From NCBI GenBank assembly GCA_003244105.1, contig QHBK01000014.1:62001-126000 (forward strand): 64,000 nt of DNA, read 5' to 3'. Under the pieces are notes generated by a model. That model ran no database searches. It saw only the letters and a program-made list of their open reading frames with translations, and had not been told where the DNA came from. Position numbers and translations under genes: made by a program. Positions 1-64,000 of the stretch are shown in pieces. How positions within the stretch are numbered: the first letter of the stretch is position 1; the number at the start of each line of letters is the position of its first letter. This DNA comes from Candidatus Eremiobacter antarcticus. GTDB lineage: Bacteria > Vulcanimicrobiota > Vulcanimicrobiia > Eremiobacterales > Eremiobacteraceae.

Positions 1-1609
1 AAGGTACGTTTGTGCCGCCCGACCCGGCCAAGGGCGCGGCGATGCCGAAGCCCTCGGTCATGTTGTGCAGTCCGAAGCCCACGATCAGCAGCAAAGCGAG
101 TTGAATCGCTCCCGTCGCGGCCGACTCACCGATCGCCAGCCCCTCGCTGAAGTTATGCAGGCCGATGCCGGCCGCGATGACGGTCGCCAAAGCCAGAGGC
201 GTCATGGAAGCACCGGCGCCATGCTTGAGAAAGAACGAGCGGGAGAAGAACACGAGGCTCAAGAGCCCGGTCGCAAAGCCGCCTAGATAGGTGAGGAGCA
301 AACCCCAAAACGGACCTTTGGGCGCGCCCTGCTCCACGTGCTGCAAGGCCGTCTCCAACGGTTCCCCGGCTTGACGCAAGATGTCGAAGAGCAGGAAGAA
401 CAAAACGCCGATGGCGATCGCATTGAAGAACGCGATGCCTCCCGGCGACACGCGTTTGATGGCGGCGAACGGCAAGCCGAAGAAGATCGTAAGTCCGGCG
501 ATGGCTCCCAAGACCAACGTCGTCGCCTGGCTCAGCGGGGCGCCGCTCGGATCCTTGCCCCCGCCCCCTCCCGCGCCGGAATTGGACATCTGCATAACGT
601 CCTGACCGGCGAGAGCGGAAAGCCGGTCAGGTGCGTTTTCATACTGCACGGCCGTCACGAGACCGCCGGGGCCTGCGCCGGAATTCATCATGTGATCGGC
701 GATGTGGCAGTGGAACAGCCACGTTCCAGGCTTAGCGTCCGCTCGGAAGGCGATGTCGCGGGTTTCGCCCGGCCCGATCAAGAGGGTGATCATGCGCTGG
801 CGGCTCGCCTGTGCGACCGGTTGTCCGTCGACGGCGACCACTTCGAAACGGTGGCCGTGCACGTGCATGGTGTGGGATTCGGTGCCGCTGATGTTGATCT
901 CGCGGATGCGCACGCGGTCGCCGCTTTTGACCTTGAAGGCTTTCGTCAACGGATAACTCTTGCCGTTGATGCTGAAGTAGTTCTCGGCATCGCTGAAGAT
1001 GCGCCACGAGGACAACAGCATGAGATAATCGCGTGTGTAGCTTGGGCGCGCGGGTTTTGCTTCGTCCACGACGACCGCGCCGTATAGTCCTCGATCCAGC
1101 TGGTTCAGATCGTCGAAGTGGGTGTGGTAGATATACGTGCCCGGCTCGGTGGCTCGGAACACGTACGCAAAGGTCTCACCCGGCTGGATCGGGTTCTGGC
1201 TCAAACCCGGAACTCCGTCCATGTCGGCATCGACCGGCAAGCCGTGCCAATGGACGGTCGTCGCCTCGGGCAGATGATTCGTCAGCAGCACGCGCACGTG
1301 GTCCCCCTGGCGCACGTGAATGGTGGGGCCCGGAACGGTGCCGCTATACGTCCATGCCTGGGTGACGACTCCGGGGGCGACTTCCCAGGGCTTCACCTCT
1401 GCGACGATGTGAAATACCTTGACGCCGCCTTGGGGCACCGGCGGCAGCGCGGGCAACAGATCGTACGAGCGCTGCGCCTGGGATTCAGCGGCCACGACAT
1501 CGGCATTGGAAACGTCTGAGTGAAGCAGTCCGGTCGTGCCGGCGCGTGCCGGGCCGTCAAGCGCCGCTGCTAGGCAAGCAGCGATGATCGCGAGCGTTGC
1601 GGTTTTCAC
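1..1609 (-). CDS. Multicopper oxidase fused to a ZIP-family metal transporter (partial, runs off left edge)
   Basis: A single open frame runs from GTG 1609 to the window edge, 536 residues visible. Residues 1-23 form a signal peptide. Residues ~65-330 are a two-domain multicopper oxidase with all four copper motifs: HWHG (~120), HTH (~162), the HTMHVHGH cluster (~246) and HCHIADH (~300). A glycine-rich linker at ~343-357 (VWQ... region ends, then NSGAGGGGGKDPSG) leads into at least five hydrophobic helices with the ZIP metal-site motifs HNFSEG (~485) and HNMTEG (~515). No stop separates the halves: GTG 1609 to the internal ATG at 595 is exactly 338 codons. The start overlaps the DtxR gene stop by 4 bp, so the two are coupled. 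I infer a secreted copper oxidase tethered to its own divalent-cation permease. The remaining ZIP helices lie outside the window. Confidence 0.88.
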   Translation of the reverse strand, partial: MKTATLAIIAACLAAALDGPARAGTTGLLHSDVSNADVVAAESQAQRSYDLLPALPPVPQGGVKVFHIVAEVKPWEVAPGVVTQAWTYSGTVPGPTIHVRQGDHVRVLLTNHLPEATTVHWHGLPVDADMDGVPGLSQNPIQPGETFAYVFRATEPGTYIYHTHFDDLNQLDRGLYGAVVVDEAKPARPSYTRDYLMLLSSWRIFSDAENYFSINGKSYPLTKAFKVKSGDRVRIREINISGTESHTMHVHGHRFEVVAVDGQPVAQASRQRMITLLIGPGETRDIAFRADAKPGTWLFHCHIADHMMNSGAGPGGLVTAVQYENAPDRLSALAGQDVMQMSNSGAGGGGGKDPSGAPLSQATTLVLGAIAGLTIFFGLPFAAIKRVSPGGIAFFNAIAIGVLFFLLFDILRQAGEPLETALQHVEQGAPKGPFWGLLLTYLGGFATGLLSLVFFSRSFFLKHGAGASMTPLALATVIAAGIGLHNFSEGLAIGESAATGAIQLALLLIVGFGLHNMTEGFGIAAPLAGSGGTNVP

Positions 1610-2322
1610 GCCTGCGCGGCATCCTGCACGAGAATATCTCCCGCGAGTTGAGTGCTGATCGTGTGGATCTGCCCAGCGACGTCGATGCGAAGTAATCCCG
1701 CGACACGCTCGCGATGCTGGACGGTGATCTCCACACCGGGCCGGATGTTGATGTCGGCCAGGAATTTGAGCAGCTCCGGCATGTCGTGTTTCACTTCCAG
1801 CACCACCGACTTCGTGTGCACGGGCAGATCTGCAAGCTCCACTGCGTGGTCATGACGCCACAGCGAGCCGTCGGGCAGCGGGATCGGATGGCCGTGCGGA
1901 CACGTCGACGGTTCGCCTAAGAATCGCGCCAAGTGCTCTTCCACCTGCGGCGAGATCGCGTGCTCGAGACGGCAGGCCTCGAAACCCGCCACTTCCCACG
2001 AGATGCCCAGATGATCCACGAGCAGCCGTTCCGCCAGCCGTTGCCTTCTCAAAGTCACCGCTCCGATGTGCGCGCCGCGCGCTGTCGGCACCACCCCGTG
2101 ACGGCCCTCATGGACGACGTAGCCGTCGGCGTCGAGCTTTTTGAGCATGGCTGAAACGGATGGAGCGGATATCGCCAGTTCTTGCGCCACTGCCGTTATG
2201 GAAACCGGTTCTTCGCCGTCGTAGAGCCGCACGATCGACTTGAGGTACATCTCGACGTTGGGGCTGACTTCGGGCTCAACGGTGAGGAACGACGGGGGGA
2301 ATTTCAGGGCTGAGTTGCTCAC
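1606..2322 (-). CDS. DtxR/MntR-family metal-dependent transcriptional regulator
   Basis: This 238-residue protein has the DtxR layout. An N-terminal winged helix-turn-helix spans ~20-80 (EMYLKSIVRLYDGEEPVSIT followed by the recognition helix). A metal-binding and dimerisation domain follows at ~85-150, with Cys, His and Glu ligands around ACRLEHAISPQVEEHL and STCPHGHPIP. The C-terminus (~165-235) is an FeoA/SH3-like domain. Members repress or activate iron or manganese genes according to metal level. The GTG start is preceded by GAGG. Its stop overlaps the start of the oxidase-ZIP gene, and a DtxR-like palindrome lies 43 bp upstream, so it probably controls its own operon. Whether the metal is Fe or Mn cannot be told here. 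Confidence 0.92.
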   Translation of the reverse strand: MSNSALKFPPSFLTVEPEVSPNVEMYLKSIVRLYDGEEPVSITAVAQELAISAPSVSAMLKKLDADGYVVHEGRHGVVPTARGAHIGAVTLRRQRLAERLLVDHLGISWEVAGFEACRLEHAISPQVEEHLARFLGEPSTCPHGHPIPLPDGSLWRHDHAVELADLPVHTKSVVLEVKHDMPELLKFLADINIRPGVEITVQHRERVAGLLRIDVAGQIHTISTQLAGDILVQDAAQA

Positions 2323-2364
2323 AAAAAGACCTCATCCACGGCTGTCGACCGGGCGGCATGCAAC

Positions 2365-2382
2365 AATTAGGTCGGCCTAATT
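2365..2382. promoter_or_regulatory. Putative DtxR-family operator (perfect 7-bp inverted repeat)
   Basis: AATTAGG-TCGG-CCTAATT is a perfect dyad with 7-bp arms and a 4-bp spacer. It contains the TTAGG...CCTAA core typical of DtxR/IdeR/MntR boxes. It lies between the regulator start (2322) and any upstream gene, where an autoregulatory site would be expected. Confidence 0.6.
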
Positions 2383-2513
2383 CGAGGTTTTAGACGAGCT
2401 TACTGCCTCATGATAGGCCAGACCGTTACTTTTCTTCAGCGGGACACCCCTTCCGGTGGACTGAGCTACGGGTGCAGAAGCGTCGTTCATCCTCTGTGGA
2501 GGGAACAACCCCA

Positions 2514-3125
2514 TTGTTGAAAATCAAGACTTTGGTGGCAGCTTTGCTGGTCGCGGCATTCGCAGCCATATCAGCATCGGCGCCGCGCGCTGGCAGACGG
2601 AGCCGCCAGCACCCGCAACATCTTGCTCGGCGGCGCCGCAGCGACATTGATCATCCTCAACCACAACAAGAAAGTGCACGAGCGTTATGCCGAGGATGCG
2701 CATAGCAAGCGGTCTTAGCGGGCCAGAGCGACGATGCGTGGGCAGCTTACCGCTCAGAACAGCGCGCGTATGCGAACAAGAGCGCGATGGCAGCGGAGCT
2801 GCAAAAAGAGGTCAATTACCAGCACAACGTGGTCGCGCAGTTGCAGAAGCAAGTCGCGTCGCAACGGGGCCTGATCGATCAGCAGAACCGCCAGCTCGCC
2901 CAGTTGGGGATTCGCGTCGACACCGAGCGCGCTGCGCTGAACGCTCGGCCCGCTCGTCAGACGACCGCAAGCGCCCGGACTCAGCGCGGCGGCGTGGCTT
3001 CACGAGTCGTGCGCACCCGTACGGCTGTGCCGAACGATATCCTCGCCTACATGACGGTGCAGATGCGCTTTGATCCCGACGGCAAGGTCGCCGCTTATAG
3101 AGTCACACCGGGCCGACCGCAGTAG
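2514..3125 (+). pseudogene. Exported coiled-coil protein gene, broken by two frameshifts
   Basis: Three segments in alternating frames read as one protein. The first (from TTG 2514 or 2517) is a signal peptide, LLKIKTLVAALLVAAFAA. The second (2593-2718) contains STRNILLGGAAATLIILNHN followed by a KKVHERYAE helix. The third (from ~2709 to 3125) holds AWAAYRSEQRAYANKSAMAA and then a glutamine-rich coiled coil. The frame goes 0, +1, 0, so two compensating single-base changes near 2578-2593 and 2700-2712 would restore it. Only the last segment is a clean ORF (ATG 2787). The function is unknown; the family looks like an envelope-anchored helper. The 3' end overlaps the convergent adenosine deaminase gene by 31 bp. 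It may be a real pseudogene or an assembly error. Confidence 0.55.
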
Positions 3126-4159
3126 ACACTTCCCCCGTGTGGTTCGCCTCCCGTGTATGCCCGCAGTGCCTGCAGCCAGGTCGACTTTTCCGAATCAGCA
3201 GCGAAAGAGTGGCGAAAGCTGTCGGCAGCGATCTGGGCAAGGTCGGCGCGACCCACACCGAGGGCGGCCGCTTTTTCGTACTCCGAGACGAGCGTCGTCT
3301 GAAAGAAAGCCGGGTCATCCGAACTCAGCATCACTGGGATTTTTGCGTCCAGAAACGCGAGCAGCGGGTGTGGCTGAGTTTGGTTCCACGCACCGGTGAT
3401 CTCGTTGCTGGAGGGGCATACGTCGATGCTGATCTGCTTCTGGAGCAAGAGCGAGAGAGTATTCGGATGGCCGACGGCCGCCGTGCCATGACCGATGCGA
3501 GTCGCGCCGAGAAGAAGCACTGCATCGTCTACACTGTCGGCGCCCGCAGCTTCGCCCGCGTGCGCCGTTAGAGCCAAGCCGGCGCTTTTAGCGCGCGCAT
3601 ACACGTTCTTGAAATCTCGCGCTGGAAACTTCGCCTCATCGCCCCCAAGGCCCACCCCCACGACGCCGAACTGACGACAGCGGATGGCAAGCTCGATGTC
3701 CGCAGCCGCTGCCTCGACGCCGAGATTACGAACCATGTCGAAGATGAGCAGCGACGAGATGCCGTGCGCGGCACAAGCGGACTGAGACGCGGCGTGGATC
3801 GCCCCGACGATTGTTTCCAGATCGGTGTTTGCGAAGAAATGGCGCAGCGTGGCGGGAGAAAACAAAAACTCGACGTGACGAACACCTTGTTGGCGCACGA
3901 GCTCTAAGTACTCGGTCGTTATCTCGTAAAAATCATCTGGACGTTGCAGCACGCGGACCACTTGTACGAACGCGCGCAGAAAAGACTGGAAATCATGGCA
4001 CGCATAGAGCTCGTCGACGTTTGCGGGCAACGTCACGCCATTGCGCCGCCCGATTCGGCGCAGCGACTGCGGCGCGACCGTGCCCTCGAGATGAACGTGC
4101 AGCTCCGCCTTCGGCAGCGCCGTCAGCCAGCGTCGAACGTCTTCCGTGACTGGCTTCAG
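3095..4159 (-). CDS. add: Adenosine/adenine deaminase family protein
   Basis: This metal-dependent amidohydrolase converts adenosine (or adenine) to inosine (hypoxanthine) in purine salvage. The zinc and catalytic motifs are in the family order: HVHLEG near the N-terminus, TAHAGE, RIGHG and SSDDP. The open frame extends upstream to 4360, but that part would lie entirely inside the DUF1028 gene. The domain itself begins only ~20 codons before HVHLEG. The most plausible start is CTG at 4157-4159, overlapping the DUF1028 stop (CTGA). No in-frame ATG, GTG or TTG lies between there and the domain, so the start is uncertain. It forms a two-gene unit with DUF1028. Substrate choice between adenosine and adenine is not resolved. 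Confidence 0.88.
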   Translation of the reverse strand: MKPVTEDVRRWLTALPKAELHVHLEGTVAPQSLRRIGRRNGVTLPANVDELYACHDFQSFLRAFVQVVRVLQRPDDFYEITTEYLELVRQQGVRHVEFLFSPATLRHFFANTDLETIVGAIHAASQSACAAHGISSLLIFDMVRNLGVEAAAADIELAIRCRQFGVVGVGLGGDEAKFPARDFKNVYARAKSAGLALTAHAGEAAGADSVDDAVLLLGATRIGHGTAAVGHPNTLSLLLQKQISIDVCPSSNEITGAWNQTQPHPLLAFLDAKIPVMLSSDDPAFFQTTLVSEYEKAAALGVGRADLAQIAADSFRHSFAADSEKSTWLQALRAYTGGEPHGGSVYCGRPGVTL

Positions 4160-5046
4160 CCGCGCGCCATTGGCCGTCTGCCGCGAGCGGGTCGGTACGT
4201 CCGCAGGTACTCCAATGTTTGGCGGTCGACGCTGCCGTCGGTGCGAACTCGCTCTTCCAGGTTCTCGCGGTGCATGAAGGCGGTGAACGCCGCTTGCGCC
4301 GCCTCGTTGTAACGGCTGTTGGAGCGGGCCAACATGCCCGCTTTGACAAGCAAAGCGCATATCTCAGCACCAAGTCTGTCGTCGACCTGGATCAAATCTT
4401 CGGGCGCGGGCCGGAAGAAGTACAGTTTGTGGAGGGACAGCAAGCGCGCGAGCTCGTCGATCGGCTCGGGATGATCATCAACTCGCAGATCGATATAGCG
4501 GTCGTTGAATCCGCCATAACCGCCGGCCGGCTTGCCGATGTAGAGTGCGGAGCTTTGCTTTCCCCGACGGTCGCCGCCGGCCGCTTGACCAGCTTGCAGC
4601 GCCGCCAACAGGCGGTCCGCCAAGCAGCCGCTGGAAGTCGAGAAGGAAGCCGCCATGTTTTCGATGACGGCCGGGCCTGCCAGGATGTTGCCTTGCACGG
4701 CGACGTTGTCTTGGGCGAGGCCGCCGGCCCACGCCAGGCACTTCGTGCCTGTGAAACTTGCGGAGCGGCCAGTCGAATCGACGATGCCGATCTGCCGCTG
4801 ATCGTTGTGTTCGTCGCTTTGCGTCAGCGTTTCGATGACGCGACCCGGCTCGTGGCCTTCTTCGAGGAGGCGCAGACCGCGCGGTCCGTAGCTGGTGTTC
4901 GCCCACGCTTGCGTGGCGATCGCTCCCAAACCGCCGATGACCCATGGCACAACTGCTCCGACGGAAAGGAACTTCGACTGCACGGCAACGCCCAATTCGT
5001 TTGTCGACGGGTCGAATGCGACGATTGAAAAGGTTGAAGCGCGCAT
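4156..5046 (-). CDS. DUF1028 family Ntn-hydrolase-like protein
   Basis: The N-terminus (TFSIVAFDPSTNELGVAVQS, then GGLGAIATQAWAN) is the hallmark of the DUF1028 family, which has an Ntn-hydrolase-like fold and no settled function. Typical members carry the ~210-residue core; this one has ~70 extra helical residues at the C-terminus (from about residue 205), which may be a peptidoglycan-binding or repeat extension. The ATG start is clear. The gene ends in a 4-bp overlap with the putative start of the adenosine deaminase gene, which suggests cotranscription and perhaps a shared role in nucleoside or amide catabolism. That role is inferred from context only. Confidence 0.85.
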   Translation of the reverse strand: MRASTFSIVAFDPSTNELGVAVQSKFLSVGAVVPWVIGGLGAIATQAWANTSYGPRGLRLLEEGHEPGRVIETLTQSDEHNDQRQIGIVDSTGRSASFTGTKCLAWAGGLAQDNVAVQGNILAGPAVIENMAASFSTSSGCLADRLLAALQAGQAAGGDRRGKQSSALYIGKPAGGYGGFNDRYIDLRVDDHPEPIDELARLLSLHKLYFFRPAPEDLIQVDDRLGAEICALLVKAGMLARSNSRYNEAAQAAFTAFMHRENLEERVRTDGSVDRQTLEYLRTYRPARGRRPMARG

Positions 5047-5093
5047 ACTGTTGCGTTGGAGGTACGCTCCGGCGAGCCCGCTAACCTACGGCA

Positions 5094-5170
<77 letters not shown>

Positions 5171-5175
5171 AATGA

Positions 5176-5208
5176 AAGTGCAGCCCCTAGAGGGCTGCAC
5201 TTGTTTTA
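5176..5208 (+). terminator. Rho-independent terminator after tRNA-fMet
   Basis: A perfect 11-bp stem, AAGTGCAGCCC / GGGCTGCACTT, with a 5-nt loop is followed by TGTTTTAT. It begins 5 nt after the tRNA CCA end. Confidence 0.9.
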
Positions 5209-5258
5209 TGCTTTGCGCTTACTTCAGCTGTGAAGCGTAAATGCTCGCGCTCTGAAGC

Positions 5259-5558
5259 TTAGACCCGTTGCAGCTGTGACGCTGCTTTGACCTCGCCTTG
5301 TATGACGACGGGCTTGCCGATTTTTGAAGGCAGCTCGCGTTGGACGAACTCTGCCGCAACGCGAATGGACTCTTTCACGCCGGCTTCCTCTTTGCAGATC
5401 GTCATCGATGCCCCGCTGCCGTCTCCGGTATCGATCCAGTAATAGTCGACGAAGCCTGGCAGTTTCTTGAGCTGCGGGACCAGAATTTCTTGCACCTTGC
5501 GATCGATTTCTGCCGTGTCCTTTGGATCGAACTTATACTCGCGAACTGCTGCGTACAT
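5259..5558 (-). CDS. Small ABM/dimeric alpha-beta-barrel domain protein
   Basis: About 99 residues. The pattern REYKF...VQEILVPQLKKLPGFVDYYW resembles the antibiotic-biosynthesis-monooxygenase-like (ABM) or EthD-type ferredoxin-like fold, which forms dimeric barrels binding small molecules or haem. I prefer ATG 5558 over GTG 5561, because a strong GGAGAAGG lies 2-9 nt upstream. It stands alone and no catalytic residue can be assigned, so the substrate is unknown. Confidence 0.75.
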   Translation of the reverse strand: MYAAVREYKFDPKDTAEIDRKVQEILVPQLKKLPGFVDYYWIDTGDGSGASMTICKEEAGVKESIRVAAEFVQRELPSKIGKPVVIQGEVKAASQLQRV

Positions 5559-5753
5559 CACCTTCTCCTTCTCAGTGCGCCAGGCGATTGCCTGAAGCGC
5601 GGCTTGCCGTTCATTCTACTAAGGCGCTCCCTAATTTTCAATCCAGGAATCCCACGATGCGGTCGCGTGCCGTAACTTGATGGCTTGGCGTACCGCAACG
5701 CAGGTTCGCCCCGGGAAAGCCAATGTGGTTCGATTCGCTACGCTGGAGCTCGA

Positions 5754-6530
5754 TCACGATTTCAGTTCAACCCGGGAGAACGCCGCGAGCATCTCTTCCT
5801 CCGATGGTGGGTGCAGGACGTTGTGTTCTGCGAAATTGTTCGCTTGCGGATATTCTGTATTGACGACGCGATCGGCGGCCTCGCTCAAATCGTAGGCAGT
5901 ATGACGCAGCTCGACGTCTGGTCCGAGCAACAGCCAATGCGCGCCGGGCAGCCCGAACGGCATTCCCACGCTGCCGGCGTTGACCACGCGAACATCGCCG
6001 ATGTTTCGATCGAACTGCATGTGCGTGTGACCGCAGACCGCCAGCGCTGCGCCGATCCCCTCGAACACCGGCAAGAGCCGGTCTTCGGGTGTGTCGCGGG
6101 TGAACACTTCGGTGTCATCGCGGGGCGTGGCATGACAGAAAAGGACGTGGCCAAATTCTCGGACGTCGAGGCGCAGCGTCAGCGGCCACGCTGACAACCG
6201 CTGTCCGTGCTCGTGACCAAGCTCGGCGGCCACCCAGCTCACCACGCTGCGAAACCGCTCGGGAAGCGTGCCCGTCTCAACGCCTGCCATGTGCGAAGCC
6301 ACTTCGCGGTCGCAATTGCCTTGAATAAAGTGAACAGGAACGGCAAGATCCAGCAAACGCGCGAGCGTTTCGCGCGGCATGGGACCCATGACGACGTCGC
6401 CGCCGACTACGATGCGGTCGACTCGAGCCTGCTCGATGTCGCTGAGAACCGCTTCAAGCGCCGGCAGGTTTCCATGGATATCGTAGAGGGCGGCAATCCT
6501 TGAGGGCTGCTCCGGAGCGCCTGCGTTCAA
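5754..6530 (-). CDS. Calcineurin-like metallophosphoesterase (YfcE/MJ0936 type)
   Basis: This 258-residue cytosolic phosphoesterase carries the dinuclear-metal motifs in order: YDIHGNLPALEAVL (DxH), VVGGDVVMGP (GDxV), IQGNCDRE (GNCD), FCHATP, and CGHTHMQFDR (GHTH). Members hydrolyse phosphodiester bonds of small substrates; the physiological substrate cannot be read from sequence. It runs in the same direction as the aldo/keto reductase and cupin genes, with 16 bp separating it from the reductase, so the three may be cotranscribed. Confidence 0.92.
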   Translation of the reverse strand: MNAGAPEQPSRIAALYDIHGNLPALEAVLSDIEQARVDRIVVGGDVVMGPMPRETLARLLDLAVPVHFIQGNCDREVASHMAGVETGTLPERFRSVVSWVAAELGHEHGQRLSAWPLTLRLDVREFGHVLFCHATPRDDTEVFTRDTPEDRLLPVFEGIGAALAVCGHTHMQFDRNIGDVRVVNAGSVGMPFGLPGAHWLLLGPDVELRHTAYDLSEAADRVVNTEYPQANNFAEHNVLHPPSEEEMLAAFSRVELKS

Positions 6531-6546
6531 GAGGAGCGTCGCCGAA

Positions 6547-7527
6547 TCAGACGTTCACTCGCGACATGTCGGCGTAGCGCGCTCCGGCAAAGGCGCCCGG
6601 CGCTGCGATCGCATCGATCTCCTCGAAGTCTCCTCGATCCAATTCGATATCGAGCGCGCCCAAGTTCTCCACTAAGCGAGCGCGGCGCCTGGTCCCTGGA
6701 ATCGGCACAATATCTTCGCCTTGGCGCAGCAGCCAGGCAAGCGCGAGTTGCGCGGGCGTTATCCCCTTGCGCGCCGCTGTCTGTTTGACTCGCTCCACCA
6801 GAGCGAGATTGTGCTTGAGATTTTCTCCTTGGAACCTCGGGTGGTTCGCGCGAAAATCTTCCGCCGAAAATTGAGAAGCGCTCGCGATGGCGCCTGTGAG
6901 CAATCCCCGGCCGAGCGGGCTATACGCGACAAAACCGATGCCGAGCTCCCGGCATGCCGGCAAAATCTCGCTTTCCACATCCCGAGTGAACAGGGAATAT
7001 TCCGTCTGCAGTGCGGTGATCTGATGGACCGCGTGCGCGCGCCGGATGGTCGAAACGGAGGCTTCGCTCAAGCCTAAGTGACGAACTTTGCCGGATGCGA
7101 CGAGCTGGGCCATGGCGCCGACCGTCTCTTCAATGGGCACGCTCGTGTCCACGCGGTGCTGATAGTACAGATCGATGCAGTCGATGCCAAGGCGCCGCAG
7201 CGACGCATCGCAGGCGCGCTGAACGTACTCCGGCTTGCCGTTGACGCCGAGCCATTCCCCGCCCGGACCACGCTCGTTGCCGAATTTGGTGGCGATCACG
7301 AACCGATCGCGCTTGCCGGCGATGGCGCGCCCGACCAGCTCCTCATTCTTGAATGGTCCATACATGTCAGCGGTGTCGAGGAAGTTACAGCCCAGCTCGA
7401 GGGCGCGATTGATCGTTGCGATGGATTCGGCGTCATCAGCCGGACCATAGAACTCGGACATGCCCATGCAGCCCAAGCCCATCGCTGAGATTATCGGTCC
7501 CGTCCGTCCTAACCGTCGCTGTTTCAT
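6547..7527 (-). CDS. Aldo/keto reductase
   Basis: This 326-residue NADPH-dependent oxidoreductase has a TIM-barrel fold. The catalytic tetrad is visible: Asp and Tyr in DTADMYG, Lys in IATKFG and His in YYQHRVD. The N-terminus [20 protein letters not shown] is typical of the YajO/Tas-like subfamily, and [16 protein letters not shown] near the C-terminus is the cofactor-binding segment. The length is normal. It lies 13 bp after the cupin gene, suggesting one transcript. The substrate is unknown; these enzymes often detoxify aldehydes or ketones. Confidence 0.93.
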
Positions 7528-7540
7528 CTGAGCGCCCCTC

Positions 7541-7849
7541 TCAATACGCGGGTGGAGCGTAAACGTTGAACGTGATCGCCGCCTTGGTGCCCTCGTTGCC
7601 GAAGCGGTGCTTTGCTCGCTGCGGCACGATCACAACATCGCCTTTCTTGAGGATGTCGCGCCCATCGCCGATCTCGGCGACGACTTCACCCTCGAGGACG
7701 AGCAGTGTCTGTTCGCTGCTCGGATGCTCGTTGGCTATTTCCCCGCTCCACGCGCCAGGTTCCAATATCATGACTGCGGTCTGACTATTCCCGTCCGTCT
7801 GAAGAACCGAGAAAGAGCTTCTCGCTTCTGTTATGTTGCGCTTGTCCAT
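7541..7849 (-). CDS. Cupin domain protein
   Basis: This 102-residue single-domain cupin shows both motifs. Motif 1 is [26 protein letters not shown], with a His and Glu in place. Motif 2 is [16 protein letters not shown], which contributes the last His. Stand-alone cupins of this size bind a divalent metal and serve as isomerases, dioxygenases or sensors. It is the first gene of a minus-strand run with the aldo/keto reductase and phosphoesterase. The specific reaction is unknown. Confidence 0.87.
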
Positions 7850-7895
7850 CCTGAAAAAACCTCTTGGTCATTTTTGAAAAGCAAACGGATTGCGA

Positions 7896-9197
7896 TCAGG
7901 CGCCCCAGTCGCTTTCGAGGGACGGACGCAACGCCTGAAGATACGGAAGCGTTAACCTGGCCGCGCTCATGGCGCCGCCGATGAAAACCGGGAGGTACTC
8001 CACCAGATGAGCTGCCGGTGACGCCTCGGCCGCATAGCCCAAGAGCGAGATCGCGAGCCACACGAAGATGCCCAGCATCGAGGGCCCGAAAGCACCTTCA
8101 AAGACCTGGGGGACCAGCGGCAGCAGCAATGCGAACACCGTCAGATACCACGGGTTTACCGTCGGCGACAGCAGCAGATAAGCCGCGATGAGCAGCACCA
8201 TCGTCTTGACGAAATCCAGCCCTGACTTGCGTGCCCAGACGCTCATGACAACGCACAGCAAGAAGCTCAACATCGCAAGCGGCGTGTGCAGCGCACCGTT
8301 CAGGGAATCGTTGAAGTGATACCTCGTCGCAAACTCCGGCAAGAATCCCACGACGTTCGGATTGGCTTTGACGAACGGGAGGTAGGCGACGCCCACGGTT
8401 GCGGCGACCGTTGCGACTGGCGCCCAGGGCCGACGAAAATACATGCTCGGAATGAGCGCGGCCGGATACAGCTTGAACAACACCGCTGCCGCCAGGGCGA
8501 GCGCGGACCCGATCGTGCTTCCGCGGTCGTACAGCAGCACGGCTGCTGCGAGAGCCGCCAAGCACCACACCTCTTGATGACCGCTCCAGGCGAACTCGAC
8601 GATGACGAGCGGGCTCCATGCGTACAGTGCGGCGCGTCCGGCCGGCATTCGCCGTTGGCGCAATGCGGCGATCAAGATGCCGAGGACGGCGAGATCGCCG
8701 ATCTCCACCAACGCCTTGATTCCGAGCAGCCCGCGGTCATCCAGCTTGTCCGCCAGAGCGAACAACACCAATGAGAACGGCGGATATAAGCTCGGCATCG
8801 ATCGCCAGTCGATAAACGACCAAAGCCAGTCCAGCCGCAACGCGTGCACCGCAATGTCTTGCGGCTTGACGATGTAGGGATCGATGCCGTGCAATAAGAC
8901 GCGCCCGTCCCATAGGTAGCGGTAGACGTCCGTCGACAAGAACGGCGCCTTCCCGAAGAAGAGCAGACGGACCAAGACTGCGACCGCCAGCATGAGCAGC
9001 ACGGCGTTTGGGTCGTCCCGATCCCACAACAAGCGCATGCCGATCAGCGCTGCCACCGTCAGCAGTAAATACGAAGCAACCGCCACGCTCGCGTGCCGCG
9101 GGATGTCTTGCAAAAGGGCCAAGAAGCCGGAGCCCGCTACCATGCAAAAGCCGGCCAACGCCACCAGCCTCAGCGATGCACTCAGCCCGCCCCTCAA
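7896..9197 (-). CDS. GT-C fold membrane glycosyltransferase (GT87-like)
   Basis: About 433 residues with roughly ten membrane helices. The first extracytoplasmic loop has FLSTDVYRYLWDGRVLLHGIDPY, the acidic motif typical of polyprenyl-phosphate-mannose-type GT-C enzymes (DUF2029/GT87). Members transfer hexoses from lipid-linked donors to glycolipids or polysaccharides outside the membrane. The start is a TTG at 9197. It stands alone with no polysaccharide cluster nearby, so its acceptor is unknown. Confidence 0.8.
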   Translation of the reverse strand: MRGGLSASLRLVALAGFCMVAGSGFLALLQDIPRHASVAVASYLLLTVAALIGMRLLWDRDDPNAVLLMLAVAVLVRLLFFGKAPFLSTDVYRYLWDGRVLLHGIDPYIVKPQDIAVHALRLDWLWSFIDWRSMPSLYPPFSLVLFALADKLDDRGLLGIKALVEIGDLAVLGILIAALRQRRMPAGRAALYAWSPLVIVEFAWSGHQEVWCLAALAAAVLLYDRGSTIGSALALAAAVLFKLYPAALIPSMYFRRPWAPVATVAATVGVAYLPFVKANPNVVGFLPEFATRYHFNDSLNGALHTPLAMLSFLLCVVMSVWARKSGLDFVKTMVLLIAAYLLLSPTVNPWYLTVFALLLPLVPQVFEGAFGPSMLGIFVWLAISLLGYAAEASPAAHLVEYLPVFIGGAMSAARLTLPYLQALRPSLESDWGA

Positions 9198-9536
9198 TCG
9201 CGCCGCGTGTTCTATGACGCGCTAGCCCCGTCGTTCAAGCGCTCTCATCTCCAACACCCATTGGGAACACCTGCCTTTTATGGCGTGCAAGCTAGGCTGT
9301 GACAAAACAAGTACGTAGTATTCCTTCGCAGCGGTAATGTCATTCGTCGCAGAGCAGGGGCTAGCTTGAGACGGGCAGCGCAAGCCGCCTCTGGTTGTGG
9401 GATTTGCCGTACTCTCCGGGTCTGCCGTGCCGGGTGGGCGGGCTGAGGTACGGCTTGCCGGTGCGGCGAAGCGAATGTTGACGCCGCGCGCCACCTCAGT
9501 GATGTCACAAAAGGCGTCTCGTCCGAGTAAAGAGAC
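9198..9536. other. 339-bp divergent intergenic region with a long-range inverted repeat
   Basis: No convincing gene is seen on either strand. The region must hold the promoters of the divergent glycosyltransferase and YugP genes. GCCGTAC at 9406-9412 is matched by GTACGGC at 9448-9454, so a transcript could fold into a hairpin with a GC-rich ~35-nt interior. I recognise no known riboswitch family. The structure is a weak candidate for a leader RNA of the YugP gene. Confidence 0.3.
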
Positions 9537-10226
9537 GTGAATATGTTTTATTTCGACCCCATGTACTTCGTCTACGCGTTGCCGGGCCTGGTGCTCGCGC
9601 TGTGGGCGCAATGGATGGTGAAAAGCACCTTCGCGCGGTATGCGCGCGTCCCCACGTCAAGCGGCGTCTCCGGGGCGGACGTCGCCCAGCTGTTCATGCA
9701 ACGGACCGGCTTGCGGCTGGGCGTCGAGGGGACGCCGGGCATGTTGACCGACTATTATAACCCGCGAACCAAAAGCATGGCGCTCTCGCAGAGCTCCGTT
9801 CAGAATTCGGTTGCGTCGGTCGCTGTGGTCGCTCATGAATTCGGTCATGCGATGCAAGATGCCGAAGGCTACGGGCCTATGCGGCTGCGCGGCGCCATAG
9901 TGCCGGCGGTGCAGCTGGGAGCCTGGGTCGGTCCGTTGCTCTTCATGGCGGGCATCTTCTTTTCGATGACCAACCTCGCATGGGCCGGCATCATCGCGTT
10001 CGCGCTGACCGCAGTGTTCGCGATCGTCACGCTTCCGGTCGAACTCAACGCCAGCAGCCGGGCCCTGCGCCTGCTCGACTCCTACGGCGTGCTCGCCGGC
10101 TCGGAGCTCGTGGGTGCACGGAAAGTGCTCAACGCCGCCGCCTTCACCTACGTCGCGGCTGTGGCACAATCGCTGTTGACCCTTCTGTACTACGTGAGCA
10201 TACTGGCAGGTCGACGCCGAGCGTAG
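9537..10226 (+). CDS. YugP-type membrane zinc metallopeptidase
   Basis: About 229 residues. The HEFGH zinc-protease motif sits near residue 101 (VAVVAHEFGHAMQDAEGY) and is flanked by an N-terminal membrane helix (PMYFVYALPGLVLALWAQWM) and at least two C-terminal ones. PGMLTDYYNPRTKSMALS upstream of the motif is characteristic of the YugP family (neutral zinc metallopeptidase, PF04298). Family members are inner-membrane proteins of unknown substrate. The start is GTG 9537 or ATG 9543. It ends 12 bp before the broken transporter gene. Confidence 0.9.
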   Translation: MNMFYFDPMYFVYALPGLVLALWAQWMVKSTFARYARVPTSSGVSGADVAQLFMQRTGLRLGVEGTPGMLTDYYNPRTKSMALSQSSVQNSVASVAVVAHEFGHAMQDAEGYGPMRLRGAIVPAVQLGAWVGPLLFMAGIFFSMTNLAWAGIIAFALTAVFAIVTLPVELNASSRALRLLDSYGVLAGSELVGARKVLNAAAFTYVAAVAQSLLTLLYYVSILAGRRRA

Positions 10227-10238
10227 GGCTCCAGCCGG

Positions 10239-10878
10239 GTGACCTCGTCACCGCTGGCTCTGCTGGTGTTCACCGCGGGCGCGGTCGGCGTCTTGCATAC
10301 GGTCGTTCCCGATCACTGGGCGCCCATCGCCGTGATCGCGCGCCAACGGCGTTGGTCTCGACGGGAGACTGCCCGCGCAGCCGCAGGGGCGGGGCTTGGC
10401 CACACGTTGTCCACGTTGCTGATCGGCGCGGTCGCGTGGGCGGCAGGCAGCGTCGCGGCCGTGCGGTACGGGAGGGATATCAACATCGCTGCAGGCTTTG
10501 CGCTGGTCGCCTTCGGCCTTTGGAGCGCGCTTTCTGGCCTGCGTGAGATCCACCGGCACGAGCACGCTACCCATTCGCACGAGCACGAGTCCGGACGCAC
10601 GCCTCTTCTCACACGGCCTTGCTTTTGATCCTGGGCTCCTCTCCCAGCGTTGAGGTTCTGCCGGCATTCCTCGCGGCCGCTCCGCTCGGCCCTGGCGCGC
10701 TCGCCCTCATGGCTGCGGTGTTCGGCGTGACGACGATTGGGACGTACGTGATCACGTGCACGCTGTCGGCAGGCGGACTGCAACAGATGCGCTTGCCAAA
10801 GCTGGAGCGCTATGGGGAAGTGATCAGCGGTGCCGTTGTGTGCGTATCGGCGTCGTGTTCTTGATCTGGTTCCGCTAG
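10239..10878 (+). pseudogene. Nickel/cobalt (UreH/RcnA-like) membrane transporter, split by two frameshifts
   Basis: The first segment (10239-~10600) has a hydrophobic N-terminus with HTVVPDHW, matching the HX4DH metal motif of the NiCoT/UreH superfamily, and a His-rich loop HRHEHATHSHEHE. The frame is then lost near 10600. The second segment (~10610-10850) continues with HTALLLILGSSPSVEVLPAF and further helices. A second slip near 10850 moves to a third frame that ends with GVVFLIWFR and TAG 10878. Read together the pieces make one ~210-residue exporter-like protein. As written, none of the three pieces would be functional. Neither junction is a long homopolymer, so this may be true decay, but a sequencing error is possible. 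Confidence 0.6.
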
Positions 10879-10914
10879 CAGGGCTGCCCGCGCGCAGCGC
10901 CGGAGGTTCCCAGG

Positions 10915-12066
10915 ATGAAGTCAGAGCTCGAACCCACCTTACCGAAGGACTTCTACTTCGCCGAAGAGATCTACGCTCAAGAAAAAGAGCGCATCTTCTG
11001 TCGCGAGTGGGTGTGCGCGGGACGTGACGAGCAAGTACCGGCCGCCGGCGACTATCTCACCCTCGAGGTGGCGGGCGAAAGCGTCCTCGTCGTCCGCACG
11101 CAGACCGGCGAACTGCGAGCGTTCTACAACGTCTGCCGGCATCGCGGCAGCCGGCTCGTCTTGGAAGATGATCCGAATCCGGCGGAGCAAACGGGATGCG
11201 GCCCGCACGGCCGCTTTGCCAGCGGCATACGCTGCCCGTATCACGCCTGGACCTATTCGCTAGAGGGCAATCTGCGCACCGCACCGTTCCTCAAAGAGGA
11301 CGACCGGTTTTTCAAGGAAGAGTTCGCTCTCTATCCCGTGGGGCTGCAATCGTGGGGCGGATTCTTCTTCCTGCACCTGACGCCCGACGAAGCGGCCGCC
11401 AGCGGCAATAATTTGTTCGTGCAGCTCGACGGCGTTCCCGAGCGCCTGCAGCGCTATCCCCTGGCCGAGCTGCGCACGGCCCAGCGCATCGTCTATGAAG
11501 TCGATGCGAACTGGAAAGTGCTGTTGGAGAATTACAACGAGTGCTACCATTGCGGCGGCGTGCATCCCGAGCTGTGCGATATCGTACCCGCCTTCAAGAA
11601 GGCCGGCGGCTCCGATCTGGATTGGGAGCGCGGCATTCCGCACAAAGACGGAGCGTACACCTTCACCTTGGACGGCAAGACGAATCGAGAGCCGTTCCCC
11701 TCTTTGGACGCCGATGAAAAAGTGCGCCATAAAGGCGAGCTCATCTACCCCAACTTCATGCTCAGCCTGGCGGCGGACCACGTCGCCGCATTCACGTTGT
11801 GGCCCCGCGGTCCGCTGCACACGACCATCGCATGCGATTTTCTCTTCCATCCTCGGGAGATGGCCAAGGCCGGCTTCGACCCGTCCGATGCCGTGACGTT
11901 TTGGGATCTCGTGAACCGGCAGGACTGGGCGATCTGTGAGAACGTGCAACGCGGCATGGCCAGCCGGGTCTTCCGGTATGGATTCTACGCGCCGATGGAA
12001 TCGTGGAGTTTGGACATCCGCCGTTACATCGGGGAGCGTTTGGGCAATTCCATCTTTACGGAATGA
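10915..12066 (+). CDS. Rieske non-haem iron oxygenase (glycine-betaine/stachydrine demethylase-like)
   Basis: This 383-residue large subunit has an N-terminal Rieske [2Fe-2S] domain (CRHRGS and CPYHAW) and a C-terminal catalytic domain. The mononuclear iron motif is NYNECYHCGGVHPEL, with the late Asp in NRQDWAICE. The ECYHC motif and the neighbours match the family of GbcA, CntA and stachydrine demethylases, which oxidatively remove N-methyl or cleave quaternary amines. The gap between the two Rieske pairs is about 30 residues and holds an extra CGPH, longer than the usual 15-17. No reductase gene is adjacent. It begins an apparent operon with a flavin oxidase and a symporter. The exact substrate is inferred, not shown. 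Confidence 0.87.
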   Translation: MKSELEPTLPKDFYFAEEIYAQEKERIFCREWVCAGRDEQVPAAGDYLTLEVAGESVLVVRTQTGELRAFYNVCRHRGSRLVLEDDPNPAEQTGCGPHGRFASGIRCPYHAWTYSLEGNLRTAPFLKEDDRFFKEEFALYPVGLQSWGGFFFLHLTPDEAAASGNNLFVQLDGVPERLQRYPLAELRTAQRIVYEVDANWKVLLENYNECYHCGGVHPELCDIVPAFKKAGGSDLDWERGIPHKDGAYTFTLDGKTNREPFPSLDADEKVRHKGELIYPNFMLSLAADHVAAFTLWPRGPLHTTIACDFLFHPREMAKAGFDPSDAVTFWDLVNRQDWAICENVQRGMASRVFRYGFYAPMESWSLDIRRYIGERLGNSIFTE

Positions 12067-12078
12067 CGGGCGCGCATC

Positions 12079-13248
12079 CTGAAGCGGCGCGACTTTGACT
12101 GCATCGTGCTGGGCTTGGGCGGCATCGGCAGCGGTGCCGCCTACTGGCTTGCGCGAGAGGCGGGCGGGGGCATCTTAGGGCTCGAGCAGTTCGAGCTCGG
12201 CCACGTGCGCGGAGAGTCCCAAGATCACTCCCGCATCATTCGCCTTTCGTATCATCGCCCCGATTATGTCCAGTTCGCGAAACTCGCATACTTAGCGTGG
12301 GCGGCAGTCGAAGCGGATTCCGGAACGCGGCTCATCCTCAAGACTGGCGGCTTGGATCTCGGACCACGGGTCAGCGCGATTCCGCTCGAGTCATATATGC
12401 AGAGCATGGAGGCGGGCGGCGTCCCCTTCGAGCGGCTGGATGCGGCCGAGATCATGCGCCGCTGGCCGCCATTTCGTCTCAGCGATGATATCCACGGCAT
12501 TTTTCAGGCCGACAGCGGCATCGCGATGGCGGCCCGCGCCAACGCAGTACATCAAAGCATGGCCAAGCAGCACGGCGCGCTGCTGCGCGAACACACGCCC
12601 GTGACGGCGATCGAGGATGCGGGCGACGAAATCGTCGTCGCGACCGCAGACGCGACCTACCGCTGCGGGAAGCTCGTGATCGCTGCAGGGCCGTGGTCAA
12701 ATCGCGCGCTCGCTCACTTCGGATTGCGTCTGCCGCTCGAGGTGACGAAGGAACAAGTCACCTATTTCGCGCCGTCCGACATCAGGCCGTTCACACCCGA
12801 ACGCTTCCCCGTTTGGATCTGGATGGACGACCCAAGTTTCTACGGCATGCCGGTCTTCGGCGAGGCGGGTCCCAAGGTGGCGCAAGATGCAGGCGGTAAG
12901 CCGGTCGAACCGGATGCGCGGTCATTCGATCCGGATATCGAGAACCTCAAGCGCGTGACCGATTTTCTTGAACGGCGCATGCCGAGCGCGCTCGGCCCGG
13001 TTATCTATACCAAGACGTGCCTGTACACGCTGACGCCAGACCGCGATTTTCTCATCGATGTCGTGCCTAGCCATCCGAACATCACGATCGCCATCGGAGC
13101 AGGGCATGCGTTCAAGTTCGCGTCGGCTATCGGTAAGGTCTTGGCGGAGCTGACGCTTCGCGGCCGGACGGATGCCGACCTTAGCTTGTTCTCGTACCGC
13201 CGCCCCATTCTCGAGCTTGCGGACCCGCCCAAGACGTACATGGTGTAG
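12079..13248 (+). CDS. Monomeric sarcosine oxidase-like FAD amine oxidase
   Basis: This DAO/SoxA-fold flavoprotein has a Rossmann motif, CIVLGLGGIGSGAAYW, at the N-terminus. GHVRGESQDHSRIIRLSYH is typical of the SolA/MSOX group. KTCLYTLTPDRDFLID contains the cysteine that binds FAD covalently, and GAGHAFKFASAIGK closes the active site. Members oxidise sarcosine, N-methyl amino acids or pipecolate to imines with H2O2. GTG 12106 would delete the first beta strand; CTG 12079, 12 bp after the oxygenase stop, restores it, so I use that start. The last base overlaps the symporter GTG. It probably acts on the demethylation product of the preceding oxygenase. Confidence 0.86.
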   Translation: MKRRDFDCIVLGLGGIGSGAAYWLAREAGGGILGLEQFELGHVRGESQDHSRIIRLSYHRPDYVQFAKLAYLAWAAVEADSGTRLILKTGGLDLGPRVSAIPLESYMQSMEAGGVPFERLDAAEIMRRWPPFRLSDDIHGIFQADSGIAMAARANAVHQSMAKQHGALLREHTPVTAIEDAGDEIVVATADATYRCGKLVIAAGPWSNRALAHFGLRLPLEVTKEQVTYFAPSDIRPFTPERFPVWIWMDDPSFYGMPVFGEAGPKVAQDAGGKPVEPDARSFDPDIENLKRVTDFLERRMPSALGPVIYTKTCLYTLTPDRDFLIDVVPSHPNITIAIGAGHAFKFASAIGKVLAELTLRGRTDADLSLFSYRRPILELADPPKTYMV

Positions 13249-14690
13249 TGCTCGATTTCGCGATCTTCTTCGTCTACATCGGCGCGGTGCTCATGATCGG
13301 CCGGCTCTCTTCGCGACGCATCGGCAACTCCGTCGACTTTCATCTCTGCGGCCGCTCCCTAGGGCGTTTTCAGGCGAGCCTGAGTCTCGCGGCCACCGTG
13401 TTCTCCGGCTCGGGCCTCATCGGCGGCGCGGGGCTGGCCTACGCCATCGGCGTCTCGGGTTCGTATTGGAACCTGACGGCGGTGCCGGCGTGGGTCTTGG
13501 TAGGCCTAACAGCCACGGTCACGCTGAGACGGCTGCGCGTGAACACCGTTCCCGGTTATCTTGGCCAGCGTTATGGTGTGGCCACGCAGCGGCTCATCGC
13601 AATCCTGCAGATCATCGAGGCGATCACCTTTCTCGCGGTGCAGATCATGGTCTCATCGCTGTCGCTGTCCGCATTGTTCGGCCTCAACGTGACGGTCGCA
13701 TCGTTCTTGGTGACGGTGGTGTTCGTGATCTACACGGCGATGGGCGGCCTGTGGGCGGTCGTGTGGACGGACATCCTGCAGTACTTCGTGCTGATGAGCG
13801 CGGTACTATTGGGCTTGACTCTCGCGATGGTCAAAGTCGGCGGCTGGCACGGGCTGCACTCCGGGCTTCCGGCCAGTCACTTCAGCATGGGCCAACTTGG
13901 CGCGATGACACCGCTTGCATGGCTGGCTCTCTGCCTGTATTCGTGGTCAACGGATCAAGCTTATATGCAGCGCGTCTTCGCCTCGCGCGACGAAAACGTT
14001 GCTCGCTTCGCCTACATGTACACCGCCGCCAACTATTTCGTGTTCGGCGTCGCGGTTGCCGGCATCGGCATGGCGGCTTCCGTGCTCGTGCCGGGACTGA
14101 AGGACCAGGATCAAGCTTTCCCGAGCCTGATCAGCAACATTTTTCCGCACGGCTTGCGCGGATTTTTCTTGACGGGAATCCTGGCCACCACGATGTCGAC
14201 GGCGTCGGCGTATCTTGCGGCTCCATCATCGGTGTTCGTGCAAGATCTCTATGAGCCGCTCATGCGACGCAGCTTGAAGCACCACGGCCTGTTGAGCGTG
14301 TCGCGCATCTCCATCATCTTCCTGGCCGGCATCGCGCTGGTCGTGGCGCTCAAGTTCCCGGGCGTCGTCAATGCGGTCGTCTTCTCCACCATCGTGGCGC
14401 CGGCCGCGATCTTCTTTCCCCTCATGCTGGCGTTGTATTGGAAGCGCACCAACGTGAAAGCCGGCTTTTGGGCTATCTTGAGCGCGGCCGTTGCCGGTGT
14501 CGTTTCTCAGGGCTGGCTCTTCGGACAGCCGCCGCCTGTACCGGCATGGCTGAGCGCCATTCATCCGCTCTTCTTAGGCCCTGCCGTCGGCCTCGCGGTC
14601 ATCGCGACCGCGACCTTGCTTAGCCCCGAAACCCAGCCCCAAGACAACCCGGTGGCCGCTGCCGCCGCGGCGTTGCCGCACGCGAAGTGA
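13248..14690 (+). CDS. Sodium:solute symporter (SSS family)
   Basis: About 480 residues with ~13 membrane helices. GSGLIGGAGLAYAIGVSGSYWN and AMGGLWAVVWTDILQYFVLM are the SSS-family sodium-site regions, and ILATTMSTASAYLAAPSSVF is the conserved helix-8 segment. It imports an organic solute with Na+ across the inner membrane. The GTG start shares one base with the flavin oxidase stop, so the genes are coupled. The context (oxygenase, amine oxidase) suggests a betaine, proline-betaine or similar N-methylated substrate. Confidence 0.92.
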   Translation: MLDFAIFFVYIGAVLMIGRLSSRRIGNSVDFHLCGRSLGRFQASLSLAATVFSGSGLIGGAGLAYAIGVSGSYWNLTAVPAWVLVGLTATVTLRRLRVNTVPGYLGQRYGVATQRLIAILQIIEAITFLAVQIMVSSLSLSALFGLNVTVASFLVTVVFVIYTAMGGLWAVVWTDILQYFVLMSAVLLGLTLAMVKVGGWHGLHSGLPASHFSMGQLGAMTPLAWLALCLYSWSTDQAYMQRVFASRDENVARFAYMYTAANYFVFGVAVAGIGMAASVLVPGLKDQDQAFPSLISNIFPHGLRGFFLTGILATTMSTASAYLAAPSSVFVQDLYEPLMRRSLKHHGLLSVSRISIIFLAGIALVVALKFPGVVNAVVFSTIVAPAAIFFPLMLALYWKRTNVKAGFWAILSAAVAGVVSQGWLFGQPPPVPAWLSAIHPLFLGPAVGLAVIATATLLSPETQPQDNPVAAAAAALPHAK

Positions 14691-14804
14691 TTTCCTGGTC
14701 ACGCCGGCCTCGCACGGATCAAACGACAAGAAAAGCGGCGTCAGCGCGCTAAACAATTCTGTGCGGCTCGCCATCCGAACGAATCGACGAGGTGAACTTA
14801 GATC

Positions 14805-15182
14805 ATGTTCAAAGCAACGAAAGCATTCAGCAGTTTTTCCGTACAGGACATACCAAAAGCGAAGCAGTTTTATGGACAAACACTCGGCCTGGAGGTCTCA
14901 GAAGCCAATGGCTTGCTGACGCTGCAGCTCGCCGGAGGTGGAACCGTGATGATCTATCCAAAGTCGAATCACGCTCCGGCTAGTTTCACCGTTCTCAATT
15001 TCCCGGTCGGCGATCTCGAGGAAACCGTCAATGAACTGACCAAGCGCGGTGTCGTCTTCGAACGATATGACATGCCAGAGATCAAAGTGGATCAGAAAGG
15101 GATTCACCGAGGTCAGGGGCCAGACATCGCCTGGTTCAAGGACCCCGCCGGCAACATCCTATCCGTTCTGAAGCCTGATTAA
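14805..15182 (+). CDS. VOC (glyoxalase/bleomycin-resistance fold) family protein
   Basis: This 125-residue single-module protein has two beta-alpha-beta-beta-beta repeats: [20 protein letters not shown] begins the first, and [20 protein letters not shown] the second. [15 protein letters not shown] is the usual closing motif. Metal-ligand His residues are not evident, so an enzymatic role is uncertain; many such proteins bind small ligands. The ATG follows GAGGTGAAC. It stands alone after the symporter. Confidence 0.88.
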
Positions 15183-15222
15183 CCGACTCCGAGTTTTTAG
15201 CGACGGGCGTTGCGCCTACAAG

Positions 15223-15444
15223 TCAGACTTTGTCGCGGACTTTTCGCTTCGTCTTGTCGACGCCGGCGGCGGTCTTGTGACCGGCCTCTTTCACGTTGGA
15301 AGAGACCTTCTGCGAGGCGGTCATCTGGGATCCTGCGGTTTCCCGTTTGCCTCGCTCCGCTCCGGCTTTGGCGCGGTGCTTGCCCTCAGAGACGCTGTCC
15401 TTCACGTCCTTCACGGTCCGGTTGAATGCTTTCTTGACTCCCAC
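15223..15444 (-). CDS. Small, very basic stress-type protein, function unknown
   Basis: 73 residues, rich in Lys, Arg, Ala, Ser and Thr and poor in hydrophobics (FNRTVKDVKDSVSEGKHRAK and a KTKRKVRDKV tail). The composition resembles LEA- or CsbD-like desiccation and stress proteins, but no family motif is certain. The frame extends upstream to 15501. I choose GTG 15444 because AAGGAG (15456-15461 on this strand) lies 11 nt upstream of it. Confidence 0.5.
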   Translation of the reverse strand: MGVKKAFNRTVKDVKDSVSEGKHRAKAGAERGKRETAGSQMTASQKVSSNVKEAGHKTAAGVDKTKRKVRDKV

Positions 15445-15581
15445 TATTAATTTGGCTCCTTGGCGATGAAGCACAATGGCGTGCCGCCTATTCGCCATCA
15501 ACGGCTACCGATGAACTCTTACCCCCGCGCAGGGGTGCTCACACGGTTCCTCGCGTAAGCGAAAGCGAACGTGGCCCACTG

Positions 15582-17204
15582 ATGAGATATCGCCTAGCCC
15601 TTTGCCTCATATGGTGTGCGATCTTCAACCTTGGGGGCTGCACGCAGCCTTCGACATCTGTTCACCCGCGCAATGGCGGCAGCACCGTCCACGGAATCGT
15701 GCGTTACGTCTTGGCCGGTGACGTCAACACCCTCAATCCCACGCTGGGCGGCCTGGCACTGGAAAACACTGTGACGGAAGCCATCTTCGATGGCCTCGTC
15801 AAGCTGAACGATCGTGACGACGTCGCGCCTGACCTCGCGCTTGCGGTTCCACGCCGGAGTAACGGCGGAATCAGCAAAGACGGGCGGACGCTTACCTATC
15901 ATCTTAGACACGGCGTCGTGTGGCATGACGGCCAGCCGTTCAGTTCGGCAGACGTCGCCTTCACGTACGCGACCATCACGAATCCCCACACGAATGCGCC
16001 CAACGTCTCCGCCTATCGTCAGGTCGAATGGCTTGCGACGCCGGACCCGTACACAGTCGTCGTGAGGCTGAAGAGCCCGTCAGCGCCGGCCGTCGGCCAG
16101 CTCTTCTGCAATGGGGAGAACGGGCAGATCATCCCTAAGCACTTGCTCGAGAACAGCGCCGACTTCAATCGCGATGCCTTCGGCCTGCATCCGGTGGGCA
16201 CCGGCCCCATGCAGTTCGATCGGTGGGAGCATGGCTCGCGCATCGTCTTGAAGAGCAATCCGCATTATTTCGCAGGGGCGCCGCACATTCGCGAGCTTCA
16301 ATTGCTGGTGGTGCCCGATGCCAACACCCGTCTCACGATGGCGACCGCCAAAGAAGCCGATGTTGTCGGCATCGCTCCCAACGATTTAGACCGAGTGAAA
16401 ACACTGACGGGTTACACCGTCATGGAGGCGCAAGGCTTCACGGAGGTCTATCTGACCTTCAACGTCACGCGCACGCCGTTCGATGACGTGCGGGTGCGCC
16501 GGGCCTTGATGATGGCGCTCGACCGCAAGAGAATCGTCGAAAACTCGCTTCGCGGCACCGCAACGCTGGCAAATTCCTTAATGCCCCCGTATCACTGGGC
16601 GTATGTGAAGGACAATGGAGTGCTGCCTTTCGATCCGGCAGCCGCGGGTGCGCTTCTGAAACAAGCCGGCTGGACCCCAGGTCCTGATGGCATCCGGCGG
16701 AACGGCGAGCGCCCTCTGGCATTCACCCTGATAAGCTACAGCGGATCAGCGACACGCAGCGCGCTGGCGCAGCAGATCCAAATCGGCTGGCGCGCGGCGG
16801 GCGCGGACGTGTCTTTGCGATTGTCTCCCGCGAACGTGCTGTTGGGCACGACCGGGTTGTTGACGACCGGTAAGTTCGATGCGTCTCTCGACGGGTTTAC
16901 CTTCGATCCGGACCCGGATCGAGCATACCTGATCGGACGCCGCTTTTTTCCGCCGCGGGGTTTCAACGCGTCTCGGTACCAGAACGCGAGGGCCGACGAG
17001 CTTTCCGACAAAGCAATGGCGTCTTACGAAGCGTCGGCGCGCGCGCCCCTGTACTTCGATCTGCAACGATTGCTGAACCGCGACGTTCCGATGATACCGC
17101 TGGCTTGGCCCAAGAGCCTGTACCTCGTCAATGCAGATTTGCGCGGCTTCAAGCCCGAGCCGGTCAACTCCGATTTCTGGAATGTTCAGGACTGGCAGAT
17201 ATAA
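15582..17204 (+). CDS. Oligopeptide/dipeptide ABC transporter substrate-binding lipoprotein
   Basis: 540 residues. An N-terminal lipobox (FNLGGC) gives a membrane-anchored lipoprotein. The mature part is the SBP_bac_5 fold: DVNTLNPTLGGLALENTVTE, LTYHLRHGVVWHDGQPFSSADVAFTY and LYFDLQRLLNRDVPMIPL are standard family segments. It binds peptides, or other solutes such as nickel or opines. No permease or ATPase gene is adjacent, so it works with components encoded elsewhere or acts as an orphan binding protein. Confidence 0.93.
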   Translation: MRYRLALCLIWCAIFNLGGCTQPSTSVHPRNGGSTVHGIVRYVLAGDVNTLNPTLGGLALENTVTEAIFDGLVKLNDRDDVAPDLALAVPRRSNGGISKDGRTLTYHLRHGVVWHDGQPFSSADVAFTYATITNPHTNAPNVSAYRQVEWLATPDPYTVVVRLKSPSAPAVGQLFCNGENGQIIPKHLLENSADFNRDAFGLHPVGTGPMQFDRWEHGSRIVLKSNPHYFAGAPHIRELQLLVVPDANTRLTMATAKEADVVGIAPNDLDRVKTLTGYTVMEAQGFTEVYLTFNVTRTPFDDVRVRRALMMALDRKRIVENSLRGTATLANSLMPPYHWAYVKDNGVLPFDPAAAGALLKQAGWTPGPDGIRRNGERPLAFTLISYSGSATRSALAQQIQIGWRAAGADVSLRLSPANVLLGTTGLLTTGKFDASLDGFTFDPDPDRAYLIGRRFFPPRGFNASRYQNARADELSDKAMASYEASARAPLYFDLQRLLNRDVPMIPLAWPKSLYLVNADLRGFKPEPVNSDFWNVQDWQI

Positions 17205-17229
17205 AAAGGCGGCACTTGTCGCGCCGCCT
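17201..17229 (-). terminator. Terminator of the 17247-17591 gene
   Basis: On the minus strand a 7-bp stem (AGGCGGC / GCCGCCT) with a 9-nt loop is followed by TTTTTAT. It begins 18 bp past the stop of the minus-strand gene and slightly overlaps the end of the plus-strand binding-protein gene. Confidence 0.75.
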
Positions 17230-17246
17230 ACGATGAGCATCCGTCG

Positions 17247-17591
17247 CTAAGACTTTATCATTGCCCCGTTATTGATCACGTAGATCTTGTCCGCATGCCG
17301 GGCCCCTAAAAAGCCCTGGTCATACCAGACCTTCACGTACATGCCGTTATGTATCTTAGCCATTTGGTACGTCGTCTTGCCGTTGTCGGAAAAGACGTTC
17401 TTGAATTTCGGTAAGAGCAAGAAGCTCAACGTCTGGTGGCCGGTGGGGTTGTACACCTTGATGTTGGTGGTCGAGACATGGACCACCCGGCCCGTCCAAA
17501 TCTTGTTCTTCGCCTCGGCGCTTTGCGGGGAGATCAAGATCGCTGCCAAGAGCAACCACGCAGCGGCAGCAAATAAAGCCAGTTTACGCAT
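17247..17591 (-). CDS. Exported protein of unknown function
   Basis: 114 residues. A clear signal peptide (RKLALFAAAAWLLLAAILIS, cleavage after AEA) is followed by an ~85-residue beta-rich domain starting KNKIWTGRVVHVSTTNIKVY and ending near KIYVINNGAMIKS. The pattern resembles an OB-like fold, but no family is recognised. It is followed by its own terminator, and an ~200-bp divergent region separates it from the DUF4397 lipoprotein gene. Confidence 0.7.
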   Translation of the reverse strand: MRKLALFAAAAWLLLAAILISPQSAEAKNKIWTGRVVHVSTTNIKVYNPTGHQTLSFLLLPKFKNVFSDNGKTTYQMAKIHNGMYVKVWYDQGFLGARHADKIYVINNGAMIKS

Positions 17592-17793
17592 TCAACTCCT
17601 CCTTGAAACGAACGATAACCCTTAATGGCAAACGTCTGCCCACCGAATAACGTTTCAAGGCCGCCTCGCCCGCCACCCGTTCTGATGTTGGGGACAGCCG
17701 ACGCTGGCCAGCGCACAGCAGGGGTGAGTACGACACAAGCCGGGGTATGAAACTGGCGGGGCAGCGAACCAACGTCCAAAGGAGTGAATTGAT

Positions 17794-18594
17794 TTGAAAT
17801 TTCCATTGACCATTCGTCTCGCGGCGCTCGCCGGCGCCATGGTGACGCTCGCTGCCTGCAACGGCGGCGGACTCAACAACATCGTCGCCGCCGGCAGAGC
17901 CCACGTTCGCCTCATCGACGCTTCCCCGAACCAACCCGGACCGCTCTCGCTCGTCGTGGCTTCGACCGTCATCAACAGCAACATCACGGCCGCGACGCCC
18001 GTCGGCGTCTACGCGGACGTCGGGTCCGGCCCTCAGACATTTCTGATCCAGCCCAGCAGCGTACCGGCGGTCGCAAAGAACGTCGCAGCTTCGACGTTCT
18101 ACACCGTGGCACTGATCGGCGAGCCTGGGCAGCCGAACTTCGGTGAAGTGATTTTCCAAGATACGAACTCGCTGCAGAGCCCCTCCACCGTACGCTACAA
18201 AGTGAATGATGCCGCACCCGTAGCCGGCACGGTTGACGTCTACGTCTACCAAGGCGCGACGCTTCCGCCGCCAACTGTGCCCGGTCTGACCGCCGGACAG
18301 GACTCTGGCTCAATCGTCAATCCGCCGGGTAATGCGTACATTCCGACGCTGGGATCGCCGACACTGCTGCCGAGCGGAGCATACAACATCACGGTCACGC
18401 AAGCCGGGAATGCCTCAAACGTTCTGTTCACGGCTTCCGCGACGCTCAACGTCGGCTTCTCGTACTCGTTCACGCTGGAAGACACCGCGGCACCGACTCC
18501 TGCGGCGCCGTTGCGAGTGATCCTCGCGATAGACCAGCCCTCGCAGGGAACCAATCAGGCTAGTCTCATGAGCCTCGTGAACCATCGCATCTGA
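17794..18594 (+). CDS. DUF4397 domain lipoprotein
   Basis: 266 residues from a TTG start with AAAGGAG upstream. The signal peptide ends in a lipobox (VTLAAC), giving a lipid-anchored surface protein. Two DUF4397 repeats follow: AHVRLIDASPNQPGPLSLVV with VGVYADVGSGPQTF, then AGTVDVYVYQGATLPP. The domain is a beta-sandwich of unknown role, common in secreted bacterial proteins. It is monocistronic, with a terminator hairpin 33 bp downstream. Confidence 0.85.
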   Translation: MKFPLTIRLAALAGAMVTLAACNGGGLNNIVAAGRAHVRLIDASPNQPGPLSLVVASTVINSNITAATPVGVYADVGSGPQTFLIQPSSVPAVAKNVAASTFYTVALIGEPGQPNFGEVIFQDTNSLQSPSTVRYKVNDAAPVAGTVDVYVYQGATLPPPTVPGLTAGQDSGSIVNPPGNAYIPTLGSPTLLPSGAYNITVTQAGNASNVLFTASATLNVGFSYSFTLEDTAAPTPAAPLRVILAIDQPSQGTNQASLMSLVNHRI

Positions 18595-18626
18595 CCTGAG
18601 CTAGTTTGAGGGTCAGCGTGTTTCTT

Positions 18627-18656
18627 GAAAGGCCGCGAGCGTGCTTGCGGCCTTTC
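18627..18656. terminator. Convergent (bidirectional) terminator hairpin
   Basis: A perfect 10-bp stem, GAAAGGCCGC / GCGGCCTTTC, with a 10-nt loop lies between the DUF4397 gene and ribF, which converge. There is only a short T tract on each side, so it may be weak. Confidence 0.7.
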
Positions 18657-18660
18657 GCTA

Positions 18661-19566
18661 TCACGACGCGGTCTGTACGTCCAACGTCATCTGCGCGATA
18701 AGCTCCTCGGCGTTTTTGAACCGCTTTTGTTCGCGCAGAAAACGCCACTCCGTCAGCGACAGCTGCTCGCCATAGATGCTGCCGCTGAAATGAAGAAGAT
18801 GACATTCGACCGTCAGCGCCTTGCCGTTGAACGTCGGATTGTCCCCAATGCTCGTGACCGCGTCGTAGTCCTTTCCGTCGCGACGAGCTCTGCAGGCATA
18901 GACGCCGGGTGTGGGGATGAGCTTCTCCGGCGCAATCGATAGATTTGCCGTTGGATAGCCCAGCAGCTGCCCGCGACCTTCGCCCGTCACGACGATGCCT
19001 CGCACTTCGTACGCAGAGCCCAACAGCGCGTCGGCCTTGCGAAAGTCGTGTTCCTCGACCAACGAGCGTATGCGAGTGCTGGAAACTTTTTCGCCGTCGC
19101 GCTCCAGCAATGGCGCGGCTTCGAAGGCGCAGTGATGCGCTGCAAGGAGGCGCTCTGCCAGATAGACGTCGCCCTGGCGCCCTTGCCCGAATCTCCAGTT
19201 CTCGCCGACGATCAGCATCTTCGTGCGCAAGCGCTCGAGCAGTATTTCTTCCAGAAACGTCTGTGCGGGCGTCGTCTGCATGCGCTCGTCGAAGGGCAGC
19301 AGGAAAAGCAGATCGAGCGCGCAGCCGGCCAGCAGATTGACCTTCTGTTCCATCGTTGTGAGGCATTTGGGGCCTTGGCCGGGGTGAAAATATTCCTGCG
19401 GGTGGCGCTCAAACGTGAAGGCAGCGGCCAGCTGACCGGGCGCGCGGGCGGAGGTCAGTCGCGAGAGAACCGCGCGGTGACCGATGTGGACGCCGTCGAA
19501 GAGCCCGATGCTCAACAAGAGGTCGGCAGCGGCCTCATAATGATCCAGCGACCGCACGATACGCAT
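18661..19566 (-). CDS. ribF: Bifunctional riboflavin kinase/FAD synthetase
   Basis: 301 residues that make FMN and FAD from riboflavin and ATP in the cytoplasm. The N-terminal FAD synthetase half shows SIGLFDGVHIGHRAVLSRL and the late VSSTRIRSLVEEHDFRKADAL motif. The C-terminal riboflavin kinase half shows GYPTANLSI (metal/ATP site) and VECHLLHFSGSIYGEQL. The order and length match RibF. It starts 6 bp after truB, the normal order in this translation cluster. Confidence 0.96.
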   Translation of the reverse strand: MRIVRSLDHYEAAADLLLSIGLFDGVHIGHRAVLSRLTSARAPGQLAAAFTFERHPQEYFHPGQGPKCLTTMEQKVNLLAGCALDLLFLLPFDERMQTTPAQTFLEEILLERLRTKMLIVGENWRFGQGRQGDVYLAERLLAAHHCAFEAAPLLERDGEKVSSTRIRSLVEEHDFRKADALLGSAYEVRGIVVTGEGRGQLLGYPTANLSIAPEKLIPTPGVYACRARRDGKDYDAVTSIGDNPTFNGKALTVECHLLHFSGSIYGEQLSLTEWRFLREQKRFKNAEELIAQMTLDVQTAS

Positions 19567-19572
19567 GGCCGG

Positions 19573-20601
19573 CTACCCGTTCGCTTCTCCACCGCTCGCG
19601 CCTTTGGCGGCACCTTCGTCAGCAGTTTGAGCGAGAACCCGAACCGGCGAGAGCAGCACCTTGCCTTGCTGTTCGCTGGCGCGTGCCGTGCCGAGCAATT
19701 CATCCTCGCCGAAAACGACAAGCAGTTCCTGATGCCTGTCATAAGCGCCCGCAGCGCGAACGGCGGCTGGATCGGCGACGATGATCGGACAGCCATGCTC
19801 GAAGCGGCGAGCTTGCGACTCGTCGACCGCGATGCGCGGGGTTGAAAAGAATTTCAATGGATTGAGGAAGCAGCCTCGGACGTCACGCCCCAACTGTTGC
19901 GGCAACGCAGCCGAACCTGCGTGGAAGTCGCCTGATGACAAGCGCACGAGCGCGCCCATGTGCGCGACAAGACCGAGGCGCTGGCCCACATCCTCGCACA
20001 GAACTCGCACGTACGTGCCGGCAGCACACTCCACGAAGAGCCGGGTGCTCCGAGACACCCGCTCCGGCTCCGGCAAGACGCGCAGGTCGTAGATGTGCGT
20101 CGGCCTGCTCTTGCGCTCGACGCAGACACCGGCGCGAGCGCTGCGGTAGAGCGGACGGCCTTGCACTTTCACAGCCGAGTGCATTGGGGGGACTTGTTCG
20201 AGCGGACCGACGAAATCGGGTACCACCTTTGCCAACGCAGCAAGCCAGCCGTCAGGAACGTGGCCTTGCTCGATGACGTTCCCCGTCGCGTCGCCGGTGT
20301 TCGTACGGGCGCCGACGTTCAGCTCGAAGACGTAACGCTTACGTGTGTTCGCGAGCAACGGAAAGAGCCTCGTAGCTTTGCCAAGCCCTAATACGAGTAC
20401 GCCGCAGGCGCCAGGATCGAGCGTTCCCCAATGTCCAAGGGCATCGGCGCCCGCCAGCCGTTTGACCCAGCTGCCGAAGGCGGTAGAACTTACGCCGCTG
20501 GGCTTGAACGCGTTGATGAACGCGAAAGGCGGTTGGGCGATATCAGGTCGGAGCGCGATCGGCCGCGATTTGCGCCGCCATCTCAGTCCGCACGGCCGCA
20601 A
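19573..20601 (-). CDS. truB: tRNA pseudouridine(55) synthase
   Basis: TruB isomerises U55 in the T loop of tRNAs. The catalytic Asp is in HWGTLDPGACGVLVLGLGKA; FINAFKPSGVSS begins the core, and KRYVFELNVGARTNTGDATG is motif-conserved. The C-terminal part carries an extra ~70 residues like other long TruBs. The core overlaps the end of nrnA. In-frame options are TTG 20601, CTG codons or ATC 20541; no ATG precedes the core other than the overlong 20673. I give TTG 20601, but the start is unsure. It is cotranscribed with nrnA and ribF. Confidence 0.93.
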   Translation of the reverse strand: MRPCGLRWRRKSRPIALRPDIAQPPFAFINAFKPSGVSSTAFGSWVKRLAGADALGHWGTLDPGACGVLVLGLGKATRLFPLLANTRKRYVFELNVGARTNTGDATGNVIEQGHVPDGWLAALAKVVPDFVGPLEQVPPMHSAVKVQGRPLYRSARAGVCVERKSRPTHIYDLRVLPEPERVSRSTRLFVECAAGTYVRVLCEDVGQRLGLVAHMGALVRLSSGDFHAGSAALPQQLGRDVRGCFLNPLKFFSTPRIAVDESQARRFEHGCPIIVADPAAVRAAGAYDRHQELLVVFGEDELLGTARASEQQGKVLLSPVRVLAQTADEGAAKGASGGEANG

Positions 20602-21556
20602 GCGTGCGCGAAAGAGCGTTGGGCAAAGGTCCCGGCAGGGTTGCTCCGGCAGCGCGGAAGTGCCCCCCCCCATCCAGTTTCTTGGCGGCGGCCATCACAT
20701 TGAACCGGCCGCGAGAGCGTAAGCTCAGGCGGTAGTTCCCGTCGGGAGACTCCTTGAGCAGTGCGGCTACTTCGCAGCGGTCGACAGCGCGCAAGGCTCC
20801 AACCACGTCTTCAAGGTCCTCATGCGTTGCGCCAAACTCTTCGAGCAGGGCGCGGCTGACGACCGAGTAGCAGATGCCGTCGTCGGTCATCACCGCGGCG
20901 TCGAGCGTGCGGCCCAAGACCTTTTGCCCGCTGAAGCTGCGCGTTTGATAGAGTTGCTCCGTGATGAGGTCTTTATCCGCGCCGACATTGACCAAGGCGG
21001 CGGCCAAGCGCAACGTCTGAGGGCGCGCGTTGCTGTACAAAAAGCAGCCGGTGTCGGAGATGAGCGTCGTGAGCAGGCACGTTGCTATGCCCGGTGTGAT
21101 CGGTTGGCCCAACGCCGCGATGACGTTGAGCACCAAGACGCCGGTCGCGGCTTCCGCCTCCAAGACGTAGTTCCAGCGGCCAAAGCGCTTATTGCCCAGA
21201 TGATGGTCGATGTTGACGATCTGCTCGGGCGGCACCCAGCCCAAGGCCTCACCGGCGCGCGACTGGTCGCTCATGTCAAAGAAGACGAAGACCGCATCAG
21301 ACTTGACGCCCTCGAAAGAGCGTTGCACCAGATCGGAGTCCGGCAAAAAGCGCAAGTTCTTGGGGACTTCGTCGTCTAAGAAATAGATGACATCTTTGCC
21401 CATCGCTTTGAGCGCCAGACCGAGCGCAAGACCGCTGCCCAGTACGTCGCCGTCGGGTTTTTCGTGAGCGCACATCACGAACTGCCCGTGCTCGCGGAAA
21501 CACGCAAGCACTGCGGCGTCCGTGAAACCGCCGCCGGGAACGCCGTTACTCGCCAT
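20543..21556 (-). CDS. nrnA: Bifunctional oligoribonuclease/PAP phosphatase (DHH/DHHA1)
   Basis: About 337 residues. The DHH-domain motifs are CAHEKPDGDVLGSG, FFDMSD and NIDHHLGN, and the DHHA1 motif near the end is KLDGGGHFRAAGA. NrnA degrades 2-5-nt RNA fragments and/or pAp in the cytoplasm. ATG 21556 overlaps the rbfA stop by 11 bp (HGE-stop read against MASNG). The frame continues upstream to 21589, but the coupled start is preferred. Placement between rbfA and truB is the standard order in Gram-positives and related phyla. Confidence 0.94.
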   Translation of the reverse strand: MASNGVPGGGFTDAAVLACFREHGQFVMCAHEKPDGDVLGSGLALGLALKAMGKDVIYFLDDEVPKNLRFLPDSDLVQRSFEGVKSDAVFVFFDMSDQSRAGEALGWVPPEQIVNIDHHLGNKRFGRWNYVLEAEAATGVLVLNVIAALGQPITPGIATCLLTTLISDTGCFLYSNARPQTLRLAAALVNVGADKDLITEQLYQTRSFSGQKVLGRTLDAAVMTDDGICYSVVSRALLEEFGATHEDLEDVVGALRAVDRCEVAALLKESPDGNYRLSLRSRGRFNVMAAAKKLDGGGHFRAAGATLPGPLPNALSRTLAAVRTEMAAQIAADRAPT

Positions 21557-21932
21557 GCGCCTTGCGCTCATCGCGCCGGACGACTTCATCGATCATGGTC
21601 GTGACGCGGACCCCCTGAGCGATCGACTCATCGCGCACGAACGTCAGTGAAGGCGTCCGCCGGGTGTGTATGCGCTTGCCCAAAGCCGTGCTCAAAAATC
21701 CAGCTGCCGATTGCAGTCCCTTCATGGTCGCCGCGGTGGCGCGCGCATCGCCGAGCGGGCTTGCGTGCACCACGGCGCTGCGCAGATCGGGGCTCACGTC
21801 GCAGGAGAGGAGCGTCACAAAGCCTACCCGCGGATCTTTGAGCTCGGCGCGAAGTATCTCGCTGAGTTCGCGCACGATTTCGTGCTCGATTCGCAAAAGA
21901 CGCTGGCTTTTAGTCTCAATTCCGTCGCGCAA
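21546..21932 (-). CDS. rbfA: 30S ribosome-binding factor A
   Basis: 128 residues, KH-like fold. RIEHEIVRELSEILRAELKDPRVGFVTL and HASPLGDARATAATMKGLQ followed by HTRRTPSLTFVRDESI are RbfA signatures. It helps mature the 30S subunit at the 16S 5' end. The start is TTG 21932. It lies after infB and the small repeat-like gene and overlaps nrnA. Confidence 0.95.
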   Translation of the reverse strand: MRDGIETKSQRLLRIEHEIVRELSEILRAELKDPRVGFVTLLSCDVSPDLRSAVVHASPLGDARATAATMKGLQSAAGFLSTALGKRIHTRRTPSLTFVRDESIAQGVRVTTMIDEVVRRDERKAHGE

Positions 21933-22011
21933 CTGTTAATCACCGCACATACGTTCGACGTCTAGGGGTTGCGCCGCCGGACGGCCGAACGTCGTGGCGC
22001 GCGAGCTGACC

Positions 22012-22557
22012 TCAGCTCTGCGTGTCGTCAGAACCGCCGTCATCCTCGAGCCACGCTCGGGCGTGCTCGTCTTTGACGTGGGAAAGAGCCCAAGACCGGA
22101 TCGCCCCCGCGCGATCCTCTTCTCCGCACTCGACCAGCGCATCGACGAGTTGCGACGCTGTCATCGCCCATCGCTCGTCCGCTTCGTCGACGCTGAGGAG
22201 AACCGCCGCGCAGAGATGCGCGATGGCGGGCGCCCAACGATTGAGATTGGCATAGGCGGCGCCCAAGTCGGCATAGAGGCAGGGCGCCGAGGGAAAAGCC
22301 TCCACTCCCGCGCGCAGCAGGTGTTCCTCGCGTTCGTCGTTCCCGAGCTCAAGGCAGAGTGAAGCCATCAGTTGGATACCCTCCGGCCCCAGGTCGCCCG
22401 CGTTCTCCACAGGTTCGAGCAAGCTCAGCGCGCGTCGCAGTTCCGAACGCTGCTCCGGCGTCCACGGCTCATCCCCGTCGCCGTGCGAGACGATGACGTT
22501 GAAATAAATCTCGTGTGCTTGATCGACGACGTCGCGGTCCACAAGCGTCGCCCTCAA
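22012..22557 (-). CDS. Helical (TPR-like) protein of unknown function in the translation cluster
   Basis: 181 residues, acidic and alpha-helical. GIQLMASLCLELGNDEREEHL, CLYADLGAAYANLNRWAPAI and QLVDALVECGEEDRAGAIRS look like degenerate tetratricopeptide repeats. The TTG start at 22557 is 31 bp after the infB stop, and rbfA follows. An extra TPR-like gene between infB and rbfA is not the usual arrangement. A role in ribosome biogenesis can only be inferred from its place. Confidence 0.7.
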   Translation of the reverse strand: MRATLVDRDVVDQAHEIYFNVIVSHGDGDEPWTPEQRSELRRALSLLEPVENAGDLGPEGIQLMASLCLELGNDEREEHLLRAGVEAFPSAPCLYADLGAAYANLNRWAPAIAHLCAAVLLSVDEADERWAMTASQLVDALVECGEEDRAGAIRSWALSHVKDEHARAWLEDDGGSDDTQS

Positions 22558-22588
22558 CGCCGGCCGTCAGCGCGATGCGGGGACACGG

Positions 22589-25234
22589 TTATGCCACGCC
22601 CGCGGCGGCCACTTGCTCCGTCGTGAACGCCTCGATGACGTCGCCCTCTTTGATGTCGTTGAAGTTCTCGATTGCCATACCGCATTCGTACCCCTCAGCC
22701 ACTTCGCGCACGTCGTCCTTGAAACGCTTGAGCGACGCGAGCTTGCCCTCGTAGACGAGCGCGCTGTCGCGCAGCAGCCGCACGCGCGAGTCGCGGGTCA
22801 CTTTGCCCGAACGCACGTAGCAGCCGGCGATCGTGCCGATCTTGCTGACCTTGAAGGTCTGGCGGATCTCGGCCTGGCCCTGCACGACCTCTCGCGTTTG
22901 CGGCTTGAGCATGCCCGTCATCGCAGCCTTGACTTCGTCGATGACGTTGTAGATGACATCGTACAGACGGACGTCCACCCCTTCGGCTTCGGCTTTGCGG
23001 GCGATGGTCGCGTCTGGCCGGATGTTGAAACCGATGATGATCGCGTTGGAAGCGCTCGCCAGCATCACGTCTGATTCGTTGATGCCCCCGACGCCTGTAT
23101 GGATCACGCGCGTGCGCACCTCTTCGTTCGCCAGGCCGTCCAGTTGCGCTCTCAAGGCTTCCACTGAGCCCTGCGCGTCGGCCTTGATGATGAGATTGAG
23201 GTCCCGTTGGCCGCCCTCTTTGGCCTGCGCCAAGAATCCGTCGAGCGTGACCGTGCGCCGAGCCGTCGCCATGCGCTGCTCGCGCTTGCGCTGGCTCCGT
23301 TTCGCCGCAAGCTCCCGGGCGTCGCGCTCGTCGGATACGACTTCCAAAATATCGCCCGCCGCCGGCACGTCGGAGAGGCCCATGATCTCCGCAGGAATCG
23401 CGGGGCCCGCTCGCTTGATGGCCTCAAGCTTATCATCGAAGAGCGCGCGCACGCGGCCCCACGTGGATCCCACGACGACGATGTCTCCCACGCGCAACGT
23501 GCCGTTCTTGACGAGCACGGTCGCAACCGGCCCGCGGGCCCGATCCAGCTGCGCCTCGATGATCACGCCCTGGGCGCGCCGGCTCTTGTTGGATTTCAGC
23601 TCCAGCAGATCGGCGTTGAGGAGGACCATATCCAGCAGCTCGTCGATGCCCGTCTTCTGCTTCGCGGAGACCGGGATGAACTGCGTCTGTCCGCCCCATT
23701 CCTCGGGCGTGAGCCCTTGGTCCGAGAGCTGCTGCTTCACCCGATCGACGTTCGCGTTGGGCTTGTCAACCTTGTTCACCGCGACGACGATCGGCACGCC
23801 GGCCGCTTTGGCGTGATTCATCGCTTCAATCGTCTGCGGCATGACACCGTCGTCCGCCGCGACCACGAGAATCGCGACATCCGTGACCTTTGCGCCGCGC
23901 GCGCGCATCTCGGTGAACGCTTCGTGTCCGGGCGTATCGATGAACGTCACCTTGCGGTCGCCGTATTCGACCGTGTACGCGCCGATGCGCTGCGTGATGC
24001 CGCCGGCTTCTCCAGCGGCGACTTTGGTGGAGCGGATCGCGTCCAGCAACGAGGTCTTGCCGTGGTCGACGTGGCCCAACACGGTCACGACGGGAGGACG
24101 CGCGGTGAGCGAGCCGACCGGATCGCTGTCGACGACGATCTCGGCGACCTCTTCGCCGGCTTCTTTGACGATCGTGTTGAACCCAAAGCGGCGAGCCACT
24201 TGAGAACCCACGTCGGATGGGATGTGCTGGTTGATCGTCGCCATCGTGCCCATCTTGATGAGCTGGGCGATGACTTGACCGGCGGGGATCTCCATCGCGG
24301 CGGCGAGCTGCTGCACCGTGATGAGGTCCGGGATCTCCAGATCTTTGAGCACCGCCGGCTCGGCGGCAGGTGCAGATGCTGCGGTCTTGTGCCGCTGCTG
24401 ACTTTTGTTGAGCAGCTCCTCGCGCTCTCGCTCTTTGCGGTCGCGCTCTTGGTCCTCGCGCGAGCGCTTGCGCGTTCCCGAGGGTGCCGGCCCTGACGTA
24501 GGCGAGGGAGCGCTGCCTGGTACCAAGCCGCGACCCGGCAGCGGGCGGCCAGGCATCGGTCTGGGCGGCAGTGGGCGCCCGGGAAATGCACCGTCTCGGC
24601 GCAAGGGCGGGCGCAGACCTGTGCCCGCATCCGGTCCGGCGAAATTAGGAGCATCCAGCGGCCTTGCAGGCGGGCGCTCTTGGCGCTCGGGGATTGGGCC
24701 AGGCTTCATCACCGGCACCGGCGTTGAGGGGCTGGCCGACGCGGCGGGCACCACCTTATGCGTAGAAGGCGGACGCATCACGCTCTTTTGACCGGAGGGC
24801 ACCGGTTGTAGGTGCTGCACGGGGGGAGCCGCCGGACCGGAAGCGGCGGGAGCAACGGGCATGGCAGGCGCGGGGCCGACCGGTGCGCTTGGAGGCGCCT
24901 GGCGCTCCGGGACCGGTCGAAGCGGTTCGACGACTTGGGTTTGAGGGGGTGGCGCCGCGGGCGGTGCGGTGACGGCAGATGAGACCGGCGCCGCTGCCGG
25001 CGCGAGCGCCGGTGCTCCGTTGCCTGCCGTGTGCTTGGCAGCCGGCTTGTGCCCTTTGGCGGCGTTCGCCAGACTCCCGAGCAAGACGCCCTTGACGATG
25101 CGCGCGCGGTGCTCGTCGATGACGCTCATGTGGGTCGACGCCTGGATGCCCACTTTGCCGAGCAGGGCGATCGTGTCTTTGCTGGATAGATTGAGCTCTT
25201 TGGCGAGCTCGTGCACGCGTACGGTGGTTGTCAT
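22589..25234 (-). CDS. infB: Translation initiation factor IF-2
   Basis: 881 residues. An N-terminal IF2_N domain ([20 protein letters not shown]) is followed by a Pro/Ala/Gly-rich linker (~65-265) and a charged helix. A second IF2_N (~295-345), the GTPase domain with [14 protein letters not shown] (G1), DTPGHEAF (G3) and NKVDKP (G4), and then the beta-barrel and IF2 C-terminal domains complete the protein. It places initiator tRNA on the 30S P site and drives subunit joining. It begins 8 bp after ylxR within the nusA-infB operon. Confidence 0.98.
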
Positions 25235-25241
25235 TCGTTCC

Positions 25242-25523
25242 TTATATACGGCATGTATTCGCGTATTTCATCGTCGCCGCGCCGCTCAAGGCGCGGTATC
25301 GCTTGTTCTTTTCGACCCGCTCGGCGCACTGCGCCGAACAGATATAGGCGCCTCGCCCCGGCAATGAACCGGACGCATCCGCCACCCACTGCGAGGGCCC
25401 CGGCCGTTGCGACTGTTCGGGCGCGGGAGGCGCCGGCCGGCACACGAAGCGCGCCAGCTTCTGCTTCTCCAAGCGCTGCCTGCAGACCACGCACTGGCGA
25501 ACGGGCACATGACCCCGCTTCAT
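25242..25523 (-). CDS. ylxR: YlxR (DUF448) RNA-binding-like protein
   Basis: 93 residues. RQCVVCRQRLEKQKLARFV and the closing GRGAYICSAQCAERVEKNKR are the DUF448 signature, with conserved Arg and Cys. The fold has a positively charged cleft and may act as a nucleoid- or RNA-associated regulator. It overlaps the nusA stop by 4 bp and precedes infB, the conserved order. Confidence 0.95.
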   Translation of the reverse strand: MKRGHVPVRQCVVCRQRLEKQKLARFVCRPAPPAPEQSQRPGPSQWVADASGSLPGRGAYICSAQCAERVEKNKRYRALSGAATMKYANTCRI

Positions 25524-26911
25524 CCTTGGGGCTCCGTTCGAGCCCCCGAATCTGAGAGCTCGCGTTCATCTGCCTCTTGAGCGCCGGTCGCTTCCTCAGC
25601 CTGTTGACCGATGCTTTCGCCCTCGTCGCTCTCGCCTTCTTGCGCGCCGGCCGAGCGCTGCAGCTCTTGCAGCCGGCGGATGAGGTCTTCGTCTTCCGCG
25701 AGCATCTCCGGCGTGAGGGCGACGCCTGTCTGCTCGGCGACGATCTCGGCCATCGCCGCCGCTTCCTCGTGCTCTTTTTCTTCCTCGACCCGCTGAGCCA
25801 CGACTTCTTTCCACTGCTCCTCGCTGTGGATGTCGATACGCCAGCCGCACAGCTTGGCCGCCAGCCGGACATTTTGACCTTCCTTGCCGATCGCAAGCGA
25901 CAGCTGATGCTCGGGCACGACCGCCTCCGCGAGGTGCTCGCGCTCGTTGAGATGGACGCTCAGGACCTTAGCCGGCTGCAGCGCGTTGCCAACGTAGGCT
26001 GCCTGGTCAGCGGCCCACTGGATGACGTCGATCTTCTCTCCGTGCAGCTCCTCGCTGATGTTGTTCACGCGTGAGCTGCGCGGCCCCAGGCAAGCGCCGA
26101 CCGCGTCGATGTCCTCCTCCTCAGTGTACACTGAGACCTTGCTGCGCGAACCGGCTTCGCGAGCCACGTCCTTGATCTCGACCAGATCTTGGTCCACTTC
26201 CGGGATCTCTTGCTCGAACAGACGGCGCACCAAGTTCGCATGGCTGCGCGAAAGGATCACCTGCGGTCCTTTGTTGGTCTTGCGAACATCCATGACGTAC
26301 ACCCGGATCCGCCCGCCGATGCGGAACGTCTCGCGCGGAACCTGCTCGGGCAGCGGCAGAATCGCTTCCGCTCTGTCCAAGTCGATGAACATGTTGCGCT
26401 GCTCGTAGCGCAAGACGGTGCCGGTGATGAGGCGGTCCAGCTTCTCGTTGAACTCGTCGAACACCATGTCGCGTTCGGCTTCACGGATGCGCTGCACGAT
26501 GACTTGCTTGGCGGTCTGGGCAGCGATTCGTCCGAATTCTTTGGGCGTGATCTCGACGTCGTAGTTGTCGCCGACTTTGAGGGCGTCGCCCACTTCCGAC
26601 TTGGCTATCTCGAGCGTCGGATCGGTCACTTCTTCCACGACAGCGCGCCGCGCGTAGACGCGATATGAGCCGTTCTCGCGATCGACGACGACCACGGCGT
26701 TGCCCGCAGCATCCGCCTCGCGCACGAAGTTGCGCTTGTAGGCCGAAACGAGCGCCGCTTCGAGCGCTTCGATGAGCGTCTCGAACGAGATCTGCCGCTC
26801 GCGTTCCACTTCGCGCAATGCGGCGATGAGTTCGGGATTCGGCGTGGCCGGCGCCATGGCGCTCGAGCCATCGCCGCCTGCGGTTTTCTTTTGCGTCTTG
26901 CGAGCCGGCAT
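25520..26911 (-). CDS. nusA: Transcription termination/antitermination factor NusA
   Basis: 463 residues. The N-terminal RNAP-binding domain starts ELIAALREVERERQISFETL. It is followed by an S1 domain and two KH domains; IDVIQWAADQAAYVGNALQPAK, SLAIGKEGQNVRLAAKLCGWRI and NVRLAAKL are in KH2. The Glu-rich C-terminal tail (~420-463) replaces the acidic repeats of E. coli NusA. ATG 26911 is the only sensible start; the frame to 27169 is an artefact overlapping rimP. A strong hairpin lies in its leader (26941-26968). Confidence 0.97.
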   Translation of the reverse strand: MPARKTQKKTAGGDGSSAMAPATPNPELIAALREVERERQISFETLIEALEAALVSAYKRNFVREADAAGNAVVVVDRENGSYRVYARRAVVEEVTDPTLEIAKSEVGDALKVGDNYDVEITPKEFGRIAAQTAKQVIVQRIREAERDMVFDEFNEKLDRLITGTVLRYEQRNMFIDLDRAEAILPLPEQVPRETFRIGGRIRVYVMDVRKTNKGPQVILSRSHANLVRRLFEQEIPEVDQDLVEIKDVAREAGSRSKVSVYTEEEDIDAVGACLGPRSSRVNNISEELHGEKIDVIQWAADQAAYVGNALQPAKVLSVHLNEREHLAEAVVPEHQLSLAIGKEGQNVRLAAKLCGWRIDIHSEEQWKEVVAQRVEEEKEHEEAAAMAEIVAEQTGVALTPEMLAEDEDLIRRLQELQRSAGAQEGESDEGESIGQQAEEATGAQEADERELSDSGARTEPQG

Positions 26912-26940
26912 ACGGTGATTTCCACCATCCTTGAGAGTGA

Positions 26941-26968
26941 GAAAGGAGTGGGTTGACCCACTCCTTTC
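26941..26968 (-). promoter_or_regulatory. Strong hairpin in the nusA leader
   Basis: A perfect 12-bp inverted repeat, GAAAGGAGTGGG / CCCACTCCTTTC, with a 4-nt loop lies 29 bp upstream of the nusA ATG and 73 bp after rimP. On the transcribed strand the 5' arm contains AAAGGAG, a ribosome-binding-like sequence that the stem would hide. It could be an attenuator, terminator or protein-binding element. A TATAGT -10-like box sits just upstream (near 26985-26993). Confidence 0.65.
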
Positions 26969-27041
26969 GGATGACGACGATATTTTACTATACTGGAGCC
27001 GCCCGGCGCAAGAGGGGCGCTTCGACGCAGCACTCAGCCCA

Positions 27042-27548
27042 TCACAGCGGTCTTTTGCGCTTCTTGAGGTCGGCCTCGGGCCGGTAGACGACGTTGGCGC
27101 GCTTGATGACCTCGTACGGAATCGCCGTGCGCCCGGCATAGCGATCGTCGAGGGTGACGGCGGTGTCATCGGCTTGCGCTATGAAGCCGGTGAACTCAGT
27201 CCGGTTGCGGATGCGCAGCGTCGTGATGACGTTGATCTCGCGTCCGCTGAAACGCCGGTAATCTTCCGGCTTGAGCAGCGGTCGAGCCAAGCCGGCCGAG
27301 GAAACTTCCAAGTGAAAAAGCGGAACGGGCGGCGGCAACGCCTCGAGGCGCCGCTCGATCGATTGCGCCACCGCCGCGCAAACGTCGGTGTCGACGCCGC
27401 CCTCTCGGTCGATGACGACTGCGATCATGAACGTGCCGCGCTCCGTGCGGACCGTCGACTTCAACACTTCAATGCCGTTCATTTCGGGAAGCATGGGCAA
27501 GCTCGAGCAGATCGCCTCGACCTCGCGCTGATACGGATGGTACGACAT
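27042..27548 (-). CDS. rimP: Ribosome maturation factor RimP
   Basis: 168 residues. The N-terminal RimP domain spans roughly 1-90; GGVDTDVCAAVAQSIERRLE and LEVSSAGLARPLLKPEDYRRF are the family signature, and the C-terminal SH3-like domain follows. It helps 30S assembly. It starts 8 bp after the 5-oxoprolinase gene pxpA and precedes nusA, so it lies at the join of the two functional blocks. Confidence 0.95.
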   Translation of the reverse strand: MSYHPYQREVEAICSSLPMLPEMNGIEVLKSTVRTERGTFMIAVVIDREGGVDTDVCAAVAQSIERRLEALPPPVPLFHLEVSSAGLARPLLKPEDYRRFSGREINVITTLRIRNRTEFTGFIAQADDTAVTLDDRYAGRTAIPYEVIKRANVVYRPEADLKKRKRPL

Positions 27549-27556
27549 CGCTCGCT

Positions 27557-28339
27557 TTAGAACAGCTGGCCCAGCGTCGTCAGCCTGACGCCCGCTTTGG
27601 TCAATGCGTCAGCGACTGCCGATGCCAAAGCGAGGGCGTTCGGCGTATCGGCGTGGATGCAAAGCGTTTGAGCATCGATGCCGATGCGCTTCCCACGCGC
27701 CGTGATCACGCTGCGCTCCAACACGATGCATAACGCCTGTCGCACGGCCTCGTCTGCGGATTGGATGACCGCACCGCTCGCGCTCCTCGGGCACAGCGAG
27801 CCATCGTCCTGGTAGCGCCGGTCGCAAAACGCTTCCGCGGCCGAGCGAAGCCCGGCGGCGCCGGCGAGCTGCAGCAACGCGGAACCGGCGAGACCGACAA
27901 GGATGAGCCGGCGGTCATAGGCCGCCACCGCCTGCGCAACCGTCTGAGCCAAGCCGGCGTCCTTGGCCGCATCGTTGTAGAGCGCGCCATGAGGCTTCAC
28001 GTGCGTCAGCGTGGCTTCCATGAGGCGCGCCACCGCATCCAGAGCTCCGAGCTGATAGACGATGCAATCTCGCAGCGCTTCGGGGCTCATGGACATGCTG
28101 ACGCGTCCGAATCTTTCGCGGTCGGGATAGGACGGGTGCGCGCCGACCGCTACCCCATGACTCGCAGCCGCTTTGACGGTCGCCGCCATGATCTCCGGAT
28201 CACCAGCATGGAAGCCGCACGCGACGTTGGCGCTCGTCACATATGCGAAGATCGGTTCGTCATCGCCTTCGATGCGCGCGCCGTACGCCTCGCCGACATC
28301 GGCGTTGAGGTCGATCCGCACGCCTACGCTGGTTCCCAT
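27557..28339 (-). CDS. pxpA: 5-oxoprolinase subunit A (LamB/YcsF family)
   Basis: 260 residues. RIDLNADVGEAYGARIEGDDEP and CGFHAGDPEIMAATVKAAASHGVAVGAHPSYPD (the second is 33 long; key residues are HAGD and GAHP) are the YcsF/PxpA signatures; VKPHGALYNDA is the catalytic-loop motif. With PxpB and PxpC it forms the ATP-dependent enzyme that opens 5-oxoproline to glutamate. ATG 28339 overlaps the end of pxpC by 16 bp. Confidence 0.95.
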   Translation of the reverse strand: MGTSVGVRIDLNADVGEAYGARIEGDDEPIFAYVTSANVACGFHAGDPEIMAATVKAAASHGVAVGAHPSYPDRERFGRVSMSMSPEALRDCIVYQLGALDAVARLMEATLTHVKPHGALYNDAAKDAGLAQTVAQAVAAYDRRLILVGLAGSALLQLAGAAGLRSAAEAFCDRRYQDDGSLCPRSASGAVIQSADEAVRQALCIVLERSVITARGKRIGIDAQTLCIHADTPNALALASAVADALTKAGVRLTTLGQLF

Positions 28340-29304
28340 GCGGAGAAATCGCCCAACCGGGCTTCTAGTGCGCGGGCACCTTCCGCGATCGTGAGGCGCG
28401 CAAAGGCGACCGTATCGCCAGGGCGCAGCTGCGCAGCCACGGGCAGATCCGCGGTGATGACGTTGAGCACGACTGCGTAGCCTCCCGTGGTGTGATGTTC
28501 GGATAAGAGGATGATAGGCAGTCCGTCGCTTGTCAGCTGCACGCAGCCGGCGCACACGCCGAAGGACAGCATGTTGAGAGACCGCTTTGTTCTGACCGGG
28601 GCGCCCGCAAGGCGTACCCCCTGACGGCTGCAGTGAGGCGACACATCGTAGCGCCGGCCGAGCAGTGCGCCGAGCTCGTCCACAGCGAGAAGGTCGGCGT
28701 GGGGGCCCGCCGTCACGCGCAACGTGGCGTCACGAGGCCAGCTGGGTCTCGATTGCTGCGGCAAGCGCACATGCGCCGGCAAGTTCGCTGATCCTTGCGG
28801 GGCCGCTCCGCCCAAGCGTATCCTCAGAGTGTCCCCGTCGCGCACAGCCCGGCCTTCCGTTCCGCCGAATCCGGCGCCGAGATCGGTGCTCGCGCTTGCA
28901 AGAAGAGGTGCCACGCTGACGCCGCCCTCTATGGCGACGTACGACCGCAGGCCCTCGCGCGCAGGACCGACGGTGACGTGCTGGCCGCAGCGGAGGTGAT
29001 GGCTTTGCCACAACTCAGCGCGCCGTTCATCCACATGCAGCGTCGCTTGCGCGCCGGTGACAGCCATCCGCATATCGGACCGCGCAGTGAATGCAATGCC
29101 GTTGAGCGTCGTCTCGATCAGCGCAGCGCCTGGCTGGTTGCCCGCCAAGCGGTTCGCGATTCCGGCGCTGAACCAATCGGCAAAGCCGGAGGGCGAGATG
29201 CCGAAGGCGGCGACCTTGCGCCGGCCGCCGTCCTGCACCGTCGAAAGCATACCGCCTCTGGTTATCTCCACGCGTGCGAGCGCGCTCGCGTTCCCGCTCA
29301 TCAT
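28324..29304 (-). CDS. pxpC: 5-oxoprolinase subunit C (biotin-dependent carboxyltransferase-like, KipA)
   Basis: 326 residues. LSTVQDGGRRKVAAFGISPSG and NRLAGNQPGAALIETTLNG belong to the KipA/DUR1-type AHS2 domain. It forms the 5-oxoprolinase complex with PxpB, and it is the large partner of the KipI/KipA pair of Bacillus. It overlaps pxpB by 4 bp and pxpA by 16 bp, so translation is coupled. The role is catalytic in 5-oxoproline hydrolysis; the alternative (allophanate hydrolase) is unlikely given pxpA. Confidence 0.94.
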   Translation of the reverse strand: MMSGNASALARVEITRGGMLSTVQDGGRRKVAAFGISPSGFADWFSAGIANRLAGNQPGAALIETTLNGIAFTARSDMRMAVTGAQATLHVDERRAELWQSHHLRCGQHVTVGPAREGLRSYVAIEGGVSVAPLLASASTDLGAGFGGTEGRAVRDGDTLRIRLGGAAPQGSANLPAHVRLPQQSRPSWPRDATLRVTAGPHADLLAVDELGALLGRRYDVSPHCSRQGVRLAGAPVRTKRSLNMLSFGVCAGCVQLTSDGLPIILLSEHHTTGGYAVVLNVITADLPVAAQLRPGDTVAFARLTIAEGARALEARLGDFSAWEPA

Positions 29305-30023
29305 CCCGCCGTTTCCATGACCGCGTCAGGCAATTCACCAGCGGCGTAAAAACTCACGCTGTCACCGGGCCGAAGCGCCGCGGGCTCCGGCCAAGCTGCA
29401 TTGAAGACCTCAGCTGCGGTTTGGCCGACGATTCGCCAGCCTCCGGGAAGCGAGCGCGGATAGATCCCGCATTGACCCGCTGCGACGCCGACACTGCCGG
29501 CCGGCACGCGAGGCCGGGGATTCGGCAAACGGCTCAACCATAGCCGCTGCGACAGGCCGACGAGATATGGAAAGCCGGCCGTGAACCCCAAGAACGCAAC
29601 TCGGTAGACTGGCCGGCAGAATTCATCGATGAGTTGCGACTCCGTCATGCCGGTTTCGACCGCGGCGGCGCCGATGTCGAGCCCGTATTGCGGCGCGAAG
29701 CAAACGCCGATCCGAAAGCGACGCGAGGGAGGTTCCCTAATCTCAGCCGCTGTTTCGAGCGCGCCGCGCACCACAGCGGCGATGACGCCCATCCGCACGT
29801 GGGCCGGATCGAACCGGACCAGCACGGAACCGTAAGCGGGAACGACGTCCAGCACGCTCCCCGCGCCGCCGACTGCGGCGGCTATGGCGGCATAACCCTG
29901 CCATGTCTTGCGCACTGTCGCCAAGTCCAGGGTGTCGCCCAGCTCGGCGAGGACGGCCGCATCGCCGGCCGGCAAAATTCGAAAGTCCATCAGAGTGACG
30001 TAAAGCCCGCCCGCCTCGCTCAT
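29301..30023 (-). CDS. pxpB: 5-oxoprolinase subunit B (KipI, AHS1 domain)
   Basis: 240 residues, AHS1/KipI family. ILPAGDAAVLAELGDTLDL opens the domain, and VGLSQRLWLSRLPNPRPRVP with AGQCGIYPRSLPGGWRIVGQ are the conserved late motifs. It is the first gene of pxpB-pxpC-pxpA. The run continues without a convincing gap into rimP, which puts glutamate salvage upstream of a translation operon. A promoter should lie in the ~100 bp between here and the divergent yyaL gene. Confidence 0.93.
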   Translation of the reverse strand: MSEAGGLYVTLMDFRILPAGDAAVLAELGDTLDLATVRKTWQGYAAIAAAVGGAGSVLDVVPAYGSVLVRFDPAHVRMGVIAAVVRGALETAAEIREPPSRRFRIGVCFAPQYGLDIGAAAVETGMTESQLIDEFCRPVYRVAFLGFTAGFPYLVGLSQRLWLSRLPNPRPRVPAGSVGVAAGQCGIYPRSLPGGWRIVGQTAAEVFNAAWPEPAALRPGDSVSFYAAGELPDAVMETAG

Positions 30024-30122
30024 CGATGCATGCAGGGCTGTCTCTTGAGCGTTGCGCCACCTCCTTCATGCAAGCAACTGGATGGGCGGGTGCAAGCGCA
30101 GCCGCACGCTAATCGCACCTCG

Positions 30123-31913
30123 ATGAGCGAATTGCATTTCTCGCCCCGGCCGAACCGAGCGTCCGAGATCGCCTGGCACCCCTACAGCGAGGCCACGTTC
30201 TCGGAAGCCAAGTCGCAAGCCAAACCGGTGCTGCTCGCCATCTCGGCGGTGTGGTGTCACTGGTGCCACGTCATGGACGAGACCACATACTCGGATCCCG
30301 GCATCATCAAAGTCATCAACGAGCAATACGTGCCCGTGCGCGTCGACAACGATCAGCGGCCCGACGTCAACGCGCGCTATAACATGGGCGGCTGGCCCAC
30401 CACGGCGCTCCTGACGCCCGAGGGAGAACTGCTTCACGGCGGCACGTACGTGCCTCCGGACGCCATGGCGAGCGTGTTGCGCCAGATCTCATCCTTCTAT
30501 TCCGATCCCGAAAGCCGCTTGGCGCTGGCCAAGAAAATTCTCGAAGTCAAGACCGCGCGCGCGGCTCGCTCCAAGACGCCGACGGGCGGTGATATCGATC
30601 CGAACACGGCATCCAGCGTCTTTGCGCTGCTCTCCTCGGATTTCGACGACGAATATGGCGGCTTCGGCACCGATCAAAAGTTTCCGCACGTGCCCGCCCT
30701 GCATTTCCTCTTAGACTATTGGCAGCGCACTCAGGACGGACGCGCCCAGACTATCGTTCAGGTGAGCTTGCGAGCCATGGCCGGCGGCGGCATGTACGAT
30801 CGTGTGGACGGCGGCTTCTTCCGCTACTCGACGACGCGCGATTTCAGCGTGCCACACTTCGAGAAGATGTTGGAGGACCTCGGAGGCCTGATGTACGCGT
30901 GCGCGCGCGCCGGGGCAATGTTCGGCGATGCGGCGCTCAGCGCGGTCGCGCGCGACGTCAAGCGCTATCTGGACGCTCATCTGTGGAACGAGGAGTGGGG
31001 CGGTTACGGCGGCAGCCAGGATGCCGATGAGGAGTTCTATGCCCAGGATTCGCAGGGGCGAGCCGCTTTGGCTCAGCCGTACGTCGACAGAACTCTCTAT
31101 ACCGCCTGGAACGCACAGGCTGCTGCCGGCCTGCTGCTCGGCGCAGGGTTGCTGTCATCCGACGCAGACACGGCAGCGTGGTCGCGCACGGGTGAGCTCA
31201 TCCTCAACACCCTGTGGGACCGCTTGCTGGTTGACGGCTTGCTGTGCCGTTACTACGACGGCACGCCGCATGTGCGCGGGCTGCTGGTCGATCAGGCGTG
31301 GGCGCTGTGGGCCGGCCTTGCGGCGTTTTCCAAGACTGGAAACGCGCTGTGGCTCGCAAGAGTGGGCGAGCTGTTGGCTGCGATGGAGATCTTGTACGAC
31401 GCGGACGCACATGGATACGCCGACCGTCTCACAACGCAAGACGATGCGGGCAAAGTTGCGGACGTGACCGTCCCCTTTGAAGAGAACGCGTTGATGGCGC
31501 GGGTGCTGCTCGCGTATTCCGCTATGACCGGGGACGCCAAGCACGTAGAACGGGCGGAAGCGATGCTGCGCCGCTATTCGCAGACTTATCAGGCATACGG
31601 GAGTTTCGCCGCGTCCTATGCAGCGGCCGCCTTGGACCTGCTGGATCCGCCAGTCGACATCCACATCGTGCAAGCCGCAGGCTCACGCTTGTCTGACGAG
31701 CTCCGCGTCCAGGCTTTGGCATGCGCCACGTCGGCGGTGCGCGTCGATCCGATCGACGCGCGCACCGGCGCGGACCGGCTACAAGCCCTCGGCTATGCTG
31801 CCGACAACACCGTCGCCTATCTTTGCCGTGGAAAAGCGTGCTTCGCTCGGGCAAGCACTGCGGCTGAGCTTGCGGAGGCGCTGGCCGTAGGCAAGGCCGC
31901 CTCCATCGGTTAG
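30123..31913 (+). CDS. YyaL/SSP411 family thioredoxin-domain protein (DUF255)
   Basis: About 596 residues. The N-terminal thioredoxin-like domain has the motif AVWCHWCHVMDETTY (redox Cys-x-x-Cys). The large C-terminal (alpha/alpha)6 domain resembles glycosidase or epimerase folds, with FEKMLEDLGGLMYACARAG and GGYGGSQDADEEFY. Family function is unknown. ATG 30123 is chosen; the frame open from 29634 overlaps pxpB and is not coding. The stop overlaps the convergent S9 peptidase stop by 4 bp. Confidence 0.9.
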   Translation: MSELHFSPRPNRASEIAWHPYSEATFSEAKSQAKPVLLAISAVWCHWCHVMDETTYSDPGIIKVINEQYVPVRVDNDQRPDVNARYNMGGWPTTALLTPEGELLHGGTYVPPDAMASVLRQISSFYSDPESRLALAKKILEVKTARAARSKTPTGGDIDPNTASSVFALLSSDFDDEYGGFGTDQKFPHVPALHFLLDYWQRTQDGRAQTIVQVSLRAMAGGGMYDRVDGGFFRYSTTRDFSVPHFEKMLEDLGGLMYACARAGAMFGDAALSAVARDVKRYLDAHLWNEEWGGYGGSQDADEEFYAQDSQGRAALAQPYVDRTLYTAWNAQAAAGLLLGAGLLSSDADTAAWSRTGELILNTLWDRLLVDGLLCRYYDGTPHVRGLLVDQAWALWAGLAAFSKTGNALWLARVGELLAAMEILYDADAHGYADRLTTQDDAGKVADVTVPFEENALMARVLLAYSAMTGDAKHVERAEAMLRRYSQTYQAYGSFAASYAAAALDLLDPPVDIHIVQAAGSRLSDELRVQALACATSAVRVDPIDARTGADRLQALGYAADNTVAYLCRGKACFARASTAAELAEALAVGKAASIG

Positions 31914-34012
31914 CCGGACACCGCAGCCTTGCTGCGGACAGCCGGGTTACTCGATTCTTTCAGATGCGCGTCGAACCAGCGCAACGTCGCCTCTTGCACG
32001 TCGACCGCAAACGACGGGCGGCGTGAACCGAGGGCGTGCGGCTCCCCGGGATAGCGGCGCATCTCGCACGCGACGCCGCGGCGCTGCAGGATGGCGAAAA
32101 CCTGTTCGGCCTGCTCGATCGGGCACCGCATATCGTCTTCCCCGTGCAATATCAACAACGGCGCGCGAATCTTGGATGCGTACGTCAACGGCGACTGGCT
32201 CAAGTACCGCGACGCGTCCTCCCAGGGCTCGTTTCCGAACTCCCAGTCAAGCATCCAACCGAAATCTCCCGTACCATAGAATGAGATCCAGTTGCTGATG
32301 CACGCGATCGTGACGCCGGCAGCAAAGCGATCGCTGCGTCCCAGCAGCAGGTTCGTCATGAAACCACCGTACGAGCCGCCGGTGACGCCGATGCGCTTCT
32401 CGTCCACGCCGCCACGCGCCGCTGCAGCCGCCACACCTGACAGCAGATCGATTTGATCGATGTCCCCTTGCGTCGGATGGATCGCTCGAGCGAATGCCTC
32501 TCCGTAGCCGGCGCTGCCTCGCGGATTCACATAGAGCACTCGACAGCCGCGGGCGCTCAAGGCAACGGCGTTGCGCGGCCAAGCATATCCATAGGCGCAG
32601 TGGGGGCCGCCGTGTATGAGCAGCACCAGCGGGGCGGGCTGTTCCCGTGCGATGCCATCGGGGTGCACGAGCCAAGCGTCGATCTCGACACCGGCGTCCG
32701 AAGCGTAAGGGAACGCTTCAATGGTCGGTTGCTTGATCTCCCCAAGCCACGGGTTCAAGTCGGTGACTCGGCGCGGCGCGGCGCCGCCTTCCACGATGTA
32801 AAGATTCACTGGGTCATCCAGCTGGGAAGCCGTGAAAACAATCGTGCGGCCATCATCACTCGCGCCGAATGCGAACACGGCTCTATCGCCTTGTGTCAAC
32901 GGCCGCGTGACGCCGCGCTCGTCCACCCTAAACAGATTCTGCCTGCCGCGGGAGATGCCGACTCCGACAATGCCTTCTGCAATCCATACGGGCCGCGGAA
33001 ACCAATCCGCATGGCCCACGCCGATGAGCGCGGAGGTGAAGTTGATCTCATCGCCGTCCGTGACGAATCGGACCGCCCCGCCCGCGGCTGAGACAAAGCC
33101 GACTCGAGCTGGACGGCCGGCTGTGCGCGTGCCATCCGTGCCGACAACGCACAGCGTCTTACCGTCCGCAGACCAGACCGGCACGTCCAGTACTTGCGTC
33201 GATGGAGTCAGCCGCCTCGGTGTGCTTCCTTCCTTGCTCTCGAGGACCCAGAGGTCGGAAACATCGGAAGCCGGGTCGCCCGTGCGGTTGGAGACGAAGG
33301 CGATTTGCGTCCCGTCCATCGACCAGGCGGGCGAACGGTCCTCGTCGTCCCCGCTTGTCAGCTGGATCGGGTCACCCTCGACCGCATCGATCACGAAGAC
33401 ATGGCAGGGTTTGTCCTGGAAAAAGCCGCGTCCGTCTTCACGGTAGCGGATGCGCTTCAGCACCCGCACCGCAGGCTTCTCAGGCCTGCTATCTTTTTCG
33501 CCTTCAGAGCCTGCGATGGCAGCTCCATCCTGCGGTTTTTCTTTTTCACCGCCCCCTGAGAGAAATGCGATGCGTTTTCCGTCAGGCGACCAGCGTGGGT
33601 CGCTGGCGCCGTGTTGCAAATGTGTTCTCTGATGCGGTTCGCCCCCGTCCAGCGGCATCAGCCACACCTGCGGCGTGCCGCTGCGGTCCGAGATGAAGGC
33701 GAGCGCATCGCCGGTGGGACTGAATCGTGGAGACCAAGATTTTTTCTGCGCATCCGTCGCGGTGTGCATCGCGCCGGATTTGAGATCGACGAACGCGATG
33801 GCGCTTCGGTACTCGTCTTTTTCTGCATCGGCTGCGTTGATGGTGATGGCCGCCCGCTTGCCGTCGCTGGAAAGCGAAACGTCGGTAACGGTCCGAAGAC
33901 GAAGAACGTCCTGCGGTACGAACGGCCGCTTCGCCGGCGATGTCCCGTCGCTCGCCTGAGCTGTTGCGCCCAATTTTTTTCCTTTCAGATCCACGATCGC
34001 GACTGCGGACAA
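31910..34012 (-). CDS. S9 family prolyl oligopeptidase-type serine peptidase
   Basis: 700 residues. The N-terminal ~430 residues form a beta-propeller with WD-like blades (SPTGDALAFISDRSG, RWSPDGKRIAFLSGGGEKE). The C-terminal alpha/beta-hydrolase domain has the nucleophile Ser in VTGGSYGGFMTN, the Asp in HGEDDMRCP and the His in GEPHALGSRRP. Acylaminoacyl-peptidase-like enzymes of this size cleave short peptides. No signal peptide is seen, so it is probably cytoplasmic. Confidence 0.93.
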   Translation of the reverse strand: MSAVAIVDLKGKKLGATAQASDGTSPAKRPFVPQDVLRLRTVTDVSLSSDGKRAAITINAADAEKDEYRSAIAFVDLKSGAMHTATDAQKKSWSPRFSPTGDALAFISDRSGTPQVWLMPLDGGEPHQRTHLQHGASDPRWSPDGKRIAFLSGGGEKEKPQDGAAIAGSEGEKDSRPEKPAVRVLKRIRYREDGRGFFQDKPCHVFVIDAVEGDPIQLTSGDDEDRSPAWSMDGTQIAFVSNRTGDPASDVSDLWVLESKEGSTPRRLTPSTQVLDVPVWSADGKTLCVVGTDGTRTAGRPARVGFVSAAGGAVRFVTDGDEINFTSALIGVGHADWFPRPVWIAEGIVGVGISRGRQNLFRVDERGVTRPLTQGDRAVFAFGASDDGRTIVFTASQLDDPVNLYIVEGGAAPRRVTDLNPWLGEIKQPTIEAFPYASDAGVEIDAWLVHPDGIAREQPAPLVLLIHGGPHCAYGYAWPRNAVALSARGCRVLYVNPRGSAGYGEAFARAIHPTQGDIDQIDLLSGVAAAAARGGVDEKRIGVTGGSYGGFMTNLLLGRSDRFAAGVTIACISNWISFYGTGDFGWMLDWEFGNEPWEDASRYLSQSPLTYASKIRAPLLILHGEDDMRCPIEQAEQVFAILQRRGVACEMRRYPGEPHALGSRRPSFAVDVQEATLRWFDAHLKESSNPAVRSKAAVSG

Positions 34013-34218
34013 GCCTACCGGAAATTTTTCGGTCGCGCACGGGCGACCTTTCTCACATCATAGCAAAAAAATATTTTTCAAAGCGACGAGGAGAACCGCG
34101 CGAGTGCGTCAGAATGACGCCGTCCACCGATCTCATCAGAGCATCTCTAATTTTTTTTCGGCGCTCAGCGCCGTATCATCTTGTGCAAGCGTAAAAGCGT
34201 CAAGCGGAGGCGAGATTC

Positions 34219-34836
34219 GTGCTTCAAGGACTGAAGGACGATGTCGATGTCGCAGAAATGCGCAGCGAGATCCGGCAGCGCCTGCGCGACTATGCGGACA
34301 TAGCGGCGGAGCAGCGCTCGCCACAGGAGCGTGCAGACGATGCGTGGCGCGTCGTTCAAAATGTCTTGGCGGAAGAGATCGCCGAACTCAATCGCGGTTT
34401 GGCTCCGGGCGCGCGCATTTCAGAACGCGACCGGCTCGCGTTGGCCGATGGCGGTCAGTCGATAGAAGTCAGCTATGGTTCTCAAGCCTTCTCGATCGCG
34501 CGCTCGAAAGATCGCCGGCATCTAGCCCTGATCGACGAGTCAGCCGGTGCGTTGCCCGTGGAAGCGGTCGGCAGCAAGTTGTTCATAGCCGGCGAGCCTA
34601 TCGGACCGGCGATCGTGGCGGCGCTGCGCCGGCTCGTGGAGCGGGCAACTGCCGGAATTCGCACGTCGAGCGAGGGCAAGCGCCGCTATATGGCGCTTGA
34701 GATCTCGACGTGCAGCGCCATAAAAGTCGAAGCGGCCCTCAACCTTGCAGACGAGAACGGCTTTCGCTTCGTGGAATCGTATCGTACGCCGTCGCCCGAC
34801 CGGCGCGTCTTCTTGTTCGAGCGAGCTGTCGTCTAA
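34219..34836 (+). CDS. Conserved-looking protein of unknown function
   Basis: 205 residues, mixed alpha/beta. The N-terminus is helical (DVAEMRSEIRQRLRDYADIA, AEQRSPQERADDAWRVVQNV). The rest is beta-rich, ending VESYRTPSPDRRVFLFERAV. I cannot assign a family. The GTG start follows GGAGGCG. The gene lies alone between divergent and convergent neighbours; the reading frame is clean and other frames are broken. Confidence 0.6.
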   Translation: MLQGLKDDVDVAEMRSEIRQRLRDYADIAAEQRSPQERADDAWRVVQNVLAEEIAELNRGLAPGARISERDRLALADGGQSIEVSYGSQAFSIARSKDRRHLALIDESAGALPVEAVGSKLFIAGEPIGPAIVAALRRLVERATAGIRTSSEGKRRYMALEISTCSAIKVEAALNLADENGFRFVESYRTPSPDRRVFLFERAVV

Positions 34837-34842
34837 GAGGGT

Positions 34843-35154
34843 CTAGCGGCTCGGGGTCACGTTTTTCACGGCCGCAGAGGCAAAGCGCCGCCGCGAGTAT
34901 TGAGCGACGACGTCCGGCGGACACATCCTCATAAAGACCATGCCCAGCAGACCCAGCATCGCCGCGTCGTCCAGCATGCCAAGCACCGGGATGTCTCCCA
35001 AGACGTTGATGGGCGATACGATCAGCAAGGCAGCCAATGCAGCGCCAAGCTTGAGACCCGGCGAGACCCGAGAATCCAGGAACAGCCGGCCAAGACGGAG
35101 CGCGAAGGAGCGGACGGCCCATAAGAGCCGCATGCGGGCAAGAAGAAACAGCAT
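34843..35154 (-). CDS. DUF1232 (YkvA-like) membrane protein
   Basis: 103 residues. LLIVSPINVLGDIPVLGMLD followed by DAAMLGLLGMVF is the DUF1232 core: a helix, a short loop with Pro-Ile-Asn and Asp residues, and a second helix. Family members are small membrane or membrane-associated proteins of unknown role. The ATG has AGGTGT close upstream (minus strand). It lies 7 bp from the end of the convergent 34219-34836 gene. Confidence 0.7.
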   Translation of the reverse strand: MLFLLARMRLLWAVRSFALRLGRLFLDSRVSPGLKLGAALAALLIVSPINVLGDIPVLGMLDDAAMLGLLGMVFMRMCPPDVVAQYSRRRFASAAVKNVTPSR

Positions 35155-35231
35155 AGGACACCTCTCTCCACTGACTACCTGCTCGTACCCATAAAGTTAC
35201 GACTTAGGCGTCCCGAATTCGTCCGTGTCTA

Positions 35232-36749
35232 TCAGACGTGGGCAAGGTCTTGAAGGCACGCACGAGCGCCGCGCCAGCCTGGAATGCCGCTCACGCAACC
35301 GCCGGGATGCGTACCCGAGCCACACAAGTACAGACCGGGCAGCGGCGTCCTCACCGCAAAACGCTTCTCGAAGATCTGGCCAGGCAACAGTTCCCCATGG
35401 AAGATGTGGCCGCGAGGCAGATTGAAACGATCTTCTAAATCGGGCGGTGCGAGTATCTGGCGCTCTTCAACGGCCGCCGGGACGTTAGGAGCGTAGCGTC
35501 CCAGCGTTTCCACGATGAGGTCGGCGGCCGTCTCGCGCTTGGAACTCGTCCAGGGTCCGTCCGAGCGGTTATAAGGAAAGTACTGAGCAAAGATCGACAG
35601 CAGGTGTTTGCCGGGCGGTGCGAGGCTCGGATCGCTGGGTGTCTGCAGGAAGCACTCCAAAAACGGTTCTCTCGATGGCAGGCCGGCCGCGGCATCCTGA
35701 AATGCTCTCTGAAGATAGTCGATGTCGGGCGTGATGTGGATGGTGGCGCTCCCAGGTTGCCTCATCCCGTCTCCGTTGAGCGACCGGCCCGCGAAGCGGG
35801 GAAGCTCCCCTAACGCCAAGTTGAGCTTCAACGATGAACCTTCGTCGCGCCAGTCGCTCACTTTTTTGAGAAACTCGGCATCCAGCGTGCCGCTGGGCAC
35901 GAGACGCGCGAAGGTCGTGCGCGGGTCCGCATTCGACAGCACTGCGCGGCTGCGGATCTCAGTGCCATCTTCAAGCGCAACGCCGGCCGCGCGGCCGCCA
36001 TCCACCAACAACGTGGACACTGCGGCGCCGGTGCGGACTTGTGCCCCCTGCTTGGTCGCAACCGCTGCGAGGGCGGCTGAGATGGAACCCATCCCTCCGC
36101 GGACGTAGCCCCAGGCACCCTGCACGCCTAACGCTCGGCCCGCGAAATGATGGGCCATGACGTACCCTGTGCCGGCGTCGCGCGGACCGGCAAAGGTTCC
36201 GATGATGCCCTCGCTCGCGATCGCCGCTTGCAGCACCGGCGTTTCGATATAGCGCTCGACAAACGTGGCAGCGGATCCCAAGAACATCGATTGAGCAGCT
36301 CCCGAAAGGCGCTCGAAGCGCGGCTCGTCGTCGTTCATCGCATTGAAAAGCTCCGCCGCATGCTCGACGATTGCGGCATCGCAGCGCTCGTAACCGTCGA
36401 CGTCCGCTTGTGACCAGGCGGCGATTTCCCGCCGGTTCGCTTGCCTGTCGCGGCCGAGCACGAGCGACCGGCCGTCGCCCAGCACGGTGAACGAAGACGG
36501 GTCCTTGCGATACGCTTGATATCCGTACGCTTTCAGGTCGAGCTCCGAGATGATGTCAGGGTGCAACAGGCTGCACACGTACGAGGCGGTCGAGACTGTC
36601 CATCCCGGCCACGGATGCTCGCTCACGCATGCTCCGCCCGCAAGCTCGCGGCGCTCTACGACGAGCACGCTGCGTCCGGCTCGTGCCAGATACGCTGCAG
36701 CCACCAGACCGTTGTGTCCGGCGCCGATGATAACCGCATCATGCATCAT
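35232..36749 (-). CDS. PYROXD2/CrtI-like FAD-dependent oxidoreductase
   Basis: About 505 residues. The dinucleotide-binding motif DAVIIGAGHNGLVAAAYLA is at the N-terminus and ERRELAGGACVSE follows it. LYLCGSGTHPGGCVSGIPG is the typical FAD-binding C-terminus of the phytoene-desaturase-like family. The PYROXD2-type subfamily has no proven substrate; no carotenoid genes lie nearby. ATG 36749 starts just before the Rossmann strand. The open frame to 36854 adds low-quality sequence and is not used. Confidence 0.88.
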   Translation of the reverse strand: MMHDAVIIGAGHNGLVAAAYLARAGRSVLVVERRELAGGACVSEHPWPGWTVSTASYVCSLLHPDIISELDLKAYGYQAYRKDPSSFTVLGDGRSLVLGRDRQANRREIAAWSQADVDGYERCDAAIVEHAAELFNAMNDDEPRFERLSGAAQSMFLGSAATFVERYIETPVLQAAIASEGIIGTFAGPRDAGTGYVMAHHFAGRALGVQGAWGYVRGGMGSISAALAAVATKQGAQVRTGAAVSTLLVDGGRAAGVALEDGTEIRSRAVLSNADPRTTFARLVPSGTLDAEFLKKVSDWRDEGSSLKLNLALGELPRFAGRSLNGDGMRQPGSATIHITPDIDYLQRAFQDAAAGLPSREPFLECFLQTPSDPSLAPPGKHLLSIFAQYFPYNRSDGPWTSSKRETAADLIVETLGRYAPNVPAAVEERQILAPPDLEDRFNLPRGHIFHGELLPGQIFEKRFAVRTPLPGLYLCGSGTHPGGCVSGIPGWRGARACLQDLAHV

Positions 36750-36952
36750 CGTCGCTCGTTCAGATGCGACCGCCGGTTTCCCGCTTGCGGCCGCAGCTCG
36801 CTCAATCGACAGCGCGGAAGTGACGACGGCCACGCAAAGCCGGCCGGTACGCACGCATTCTCACAGAACTCTCATGGTGGTTTCAAGCGGCTCTCACGAC
36901 CGCTGCCTTACAATGGAACAAACATCAGCTGCAAGGAGATACGCGCATTCCA

Positions 36953-38473
36953 ATGACTCCCGACAAGCAACCTCGCGCCGAGTACAGACCGGCGGGCACG
37001 GTTGACATTGCGACGGCCCTCGCCCCATACCGAGGGCCCTGGAGCGCGAAGCTCGCCGCCCACCTCCTCAGGCGAGCGGGCTTCGGGGGCTCCGGACAAG
37101 AGATACAGACGGCGGCCGCTGCAGGCATGACCGCTGCCGTCGATCGCCTGATCCACTTCGGTCCCGACACATTGCCGCAAGCGCCTGAGGTGGATCTTTC
37201 GTACGGCAAGATGGTCGACAAGATGCAGCGCCGGAAGGCGTTGTTCGGCACGGAGCTGTGGTATCTCAACCGCCTTCTGATGACGCCCAACCCGCTGCAA
37301 GAGAAGATGGCGTATTTCTGGAGCAACCACTTCACGAGCGCGATGGGCCAAAAAGGCATCACGCCCGCGATGACGATCGGGCAGCTCGCTCTGTTTCGCA
37401 GATACGCGCTCGGGAACTACGCTCAACTGACCCACGACGTCTCGCGTGATGCGGCCATGTTGCACTACCTCGATGGAATCCAAAACCGCTCGCAGCATCC
37501 AAACGAGAACTACGCGCGCGAGCTGATGGAGCTGTTCACCATGGGTGTCGGCAACTACAGCGAGGACGACGTGCGCGAGAGCGCTCGGGCGTTCACCGGC
37601 TTCACCGTGAACCGCCGAACGGGGGAATTCCGCTTCGTGCCTCAGTTGCACGACGATGGCTCGAAGACGTTTTTGGGGCACACGGGTAACTTCAATGGCG
37701 ACCAAGTCGTCGACATCATCATGCAGCAGCCCGCCACCGGACGCTTCATGGCCCGCAAGTTCCTGAGGGCGTTCGTCTACGACGACCCTGAGCCGGCCCT
37801 GGTCGATGCAGTTGCGGGCGCGTTGCGGTCGAGCGGCTACGATGTCGGCCCACTCATGAACACGCTCTTGCGCTCCAACGTCTTCTATTCCGACCGCGCC
37901 TATCGCGCGATCGTCAAGAGCCCGCTCGAGATCACCATCGGAGCGCTCAAGACGCTTGGCGCGACGACGGTCGGCATCCGGACGCTGGCTGCGCTCAATA
38001 CGATGGGTCAAGTGCCGCTGCGCCCGCCCAACGTCGCCGGCTGGCCGGGCGGAGCCCTATGGATGAATCAAGGCGTGTTCTTGGCGCGGCTCAACTATCT
38101 GCATCAACTGGTCATGTTCAAGTCGCCTGGCACGGGCGGTGATCCGGCCGAAATGACCGCCATGGATATGCCCGCCATGAAAGGCGCCGGTCGCGCCATG
38201 AAGGGGATGCTGGGCGATCCGGCCGGCCAGCTCGCCGAACCGTCCACCTGGGTTGCGGGCGCGTCTGTCAACGATCCTCGATCGGTGGCGCAGCACGTGC
38301 TGCAGACCGTGGTGCAAGGTGATGCGACCGCCGAACAGCAGACCAACATCCTCGATTTTCTCTCGACCGACGGCGTGGGCAACCACGTCACGCTCAGCCG
38401 CGAGAACTTCGAAGAGAAAGTCCGCGGTGCCATGAGTTTGGCCATGGCATTGCCATCCTATCAATTAGCGTGA
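36953..38473 (+). CDS. DUF1800 family protein
   Basis: 506 residues. AAHLLRRAGFGGSGQEIQTA near the N-terminus and WSNHFTSAMGQKGITPAM with NENYARELMELFTMGVGNYS are DUF1800 signatures, including the conserved RELMELFTMG. Members nearly always sit next to a DUF1501 partner, as here, and are probably part of an exported enzyme system of unknown substrate. No obvious signal peptide is seen. It is 24 bp from the DUF1501 gene. Confidence 0.93.
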   Translation: MTPDKQPRAEYRPAGTVDIATALAPYRGPWSAKLAAHLLRRAGFGGSGQEIQTAAAAGMTAAVDRLIHFGPDTLPQAPEVDLSYGKMVDKMQRRKALFGTELWYLNRLLMTPNPLQEKMAYFWSNHFTSAMGQKGITPAMTIGQLALFRRYALGNYAQLTHDVSRDAAMLHYLDGIQNRSQHPNENYARELMELFTMGVGNYSEDDVRESARAFTGFTVNRRTGEFRFVPQLHDDGSKTFLGHTGNFNGDQVVDIIMQQPATGRFMARKFLRAFVYDDPEPALVDAVAGALRSSGYDVGPLMNTLLRSNVFYSDRAYRAIVKSPLEITIGALKTLGATTVGIRTLAALNTMGQVPLRPPNVAGWPGGALWMNQGVFLARLNYLHQLVMFKSPGTGGDPAEMTAMDMPAMKGAGRAMKGMLGDPAGQLAEPSTWVAGASVNDPRSVAQHVLQTVVQGDATAEQQTNILDFLSTDGVGNHVTLSRENFEEKVRGAMSLAMALPSYQLA

Positions 38474-38497
38474 AGAGACGGAGCTAGGCAACCTTCA

Positions 38498-39721
38498 ATG
38501 GCAAACCGCAAACAGTTCATACAGCAAAGCGTAGGTGCGTTCGCAGGCGCCCTGGCGATCGACTCGATCTTCGGCCGTGCCGCGCGCGCCGCGACCGCGG
38601 TCACAACGCCGGGATCGACCGGCGCGCGAAGCTTGGTGGTCGTCAACCTGCAGGGAGGCAACGACGGGCTCAACACGTTTGTGCCGTTGGGAGACCCTAA
38701 CTATTACCGCTTGCGCCCCACCATCAACATCCCGCAGGATCAGGTGCTCCGCATCGACAGCAGCATCGGCTTCAATCCGAAATTGGCGGGTCTGAAGAGC
38801 CTTTTCGACCAGCACCGGGTCGCCGTGCTGCAAGGCGTGCACTACCCCAACCCCAACCTTTCGCATTTCCGTTCGACCGAGATCTGGCAGACAGGCGCCC
38901 CCGATCGCATTATCGATACCGGCTGGGCCGGACGATATCTGGACAGTCCGAATCTGCCGAAGGACAACCTTTTCAAAGGCTTGGCGATCGGGCCGATCCT
39001 TCCCAAGATGATGGTCGCCGACAAGACCGACGTTCCCACGGTCGACAATCTCAAGGGTTTCGGCTTCCGCAACAGCCGCGACGAACAAGCGCATGCCGAC
39101 AAAATCCTCAATGGCAACGGCAATCGCTATCCGTTCCGAAGCCCATACCTGGAGCTGGTGCAGGAGATCGAGCGCGACGCGCACGCGAGCTCGTTGCGTT
39201 TGCCCCACCTCGTGGCCGGCTACAAGCCGGGGGTTGACTATCCGAAGACGCCGTTCGCACAAGGTCTGAACCTGGCTGCCGCGGTGCTCGCTTCCGACGT
39301 GGGCACGAAGGTCATCTACATCAGCCTCGGATCGTTCGACACCCACACCGCTCAGCGGGCGCGTCAGGACGCCTTGCTCCAACAGTTCGGAGACGGCATG
39401 AAGGCCTTTTACGCCGACCTTGCTGCCCACCGCATAGACAACCGCGTCTTGACGATGACGTTCTCCGAGTTCGGCCGTCGAGTGGGAGAGAACGCCAACC
39501 GGGGGACGGACCACGGCACCGCTGCTCCGATGTTCCTCATCGGCGGCGGCGTGAAAGGCGGGATTTACGGCGATCACCCGAGCCTCAGCGATCTCGACGT
39601 CGGCAACTTGAAGTGGCACACGGATTTCCGCTCCGTGTACGCGACGATTTTGGAGCGTTGGCTCGGCGTGAAATCGACCGATGTCCTGGGCAGCTCGTTC
39701 CGGACGCTGAACTTCGTCTAA
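38498..39721 (+). CDS. DUF1501 family exported protein (sulfatase/alkaline-phosphatase-like fold)
   Basis: 407 residues. The N-terminus NRKQFIQQSVGAFAGALAID is a Tat-type or secretory leader. LVVVNLQGGNDGLNTFVPLGD and HYPNPNLSHFRSTEIWQTG are DUF1501 signatures; MTFSEFGRRVGENANRGTDHGTAAP provides conserved acidic and His residues like a phosphatase superfamily metal site. It follows the DUF1800 gene. Function is unproven; the pair is widespread in Planctomycetes and relatives. Confidence 0.93.
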   Translation: MANRKQFIQQSVGAFAGALAIDSIFGRAARAATAVTTPGSTGARSLVVVNLQGGNDGLNTFVPLGDPNYYRLRPTINIPQDQVLRIDSSIGFNPKLAGLKSLFDQHRVAVLQGVHYPNPNLSHFRSTEIWQTGAPDRIIDTGWAGRYLDSPNLPKDNLFKGLAIGPILPKMMVADKTDVPTVDNLKGFGFRNSRDEQAHADKILNGNGNRYPFRSPYLELVQEIERDAHASSLRLPHLVAGYKPGVDYPKTPFAQGLNLAAAVLASDVGTKVIYISLGSFDTHTAQRARQDALLQQFGDGMKAFYADLAAHRIDNRVLTMTFSEFGRRVGENANRGTDHGTAAPMFLIGGGVKGGIYGDHPSLSDLDVGNLKWHTDFRSVYATILERWLGVKSTDVLGSSFRTLNFV

Positions 39722-39733
39722 AGCTCAAATGTG

Positions 39734-39759
39734 CCGGACGGTGTGCACGGGTCGTCCGG
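39734..39759 (+). promoter_or_regulatory. Hairpin between the DUF1501 gene and the small exported-protein gene
   Basis: A 7-bp stem, CCGGACG / CGTCCGG, with a 12-nt loop lies just past the DUF1501 stop. There is no T tract, so it may be a processing or partial-attenuation site rather than a strong terminator. Confidence 0.35.
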
Positions 39760-39804
39760 TTCTCTAAAACCCCGACTGCACATGCAAAGGAGCATCAACC
39801 ACTC

Positions 39805-40086
39805 ATGGAACGAAAGCAGTTTCTAACGACCGCCGCGGGCGTGGCGGCCACCATCGCGGTAGCCCGAGTCGCCCTCGCCGAACCCACCCCGTTCCCCATG
39901 GCCACCCGTGGGCCGCGCAGGAGCGACCAAAATCTTGCGCGGGTACGGCATCACCTGGAAAAGGCCATCGATGAGCTGCAGCACGATCAGCACGACTATT
40001 GCGGACATCGGGAGCGAAGCATCGACCTTCTGCAGCGGGCGCGCGCGGAGATCGAAGCGGGACTGCGCTGCGACCAGCCCCACTAA
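39805..40086 (+). CDS. Small exported helical protein, companion of the DUF1800/DUF1501 pair
   Basis: 93 residues. A leader like that of DUF1501 (MERKQFLTTAAGVAATIAVA, ending ALA) precedes a helical mature part: HHLEKAIDELQHDQHDYCGH and RSIDLLQRARAEIEAGLRC. AAAGGAG lies 11 nt before ATG 39805. A clear terminator follows. No family is recognised. Its location after DUF1501 suggests a shared export or assembly role. Confidence 0.7.
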   Translation: MERKQFLTTAAGVAATIAVARVALAEPTPFPMATRGPRRSDQNLARVRHHLEKAIDELQHDQHDYCGHRERSIDLLQRARAEIEAGLRCDQPH

Positions 40087-40106
40087 GGGTCGGACGCGCC
40101 AAACGA

Positions 40107-40140
40107 AAAAGAGAGGCCGGTCTTGCGACCGGTCTCTTTT
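40107..40140 (+). terminator. Terminator of the DUF1800-DUF1501-small protein unit
   Basis: AAAAGAGAGGCCGGTC pairs with GACCGGTCTCTTTT (one 2-nt bulge, loop TTGC), followed by TTTTATTG. It ends the three-gene plus-strand unit. Confidence 0.85.
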
Positions 40141-40164
40141 ATTGCCCCTTTGAAGAAAATTCGT

Positions 40165-40518
40165 CTAAAAGTTGTTCTGGCTTGCGACCCGCGCGGCGCC
40201 GACGTTGCTCAGCTGGTTGTTCGGCGAGCGGCGGCATGCGAACTTCGCGAGATGCCGGAAGACCGGACGAGTCACTTCGCGAGACGTCGTCAGGCGAAAC
40301 CGCGTGTAGGCATCTTCGAAGGCCGAGTTCGTCTCGGCGTCGTCTGCAAGCGCGCGATTGAGTTGTTCGCAGCACGCTTGGCACATCGTGCCTGTTTTGA
40401 AGAGCGGACAGGTTCCGCCGGTTCCGGCGTGCTCGCCAAATCCGTTCCAGGATATCGGATCCGGGGCAACCGGTCCGTTCAGAAGGTTCTGTAAAAGGGC
40501 GTCGATTGTGTCTTGCAT
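40165..40518 (-). CDS. Hypothetical cysteine-containing protein
   Basis: 117 residues. The first half is helical, with a cluster of four Cys (GGTCPLFKTGTMCQACCEQLN). The second half is basic with low conservation by eye. No family is recognised. The ATG has no strong ribosome-binding site. It is kept because the frame is clean and no better gene overlaps it, but it may be shorter or not real. Confidence 0.4.
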   Translation of the reverse strand: MQDTIDALLQNLLNGPVAPDPISWNGFGEHAGTGGTCPLFKTGTMCQACCEQLNRALADDAETNSAFEDAYTRFRLTTSREVTRPVFRHLAKFACRRSPNNQLSNVGAARVASQNNF

Positions 40519-40570
40519 GTGGTTAGGACTAGCGGCAAGTGGATTTGTGTCGCGCCTTGAAGGTCGCGCT

Positions 40571-40720
40571 GTGGACGAGCAGTCGTTCAGCGTCGGTCAG
40601 CTCGCCGGCCCCGGGACGTATCAATGCGAATCGTGCGGCAAAGTGACCGTAGAACACGCGTTATCGTTTGAAATCGAGCCTTGTTCGTGCGGCAATGTAA
40701 CGTTTCGGCGCATCGACTAA
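40571..40720 (+). CDS. Small zinc-ribbon protein
   Basis: 49 residues from GTG 40571. YQCESCGKVTVEHALSFEIE followed by PCSCGNVTFRRID forms two CxxC/CxC knuckles of a zinc ribbon. Proteins of this type are short nucleic-acid- or metal-binding units. No neighbour indicates its role. Confidence 0.55.
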   Translation: MDEQSFSVGQLAGPGTYQCESCGKVTVEHALSFEIEPCSCGNVTFRRID

Positions 40721-40806
40721 TCAAAGGCGCTCGAGCGGCTGACCAGGTGTCGTGGCCTGCCGCTATGACCGGCATCAAACTTGAGCTCTAAAGCGTCTCC
40801 GGAGCG

Positions 40807-41316
40807 CTATGAAAGCCGTTTCCCGCCCAAAAATTCCCACGGCAGGTCTTCATCTGAAGCGTATCGCTGCCAGCCGCGCAGCCTTTGCTTTCCGTACTTG
40901 GCCATGATGCGCACTGCGCAGGCAGCTTTGTCCTCGCCGAATCCCGGCAGGGCCTTGAAGCGCTCGTAAAGCGGCTCAGCATCCGTCTGCCCCCCCCACA
41001 GCCGGGAGCCGTCGTTTCCGTATTCATGCGCGATCAGCGCGCACAACGCTCGCACCCGCTTGGCCATCATCCCCGGAAAGCGGTGCAGCGCAGGCTTTTG
41101 ACGGAACGCGCGGTCGAGTTTTGCGGGGGGCGTGCGTGCGATCTTTGCGGCGTCCAGATGTCCGAGCCGCTCCCTCAGCACGAACGGCCCCATCATCGCC
41201 TTCTCAGACCGTACCTGCTGCTCCAAGCATAGGCCGATCAAAAGCGCGGTCCCATCGGCCGCCAGCAGCTCGTTGGCCTCGTCATTGGGCGTGAACGGAA
41301 AGCCGGACTTGTGCAT
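40807..41316 (-). CDS. HhH-GPD-like DNA repair family protein
   Basis: 169 residues. The helix-hairpin-helix signature is ALPGFGEDKAACAVRIMAKY near the C-terminus, and ALLIGLCLEQQVRSEKAMMG the early helical motif. Unlike typical DNA glycosylases, no VDxHVxR catalytic loop follows the hairpin. The family is uncharacterised and may act on a different base lesion or be inactive. The ATG start and length are normal for this subfamily. Confidence 0.78.
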   Translation of the reverse strand: MHKSGFPFTPNDEANELLAADGTALLIGLCLEQQVRSEKAMMGPFVLRERLGHLDAAKIARTPPAKLDRAFRQKPALHRFPGMMAKRVRALCALIAHEYGNDGSRLWGGQTDAEPLYERFKALPGFGEDKAACAVRIMAKYGKQRLRGWQRYASDEDLPWEFLGGKRLS

Positions 41317-41417
41317 GCAAGCCCCTTCTGCTCGACGCGAGCGCAGTCCGCGCGCCTGCCGGAACCGTCGTGAGCTTTTTCATTGTGCTTTCAGCGCCGG
41401 CACGTAGATTCAGAACG

Positions 41418-41894
41418 ATGCGCAGCCTGGCTTCTTCTTTCGTATGCGGCGCCTTGGCGACGATAGCCGCCGTGGCTTGTACGCCCGGTGCAGCCACCGC
41501 TCCCAGCAATGGCTCGGCAAGCGCTTCAGGGGCTGTGGTGGTAGCCGTGAGCCTCATAAAGTACGGTCAGGCTACGAGTTCCTTCGGTGCGGTGGGAGGC
41601 TACAGCCCGGCGGTCATCGTGGTCGCCCGAGGCACGCCGGTGCAGTTCCGCAATGACGACACGTTCGCGCATACCGCGAGCGGCCTGGGCAGCGCTGCAT
41701 TCCCGCAGACGAATCCGCTGGGCACCGCGGCCCAAAGCCTCCACGGCAGCGACGTGTCGCAACCGGATTGGTCCACCGGAAACCTGGGCGCGGGAGCGCT
41801 GTCCGCGCCGCTCAACACGTCCCAACCGGGGACGTACTTCTTCGGCTGCTTCTATCACTACCCGACGATGCGGGGCGTGATCGTTGTCCGCTAA
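41418..41894 (+). CDS. Exported cupredoxin (blue-copper) protein
   Basis: 158 residues. A signal/lipobox-like leader (LATIAAVACTPGAATAPSNG) precedes a cupredoxin domain. Type-1 copper ligands can be placed: His in DTFAHTASG, and Cys, His and Met in FFGCFYHYPTMRG. It likely carries electrons outside the membrane. Its stop overlaps the start of the CxxCH protein by 11 bp, so the two proteins are made together. Confidence 0.82.
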   Translation: MRSLASSFVCGALATIAAVACTPGAATAPSNGSASASGAVVVAVSLIKYGQATSSFGAVGGYSPAVIVVARGTPVQFRNDDTFAHTASGLGSAAFPQTNPLGTAAQSLHGSDVSQPDWSTGNLGAGALSAPLNTSQPGTYFFGCFYHYPTMRGVIVVR

Positions 41895-43062
41895 GGTGCG
41901 CGCTTTTCGCCGTCTGCTGTTTGCTGCCGGGTCGCTGCTGGTTCTGAGCGCGGCGCTGCGCCAACCGGCGTCAGCCGTACCGATCTTCGCGGAGCGCTAC
42001 GGCTTCCAGTGCAGCGCGTGCCATACCGCCCTGCCGGAGTTGAACGCCTTTGGAAACGCGTTTCGACGCAAGGGCTTCCAGCTGCCCGGCGTGCCCAGGC
42101 ACCGTGAGTTTCCGCTCGCGCTGCGCTTTCAAGAGACGTACGTCAAGGATCTGCAGCCGGCGCAGAGCCGCCGCTTCAATGCGCTCGGCATCTTGATCTC
42201 CACTGCCAACTTCGGCCCGGACCGGTCGTATTCGTATTTCGCGCGCTATTTGTTTGGGAGCCAAGGGGCGGCGGGAAGCCTTTTCTATGCGTGGGTGCAG
42301 CATGTGTCACCATCGACCGGCGTGTTCGAACGGCTGGGACTCTTCCAATTGCCGCTGATCGCTAACCCGACGCAACGCCTCGATACCATCACCGTGCAGC
42401 CAGTGTATGCTTATACCGTTGGACACAGCGCGGCGAATCTCGCGACGCCGCGCCTCGGAGCGCTCTTCGGCCGCCGCAACGACCGCATCGATGCGGAAAT
42501 CGCCATCGCCGGTGATGAATACCACGGCGCAGCCTACGGCGCTCCGGCGCCGCCATCGGATCTGCAACAATCGTTCGCCCAGCCGGAACTATTCGGATCC
42601 GCCACTTGGTCGCTCTTCGGGGATTTCAAAGCGGGTGTGTTAGGGTTAGAGGGAGCGCGCTCGTTCCGGTCTCGCACCAGTGCGGCGGCGTTCGGCGATA
42701 CGTACGGCCGGGAGGGTCTACAGGCCGGCTGGACCCACGGACGTTTTGACGTCGCCGCACAGCAGTTATGGGGTCACGACAGCAACGCGGACGGCTTGGG
42801 GAACGCCGCCAGTTCGAGCGGCGGATTTTTGACGGTGAAGTACCGGCCCAGCACGCACTCGTACATCGGCCTGCGTTATGATGCCGCCGCAAACCCGTTT
42901 GCGACGCGCGACATCGACGTGTATGGCGCTCTTTCCCCTACCGTCCACTCACGGCTCGTCATCGAGCATCTGGAACCGATCGGCCCGGGTCGGGTAACGC
43001 CGATCACAAGCGCTCAACTTCTGTTCGCGCTTCCGTTCGCTGAGCCGCCAAAGCCTCACTGA
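41884..43062 (+). CDS. Exported CxxCH-containing beta-barrel-like protein
   Basis: 392 residues from TTG 41884. A signal peptide (ending PASA) is followed by ERYGFQCSACHTALPELNAF, one CxxCH haem-binding motif. The rest is beta-rich, ending in LLFALPFAEP, like an outer-membrane porin with a single haem at its N-terminus. Overlap with the cupredoxin gene suggests an extracellular electron-transfer pair. Confidence 0.72.
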   Translation: MSAKVRAFRRLLFAAGSLLVLSAALRQPASAVPIFAERYGFQCSACHTALPELNAFGNAFRRKGFQLPGVPRHREFPLALRFQETYVKDLQPAQSRRFNALGILISTANFGPDRSYSYFARYLFGSQGAAGSLFYAWVQHVSPSTGVFERLGLFQLPLIANPTQRLDTITVQPVYAYTVGHSAANLATPRLGALFGRRNDRIDAEIAIAGDEYHGAAYGAPAPPSDLQQSFAQPELFGSATWSLFGDFKAGVLGLEGARSFRSRTSAAAFGDTYGREGLQAGWTHGRFDVAAQQLWGHDSNADGLGNAASSSGGFLTVKYRPSTHSYIGLRYDAAANPFATRDIDVYGALSPTVHSRLVIEHLEPIGPGRVTPITSAQLLFALPFAEPPKPH

Positions 43063-43114
43063 TTCCAAAAATCCAAAAGAGATAGAACCGCGCCGGCAAG
43101 AAGCGACGTGCCTC

Positions 43115-44059
43115 TTGAGCAAACTTTTTTTTCGCCCGCGAGTTCAGACAGCGTTGCTGTATGCGCTGTTGTGCTGGATTTGGGGCAGCACATGGCTTGT
43201 GATCAAGATCGGGCTGAATGGCGTTCCGCCGGTGACGGGCGCAGCGCTGCGGATGGCCATCTCCGGAGCGCTGTTGTTGTGCCTGATGTCGCTGATCCGG
43301 ATGCCGTTTCCGCGCACGCCGGCGTTGCCGACGCAGATCATCATTCAGGGCATCGGTCAGTTCGGGCTCAACTATGGGCTCGTGTATTGGGCCGAGCAGG
43401 CCGTGCCGAGCGGGTTGACAGCGGTCTTGTTCGCCATCGCCCCCATCGTCACAGCGGTGGTGGCGAGTTGGATCTTTCACATGGAACTGCTGAACGCGGT
43501 CAACGTCGTCGGCCTCGTCGTCGGCTTTTGCGGTGTCGTCATCATCTATTGGTCCGAGGTTGTGAAAGCGGCGCACGCGCCGGCGCTCGGAGTGGCCGCC
43601 GTGTTGCTGGCCTCGACGATTGCGTCGACGGCGACGGTCATCGCAAAAAGATGGGGTCAGAGCATCCCGCCGCTCGCGATGATCGCTCCCGGCCAGCTTT
43701 TTGCCGGCGTATTGCTCGGGCTGCTGGCCTTTGCCATGGAACGTTCCTTGCGCGTGCACTTCGATGGGACGGCCGTGGCGTGCATCGCTTACTTGGCCGT
43801 CTTCGGTTCCGGTGTGGCGTTTTTAGGATTCTTCCATCTGTTGCGAACCGCAGACGCGACCCGGCTTTCGCTCATCACCTACATAACGCCGGTCATAGCC
43901 GTCATCTTGGGATCCGTCGCACTGCACGAGCAGCTTGCGCGCGCGACGCTGGTCGGAGCGGCCATCATCTTCGCTGGCATCGGGCTCGTGCATTATAAGC
44001 CGGCCAAGACACCTCGGACTGTCGTCGCCGAGGGCGATTCCCTCACCTCAGTGCCGTAG
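43115..44059 (+). CDS. EamA/DMT-family membrane transporter
   Basis: 314 residues, ten membrane helices in two EamA repeats (LLYALLCWIWGSTWLVIKIG; and the second starting AVLLASTIASTATVIAKRWG). It is a drug/metabolite exporter of unknown substrate. The TTG start at 43115 follows GTGCCTC. It stands alone after the CxxCH gene. Confidence 0.93.
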   Translation: MSKLFFRPRVQTALLYALLCWIWGSTWLVIKIGLNGVPPVTGAALRMAISGALLLCLMSLIRMPFPRTPALPTQIIIQGIGQFGLNYGLVYWAEQAVPSGLTAVLFAIAPIVTAVVASWIFHMELLNAVNVVGLVVGFCGVVIIYWSEVVKAAHAPALGVAAVLLASTIASTATVIAKRWGQSIPPLAMIAPGQLFAGVLLGLLAFAMERSLRVHFDGTAVACIAYLAVFGSGVAFLGFFHLLRTADATRLSLITYITPVIAVILGSVALHEQLARATLVGAAIIFAGIGLVHYKPAKTPRTVVAEGDSLTSVP

Positions 44060-44124
44060 CGCTCCAGCGGATGCCGCCATAACCCACAGGTTCCTTGGCA
44101 ACAGCTTCCTTTACATCGCAGGGC

Positions 44125-44379
44125 TTAGACGAATTCGTTGTCGACGTAACACCAGCGCCAGTCTTCGCCGGGCTCAAGCGACTCAATCACCGGGTGGCGA
44201 TTGCGGTGGTAATGCTTGGTCGCATGCTTGTTCTTTGAGGAGTCGCAACAGCCGGCATGGCCGCAGATCAAGCACATGCGCAGGTGGACCCACTCGTCGC
44301 CCGTCTTGAGACACTCCTCGCAACCATTGGCGCTCGGCTTTACTTCCTGGACTTCCTAGATGTGCACGCAGCTGGTCAT
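44125..44379 (-). pseudogene. UBP-type zinc-finger protein interrupted by an in-frame TAG
   Basis: From ATG 44379 the frame reads MTSCVHI, then TAG (44358-44356), then EVQEVKPSANGCEECLKTGD and on to VHLRMCLICGHAGCCDSS, NKHATKHYHRNRHPVIESLE and GEDWRWCYVDNEFV, ending at TAA 44125. Cysteines and histidines match the ZnF_UBP ubiquitin-hydrolase-type finger, ~84 residues in bacteria. The C-x-H ligand pair at the N-terminus lies before the amber codon, so the finger would be lost without readthrough. One base change would repair it. It may be a real nonsense mutation, a sequencing error or suppressed. Confidence 0.7.
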
Positions 44380-44437
44380 CTAGCACGCCCCTCATGAGCT
44401 CTGTCCCGCATTATTCGAAAAAATCATCGCGGGCGCC

Positions 44438-44466
44438 TTGACCTTTTACATATAATGTATTATTGT
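44438..44466 (+). promoter_or_regulatory. Sigma-70-like promoter of the 44.5-47.4 kb operon
   Basis: TTGACC (44438-44443) is 17 bp from TATTGT (44461-44466); a perfect TATAAT (44451-44456) also lies between them. AT-rich DNA here is unusual for this GC-rich window. Confidence 0.55.
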
Positions 44467-44489
44467 ACTACTGTACTAGTGCAATAGTG
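44466..44489. promoter_or_regulatory. Putative GntR (YtrA-type) operator
   Basis: TACTACTGTACT and AGTGCAATAGTG form an imperfect dyad (9 of 12 pairs) centred on ACTAGT. It touches the -10 region and lies upstream of a gene for a YtrA-type repressor, as an autoregulatory operator would. Confidence 0.5.
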
Positions 44490-44516
44490 TTCTGGTACAT
44501 CGCAAGGAGGCACCCA

Positions 44517-44630
44517 ATGTCAGTAACCACCAACATCAACAGCACCTCGAATCTGCAGCCGACCAATTCCTTCATTCCGGTACCGAACTCGCAGTCACCC
44601 CTGTTCGCCGGCTGGGGCCCGAAGCTCTAA
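44517..44630 (+). CDS. 37-residue peptide gene leading a YtrA/ABC operon
   Basis: ATG 44517 is 6 nt after AAGGAGG, one of the best ribosome-binding sites in the window. The peptide has no Cys, no membrane segment and no signal. It starts MSVTTNINSTSNLQPTNSFI, with Asn, Thr, Ser and Pro runs, and ends SPLFAGWGPKL. It is the first gene after the promoter and dyad and is 6 bp upstream of the gntR start. It may be a modified or exported peptide, a regulatory leader peptide, or a ligand of the regulator. No known family was recognised. Confidence 0.6.
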   Translation: MSVTTNINSTSNLQPTNSFIPVPNSQSPLFAGWGPKL

Positions 44631-44636
44631 GCTGAC

Positions 44637-45044
44637 ATGCCGGCACTTTTCACCGTCGACCCGCACACCGGGGTCCCCATCTACCTCCAGCTCACCGAGC
44701 AAGTGAAGCGATCGGTGGCCCTGGGTGTGCTGTCGCCGGGCGAGCAACTTCCCACGGTGAAGCAGCTCGCAAGCGACCTCATCGTCAACCCCAACACGGT
44801 GGCGCGAGCCTACCGGGAGTTGGAGCGCGACGGGGTCATCGAGACAAGCGTTGGACGCGGATCTTTCGTTCGGGCCGATCACGCGGTGGACACCGCCGCA
44901 ACGGCGCTCAGCGAAGTGGCCGCATCCGCCCTCAATACAGCAGTACGCGAAAGCAAGTCCATGGGTCTGCGCCGCAAGCAAACCGTTGAGATTTTCCACC
45001 GCGCGCTCGATCAGTGGTATCCGCCCAGCGACGACAAGGAGTAA
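44637..45044 (+). CDS. GntR-family regulator, YtrA subfamily
   Basis: 135 residues. A winged helix-turn-helix (PIYLQLTEQVKRSVALGVLS, PGEQLPTVKQLASDLIVNPN) is followed by only a short C-terminal dimerisation tail, the hallmark of the YtrA group. These repressors control adjacent ABC transporters, often for antibiotics or peptides. The gene follows the 37-residue peptide by 6 bp and precedes the ATPase by 4 bp, so it represses its own operon in all likelihood. Confidence 0.92.
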   Translation: MPALFTVDPHTGVPIYLQLTEQVKRSVALGVLSPGEQLPTVKQLASDLIVNPNTVARAYRELERDGVIETSVGRGSFVRADHAVDTAATALSEVAASALNTAVRESKSMGLRRKQTVEIFHRALDQWYPPSDDKE

Positions 45045-45048
45045 GGCT

Positions 45049-45945
45049 TTGATCAACAGCACTGCCGCACCGGCGGCCATCCAGCTGAGCAACCTGACGA
45101 AGCGCTACGGCGACGTCACGGCCGTGGACGGCCTTTCGCTCACGATACCGCCCGGGTCGATCTTCGGCTTGCTGGGGACCAACGGCGCCGGCAAGACCAC
45201 CACCTTCAAGTGCCTGCTGGGGTTGGCACGGCCGACCGACGGCGAGGTCCGCTTCAATGGTGAGGCATTGCAGCCGTCGCTGTTCGAGCGGCTATCCTAC
45301 ATGCCCGAGCGCGTTGCGCTGTACGAATGGATGACGGGCGAGCAGCACTTGAAGCTAACGCGTCTGAGCTTCGAGCGTTTCGACGGCGCGCGAGCCAACG
45401 AGCTCGCCCAGCTTTTCGGCCTCAACCTGCGCAAGCGCATCAGAACGTTTTCCAAAGGCCAGCAGAGCGCCATGGCGATCGTGATCGCCTTCTCGACGCA
45501 CCCTGACATACTCGTCCTCGACGAACCTTCGTCCGGATTGGACCCCGTGCATCAGCGCCACGTTTTGGACCTGATGATCGACGCCGCCGCGGGCGGGGCG
45601 ACCGTGCTCTTCTCCTCGCATCAAATCGGCCAGGTCGAACGGGCAGCTGATCGGGTCGCCATCCTGCATCGCGGCAAGCGCGTTCTCGACGGCGAGGTCG
45701 AACAGCTCAAGGCCGAGGTGAAGATCATCGAAGCAACTTTCCAAGGCGACGCGCCTGCCTTGCCGGCTCTCGATGTCAATGCCGGCGTGCAGCGCGTCAT
45801 GCGCCAGGGACGTTTGCTGCGCGCGTACGTGCGCGGCGCGAACAACGGAGCGATGCACCAAATCCAGGCCGCCTCGCCGACGAGCGTTCGAGTCCTCGAT
45901 CAGAACTTGGAAGACATTTTCTTAGCCGCTGTGGGAGACCGTTGA
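45049..45945 (+). CDS. ABC transporter ATP-binding protein
   Basis: 298 residues from TTG 45049. Walker A is LLGTNGAGKTTTFKCLLGLA, the signature FSKGQQSAMAI, Walker B ILVLDEPSSGLDP and the H-loop FSSHQIGQVERA. The short C-terminal extension is typical of drug/peptide exporters in YtrB- and CcmA-like groups. It lies between the regulator and the permease, and its stop overlaps the permease start. Confidence 0.95.
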   Translation: MINSTAAPAAIQLSNLTKRYGDVTAVDGLSLTIPPGSIFGLLGTNGAGKTTTFKCLLGLARPTDGEVRFNGEALQPSLFERLSYMPERVALYEWMTGEQHLKLTRLSFERFDGARANELAQLFGLNLRKRIRTFSKGQQSAMAIVIAFSTHPDILVLDEPSSGLDPVHQRHVLDLMIDAAAGGATVLFSSHQIGQVERAADRVAILHRGKRVLDGEVEQLKAEVKIIEATFQGDAPALPALDVNAGVQRVMRQGRLLRAYVRGANNGAMHQIQAASPTSVRVLDQNLEDIFLAAVGDR

Positions 45946-46784
45946 TGATCTATAAAGAGTACCTGCGGATCTCGAGAGGGATCATCTGGCTCTCGATCGT
46001 GTGCGCCCTTTTCCTGGCACTGACAGGCTACGGCCGGCTGACCAGCCACAGCCCTGCCAGCACGATAGACGTGGAGATCGGAGCGGACGCGGGCACCCAC
46101 TCCGCGCAGGCGGCGCACCACGCTGTCAAACACGTGCACCACGCAGTTCATCCTGGTCCCCATCAACCCGTCATCCCGTGGTCGCTTTTGTTCGCCATCG
46201 CCGGCATCGTCGCGACGATCTTCGCCGGCATCTACGGCGCCAGCTTGTCCAACGAAAACCAAGGCCATCTGGAAGTCGCTTGGACCAAGCCAAGATCCAG
46301 GAGCCGCTATGCGCTCATAGACATGGCGGCGGATTACGCCGGCGCGACATGCGCCTTCGCCCTGACGCTGCTCACCGCCGTGGCGTGCCTGGCGATCGCC
46401 GGTCTGGTCACCAACCTTTTCATCGATAGAGACGCCTGGTTGAATCTCGTTCGTTTCCTGGTGCTGCCGCTGGCTTGGCTTGGACTCGTGCAGGCCGCGA
46501 CCGCATCCCTTCGGGAGAGAAGCGGCGCCGTGTCTGGAGGTCTGTGGGTGGCCGCGGTCGCGCTGCTGGGTCTTGAGATCGCCGATCTGCCGCGCATGTG
46601 GCACGGCGTTGTGGCCTTCCTCAATTTCTTCAACCCGCTGAACTACAGCGGTTATAGGACCGATTCTTCAGGGCATCTCGCCGCCAGCATCGCCGACTTG
46701 CAAGCGGACATCCTTGCCTTGGTCTTGCTGGGCGTTGCAGGCATTCTGGTCGCGCTCGTGCAGTGGCGCAAGCTGGAGGCATGA
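45945..46784 (+). CDS. ABC transporter permease
   Basis: 279 residues, with about six membrane helices (RGIIWLSIVCALFLALTGYG; WSLLFAIAGIVATIFAGIYG; and others). An external loop is rich in His (HHAVKHVHHAVHPGPHQP), which could bind metal. ATG 45945 overlaps the ATPase stop. The fold is of the ABC-2 type. The His-rich loop is unusual for the family. Confidence 0.9.
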   Translation: MIYKEYLRISRGIIWLSIVCALFLALTGYGRLTSHSPASTIDVEIGADAGTHSAQAAHHAVKHVHHAVHPGPHQPVIPWSLLFAIAGIVATIFAGIYGASLSNENQGHLEVAWTKPRSRSRYALIDMAADYAGATCAFALTLLTAVACLAIAGLVTNLFIDRDAWLNLVRFLVLPLAWLGLVQAATASLRERSGAVSGGLWVAAVALLGLEIADLPRMWHGVVAFLNFFNPLNYSGYRTDSSGHLAASIADLQADILALVLLGVAGILVALVQWRKLEA

Positions 46785-46903
46785 GCATGAGGTTGTTCGG
46801 CACATCGTGGAGCTTGGATGTCGGTGCTTTCCGCTTGAATCTCAGCCTCAGCTTGGAAGAGCGGCCTCCAGAACAGCTGCCGGTCGGCGAACGGCGTTCC
46901 TGA
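46781..46903 (+). CDS. 40-residue ORF coupled to the permease gene
   Basis: ATG 46781 overlaps the permease stop (ATGA), a strong coupling signal. The product reads MSMRLFGTSWSLDVGAFRLN, LSLSLEERPPEQLPV and ends GERRS. A second ATG at 46787 is possible. The next gene (GNAT) may start at a CTG that overlaps this stop (CTGA). No family is recognised. It could be a structural subunit of the transporter or a real but unknown peptide. Confidence 0.5.
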   Translation: MSMRLFGTSWSLDVGAFRLNLSLSLEERPPEQLPVGERRS

Positions 46904-47418
46904 TCTCGCGCGACGCCGGCGCCGTAAGCGGACGGCTGACGCTCGTGCGCCCGGTTGAGGCCCAAGACTTGGATCTGCTGGCCGGCTGGTTCGGTCATGC
47001 GTCCTTCGCCGAGTATTGGGGAGGGGTACCGTTGAGCCGCGAACAGGTCGCCCGAGATCTTGGCGCTGCGATCCAAGAGACGCTGCCGGACGGCCGCATC
47101 GAGCGCGTTCAGCCATACATCATCGAATACCATGGCGAACCGGCCGGCTTCTTGCAGCAGTGGTCACAAGGCGAGGACGAGTGCGGTCTGGACATCGTCA
47201 TGGCTCCCGCCTATCGTGACCGGGGTTTGGGAACCGATGCCCTGCGAGCGCTCGCGATCCATCTGCGCGGTGCGTGCGGCCGGCGCCGCATCACGGTTGA
47301 TCCGCTGCTCGCAAATGCCCGCGCCATTCGAGCCTTTGCGAAATGCGGGTTCGTGCCGGAGCGGAAATGGCCCGATCATCCGGATGGCCCGTCGCTCTTG
47401 ATGGTATTCCGCGGCTGA
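46900..47418 (+). CDS. GNAT-family N-acetyltransferase (AAC(6')-like)
   Basis: About 172 residues. The core has VEAQDLDLLAGWFGHASFAE (beta1/alpha1), YIIEYHGEPAGFLQQWSQGE and the acetyl-CoA motif APAYRDRGLGTDALRALAIH (R-x-x-G-x-G-like). AKCGFVPERKWPDHPDG is the typical C-terminal strand. The layout resembles aminoglycoside 6'-acetyltransferases, but a different amine is as likely. I use CTG 46900, which overlaps the stop of the 40-residue ORF; GTG 46945 and CTG 46936 are alternatives. It closes the YtrA-ABC operon. Confidence 0.83.
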   Translation: MISRDAGAVSGRLTLVRPVEAQDLDLLAGWFGHASFAEYWGGVPLSREQVARDLGAAIQETLPDGRIERVQPYIIEYHGEPAGFLQQWSQGEDECGLDIVMAPAYRDRGLGTDALRALAIHLRGACGRRRITVDPLLANARAIRAFAKCGFVPERKWPDHPDGPSLLMVFRG

Positions 47419-47424
47419 ACAAGT

Positions 47425-47460
47425 AAAAACAGTGAGGACCCCTAATCGGAGCCCTCACTG
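47425..47460 (-). terminator. Terminator of the 47501-48598 lipoprotein gene
   Basis: On the minus strand CAGTGAGG pairs with CCTCACTG across a 15-nt loop and is followed by TTTTTAC. It sits 40 bp past the lipoprotein stop. It also separates the convergent GNAT gene. Confidence 0.75.
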
Positions 47461-47500
47461 CAGAATGGCATGCGTTTGCTTGACCGATTTGGGCTATCGT

Positions 47501-48598
47501 CTAGCGCACGACGTGCCAGTCAATGATCAGCGCCTGGCCACCGTTCGCGTACGTGATGACACCGTCGCCGTATTGATCCACTGAGAAGGACGCGACTTGC
47601 TGGCCCGACGTGTTCGTGATCGTGCCGTTGATCGCGATGGTTCCCGGAGATCCCGAGCTCGTGACCACGATGCCGTCGCCGTTCCAAAGCGTGCCGGTGA
47701 TGGAGACCGCGGTCAAATCGCCTGTAGAGTCGAAGGTCACGGAACCCGTCACGGTCGTCGTTCCAAGCGTCGTTCCACCGCTGACGGTGAACGGCGGCGT
47801 GACGGATAGCGTCAACGCTCCGTATGGACCTCTGATGAACGTGCCGCTATGCGTGCCAGCGAAGATGATGTTGGCCGAGGAATCGATCGTCTTTGTGCCG
47901 TCCTGCAACACGCCCATGTGGCCGAAGGATTTGTTGACGCCCGGATTCGGCACGTTGACGACGCGTCCTGAGTTCGCCGCGATGGTCGAGACCGTCGAGT
48001 TCTGGGGAGCGATCGTGAACTGACGCCCGAACATCACTGACGCAGTGGCCGACGTTCCGATGAAGAGAGAGCTCGTCACGACTGCTGAGAAGTTTCCTTG
48101 GGTCCCTGTCAGCGAATAGTTTGCCTTGCGCGTCGAAAGCACGAGCCCGGAAAGGTTGTAGTTGGTGGCGGTGCGGTTGATGTTCTCGCTGGATGCGCTG
48201 TTCCGGGTCACGAGCGCGACCACGTCCCGTCCGAGCTTGGAGCAGTTGGAGTCATAGAACGTCTTCAGCTCATACTGTTTCTGGGTCGGGCTGATGACGG
48301 TTACGGTGAATTCCTTGCCGTTGTGGCAAGCGCCGTTGGTTGAAGTAAAGGCTGACGATGTCGTTGCGGCGGATGAAAGCGCGACGCCCATCGAACCGTT
48401 GTAAAGGCCGTTCTCCAGATCTCCCGACTCGATCGGACCGAAGGCAGCCTCGGTGGCGGCCTGAGAGATCTCTTGGGTGGTCGCCTGAGTGCCCGGCCCT
48501 TGGGGGGCTGACGGCAGGCTTGAACTTGCGCCGCCGCCGCCGCTGCAACCGGCCACGAGGACGGTCGCAAGGACAGCGAGCAGAATGCGGGTCCGCAT
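47501..48598 (-). CDS. Large Ser/Thr/Gly-rich lipoprotein of unknown function
   Basis: 365 residues. The lipobox LVAGC follows a signal (RTRILLAVLATVLVAGCSGG). The mature protein is beta-rich with many Thr, Ser, Asn and Gly (FGHMGVLQDGTKTIDSSANI, TTTVTGSVTFDSTGDLTAVS), typical of surface or secreted beta proteins. I use ATG 48598, which has AAAGGG upstream; ATG 48619 is upstream in frame. No family was recognised. Confidence 0.75.
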   Translation of the reverse strand: MRTRILLAVLATVLVAGCSGGGGASSSLPSAPQGPGTQATTQEISQAATEAAFGPIESGDLENGLYNGSMGVALSSAATTSSAFTSTNGACHNGKEFTVTVISPTQKQYELKTFYDSNCSKLGRDVVALVTRNSASSENINRTATNYNLSGLVLSTRKANYSLTGTQGNFSAVVTSSLFIGTSATASVMFGRQFTIAPQNSTVSTIAANSGRVVNVPNPGVNKSFGHMGVLQDGTKTIDSSANIIFAGTHSGTFIRGPYGALTLSVTPPFTVSGGTTLGTTTVTGSVTFDSTGDLTAVSITGTLWNGDGIVVTSSGSPGTIAINGTITNTSGQQVASFSVDQYGDGVITYANGGQALIIDWHVVR

Positions 48599-48766
48599 GG
48601 GGAGTATGCCCTTTCTCATTTTCGAGTGATGCATGTGAAATGCGGCGAGCCGGCGCAACCCGGACCGCGGATTCCTAGCTGAGAGCATACAGTAGCATGC
48701 CGACGGCAACATGAACCCTGGTTAAAGACTGCATGAGAGTTCGGCAGACGTAAAACCCCGGGGGAC

Positions 48767-49771
48767 CTAGCCGGCTATCGCCTTGCCCAGCTCCACGAAA
48801 GACCGGTCGTACCGGTAGTTGATGCCCATGTGGCTGTCGTCGAACTCTTCATACGTGTATCTCACGCCGAGCCCGTCGAGCCGCGAGCAGAAGATGCGGG
48901 CGCCCAGATGCAGGTTGAATTCGTCTCGGGATCCTGCGTCGATGAATATCCGCTTCATGGACCTCAGAGCGCCGGCACAGTCTCGCGCCATGTGAACCGG
49001 GTCGTTCTCCTCCCAGCGCTTCCACACGTCGCCGCGGATTTCGCCGGAAGGCAGACCGACCGGCAGATCGATGCCCATCGGCTGCGACGGGTTCGGCGAA
49101 TAACAGGCCGCCATCGCCAGGATATTGAGCACCCCCATCGCCTCGTCGGTCTTCTTGGGGAGCGACTCGAAGTGTGTGAAGAACTTTTCGACTCCGCCAT
49201 GGCGCTGCAGACCCATGACGAGCTTGGGAAAGTCCGGCAGATAGCAATAAGCGAAGTAGGCGTCCCCGGCGTGTGAACCAAACGCCCCAAAGACGTCGGG
49301 GTGGCGCATGGCCAGTCTCATCGATCCGTAACCGCCGCTCGATTTGCCCGTCACGGCGCGCTGGGCGCTGCCCGGCTTGGTGCGCAGCTTTTCATCGACG
49401 AACGGCACGATCTCGTCGATGACGTAGTCTTCGTAGCGCCCGGTGGCCGACGAGTTCACGTACTGACTGCCGCCCAAGCGCGTGAAACAGTCGGGCAGCA
49501 CGCAGATCACTTCGGGCATCGAGCCCGCGGCGATGAGCCGGTCCAACTGCACGTCCATCGACTCCCCAAACGCGGAGAAGTTGAACATCATACGGCCGTT
49601 GCCGGTGAAGCCGCACAAGAAGTAGATGACGGGATAGCGATTCGCGCCGTCGTCATAACCGGGAGGGAGATAGCAGTAAACGTCGCGCTCGCACGGATCG
49701 CCAAGCGCATTGCCGCGCAGGACCTCGGATGAAAGCCGCAGCACCTCGACCCGGCCCTTCGATCGTTTCAT
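48767..49771 (-). CDS. Alpha/beta-hydrolase esterase (CE1/EstD-like)
   Basis: 334 residues. DVYCYLPPGYDDGANRYPVI opens the family domain. The nucleophile is Ser in TGKSSGGYGSM, the acid Asp in DAGSRDEF and the His in FDDSHMGIN. No signal peptide is seen. Related proteins are carbohydrate esterases or S-formylglutathione hydrolases. Substrate is unknown. Confidence 0.85.
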   Translation of the reverse strand: MKRSKGRVEVLRLSSEVLRGNALGDPCERDVYCYLPPGYDDGANRYPVIYFLCGFTGNGRMMFNFSAFGESMDVQLDRLIAAGSMPEVICVLPDCFTRLGGSQYVNSSATGRYEDYVIDEIVPFVDEKLRTKPGSAQRAVTGKSSGGYGSMRLAMRHPDVFGAFGSHAGDAYFAYCYLPDFPKLVMGLQRHGGVEKFFTHFESLPKKTDEAMGVLNILAMAACYSPNPSQPMGIDLPVGLPSGEIRGDVWKRWEENDPVHMARDCAGALRSMKRIFIDAGSRDEFNLHLGARIFCSRLDGLGVRYTYEEFDDSHMGINYRYDRSFVELGKAIAG

Positions 49772-49832
49772 GCTCGGCGAGTTTTCTTAGGCGGATGCTG
49801 CTCGCCTTCAGCGCCGGTGAGGGAGCGCAGGC

Positions 49833-51050
49833 TCAGCGTCTGTAGACGATCCGATAGATGTAACCGCGCCTGTCGTCGCTCACGGCAATTGAACCGTCGG
49901 GAGCGACGGCCACTCCGACTGGCCGTCCCTCATAACCAGACGAGCGCAGCCATCCGGTCACGAAGTCTTGATAGCTTATGGGGCGGCCGCCTGAGAAACG
50001 AACGAAGACCACCTTGTCCCCGGTCCGCGTGCTGCGGTTCCAGGATCCGTGGAATGCGACGAAGGCGCCCCCCTTATACGACGCCGGAAACTGATTTGCG
50101 TAGTAAAAAGCGACGCCCAACGGAGCTGAGTGCGCTTGGAAGTTCAAAGCGGCCGGCGCCGTAGCGGCGCAACTGGCGTTTGCATACTCGGGATTCGGCG
50201 AACGGGCGGCATGGTCATGATCCGGATAGCAGCGAGGCCAGCCCATGTCGTCGCCGGATTGCACCAAATCGAGTTCGTCCGGCGGCAGGTTATCGGTGAC
50301 TTGGGTCGTGCCGATGTTGTCGCGTTGGTTCACAACGGCCCATAACCGCCCGTTTGCGTCAAACGCGAGTCCGGAAGCATTGCGCAATCCCTTGGCAAAA
50401 ATGGAACCGTTTCTGTCGCCCACGCCGTAGCGCAAGACGGTCGCGAAACGCGAATCGCTCTCGTCACAGACGTTGCAGTCGGAGCCGGACGATACGTAGA
50501 TCGCTCCATCGCCGCCGATTGCGAGGGCTCGCATGTTGTGATCGCCCCCTTGCGGCATGTTCGCAAACAGCGTCGTCGCCCTGTTGGACGGGTAATCATA
50601 GCGGACGACCCCGGACCACGTCGCCACGTACAGCTTGCCGTTGAAAAAAGCCAGACCGTGAGGCAAGGAGAGGCCGGTTGCAAACGTACGAGGTTGCGCC
50701 TCCGGCGACGAGCCGTGCGGAATCACCACGATGTCGCCGGCCGACGGCTCGCTCACCAAGAGGTCGCCGTTGGGAGCGAACGCCATGAAACGAGCGCCGG
50801 GCACCATTTGCGAGAGGTAGTACACGTGAAATCCGGCCGGTGCCTCAAGCGAAGCAGCTTGCTCGCCGGCTGAACCGGTCCCCGGCCCAGGCGCGTCAGA
50901 GACGGGCTTATCCGCCAACTGTGTGCTTGGAGCCGGCGCGGCGCCGCCGCACCCAGCGCTGAGCGCGCTGAGCCACGCAAAGGCCAGAGAGCCGGCAAGC
51001 CTTCGCAACAAGTGAGAGCAACGGATGCGTGCAGGTGCGGTTACGATCAT
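49833..51050 (-). CDS. L-sorbosone-dehydrogenase/PQQ-type beta-propeller lipoprotein
   Basis: 405 residues. Lipobox-like LSALSAGC follows a signal. The mature part is a six-bladed propeller: ARFMAFAPNGDLLVSEPSAG, GLSLPHGLAFFNGKLYVATW, and near the end GRPVGVAVAPDGSIAVSDDR. This matches the GSDH/sorbosone dehydrogenase family, which uses PQQ or is non-catalytic. It is probably exported and acts on sugars outside the membrane. Confidence 0.85.
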   Translation of the reverse strand: MIVTAPARIRCSHLLRRLAGSLAFAWLSALSAGCGGAAPAPSTQLADKPVSDAPGPGTGSAGEQAASLEAPAGFHVYYLSQMVPGARFMAFAPNGDLLVSEPSAGDIVVIPHGSSPEAQPRTFATGLSLPHGLAFFNGKLYVATWSGVVRYDYPSNRATTLFANMPQGGDHNMRALAIGGDGAIYVSSGSDCNVCDESDSRFATVLRYGVGDRNGSIFAKGLRNASGLAFDANGRLWAVVNQRDNIGTTQVTDNLPPDELDLVQSGDDMGWPRCYPDHDHAARSPNPEYANASCAATAPAALNFQAHSAPLGVAFYYANQFPASYKGGAFVAFHGSWNRSTRTGDKVVFVRFSGGRPISYQDFVTGWLRSSGYEGRPVGVAVAPDGSIAVSDDRRGYIYRIVYRR

Positions 51051-51135
51051 AGGAAACAGCAGTTAGAGAATCTGTGGGGAAGCTCTTGCGAAGGCCTGCG
51101 ACCAGTCTCTCTATGTTAGACTAGGATTTTCCAGA

Positions 51136-51594
51136 CTAAGATTTTCCGTTCAGGATCTTCTTCAGGTACTCTTCGCCTGCATCGTTGCGTTCGACGAGCC
51201 CGCCGCGCGCACTCATGTCGCGCTGTCCGACATTGCTTGCACCCGACGCTCCGGCGCCTTGCCGCATGCGGTATTTTTTCAACAGCGTGCCGCCCGAGCG
51301 CTGAGAGCCATCGACCATCTCCTGCTGCGTCTGGGAGCCGGTGCCGATGAAATAGCCGACGATTCCGCCCAAGAGCACTCCGCCGATCTGGATGACCGCA
51401 TACAAGCTGTCATGCACCTCGGGGTTTTGGGAGTTGGCATAGAGGAAGAGCCCGCAGACTCCACCCAGCACTGCGCCGCCGAAAAGACCAAAACCCACGA
51501 ACATCGCCGTGCGGAGCAATCGAACGCGCGCTTCTCCGTCGGGTTTGGGCGATTGCACAACCGGCGTTTTTCGGCCGGGTCGTGGTTGTATCAT
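51136..51594 (-). CDS. Two-helix membrane protein of unknown function
   Basis: 152 residues. Two helices (LLRTAMFVGFGLFGGAVLGG; then IQIGGVLLGGIVGYFIGTG) are followed by a basic, soluble tail (SGGTLLKKYRMRQGAGASGA). The glycines in the helices suggest close packing or a small channel or anchor. No family was recognised. It is monocistronic. Confidence 0.7.
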   Translation of the reverse strand: MIQPRPGRKTPVVQSPKPDGEARVRLLRTAMFVGFGLFGGAVLGGVCGLFLYANSQNPEVHDSLYAVIQIGGVLLGGIVGYFIGTGSQTQQEMVDGSQRSGGTLLKKYRMRQGAGASGASNVGQRDMSARGGLVERNDAGEEYLKKILNGKS

Positions 51595-51739
51595 CGGCGC
51601 TCCTAAAAAGGGTAGTCCATTGGTTAATCGGCGCGAGCGGGCGGCTCACGGCTGCGAGCTTTTGTCTGTGATAAATATCACTGCCCAGCGTCACCGTCAC
51701 AGGAGCAGCGGCCACAGCGGCGCCAACGTACGCCGTACG

Positions 51740-52885
51740 ATGATCCGGCGCGATCGCATGGTCGACACCGTCCTCGATCTCATACGGCTGGATAGCCATT
51801 CGAGGGAAGAACGGCTGGTGGCCGACTATCTTATCTCCGCGCTGCGCGCGCTCGGCTGCGATGTCGTGGTGGACGACGCGGGCCGAGAGGTGGGAGGCAA
51901 CGCGGGCAACGTCATCGCGCGCGTGAAGCCCTCGCGCTCAGACGCACCGTCTCTGTTGCTGTCGGCGCACATGGACGTGGTTCCACCGGGCGAGGGAGTG
52001 AATCCGATCGTGGAGCCTGCGCGCATCCGCTCGGACGGCACGACCATTCTGGGAGGCGACGACAAAACGGGGCTTGCGGTCATCTTGGAGACCCTTACCG
52101 CAGTGTCGGAGCACGATGTGCCGCATGGACCCATCGAAGTGGTGTTCTCCATCTGCGAAGAGGTCGGTTTGCTCGGCGCCAAACACGTCGACTGCGATGC
52201 ACTGTCATCCAAGGAAGCGATTGTCTTGGACTCCGGCTCCTCTTCGCGGCTGGTGACGCGCGCGCCGTCCTCCGATGGATTCGAGTTTGTCGTGCACGGC
52301 CTAGAGGCGCACGCCGGCATGTGCCCCGAGCGGGGTATTTCGGCCGTGCGCGTGGCCGCTCAAGCCGTCGCCGCAATGCCCTTGGGGCGCATCGACGCGG
52401 AGACGACGAGCAACGTCGTCATCCTCGAGTGCCCGAAGGCGACGAACGTCGTGCCCAACCGCTGCGTCGTCCGAGGCGAGGCCCGGTCTTTGGACGACGC
52501 GCGATTGGATGCGGTGATGCGCGAGATACGGCGCTGTTTCCAAGACGCCGCCGGCAGCGCATCCGCCACGCTGGATGGCTCCGTGCAAAGGGCATGGATC
52601 GAAGAACGCTCCCAGCGCACCTACCACAGCATGCGGGTGCCCGACGAAGCGCCGGTGGCACAGCTTGTTTTGTCCTCCGCCAAGTCGCTGGGCGCCGAGA
52701 TCGAGACGGTGAGCATCGGCGGCGGCTCCGACGCCAACGTCTATAACCGCCGCGGCATCCAAAGCGTGAACCTGGGCACGGGCATGCGGGATATCCACAC
52801 GGTGAACGAGTGGATCGATCTCCCCGACTTCTTCCGCTGCGCCGAGATCGTGCTCGAGTGCGTGCGCAGGCGGGCTGCCGCCTAA
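51740..52885 (+). CDS. M20-family metallopeptidase (peptidase T/PepT2-like)
   Basis: About 381 residues. Zinc ligands: His and Asp in LLSAHMDVVPPGEG, Asp in GGDDKTGLAV, Glu in SICEEVGLLG, Asp in LDSGS and the late His in MRDIHTVNEW. A dimerisation domain lies between residues ~185 and 300. Such enzymes cleave di- or tripeptides or acyl amino acids in the cytoplasm. I use ATG 51740; the frame to 51509 is not needed. Confidence 0.93.
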   Translation: MIRRDRMVDTVLDLIRLDSHSREERLVADYLISALRALGCDVVVDDAGREVGGNAGNVIARVKPSRSDAPSLLLSAHMDVVPPGEGVNPIVEPARIRSDGTTILGGDDKTGLAVILETLTAVSEHDVPHGPIEVVFSICEEVGLLGAKHVDCDALSSKEAIVLDSGSSSRLVTRAPSSDGFEFVVHGLEAHAGMCPERGISAVRVAAQAVAAMPLGRIDAETTSNVVILECPKATNVVPNRCVVRGEARSLDDARLDAVMREIRRCFQDAAGSASATLDGSVQRAWIEERSQRTYHSMRVPDEAPVAQLVLSSAKSLGAEIETVSIGGGSDANVYNRRGIQSVNLGTGMRDIHTVNEWIDLPDFFRCAEIVLECVRRRAAA

Positions 52886-52921
52886 GATATCGCGCAGCTT
52901 TCAGAGAAGGCACCTGACCTT

Positions 52922-53668
52922 ATGCGGCCGAGCTGGTCGTCGCTGCCAAAGCGATCGGGATCCGAAACGCCTGCCGTCTATGCGCTGCTGGCGCTCTGCG
53001 GCATCGTCTTTTTGATCGACTTCTACACGCACAATGCGCTGGGCTCGGTTTTGGTGTGGCCGGTCAACTCGCTGCAGTGGTTTGCAAGCCTCCACTACTG
53101 GCAGCCGTTCACGTTCCCGTTCGTGCACTTCAGCCAGATATTTTATCTGCTCACCGACGGCTTGGTGCTGTACTTCTTCGGCAGTTCGTTGGAGCGGTCG
53201 TGGGGATCGGGCCGCTTTCTTTTCTTCTTCTTCGCGACCGGGCTGCTCGCCGGGCTGATCGTGCTGGCTCTGTCGCCGCTGTTGAGCGGCGGTCTGATGG
53301 TCGGTATGGTCGGCAGTCTGGTCGCAATGGTGGTCGCATTTGCCGCGCTCAACCCGTACGCGACCGTCGTTATGTTCATATTCCCGCTGCAAGCGCGCTG
53401 GCTCGCGGCGCTGGCGATCGTCTTCGAGATCTTCGGTCGAACGGGCACGTACGGAAGTCCCGCGACCACCACCATCGCCGTGCTGGCGGTCACGGCGTTT
53501 TCATGGGCGTTCACCACGAACAGGCTCGCCTTGCGGGGTCTGTCGCGCCACAGCGGCCCAAGCTTCAAGGAGAGGTTCGACCATTGGCAGCAACGGCGGC
53601 GCATGCGGCGCTGGCAGCGCCGGGTGTCGCGCATCGAACGGCCGGACGATCTGTTCAAGGATAAATAG
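52922..53668 (+). CDS. Rhomboid-fold membrane protein lacking the catalytic serine
   Basis: 248 residues, six or more membrane helices. The rhomboid pattern HFSQIFYLLTDGLVLYFFGS, SLERSWGSGRF is clear. At the active-site position (residues 128-132) the family GxSG reads GMVGS, and no His is seen in helix 6 (TAFSWAFTTN). It is therefore a pseudoprotease, perhaps a chaperone or trafficking protein like iRhoms. It lies 36 bp after the M20 gene and 24 bp before the MocR gene. Confidence 0.8.
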   Translation: MRPSWSSLPKRSGSETPAVYALLALCGIVFLIDFYTHNALGSVLVWPVNSLQWFASLHYWQPFTFPFVHFSQIFYLLTDGLVLYFFGSSLERSWGSGRFLFFFFATGLLAGLIVLALSPLLSGGLMVGMVGSLVAMVVAFAALNPYATVVMFIFPLQARWLAALAIVFEIFGRTGTYGSPATTTIAVLAVTAFSWAFTTNRLALRGLSRHSGPSFKERFDHWQQRRRMRRWQRRVSRIERPDDLFKDK

Positions 53669-53692
53669 CAGGCGGCCAGATAAAGCCGAGTT

Positions 53693-55240
53693 ATGGCATC
53701 CGCGAGCCCCGCACCGTCGGCCGACATTTTCGCTCTGGACATCGTCAAACAGGCGCGTTTGAGCGGCAGCGGGCCTTTGTACGCGCAGCTCGCGGACGGC
53801 ATTGCAGAGATCATCGCCTCCGGCCGGTTGCCGTACGGCGCCGCAATGCCGCGAGTGCGCGATCTGGCCAACGGCCTGCATGTCAGCATCGTCACCGCCG
53901 CTCATGCCTACCGGGTGTTGGGCGAGCGAGGTTTGGTGGCGGCTCGGCCCGGCGTGGGCACGTTCGTAGCCCGTCCGTTGCCTGCGGTGACGGAACTGCG
54001 GGCGCCCGACTCAGCTCAACTCGCTTGGCAGAGCGCATTCATCGGTTCCAAGCCCACCACCAACCTGAGCCGCATCTACCAGCTGCCCCCCGCCTGCGCG
54101 CAAGCGCGGTTCAGCTTCTTCAGCGTTCATAGCTACGGCGGGCAGATGCTGCCGCTCAGCCGCCGCATCTTGCGCCGCGTGGCGCTGGATGCCGAGGTCG
54201 CGCGCTTGCGGCCGACGGATACGCAGGGGTTGCCGGAGCTGCGCAGCGCGGTGGCAGCCCACTTGGCAGAGGAAGGCATCGAGGTCGGCGCCGAGCGCGT
54301 GCTGATCACGAACAGCTACGAAGAAGCGCTGCTTTTGACGCTGTTGGCGTTTTGCAAAGACTCGGACGCGATCGCGATCGAAGACCCCAGTCAGTTCTGC
54401 ACGGTCGACATCGCGCGGCTTCGCTCCGTTCGGCTGGTGGGCGTGCCCATGGATGACAAGGGTATGCGCACCGATCTGCTCGAGAGTTTGAGCGCGCGGG
54501 AGTCGGTACGGGTGATCGTGACGTCGCCGCGGGCCCACAATCCCACCGGCGTGGAATTGAGCGAGCATCGCCGCCGCGAATTGTACGCGGTTGCGCGACG
54601 CCTCAACTGTCTGATCTTCGAATGCGACTCGTTCGCGCCGCTCATGTATCGAGGACGCCGCCAGGCTCCCATCCTGAGCGAGGATCCGGATGGACGCGTC
54701 ATCTACGGGCGCCCGGTCTCGCGCGGGTTGCTCATGAACCTTGGCATCGCCATTGCGACCGGCCAGGTCCTGGAGCAGCTCGTGCAGGCCAAAGACATCG
54801 TGGACCGGGGATCGGATGTCTTCTTGCAGCTCATCCTGCGGCGGCTTCTCGACAGCGGGTGCATCGCGCGTCAAGACGCGCAGATGCGGCGAGAATGGGG
54901 CGATCAGCTCAGCGCGCTGCTGGCCTCGCTCGATCGCACGATGCCGCGCAGCGTTCGCTGGACACATCCGCGCGGGGGCGGCTGCGTCTGGGTGACGATG
55001 CCCGAGCGATGCTCCGCCGATGTGTTGCTCGCGCGCGCATTGGAGAAAGACATCAGCTTCATCCCCGGCCGCGCCTTCGGCGTGACCGAGCGCCACGAAC
55101 GGTCGTTCCGGCTCGCGATCGGCAACTTGTCCCCGTCGCAGATCATCGAAGCGGTGAACGTGCTGAGCGGCGTGGTGAAGGAACACGTGTCCGAGGCGCA
55201 GCGCCTGCGCCCCCGCATCCCGATGGGAAAAGTTTCCTAG
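53693..55240 (+). CDS. MocR-type GntR/aminotransferase-fold regulator without the PLP lysine
   Basis: 515 residues. The GntR helix-turn-helix (YAQLADGIAEIIASGRLPYG; AMPRVRDLANGLHVSIVTAA) is followed by a fold-type-I aminotransferase domain (~125-480). RAHNPTGVELS and FECDSFAPLMYRG contain the Asn and Asp of the cofactor pocket. Where MocR/PdxR proteins have SK, this one has SR (R344, in GRPVSRGLLM). A Schiff base to PLP is then not possible. It probably senses another ligand. It follows the rhomboid-like gene. Confidence 0.85.
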   Translation: MASASPAPSADIFALDIVKQARLSGSGPLYAQLADGIAEIIASGRLPYGAAMPRVRDLANGLHVSIVTAAHAYRVLGERGLVAARPGVGTFVARPLPAVTELRAPDSAQLAWQSAFIGSKPTTNLSRIYQLPPACAQARFSFFSVHSYGGQMLPLSRRILRRVALDAEVARLRPTDTQGLPELRSAVAAHLAEEGIEVGAERVLITNSYEEALLLTLLAFCKDSDAIAIEDPSQFCTVDIARLRSVRLVGVPMDDKGMRTDLLESLSARESVRVIVTSPRAHNPTGVELSEHRRRELYAVARRLNCLIFECDSFAPLMYRGRRQAPILSEDPDGRVIYGRPVSRGLLMNLGIAIATGQVLEQLVQAKDIVDRGSDVFLQLILRRLLDSGCIARQDAQMRREWGDQLSALLASLDRTMPRSVRWTHPRGGGCVWVTMPERCSADVLLARALEKDISFIPGRAFGVTERHERSFRLAIGNLSPSQIIEAVNVLSGVVKEHVSEAQRLRPRIPMGKVS

Positions 55241-55258
55241 CCTTTCGGCGTCAAACGA

Positions 55259-56218
55259 TCAGCGGCCGGTGCGGACGATCTCTTCGAGTTTCGCACGGTC
55301 GAGCTTCACCACTCGGCCGCGCCGCAGCTCGAGCGCGCCCAAATCCTCTAAGTGAGAAAGCGCGCGGCTTCCCATGTCGCGCACGGTCCCGACGCGCGCC
55401 GCCAAATCCGACTGCGTGATGCGCTCCACGCCGCCTTCACCGGGGGACATGCCAGCTTGCGGCGACGCATAGTCCATTAGGACGCGGGCGATCCTGGTCA
55501 AGACTCGACCGAAGGCAAGGTTTCCGGCGGCGCCGGAAAGCCGCCGCTGGCGCTGTGCGAAAAAGCGGGCGCAGCCAATCGCGATCTCAGGGCTGCGCTG
55601 GATGAGCCCGCGGACGAAAGGCGCCGGCAGCTCGATGATCTCCACCTCACCGCGGGCGACCACGGTCGCTTCCGCCATGCCCTCGTCGAACACCGAAGCC
55701 TCATTGAACATGCTGTAGGGCGTGACGTCGTACAGCACGATCTCCCGGCCCTCATCGGCGGCGCGGGTCACTTCCACGATGCCGCGCCGCACGATCGCGA
55801 GCATCGGCCAGTTCGTGCCCTCGGCGACGATCACCATGCGGTCGTGGTAGTTGCGCTCCTTTGCGACGCGGTCGATCTCGCGCAACAGGTCGGCATGCGC
55901 ATTTCTGAACATCCGGCACTGTCGCAGAAACGCGATGCGGGGCGTGTCACCTTGCAGCGCGGGGTCGGGCAAGCGCGTGAGACGCACGATCCAGCGATTG
56001 TCGCCGGCGTTGCGCATATCCCAAAGGCAGAGCCCTTCACGCTCGCTCTCCAGGTGCGTGCGCAATGCGCGAGGCTCGTAGTCGTTGGTGAATTCGGCCG
56101 CTTGGCCGGGCATCAGCCTATCGAAGGAGGCCAGCACCCGGTCGTGGCGCTCCCACGAGGGCAGCTCGCGCAGATCGACGCGCTCGATCGGTTGGCCCAC
56201 AGAGGCATCGAACGTCAT
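55259..56218 (-). CDS. Crp/Fnr-type regulator with an N-terminal DUF2249 domain
   Basis: 319 residues. Residues ~12-80 form a DUF2249 domain (ERVDLRELPSWERHDRVLAS; FDRLMPGQAAEFTNDYEPRA). Residues ~105-225 form a cyclic-nucleotide-type beta barrel (GREIVLYDVTPYSMFNEASV) and ~250-315 a winged helix (ITQSDLAARVGTVRDMGSRA). The phosphate-binding cassette differs from CAP, so a nucleotide ligand is doubtful. It is convergent with the MocR gene. DUF2249 is often linked with nitrogen-oxide genes, so a redox or NO role is possible. Confidence 0.88.
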   Translation of the reverse strand: MTFDASVGQPIERVDLRELPSWERHDRVLASFDRLMPGQAAEFTNDYEPRALRTHLESEREGLCLWDMRNAGDNRWIVRLTRLPDPALQGDTPRIAFLRQCRMFRNAHADLLREIDRVAKERNYHDRMVIVAEGTNWPMLAIVRRGIVEVTRAADEGREIVLYDVTPYSMFNEASVFDEGMAEATVVARGEVEIIELPAPFVRGLIQRSPEIAIGCARFFAQRQRRLSGAAGNLAFGRVLTRIARVLMDYASPQAGMSPGEGGVERITQSDLAARVGTVRDMGSRALSHLEDLGALELRRGRVVKLDRAKLEEIVRTGR

Positions 56219-56237
56219 TCCGAGGGCTATTCACGCC

Positions 56238-58124
56238 TCACCACTCGAACGCCTGGATTGCGGCCCAGGCATCGGGTTTGGTGCCTGTCAAATCGAAGAA
56301 CGTTTCGCCCAGAGCGCCGACGGATTTTGCCGCACCGAGCGACCACATGATCTCCCGCCCGGAGGGCGAGCCGGTGCTCTCGAGGTCCACGCTTTGGCCT
56401 GCGAGGTTGACCGGAATGTCGCGGCCGGCAAGCTCGCGAGTGCGGAGCACCGCTTGCGATGACGCGAGCGCGACTTCACCGCGGCCGTACTCGTGGCGCG
56501 CGCCTTCGTTGAAGTAATGCCAGTACTCCATCGGCTGCAATACGTCGGCATACGCTGCGATGCGCGCATAGGGCACATCATCGTTGGTCAGGTGGCCGCT
56601 GTGCGGCGACGCCACCGTGGCGACCAAGAGGTAATGACTCCCGACGGCGTTGCGTATGGCGTTGATGTATGCGACCATGCCGTTGCGCGCCGCTCGGCCA
56701 TGCCCCATGTACTGGTCGCCCGACTCGAGGTCGAGGGCAAGCCCGATGAAGCCGTTGCCGGCGGGCGTCCGATAGCGTGCCATCGCAAGCGATTGCGCGA
56801 TGTCTTGCGCGGTCACCGCCCGCGGCACGGTCCAAGCCAACAGCTTGATGTCGGCCTCCGCCGAGGCATCGATCAGACGGTCGAGCCAAGCCCGCGACCC
56901 TGGCGTGTCCGCCATCGGCTTCGCTCCGCGTGACATTCGCAATTCGATGAACGATATGCCGGCGTTCCGAGCTGCGTCCGCGATCGTTCGCGGATCGAGA
57001 CGCGAGTAACTGTGCGCGTCGGTCGGGCGGGAAGAGAAGTATAGGAACATGCCCTTGCCCGCGAGCGCCTCGGCCCCGGTCGTCGGTGCCGCCACTTCCG
57101 GCGGAGTCACCACCGCGCCGGTTGCAGCGCTGGCCGATTCGGCGTCGGAACCGGCGACGATGACGTAGCGGTAGAGCGCCGACCCATTGACCGCCTTGTC
57201 GCGATAGCTGTGACGGTATGAAGGGATGTGGGCGATCATCTGCGCCAGCCCGCCGTCGGCTGAAGAGCGATAGAGCGTGAAGGTCTTGCGCTTGGTGGCG
57301 CGCGGATGTTCGGTCCAGTCAAGCGCCATGAGATGGGGTCCGAGAGGGTGTGCGGTGAGCCGCAAGGAGCTTGATTCGACAACCGGCGCAGCGGGTGAGG
57401 CCGGCACAATGATGCGCGTGGCGGGAGTCGCGACCGCCGCGGGTGAGAGCGGCAATCCGAGGATCGGCGAGGCGAGCACCGTGGGGCTGGCGGCTGCCGG
57501 CTCGACGGGCGAGGGAGCCGGACGCGCGGTCACCGCGATCAATGCTTGATGACGAGTCGGTGCCGGAGAGGCTGCGATACGCTTTTTCGCTGCGATATTT
57601 TTCTCCATGAAATAAACCGGGCGCTGCGTCGCGGCGGGCACCCTTATGCGCACGATCGCCAGGTGGGAATGTTTGTGCGCTTTTGACACGCTCGCATGCA
57701 GCGGAACTCGCGCGAAGTTCGTCGCCACCGCGATCAAGAGCGGCAGCGCAAGCGTTGCCAGCACAGACGTCGCGAACAACCGGCTTGAGCGCGACTTCGG
57801 CTGTTCGCATTCAGCGGTGTATTGGACGCGGCGCTGATCGATCGTGGGTGGCGCGAAGCGCAGGCGCGTCGTTTCGCGCCGGATTACAAGCTGATCAAGC
57901 CGTGCCGCCTCACGAGCGGTACGTCGCTCAAGGGCCGCTCGGCGCTCACCGTTGTTGCGCGAACGCTCCTCGAGCGTGCTCAGCCTCAGCCGCTTCTTCG
58001 CGGCTTCCGCCGCGCCGAGAGTTTGGCGATGCAACGGACGCTTCGTGGCTGTCACGGCCGGTTCGCGCTGCGTGGACGGCAGCGAGTCATCGGAAATGTC
58101 GCGGAGGTTCAACGCTTGGCGCAC
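56238..58124 (-). CDS. Membrane-anchored TIM-barrel glycoside-hydrolase-like protein
   Basis: 628 residues. A basic helical N-terminus (~1-110) is cytoplasmic, one helix (116-138, SRLFATSVLATLALPLLIAV) anchors it, a Pro/Ala-rich stretch (~190-270) links to an Fn3-like module (~265-345), and the C-terminal ~250 residues look like a glycosidase barrel (GLALDLESGDQYMGHGRAAR; VLQPMEYWHYFNEGARHEYG). Catalytic residues are not certain. It may act on envelope glycans. Confidence 0.65.
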   Translation of the reverse strand: MRQALNLRDISDDSLPSTQREPAVTATKRPLHRQTLGAAEAAKKRLRLSTLEERSRNNGERRAALERRTAREAARLDQLVIRRETTRLRFAPPTIDQRRVQYTAECEQPKSRSSRLFATSVLATLALPLLIAVATNFARVPLHASVSKAHKHSHLAIVRIRVPAATQRPVYFMEKNIAAKKRIAASPAPTRHQALIAVTARPAPSPVEPAAASPTVLASPILGLPLSPAAVATPATRIIVPASPAAPVVESSSLRLTAHPLGPHLMALDWTEHPRATKRKTFTLYRSSADGGLAQMIAHIPSYRHSYRDKAVNGSALYRYVIVAGSDAESASAATGAVVTPPEVAAPTTGAEALAGKGMFLYFSSRPTDAHSYSRLDPRTIADAARNAGISFIELRMSRGAKPMADTPGSRAWLDRLIDASAEADIKLLAWTVPRAVTAQDIAQSLAMARYRTPAGNGFIGLALDLESGDQYMGHGRAARNGMVAYINAIRNAVGSHYLLVATVASPHSGHLTNDDVPYARIAAYADVLQPMEYWHYFNEGARHEYGRGEVALASSQAVLRTRELAGRDIPVNLAGQSVDLESTGSPSGREIMWSLGAAKSVGALGETFFDLTGTKPDAWAAIQAFEW

Positions 58125-58267
58125 CTGCGGTTGACGAGCGGCCTGGGGCGGCCTCGTCCCCGCAGAGGCCTAAAACGACTGTCGCGCCGCTTGTCTAACG
58201 GCGTATTTTCATCATCGGCCCCTCAAGACCGAGATACAGCAGTCGCTTTGGGGAGCCTGAGAAATCG

Positions 58268-59035
58268 ATGAGAGGCGAACGCTGGCCGTTATGCAATCGT
58301 TTTCTTGACGCGGAGATGCTGGACGAAACAAAGCGGCGGATCCTTAGGACCGCCTCAGCCCTTCTCTTGAGCGGCGCGCTCGCGCTGACGCTGGCGCACG
58401 CCGGGCGGGCGGCCCCAGCGGTGGGTCCGGCTGCCACCCGAACGGCTGCGGGCAGCGTCGACTCCATCATCGAACTCATCACCCATCGAAACCCGGGCCT
58501 TGTCTCATATCAGGCGCACGCCCGGCTCGACATCCGGCAGCTGAACTTCCCGTATCTGCACCCCGTGCTCAATGGGACGGAGTACTACACAAGCCCAGGT
58601 TTCACGGTCTTTGATTTCCCGCACACGCCTTCGTACCTGAAAGGCATCACCAAAGTCGAGGGCGCGGTCTACGAGGCGCATCGCTGGAAGCGTTGCTACG
58701 ACATCACGTTCAGAACCGAACCCGAGGCGTACGTCATGCACATGGTGCCGAAGATCCGCGGCGAGGTCTCAGCGCTTGATGTGACGGTAGAAAAAAATAG
58801 CGGGGACTTGCAGCACTTCGATTGGCATTACCATAACTCGGGCGACGGCATCTCGCTCACCCAGTACTACACGATCGTGAACGGCTACAGCGTGGTGACG
58901 TTGCAGCACTCCGACGTGACGATCCACCACATCCGAGCGCGCATCGTTGGGACCTTCGAGAATTTCAAGTACAACGTGACGGTACCGATGCCCACCGCGA
59001 CCCCCTCAGATCCCGCGCATCAGTGCGATAACTAG
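58268..59035 (+). CDS. Exported protein of unknown function
   Basis: 255 residues. A signal (RILRTASALLLSGALALTLA) lies after a 25-residue lead; ATG 58316 is an alternative start that makes the signal conventional. The mature part contains SIIELITHRNPGLVSYQAHA and VYEAHRWKRCYDITFRTEPE and resembles LolA/LolB-type outer-membrane lipoprotein carriers in outline (YQAHARLDI), but this is not certain. It is divergent from the TIM-barrel gene. Confidence 0.65.
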   Translation: MRGERWPLCNRFLDAEMLDETKRRILRTASALLLSGALALTLAHAGRAAPAVGPAATRTAAGSVDSIIELITHRNPGLVSYQAHARLDIRQLNFPYLHPVLNGTEYYTSPGFTVFDFPHTPSYLKGITKVEGAVYEAHRWKRCYDITFRTEPEAYVMHMVPKIRGEVSALDVTVEKNSGDLQHFDWHYHNSGDGISLTQYYTIVNGYSVVTLQHSDVTIHHIRARIVGTFENFKYNVTVPMPTATPSDPAHQCDN

Positions 59036-59051
59036 AAGTTTCGGCTCTTTT

Positions 59052-59183
59052 TCAACACGTCGCCGCTTCGTGGATCGCAAGCAAGGTGCCCGTCAAGCGC
59101 AGCGCGCTGCGGTGGCGCAAGAGCACCGGAACAACGACCGTCAGCGAGACGGCGATGATGGCGAACCCAAAAAGCAGTTTCAT
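59052..59183 (-). CDS. Small membrane peptide
   Basis: 43 residues, starting MKLLFGFAIIAVSLTVVVPV and ending LAIHEAATC. The single hydrophobic helix and a GAGGGA-like site ~10 nt before ATG 59183 support it. There is no homology I can name. It may be a small membrane protein or a chance frame. Confidence 0.35.
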   Translation of the reverse strand: MKLLFGFAIIAVSLTVVVPVLLRHRSALRLTGTLLAIHEAATC

Positions 59184-59412
59184 AACGTGTCATCCCTCTA
59201 AACGGATGACCGCGAAAACTATGTTTCTGTGACACAGCCCGGCGCTCGGGCGCTTGGTCCTGCCGCGAACGGCTTGGGTGTTGTTCAATGCCTTCAATCA
59301 TCCGGACGTCGCTATTCCTCGTTAGGGCAGTGAGTCGCCACTGTGGACCCACGGCGATTCAAGGCTTGCAGACTCGGCGGTGAAGGAGATCCGCCGGCTA
59401 TGAGGAGGCGAA

Positions 59413-60621
59413 ATGACCCGCAAAATCGGCATTGTCATCGCCGGCGCTCTCGCTGTTTTCAGCTTGGCAGCCGGCCTTTCGTTATACGGCTCACATCCCG
59501 TACGTAGTTCCGACCACCAAGACTCCCCGTTGACGGTAGCGCGGCCAGGCGCAGACCTGAGCGACCTGTATGCGTTTCCGGCACCCGACAACGACAACGA
59601 CGTGGTCCTCGTCATGAACGTCCATCCGATCATCCCAGCCGGCATGGGCCGTCAGACGAGATTTGATCCCGGGGTGATGTACCAGTTCAAGATCGACAAC
59701 ACCGGCGACCACGTCGAAGACCTCGTCATCCAATTCAAAGCCGACGCCGCTGGCTCGTCGCAAAAAATCGCCATGTTCGGGCCGGCCAAGCCGCAGGCCG
59801 CGGGAACGCGTTCGGCGTGGGTTTCTGAAACGGGCAGTGTGACCTACGACAAAGTCGCGACGCTGGGCAACGGCGTGAAGCTGTACGCAGGGCCTCGCAA
59901 GGATCCGTTTTTCTTCGACCTGGCCCAATTTTTCAAGATCGTGCCCGACCGCAATGCCGGCTACCACGCGGCCGGCCAGTCGGTGCCCGCGGCGACCGCA
60001 ACCGCGTTCAACAATCCAGGGACCGACTTCTTGTCCACCAATCGGTTCAACGTGCTCTCAATCGTTGCGGAACTGCCACGGACGATGCTGTCGCCGAGCT
60101 ACGGACCACCGGGAAAAATCAACCTGTGGGCCACGACCAGCACGGCCGACGGCGGCGGCTATCAACAAGTGGAACGGCTGGCTCGTCCTGCGGTGAAAGA
60201 AGCGTTCGAGGCGTTCGCGGATCACGACCGCACCAACCGCAGCACGCCCACGGACGATCGCGTCCTCTCCGATTCCATCGACAAATTCATGACGACGGTC
60301 GCGGGCCGTTCGCCTCAGATCGCAAACATCGTTCGATCGGTGCTGATACCGGATGAGCTCTCCATCGATCTTTCGCAGACGAGCGTTCAGGCAGCGTATC
60401 TGGGCGTAGAGACCGGCGGCGTCACCGGAAGCAAGTTCGGGGGACGCGGACTACGCGATGATGTGATCGACTTGTCGCTGGGCGTTGTCTTCGGCAACAC
60501 GGTGCCTGCGCTCAAGCTCGCGCCCGACGACGGGAAGGAAAGCCCAGGGCTCACGAGCGATCACGTCGGTCCCAACCAAAGCTACGGCAAGACGTTCCCG
60601 TACCTCAACGAACCTTACTGA
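59413..60621 (+). CDS. DUF4331 family exported protein
   Basis: 402 residues. Signal TRKIGIVIAGALAVFSLAAG. SDHQDSPLTVARPGADLSDLYAF and NDNDVVLVMNVHPIIPAGMG are DUF4331 signatures (acidic pocket near the N-terminus), with DVIDLSLGVVFGNTV near the end. The family is common in soil bacteria and of unknown function. ATG 59413 follows AGGAGG. A strong terminator follows. Confidence 0.93.
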   Translation: MTRKIGIVIAGALAVFSLAAGLSLYGSHPVRSSDHQDSPLTVARPGADLSDLYAFPAPDNDNDVVLVMNVHPIIPAGMGRQTRFDPGVMYQFKIDNTGDHVEDLVIQFKADAAGSSQKIAMFGPAKPQAAGTRSAWVSETGSVTYDKVATLGNGVKLYAGPRKDPFFFDLAQFFKIVPDRNAGYHAAGQSVPAATATAFNNPGTDFLSTNRFNVLSIVAELPRTMLSPSYGPPGKINLWATTSTADGGGYQQVERLARPAVKEAFEAFADHDRTNRSTPTDDRVLSDSIDKFMTTVAGRSPQIANIVRSVLIPDELSIDLSQTSVQAAYLGVETGGVTGSKFGGRGLRDDVIDLSLGVVFGNTVPALKLAPDDGKESPGLTSDHVGPNQSYGKTFPYLNEPY

Positions 60622-60639
60622 CATATCAGCGAATCAAGG

Positions 60640-60672
60640 GCGGCGGTCGCAGAAGCTTGCGGCCGCCGCTTT
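60640..60672 (+). terminator. Terminator after the DUF4331 gene
   Basis: A 12-bp stem, GCGGCGGTCGCA / TGCGGCCGCCGC (one G-T pair), with a 6-nt loop is followed by TTTC. It lies 19 bp past the stop and upstream of the next gene. Confidence 0.8.
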
Positions 60673-60743
60673 CGGTTATGAGGACAGCGTCCGCTGTCGG
60701 CGAATCCGCTTTGTCCTGCGACGACGGGAAAGGCAGGTTTAGC

Positions 60744-61547
60744 GTGCCCCAGACCGCTGAGAGTGTAGAAATCTTTCGTTCCATGCATGCGGGCGAGCAG
60801 GTGTTGCTTCTCGCCAATGCTTGGGACGCGGGCTCGGCGGCGCTCATCCGATCGGCGGGCGCCAAGGCGATAGCCACCACCAGCGCCGGCCTGGCATGGT
60901 CGTGCGGCTATCCGGACGGAAATATGCTTCCGCGTGAGAGCTTGCTGTCCGCGGTTCGCGCGATCTGCCGCGTTGCAGGGGAGCTGCCGGTAAGCGTGGA
61001 TTTCGAGGGCGGATATTCGGAAGATCCGGCGGCTGTTGCCGACCTTGCGGCTGCCGTTGCCGATCTCGGCGTAGCCGGCATCAACATCGAGGATGGTGAG
61101 TCGGCGCCTGCACTGCTTGCCGAAAAGATCAGAGCCATCAAACGGTCCTGCAAGCTCTTCATCAATGCGCGAACGGATGTGTTGCTGCGAAAGCTCGCGC
61201 CCGACGAGGACGCGGTCCGTGAATCGATCGTACGTGCGCGGCGTTACGTGGAAGCTGGAGCCGATGGGATCTTCGTCCCGCTCGTCACCCAGTCCGACGC
61301 GATCCGCACGATCGCTCGCTCTGTAGAGCGGCCGCTCAATGTCTTGGCCGTGCCGTCACTTCCTACGCTGAAAGAATTGCAGGAGCTTGGAGTCAGGCGG
61401 GTCAGCGCGGGAGCCTTGATCTCACGGTTCGCCCTGGGCGCGGCACGCAATGCCGTCGCTGCGTTCCTAGAGGCAGGTCCGACCGAAGCTCTGTTCGCTC
61501 AGCCGCGGCTCGAGAACGTCGACATGAACGCATTGCTCAAGTCTTGA
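60744..61547 (+). CDS. Isocitrate lyase/PEP mutase family enzyme
   Basis: 267 residues from GTG 60744 (AAAGGCAGG upstream). SVDFEGGYSEDPAAVADLAA and GINIEDGES are the metal and substrate motifs; NARTDVLLRK is conserved. The ICL loop KKCGH is absent, so it is a mutase, oxaloacetate decarboxylase or methylisocitrate-lyase-like member rather than AceA. The C-terminus is convergent with the NamZ-like gene, 3 bp away. Confidence 0.9.
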   Translation: MPQTAESVEIFRSMHAGEQVLLLANAWDAGSAALIRSAGAKAIATTSAGLAWSCGYPDGNMLPRESLLSAVRAICRVAGELPVSVDFEGGYSEDPAAVADLAAAVADLGVAGINIEDGESAPALLAEKIRAIKRSCKLFINARTDVLLRKLAPDEDAVRESIVRARRYVEAGADGIFVPLVTQSDAIRTIARSVERPLNVLAVPSLPTLKELQELGVRRVSAGALISRFALGAARNAVAAFLEAGPTEALFAQPRLENVDMNALLKS

Positions 61548-61550
61548 TGG

Positions 61551-62687
61551 CTATCCATACAGCAGCGCGCGAGCGCGCGCTTCGAAAAAGTCGGGATCGG
61601 GTTTCCATAGCGTCTCCAACTCGGGCGAACGGTCTTCTATCGCCTCGATAAGATCGCTGCGGCCGAGCAGCTTTTCAATGGAACGGTATTCCCAGACGTC
61701 GGGATATCGCTCGCGCAGGATCTCGATGATTGCGAGGCCGAGCGCCGCAGGCGAAAACGATTGCTCATCTTCAACGATGAAGTGTACGCCGGAGCAGGGC
61801 TGTCGATAGTGGCGGTGCACGGAATCTTGCGGCGTGAAAGCCGCGCTCTCGCAGCGCAAGCCTGGAATGGTCCGCTCGTGCACGGCGCGTGCGACGGCCT
61901 CACCGTCCATCCAAGGAGCGCCGAAGACGTGGAACGGGTTCCCGGTCCCTCGGCCTACGGAGACATTCGAGCCTTCGATGAGGCCGACGCCCGGGAACAG
62001 CAGCGCGGCAGTCACATCGCGGATGTTCGGCGACGGATCGATCCACCGCTGGCCCGTGTTGTGGTGCCAGAAGCTGCGCTGCCAGCCGCCCATCGTCACG
62101 ACTTTCAGTTGGGCGTTGATGTTGCGCTCGGCGTTGAAGAGGCGCGCGAGCTCGCCGACCGTCATCCCGTGACGCAGCGGCAGTTCGTGATAGGCGACGA
62201 ACGATTCGTGGTCTGAATCGCTGCAAGGGCCTTCGACGTCGAGGCCGCCGATGGGATTCGGCCTGTCCAACACATAGACCGCGACGCCGTTCTCACCGCA
62301 TGCTTCCAGCAGCAGACCCAGCGTGGTGATGTAGGTGTAGAAGCGGCATCCGACGTCTTGCAGATCGTAGAGCACCGCGTCCACTTGGTGAAGCTGCTGC
62401 GGCGTCGGCCGGTAACTCCCGCCGTAGAGGCTGTAGATCGGCAATCCTGTCCGTTCGTCGGTGGAATCTCCGACTGTAGCGTCGACGTTGCCCTGCGGGC
62501 CGTGCTCCGGTGAGAAGATGCTGGTCAAGAACAGGTCTCGCCGCTGCGCCAAGACGTCCACGGTGCGCCGGCCGTCGAGCGTGATGCTGGAATGGTTCGC
62601 GACCACGGCGACGCGCAGGTCGCGCAGGGCCCGAAAATCATCCTCCAGCAAGACGTCGATGCCGTTGAGAATTGCCTGATGTGACAC
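61551..62687 (-). CDS. NamZ-like exo-beta-N-acetylmuramidase (DUF1343)
   Basis: 378 residues from GTG 62687 (GGAG upstream). NGIDVLLEDDFRALRDLRVA, VAVVANHSSITLDGRRTVDV, IFSPEHGPQGN, VLYDLQDVGCRFYTYITTLG and YVLDRPNPIGGLDVEGP are the DUF1343 signatures. NamZ enzymes release MurNAc from peptidoglycan fragments. No signal peptide is seen, so it may act inside the cell in wall recycling; the open frame to 63176 overlaps the next gene and is not used. Confidence 0.88.
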   Translation of the reverse strand: MSHQAILNGIDVLLEDDFRALRDLRVAVVANHSSITLDGRRTVDVLAQRRDLFLTSIFSPEHGPQGNVDATVGDSTDERTGLPIYSLYGGSYRPTPQQLHQVDAVLYDLQDVGCRFYTYITTLGLLLEACGENGVAVYVLDRPNPIGGLDVEGPCSDSDHESFVAYHELPLRHGMTVGELARLFNAERNINAQLKVVTMGGWQRSFWHHNTGQRWIDPSPNIRDVTAALLFPGVGLIEGSNVSVGRGTGNPFHVFGAPWMDGEAVARAVHERTIPGLRCESAAFTPQDSVHRHYRQPCSGVHFIVEDEQSFSPAALGLAIIEILRERYPDVWEYRSIEKLLGRSDLIEAIEDRSPELETLWKPDPDFFEARARALLYG

Positions 62688-62711
62688 CTGATAACGCTCC
62701 TCGGCGCAGTT

Positions 62712-62954
62712 TTGTGCAGGGCGCCACGTCGGCCTTCCGAAGCAGACGGTGTGGAGATCGGCAAACCTGTTCGCGCGTTGCGCGCCATCGACTTGGGCTC
62801 CGAGGGCAAGCTCGAGGCAGGGTCGGTCGGAGTCTTGGAGAGCATGAACAACGGCCCGTACTTGCCGTACCTCGTGCGCTTTCCGCACGGCTCCTTCGCA
62901 TTTGAAGACGGCGAGATCGAGGAAGCAGAGGACGAAAGTCCTTCGCAGGCCTGA
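62712..62954 (+). CDS. Small beta-rich protein of unknown function
   Basis: 80 residues from GTG 62712; GTG 62751 is an alternative. The core VEIGKPVRALRAIDLGSEGK, LEAGSVGVLESMNNGPYLPY and LVRFPHGSFAFEDGEIEEAE resembles a small SH3-like barrel. The tail is acidic. It is divergent from the NamZ gene and precedes the response regulator. It could be a short regulator, but that is a guess. Confidence 0.5.
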   Translation: MCRAPRRPSEADGVEIGKPVRALRAIDLGSEGKLEAGSVGVLESMNNGPYLPYLVRFPHGSFAFEDGEIEEAEDESPSQA

Positions 62955-63048
62955 ACCCGATACGCGAGACGGCGCATCCTGAAAAAAGCCTGAAAGACAA
63001 AGACAGCCGGCGCAGGCTGGCCGTTTGCCACTTGGCGAACCTGAATCC

Positions 63049-63723
63049 ATGAGAGTCTTGCTCGTCGAAGACGACCCCAGCCTATCTTCTTCCCTGTGCC
63101 GCGCGCTCGAGGCGCAGAAATTCGCTGTCACGGCCGTGGGCGACGGCGACAACGGCCTGACCGAGTTGTGCGGCAACGATTACCAGCTGGCTATCTTGGA
63201 CGTCTTGCTGCCCAAACGCGACGGATTGTCGGTGTGCGCCGAAGCGCGCCGCCAGGGCATCGTCACGCCGATCCTCATGCTCACCGCTCGCAATGCTGTC
63301 ACCGATCGCGTCACCGGACTCAACAGCGGCGCGGACGACTACCTTCCCAAACCGTTCGCCTTCCCCGAGCTGCTGGCGCGCATCCACGCGCTGCTGCGCC
63401 GCCCGCATTCCGAACTGCGGCCGCGCACCGTTACCGTCGGCAAGCTGGCCATCGATGTGTTGAGACACCAGACCACCTTTGAAGGCCGCGTGTTGCGCCT
63501 GACCAAGACCGAATACCGGCTGCTGTTGTACCTGATGGAAAACGCCGGCATCGTCCTGACCAAAGACGCGCTGCTGGATCGGCTCTGGGGCGGCGAGCAT
63601 GGGGGCAACAGCAATATCCTCGAGGTGTACGTCAAGATGCTCCGCCGCAAGCTGGCGGATGCGGGCGACAACGCGGTGATCCGCACGGTGCGGGGAGCCG
63701 GCTACACTATCGATAAGACATGA
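63049..63723 (+). CDS. OmpR-family response regulator
   Basis: 224 residues. The receiver domain has the phospho-Asp in LAILDVLLPKRDG, the Thr in LMLTARN and the Lys in DDYLPKPFAFPEL. The winged-helix DNA-binding domain ends RKLADAGDNAVIRTVRGAGY. Start ATG 63049. The sensor kinase begins 37 bp downstream, so the two form a two-component system. Confidence 0.95.
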   Translation: MRVLLVEDDPSLSSSLCRALEAQKFAVTAVGDGDNGLTELCGNDYQLAILDVLLPKRDGLSVCAEARRQGIVTPILMLTARNAVTDRVTGLNSGADDYLPKPFAFPELLARIHALLRRPHSELRPRTVTVGKLAIDVLRHQTTFEGRVLRLTKTEYRLLLYLMENAGIVLTKDALLDRLWGGEHGGNSNILEVYVKMLRRKLADAGDNAVIRTVRGAGYTIDKT

Positions 63724-63760
63724 GCGCCGGCCTTGGCAGCCGCTGCAGCGGAGGTCGCTT

Positions 63761-64000
63761 GTGAGCAAGCGCAGTGTCGTCCTCAACATCGGTGCCCCAC
63801 GTGTTCGGCTGACGCTCGCATACGCGGGCCTGCTCTTCTTGTTGCTGGTCGCCTTCTCGATCATCGTGTATGCGCTGCTCTCCATCGTCGTGCTGCAAGA
63901 CATCGAGCCCTTCCGCGACGACCCCGGCATCACGGCAGCCGCCCACCGCATGCTCGGCACGTACGTCGTGCGACTGCTCTTCGCCAATGCCATCGGCCTG
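63761..64000 (+). CDS. Sensor histidine kinase, N-terminal part (runs off right edge)
   Basis: 80 residues visible from GTG 63761, with GGAGG upstream. A membrane helix (LTLAYAGLLFLLLVAFSIIV) begins the sensor, followed by a periplasmic stretch, QDIEPFRDDPGITAAAHRML. The kinase core lies beyond the window. Position after the response regulator makes the assignment firm. Confidence 0.8.
   Translation, partial: MSKRSVVLNIGAPRVRLTLAYAGLLFLLLVAFSIIVYALLSIVVLQDIEPFRDDPGITAAAHRMLGTYVVRLLFANAIGL

Follow-up and report, generated by a model that had tools for sequence, protein, structure and literature searches.

A multicopper oxidase and a ZIP metal carrier in a single chain, with a DtxR-box-like operator, in Candidatus Eremiobacterota

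The closest described counterparts of the locus reported here are found in ammonia-oxidising archaea, in which a multicopper oxidase (MCO1) and a ZIP permease are encoded by adjacent genes (NVIE_000600/NVIE_000590; PMC7785015, PMC5767755). The pair is proposed to act in copper uptake, its genes rising under copper limitation (PMC7785015), and hydroxylamine oxidation by MCO1 is discussed (PMC5767755). We found a further arrangement in Chloroflexota, with the MCO gene upstream of, and co-oriented with, a separate ZIP gene in 25 of the 25 genomes in which the pair was found (L154, L259-L284). The two genes are adjacent, save for a cupredoxin gene lying between them in three loci, and the pair is accompanied by DtxR genes at 7 loci, by NRAMP genes at 3 and by cupredoxin genes at 8. 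The Chloroflexota oxidase carries its type-1 (T1) motif in domain 1 (HCHxxPxxxH) and thus belongs to a different MCO class from the oxidase described below; because the classes differ, the sequences suggest that oxidase and ZIP have probably been paired at least twice. No single-chain MCO-ZIP protein was found in the literature searched, a search that had most subscription journals outside its reach.

Structure and distribution of the fusion

The window is the whole stretch of DNA that was analysed, 64,000 nucleotides from Candidatus Eremiobacter antarcticus (G000:C14:62001-126000). At its left edge lies the fusion gene (L005:9750-11609, minus strand), an open frame running from GTG 1609 to position 2 and comprising 536 codons within the window; in the source genome the stop codon is reached 251 bp beyond the left edge, giving a full protein of 619 aa. 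Its parts are as follows, in window coordinates unless stated otherwise.

1..1609, minus strand: MCO-ZIP fusion gene, 5' part (536 of 619 codons; open reading frame in the source genome)
G000:C14:61750-62000, left of the window: remaining 3' part of the fusion gene, 83 codons and stop
1541..1609, minus strand: predicted signal peptide, residues 1-23 (...GPARA|G; hydrophobic stretch, AXA-type end by inspection)
629..1426, minus strand: two-domain multicopper oxidase, residues ~62-327 (Pfam; Foldseek on the L038 model)
1241..1252, minus strand: HWHG copper motif (T2/T3), residues 120-123 (ligands invariant)
1118..1126, minus strand: HTH copper motif (T3), residues 162-164 (ligands invariant)
851..874, minus strand: HTMHVHGH copper motif (T1/T2/T3), residues 246-253 (ligands invariant)
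692..712, minus strand: HCHIADH copper motif (T3/T1), residues 300-306 (ligands invariant)
527..628, minus strand: Gly/Ser-rich linker, residues 328-361 (sequence; pLDDT of the modelled relative L038)
2..526, minus strand: ZIP carrier, residues 362-536 of 362-619, the rest lying outside the window (Pfam, transmembrane prediction, model, BbZIP profile)
140..157, minus strand: HNFSEG, metal-site motif of TM4, residues 485-490 (alignment)
50..67, minus strand: HNMTEG, metal-site motif of TM5, residues 515-520 (alignment)

The preliminary description of this DNA had read oxidase and ZIP as one uninterrupted frame from the window alone. This reading holds, since a single match spans both halves in 69 genomes, which also rules out mis-assembly or a chance frame, and the sequence left of the window completes a full ZIP domain with eight predicted transmembrane (TM) helices, HNFSEG and HNMTEG. 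Both the Cu-oxidase and the Zip models are matched by all 31 fusion members sampled. In one MAG (L061, 5758-7680) the fusion is split into two open frames within the oxidase half, through either sequencing error or decay.

The closest relative, L038 (72% identical), was modelled with AlphaFold2 from an alignment of 31 rows (mean pLDDT 79.5, pTM 0.54). The model predicts a cupredoxin-type sandwich at residues 63-322, disorder at residues 336-352 within the linker, where pLDDT falls below 50, and long helices at residues 358-612 forming eight membrane spans; Foldseek matches it to the two-domain MCOs 2zwn, 3g5w and 3gdc (TMt 0.75-0.81).

The oxidase half comprises two cupredoxin domains (Pfam Cu-oxidase_3, 1e-44; Cu-oxidase_2, 1e-29). 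Its type-1, type-2 and type-3 copper motifs (HWHG, HTH, HTMHVHGH and HCHxxDH) are all present and intact, as had been described at the outset, and the ligands HxHG, HxH, HxxHxH and HCHxxxH show no change across 15 diverse members or in 30 of a larger set of 31, the single exception having lost one T3 histidine. The T1 copper lies in domain 2; domain 1 (HTH) has no cysteine and hence no T1 site. At the usual spacing for an axial T1 ligand, no conserved methionine was found among the 31 members. Assignment to copper nitrite reductase (NirK) was rejected, with TIGR02376 scoring 82.5 bits against a cut-off of 296.3 and the T3-type HTH and HCH motifs complete. Two-domain MCOs assemble their T2/T3 site between neighbouring subunits, one contributing domain 1 and the other domain 2, so by analogy a trimer with three ZIP units is expected for the fusion. 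The same genome also encodes a stand-alone two-domain MCO (L006, 5524-6651, minus strand; G000:C8), which has no ZIP and is 44% identical to the oxidase half of the fusion.

ZIP carriers take divalent ions and are often zinc importers. The ZIP half of the fusion is predicted to cross the membrane eight times, TM4 and TM5 each bearing an HNxxEG-type motif, and its profile aligns over nearly its full length with that of BbZIP (5tsa; E 5e-9). Its Pfam Zip match (1e-6, 28.5 bits) falls under the gathering score of 35.1, so a joint Pfam query for Cu-oxidase and Zip would miss the fusion. By this score it is a divergent member, while its E-values, which are significant, its number of helices and its motifs are those of a ZIP. 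For the N-out/C-out topology of ZIP carriers, the loops predicted to face inwards (TM1-2, TM3-4 and TM7-8) carry positive charges, but TM2-3 has some as well; the predicted pattern may suit the N-out orientation that an exported oxidase requires.

The fusion was sought in 149 genomes of Candidatus Eremiobacterota (Vulcanimicrobiota at NCBI), 117 of them in the class of the window and 32 outside it. All 69 genomes carrying it belong to that class, which consists of mostly uncultured soil bacteria; it was found in none of the 32 others, in none of 400 Chloroflexota genomes and, at a strict threshold, in none of 397 Actinomycetota genomes, a set without a positive control and thus weaker evidence. 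A scan of a species-level genome collection yielded 35 fusion loci, nearly all titled Eremiobacterota, with two titled only 'bacterium' and one 'Rhodospirillales'. No horizontal spread was seen, the last of these (L060, G149) giving a match identical, down to its contig coordinates, to that of G112, a genome of the Eremiobacterota class. The next-best matches after the fusions were stand-alone ZIPs of Chloroflexota and Actinomycetota. A single origin appears likely from the ZIP tree, in which the fusions all lie on one side of a branch of weak support (80/31); the proteins have since diverged to ~40-43% identity with the linker still open and in frame in 69 genomes. A complete genome of the same class (G014) retains an MCO bearing one TM helix but has neither a ZIP nor an operator box of the kind described below, and the oxidase can therefore work alone.

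DtxR-family regulator, operator and a Cyc2-like gene

Immediately upstream of the fusion lies a gene for a DtxR-family regulator, preceded in turn by a palindrome.

1606..2322, minus strand: DtxR-family regulator (PF01325, PF02742 and PF04023, i.e. DNA-binding, dimerisation and FeoA/SH3 domains)
2367..2380, no strand assigned: DtxR-box-like palindrome TTAGGTCGGCCTAA, 44 bp upstream of the dtxR GTG

The stop codon of dtxR overlaps the GTG of the fusion, 4 bp being common to both genes, and dtxR lies directly upstream of the fusion in 14 of 14 genomes of the window's family. One DtxR is found at E<=1e-25 in 104 of the 117 genomes of the class. Within the family the regulator keeps the primary metal site (M25, C118, E121 and H122, corresponding to M10, C102, E105 and H106 of DtxR/IdeR); outside the family, members of the class have M or E at position 10. 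Besides dtxR, the fusion has no neighbour that is conserved throughout the class. Scans for sigma-70 promoters and terminators gave no hits, as did Rfam and PHROGs, and the sole tRNA in the window is a tRNA-Met (CAT) at 5094-5170, plus strand.

The box has the consensus TTAGG-N4-CCTAA, and in the source genome the only perfect copy is that at 2367-2380. Boxes with one mismatch are no commoner there than in the reversed control, and we claim no wider regulon for this genome. The box precedes dtxR in all 14 family genomes, matching at 9 or 10 of 10 positions. Most other families of the class have dtxR elsewhere in the genome and without a box; among the 29 fusion loci outside the window's family, 28 have the box directly before the fusion gene (18 perfect). 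With cruder start sites the count is 27 of 29, against ~0.2 loci expected by shuffling. At these loci the arms of the box are 0.98 and 0.88 identical compared to 0.33 and 0.30 for the flanks, and since the arms are conserved and the flanks are not, selection rather than mere relatedness accounts for the box. Twenty-four of the 28 boxes start no more than 24 bp from the start codon of the fusion, a placement that would suit repression. In six loci (L048, L049, L051, L056, L058 and L062) the main box is accompanied by a weaker, AGGCGCGCCTA-like palindrome roughly two turns of the helix further upstream, an arrangement that could reflect binding of a pair of DtxR dimers.

Beyond the fusion, a box (score >=9) lies upstream of 9 of 38 stand-alone ZIPs of its clade in other phyla, where 0.1 would be expected, and DtxR genes adjoin 8 such stand-alone ZIPs. 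Boxes upstream of the Chloroflexota MCO-ZIP operons are above chance only modestly. Some further perfect boxes found in individual genomes, such as three of the five in G032, stand before no recurring gene and could be chance occurrences.

DtxR-type repressors turn genes on under metal scarcity; the proteins can sense Fe or Mn, and some can activate too. We infer from its adjacency, and from the likeness of the box to DtxR/IdeR sites, that the neighbouring DtxR binds the box. By analogy with established DtxR/IdeR/MntR biology its signal should be Fe or Mn, the metals that the boxes of the fusion likewise suggest. The coupling to a DtxR regulator noted in the preliminary description has proved stronger than was claimed, with a conserved operon, a conserved operator and a wider regulon.

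The most unexpected part of the finding is that a second kind of gene shares the box. Perfect boxes in other genomes lead to a Cyc2-like protein that begins with a signal peptide, contains one CXXCH and otherwise resembles an outer-membrane barrel; of the 29 loci in which the protein's motif was found, 27 have the box upstream (24 perfect; 0.14 expected). Cyc2 has the published signature AXPXFAR[Q/K][T/Y] (PMC8406198), and we applied as criteria this signature together with CXXCH, PXL, a length of >=365 aa and a porin. At the start of the protein the signature is exact in L199 and has one or two changes in most of the others, mostly H for R; the frames are 353-387 aa long, on either side of the published 365-aa cut-off. 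An outer-membrane site for the protein is plausible because V. alpinus has an outer membrane (PMC9758169).

At one locus (L187, 1501-1616; G029:C21) the fusion gene and its Cyc2-like neighbour are transcribed away from each other, and the stretch between them holds two perfect boxes. The window itself contains a second Cyc2-like protein (41884-43062, plus strand, 392 aa, AVPIFAERYGFQCSACHTALPEL), which is distantly paralogous to the one under the box (E 2e-30) and has no box near its gene; several relatives have its homologue no more than ~2 kb from a further MCO gene (e.g. G009:C74, G005:C13).

Possible functions of the fusion

Our leading interpretation, which we hold with about even confidence, is that the fusion is a DtxR-controlled, metal-limitation-induced protein for acquisition of Fe(II) or Mn(II), in which the oxidase is tethered at the outer face of a ZIP importer. 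The exported two-domain MCO and the divalent-metal importer to whose outside face it is anchored would form one membrane protein. With Fe(II) or Mn(II) plentiful, DtxR would sit on TTAGG-N4-CCTAA near the gene start and repress; when the metal is scarce the fusion would be made, together with the Cyc2-like cytochrome-porin in many lineages. The ZIP half would then bring in the divalent metal, and the oxidase half would act in the periplasm at the mouth of the carrier to condition the metal supply, by oxidising Cu(I), a ligand or another competing or complexing species, or by metal hand-over. This conditioning is the weakest step of the scheme, and we regard it as most likely, ahead of a Fet3-like production of Fe(III), because oxidation of Fe(II) to Fe(III) would remove the substrate of the ZIP rather than supply it. 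The initial suggestion of Fe or Mn uptake or detoxification is upheld in part: Fe or Mn fits a DtxR-type regulator, but detoxification is less likely since such a repressor turns genes on under metal scarcity.

The acquisition reading has a more ambitious extension, in which an outer-membrane Cyc2-like cytochrome-porin and the inner-membrane oxidase-carrier fusion would cooperate in DtxR-controlled, redox-coupled iron acquisition across two membranes; we consider this possible but doubtful. If true, Cyc2-like cytochromes in Eremiobacterota would serve metal acquisition, not an Fe(II)-oxidising energy metabolism.

Among the rival explanations, copper handling fares best, though we think it unlikely. 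Here the oxidase would convert Cu(I) to Cu(II), and the ZIP would import Cu(II) or the pair would shield the cell or the carrier from copper. This is the published proposal for the archaeal MCO1-ZIP genes, which are induced by copper limitation (PMC7785015), and it is in keeping with the cupredoxin genes in eight Chloroflexota loci and a heavy-metal P-type ATPase-like gene close by in L154. However, control apparently operates through DtxR boxes, known DtxR systems respond to Fe or Mn, and the fusion has no class-wide conserved neighbour besides dtxR.

Import of Mn(II) or Zn(II) comes next and is likewise improbable; the oxidase would have an unrelated periplasmic job (e.g. laccase-like oxidation of ligands) and the fusion would merely co-localise or co-regulate the halves. 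NRAMP genes beside some Chloroflexota pairs, the occurrence of oxidase and ZIP separately and the one perfect box genome-wide, which resembles a small MntR-type regulon, are all consistent with this. Against it, two-domain MCOs of different classes have apparently been joined with ZIP at least twice, which argues for a joint function.

More unlikely still is an extracytoplasmic oxidation of Fe(II) by the fusion and the Cyc2-like cytochrome-porin together, serving energy or protection, with the ZIP ancillary. The shared box does precede a protein near the Cyc2 signature, and a Cyc2-like gene in an Eremiobacterota MAG has previously been read as pointing to Fe(II) oxidation (PMC8357290). Abundant iron would nevertheless lead a DtxR repressor to silence the set, the R of the signature is mostly replaced by H, and the lengths straddle the cut-off. 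The co-regulated Cyc2-like protein is a caution against taking every Cyc2-like gene as evidence of Fe(II) oxidation. Finally, it is very improbable that the frame gives two products, through linker cleavage or a second translation start near ATG 595, for although the linker is predicted to be disordered and AGGA shortly precedes that ATG, the linker is open and in frame in all 69 genomes, in proteins of as little as ~40-43% identity.

Comparison with known systems

In fold (Foldseek E ~1e-24) and in the layout of its copper sites the oxidase half resembles the two-domain laccase mgLAC (2zwn) and the N. europaea blue copper oxidase (3g5w), both of which, unlike the fusion, were solved as stand-alone enzymes. 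Relative to the fusion the motifs of 2zwn are swapped, with the cysteine in domain 1 (YHCH) and an aspartate in domain 2 (HDH). The carrier half belongs to the same ZIP family as BbZIP (5tsa/5tsb/8czj), which has no oxidase domain; in BbZIP numbering, H177, E181 and E211 are retained and Q207 is replaced by His. At the second metal site D208 has become N and E240 T, so the metal preference of the fusion cannot be read from BbZIP.

The regulator of the window's family shares with DtxR/IdeR the primary site and the TTAGG/CCTAA palindrome. At the ancillary site, by contrast, H79 is replaced by Q and H98 is lost, and in the window's genome, unlike in DtxR/IdeR systems, there is apparently one perfect target.

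The yeast Fet3-Ftr1 system likewise combines a multicopper oxidase and a metal permease under metal-starvation control, but its oxidase has three domains and its Fe(III) permease is a separate and unrelated protein in place of a ZIP; by inspection the REXXE motif of Ftr1-type permeases is absent from the 619-aa fusion. The parallel with yeast drawn in the preliminary description is thus a loose one, as ZIP moves divalent ions, and the MCO-ZIP pairs of archaea and Chloroflexota, absent from that description, are closer precedents. The Chloroflexota operons have the gene order of the fusion and, in seven loci, a DtxR gene; they differ in encoding two chains and in placing the T1 site in domain 1 rather than domain 2, and the ZIP of L154 has an N-terminal extracytoplasmic extension of its own. 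That one lineage holds both functions on one polypeptide and another in an operon with a different MCO class suggests that oxidase and carrier belong together. The archaeal pair has a two-domain MCO beside a ZIP, as in the fusion, and a joint role in metal uptake has been proposed for it, but it is encoded by two genes rather than one chain, and the available parts of its description report no link to DtxR. The MCO-ZIP pairing itself is therefore known, its job never settled, and the DtxR boxes make its function testable; what is new is the single-chain fusion, which may work like the archaeal MCO1-ZIP pair, yet is a different arrangement.
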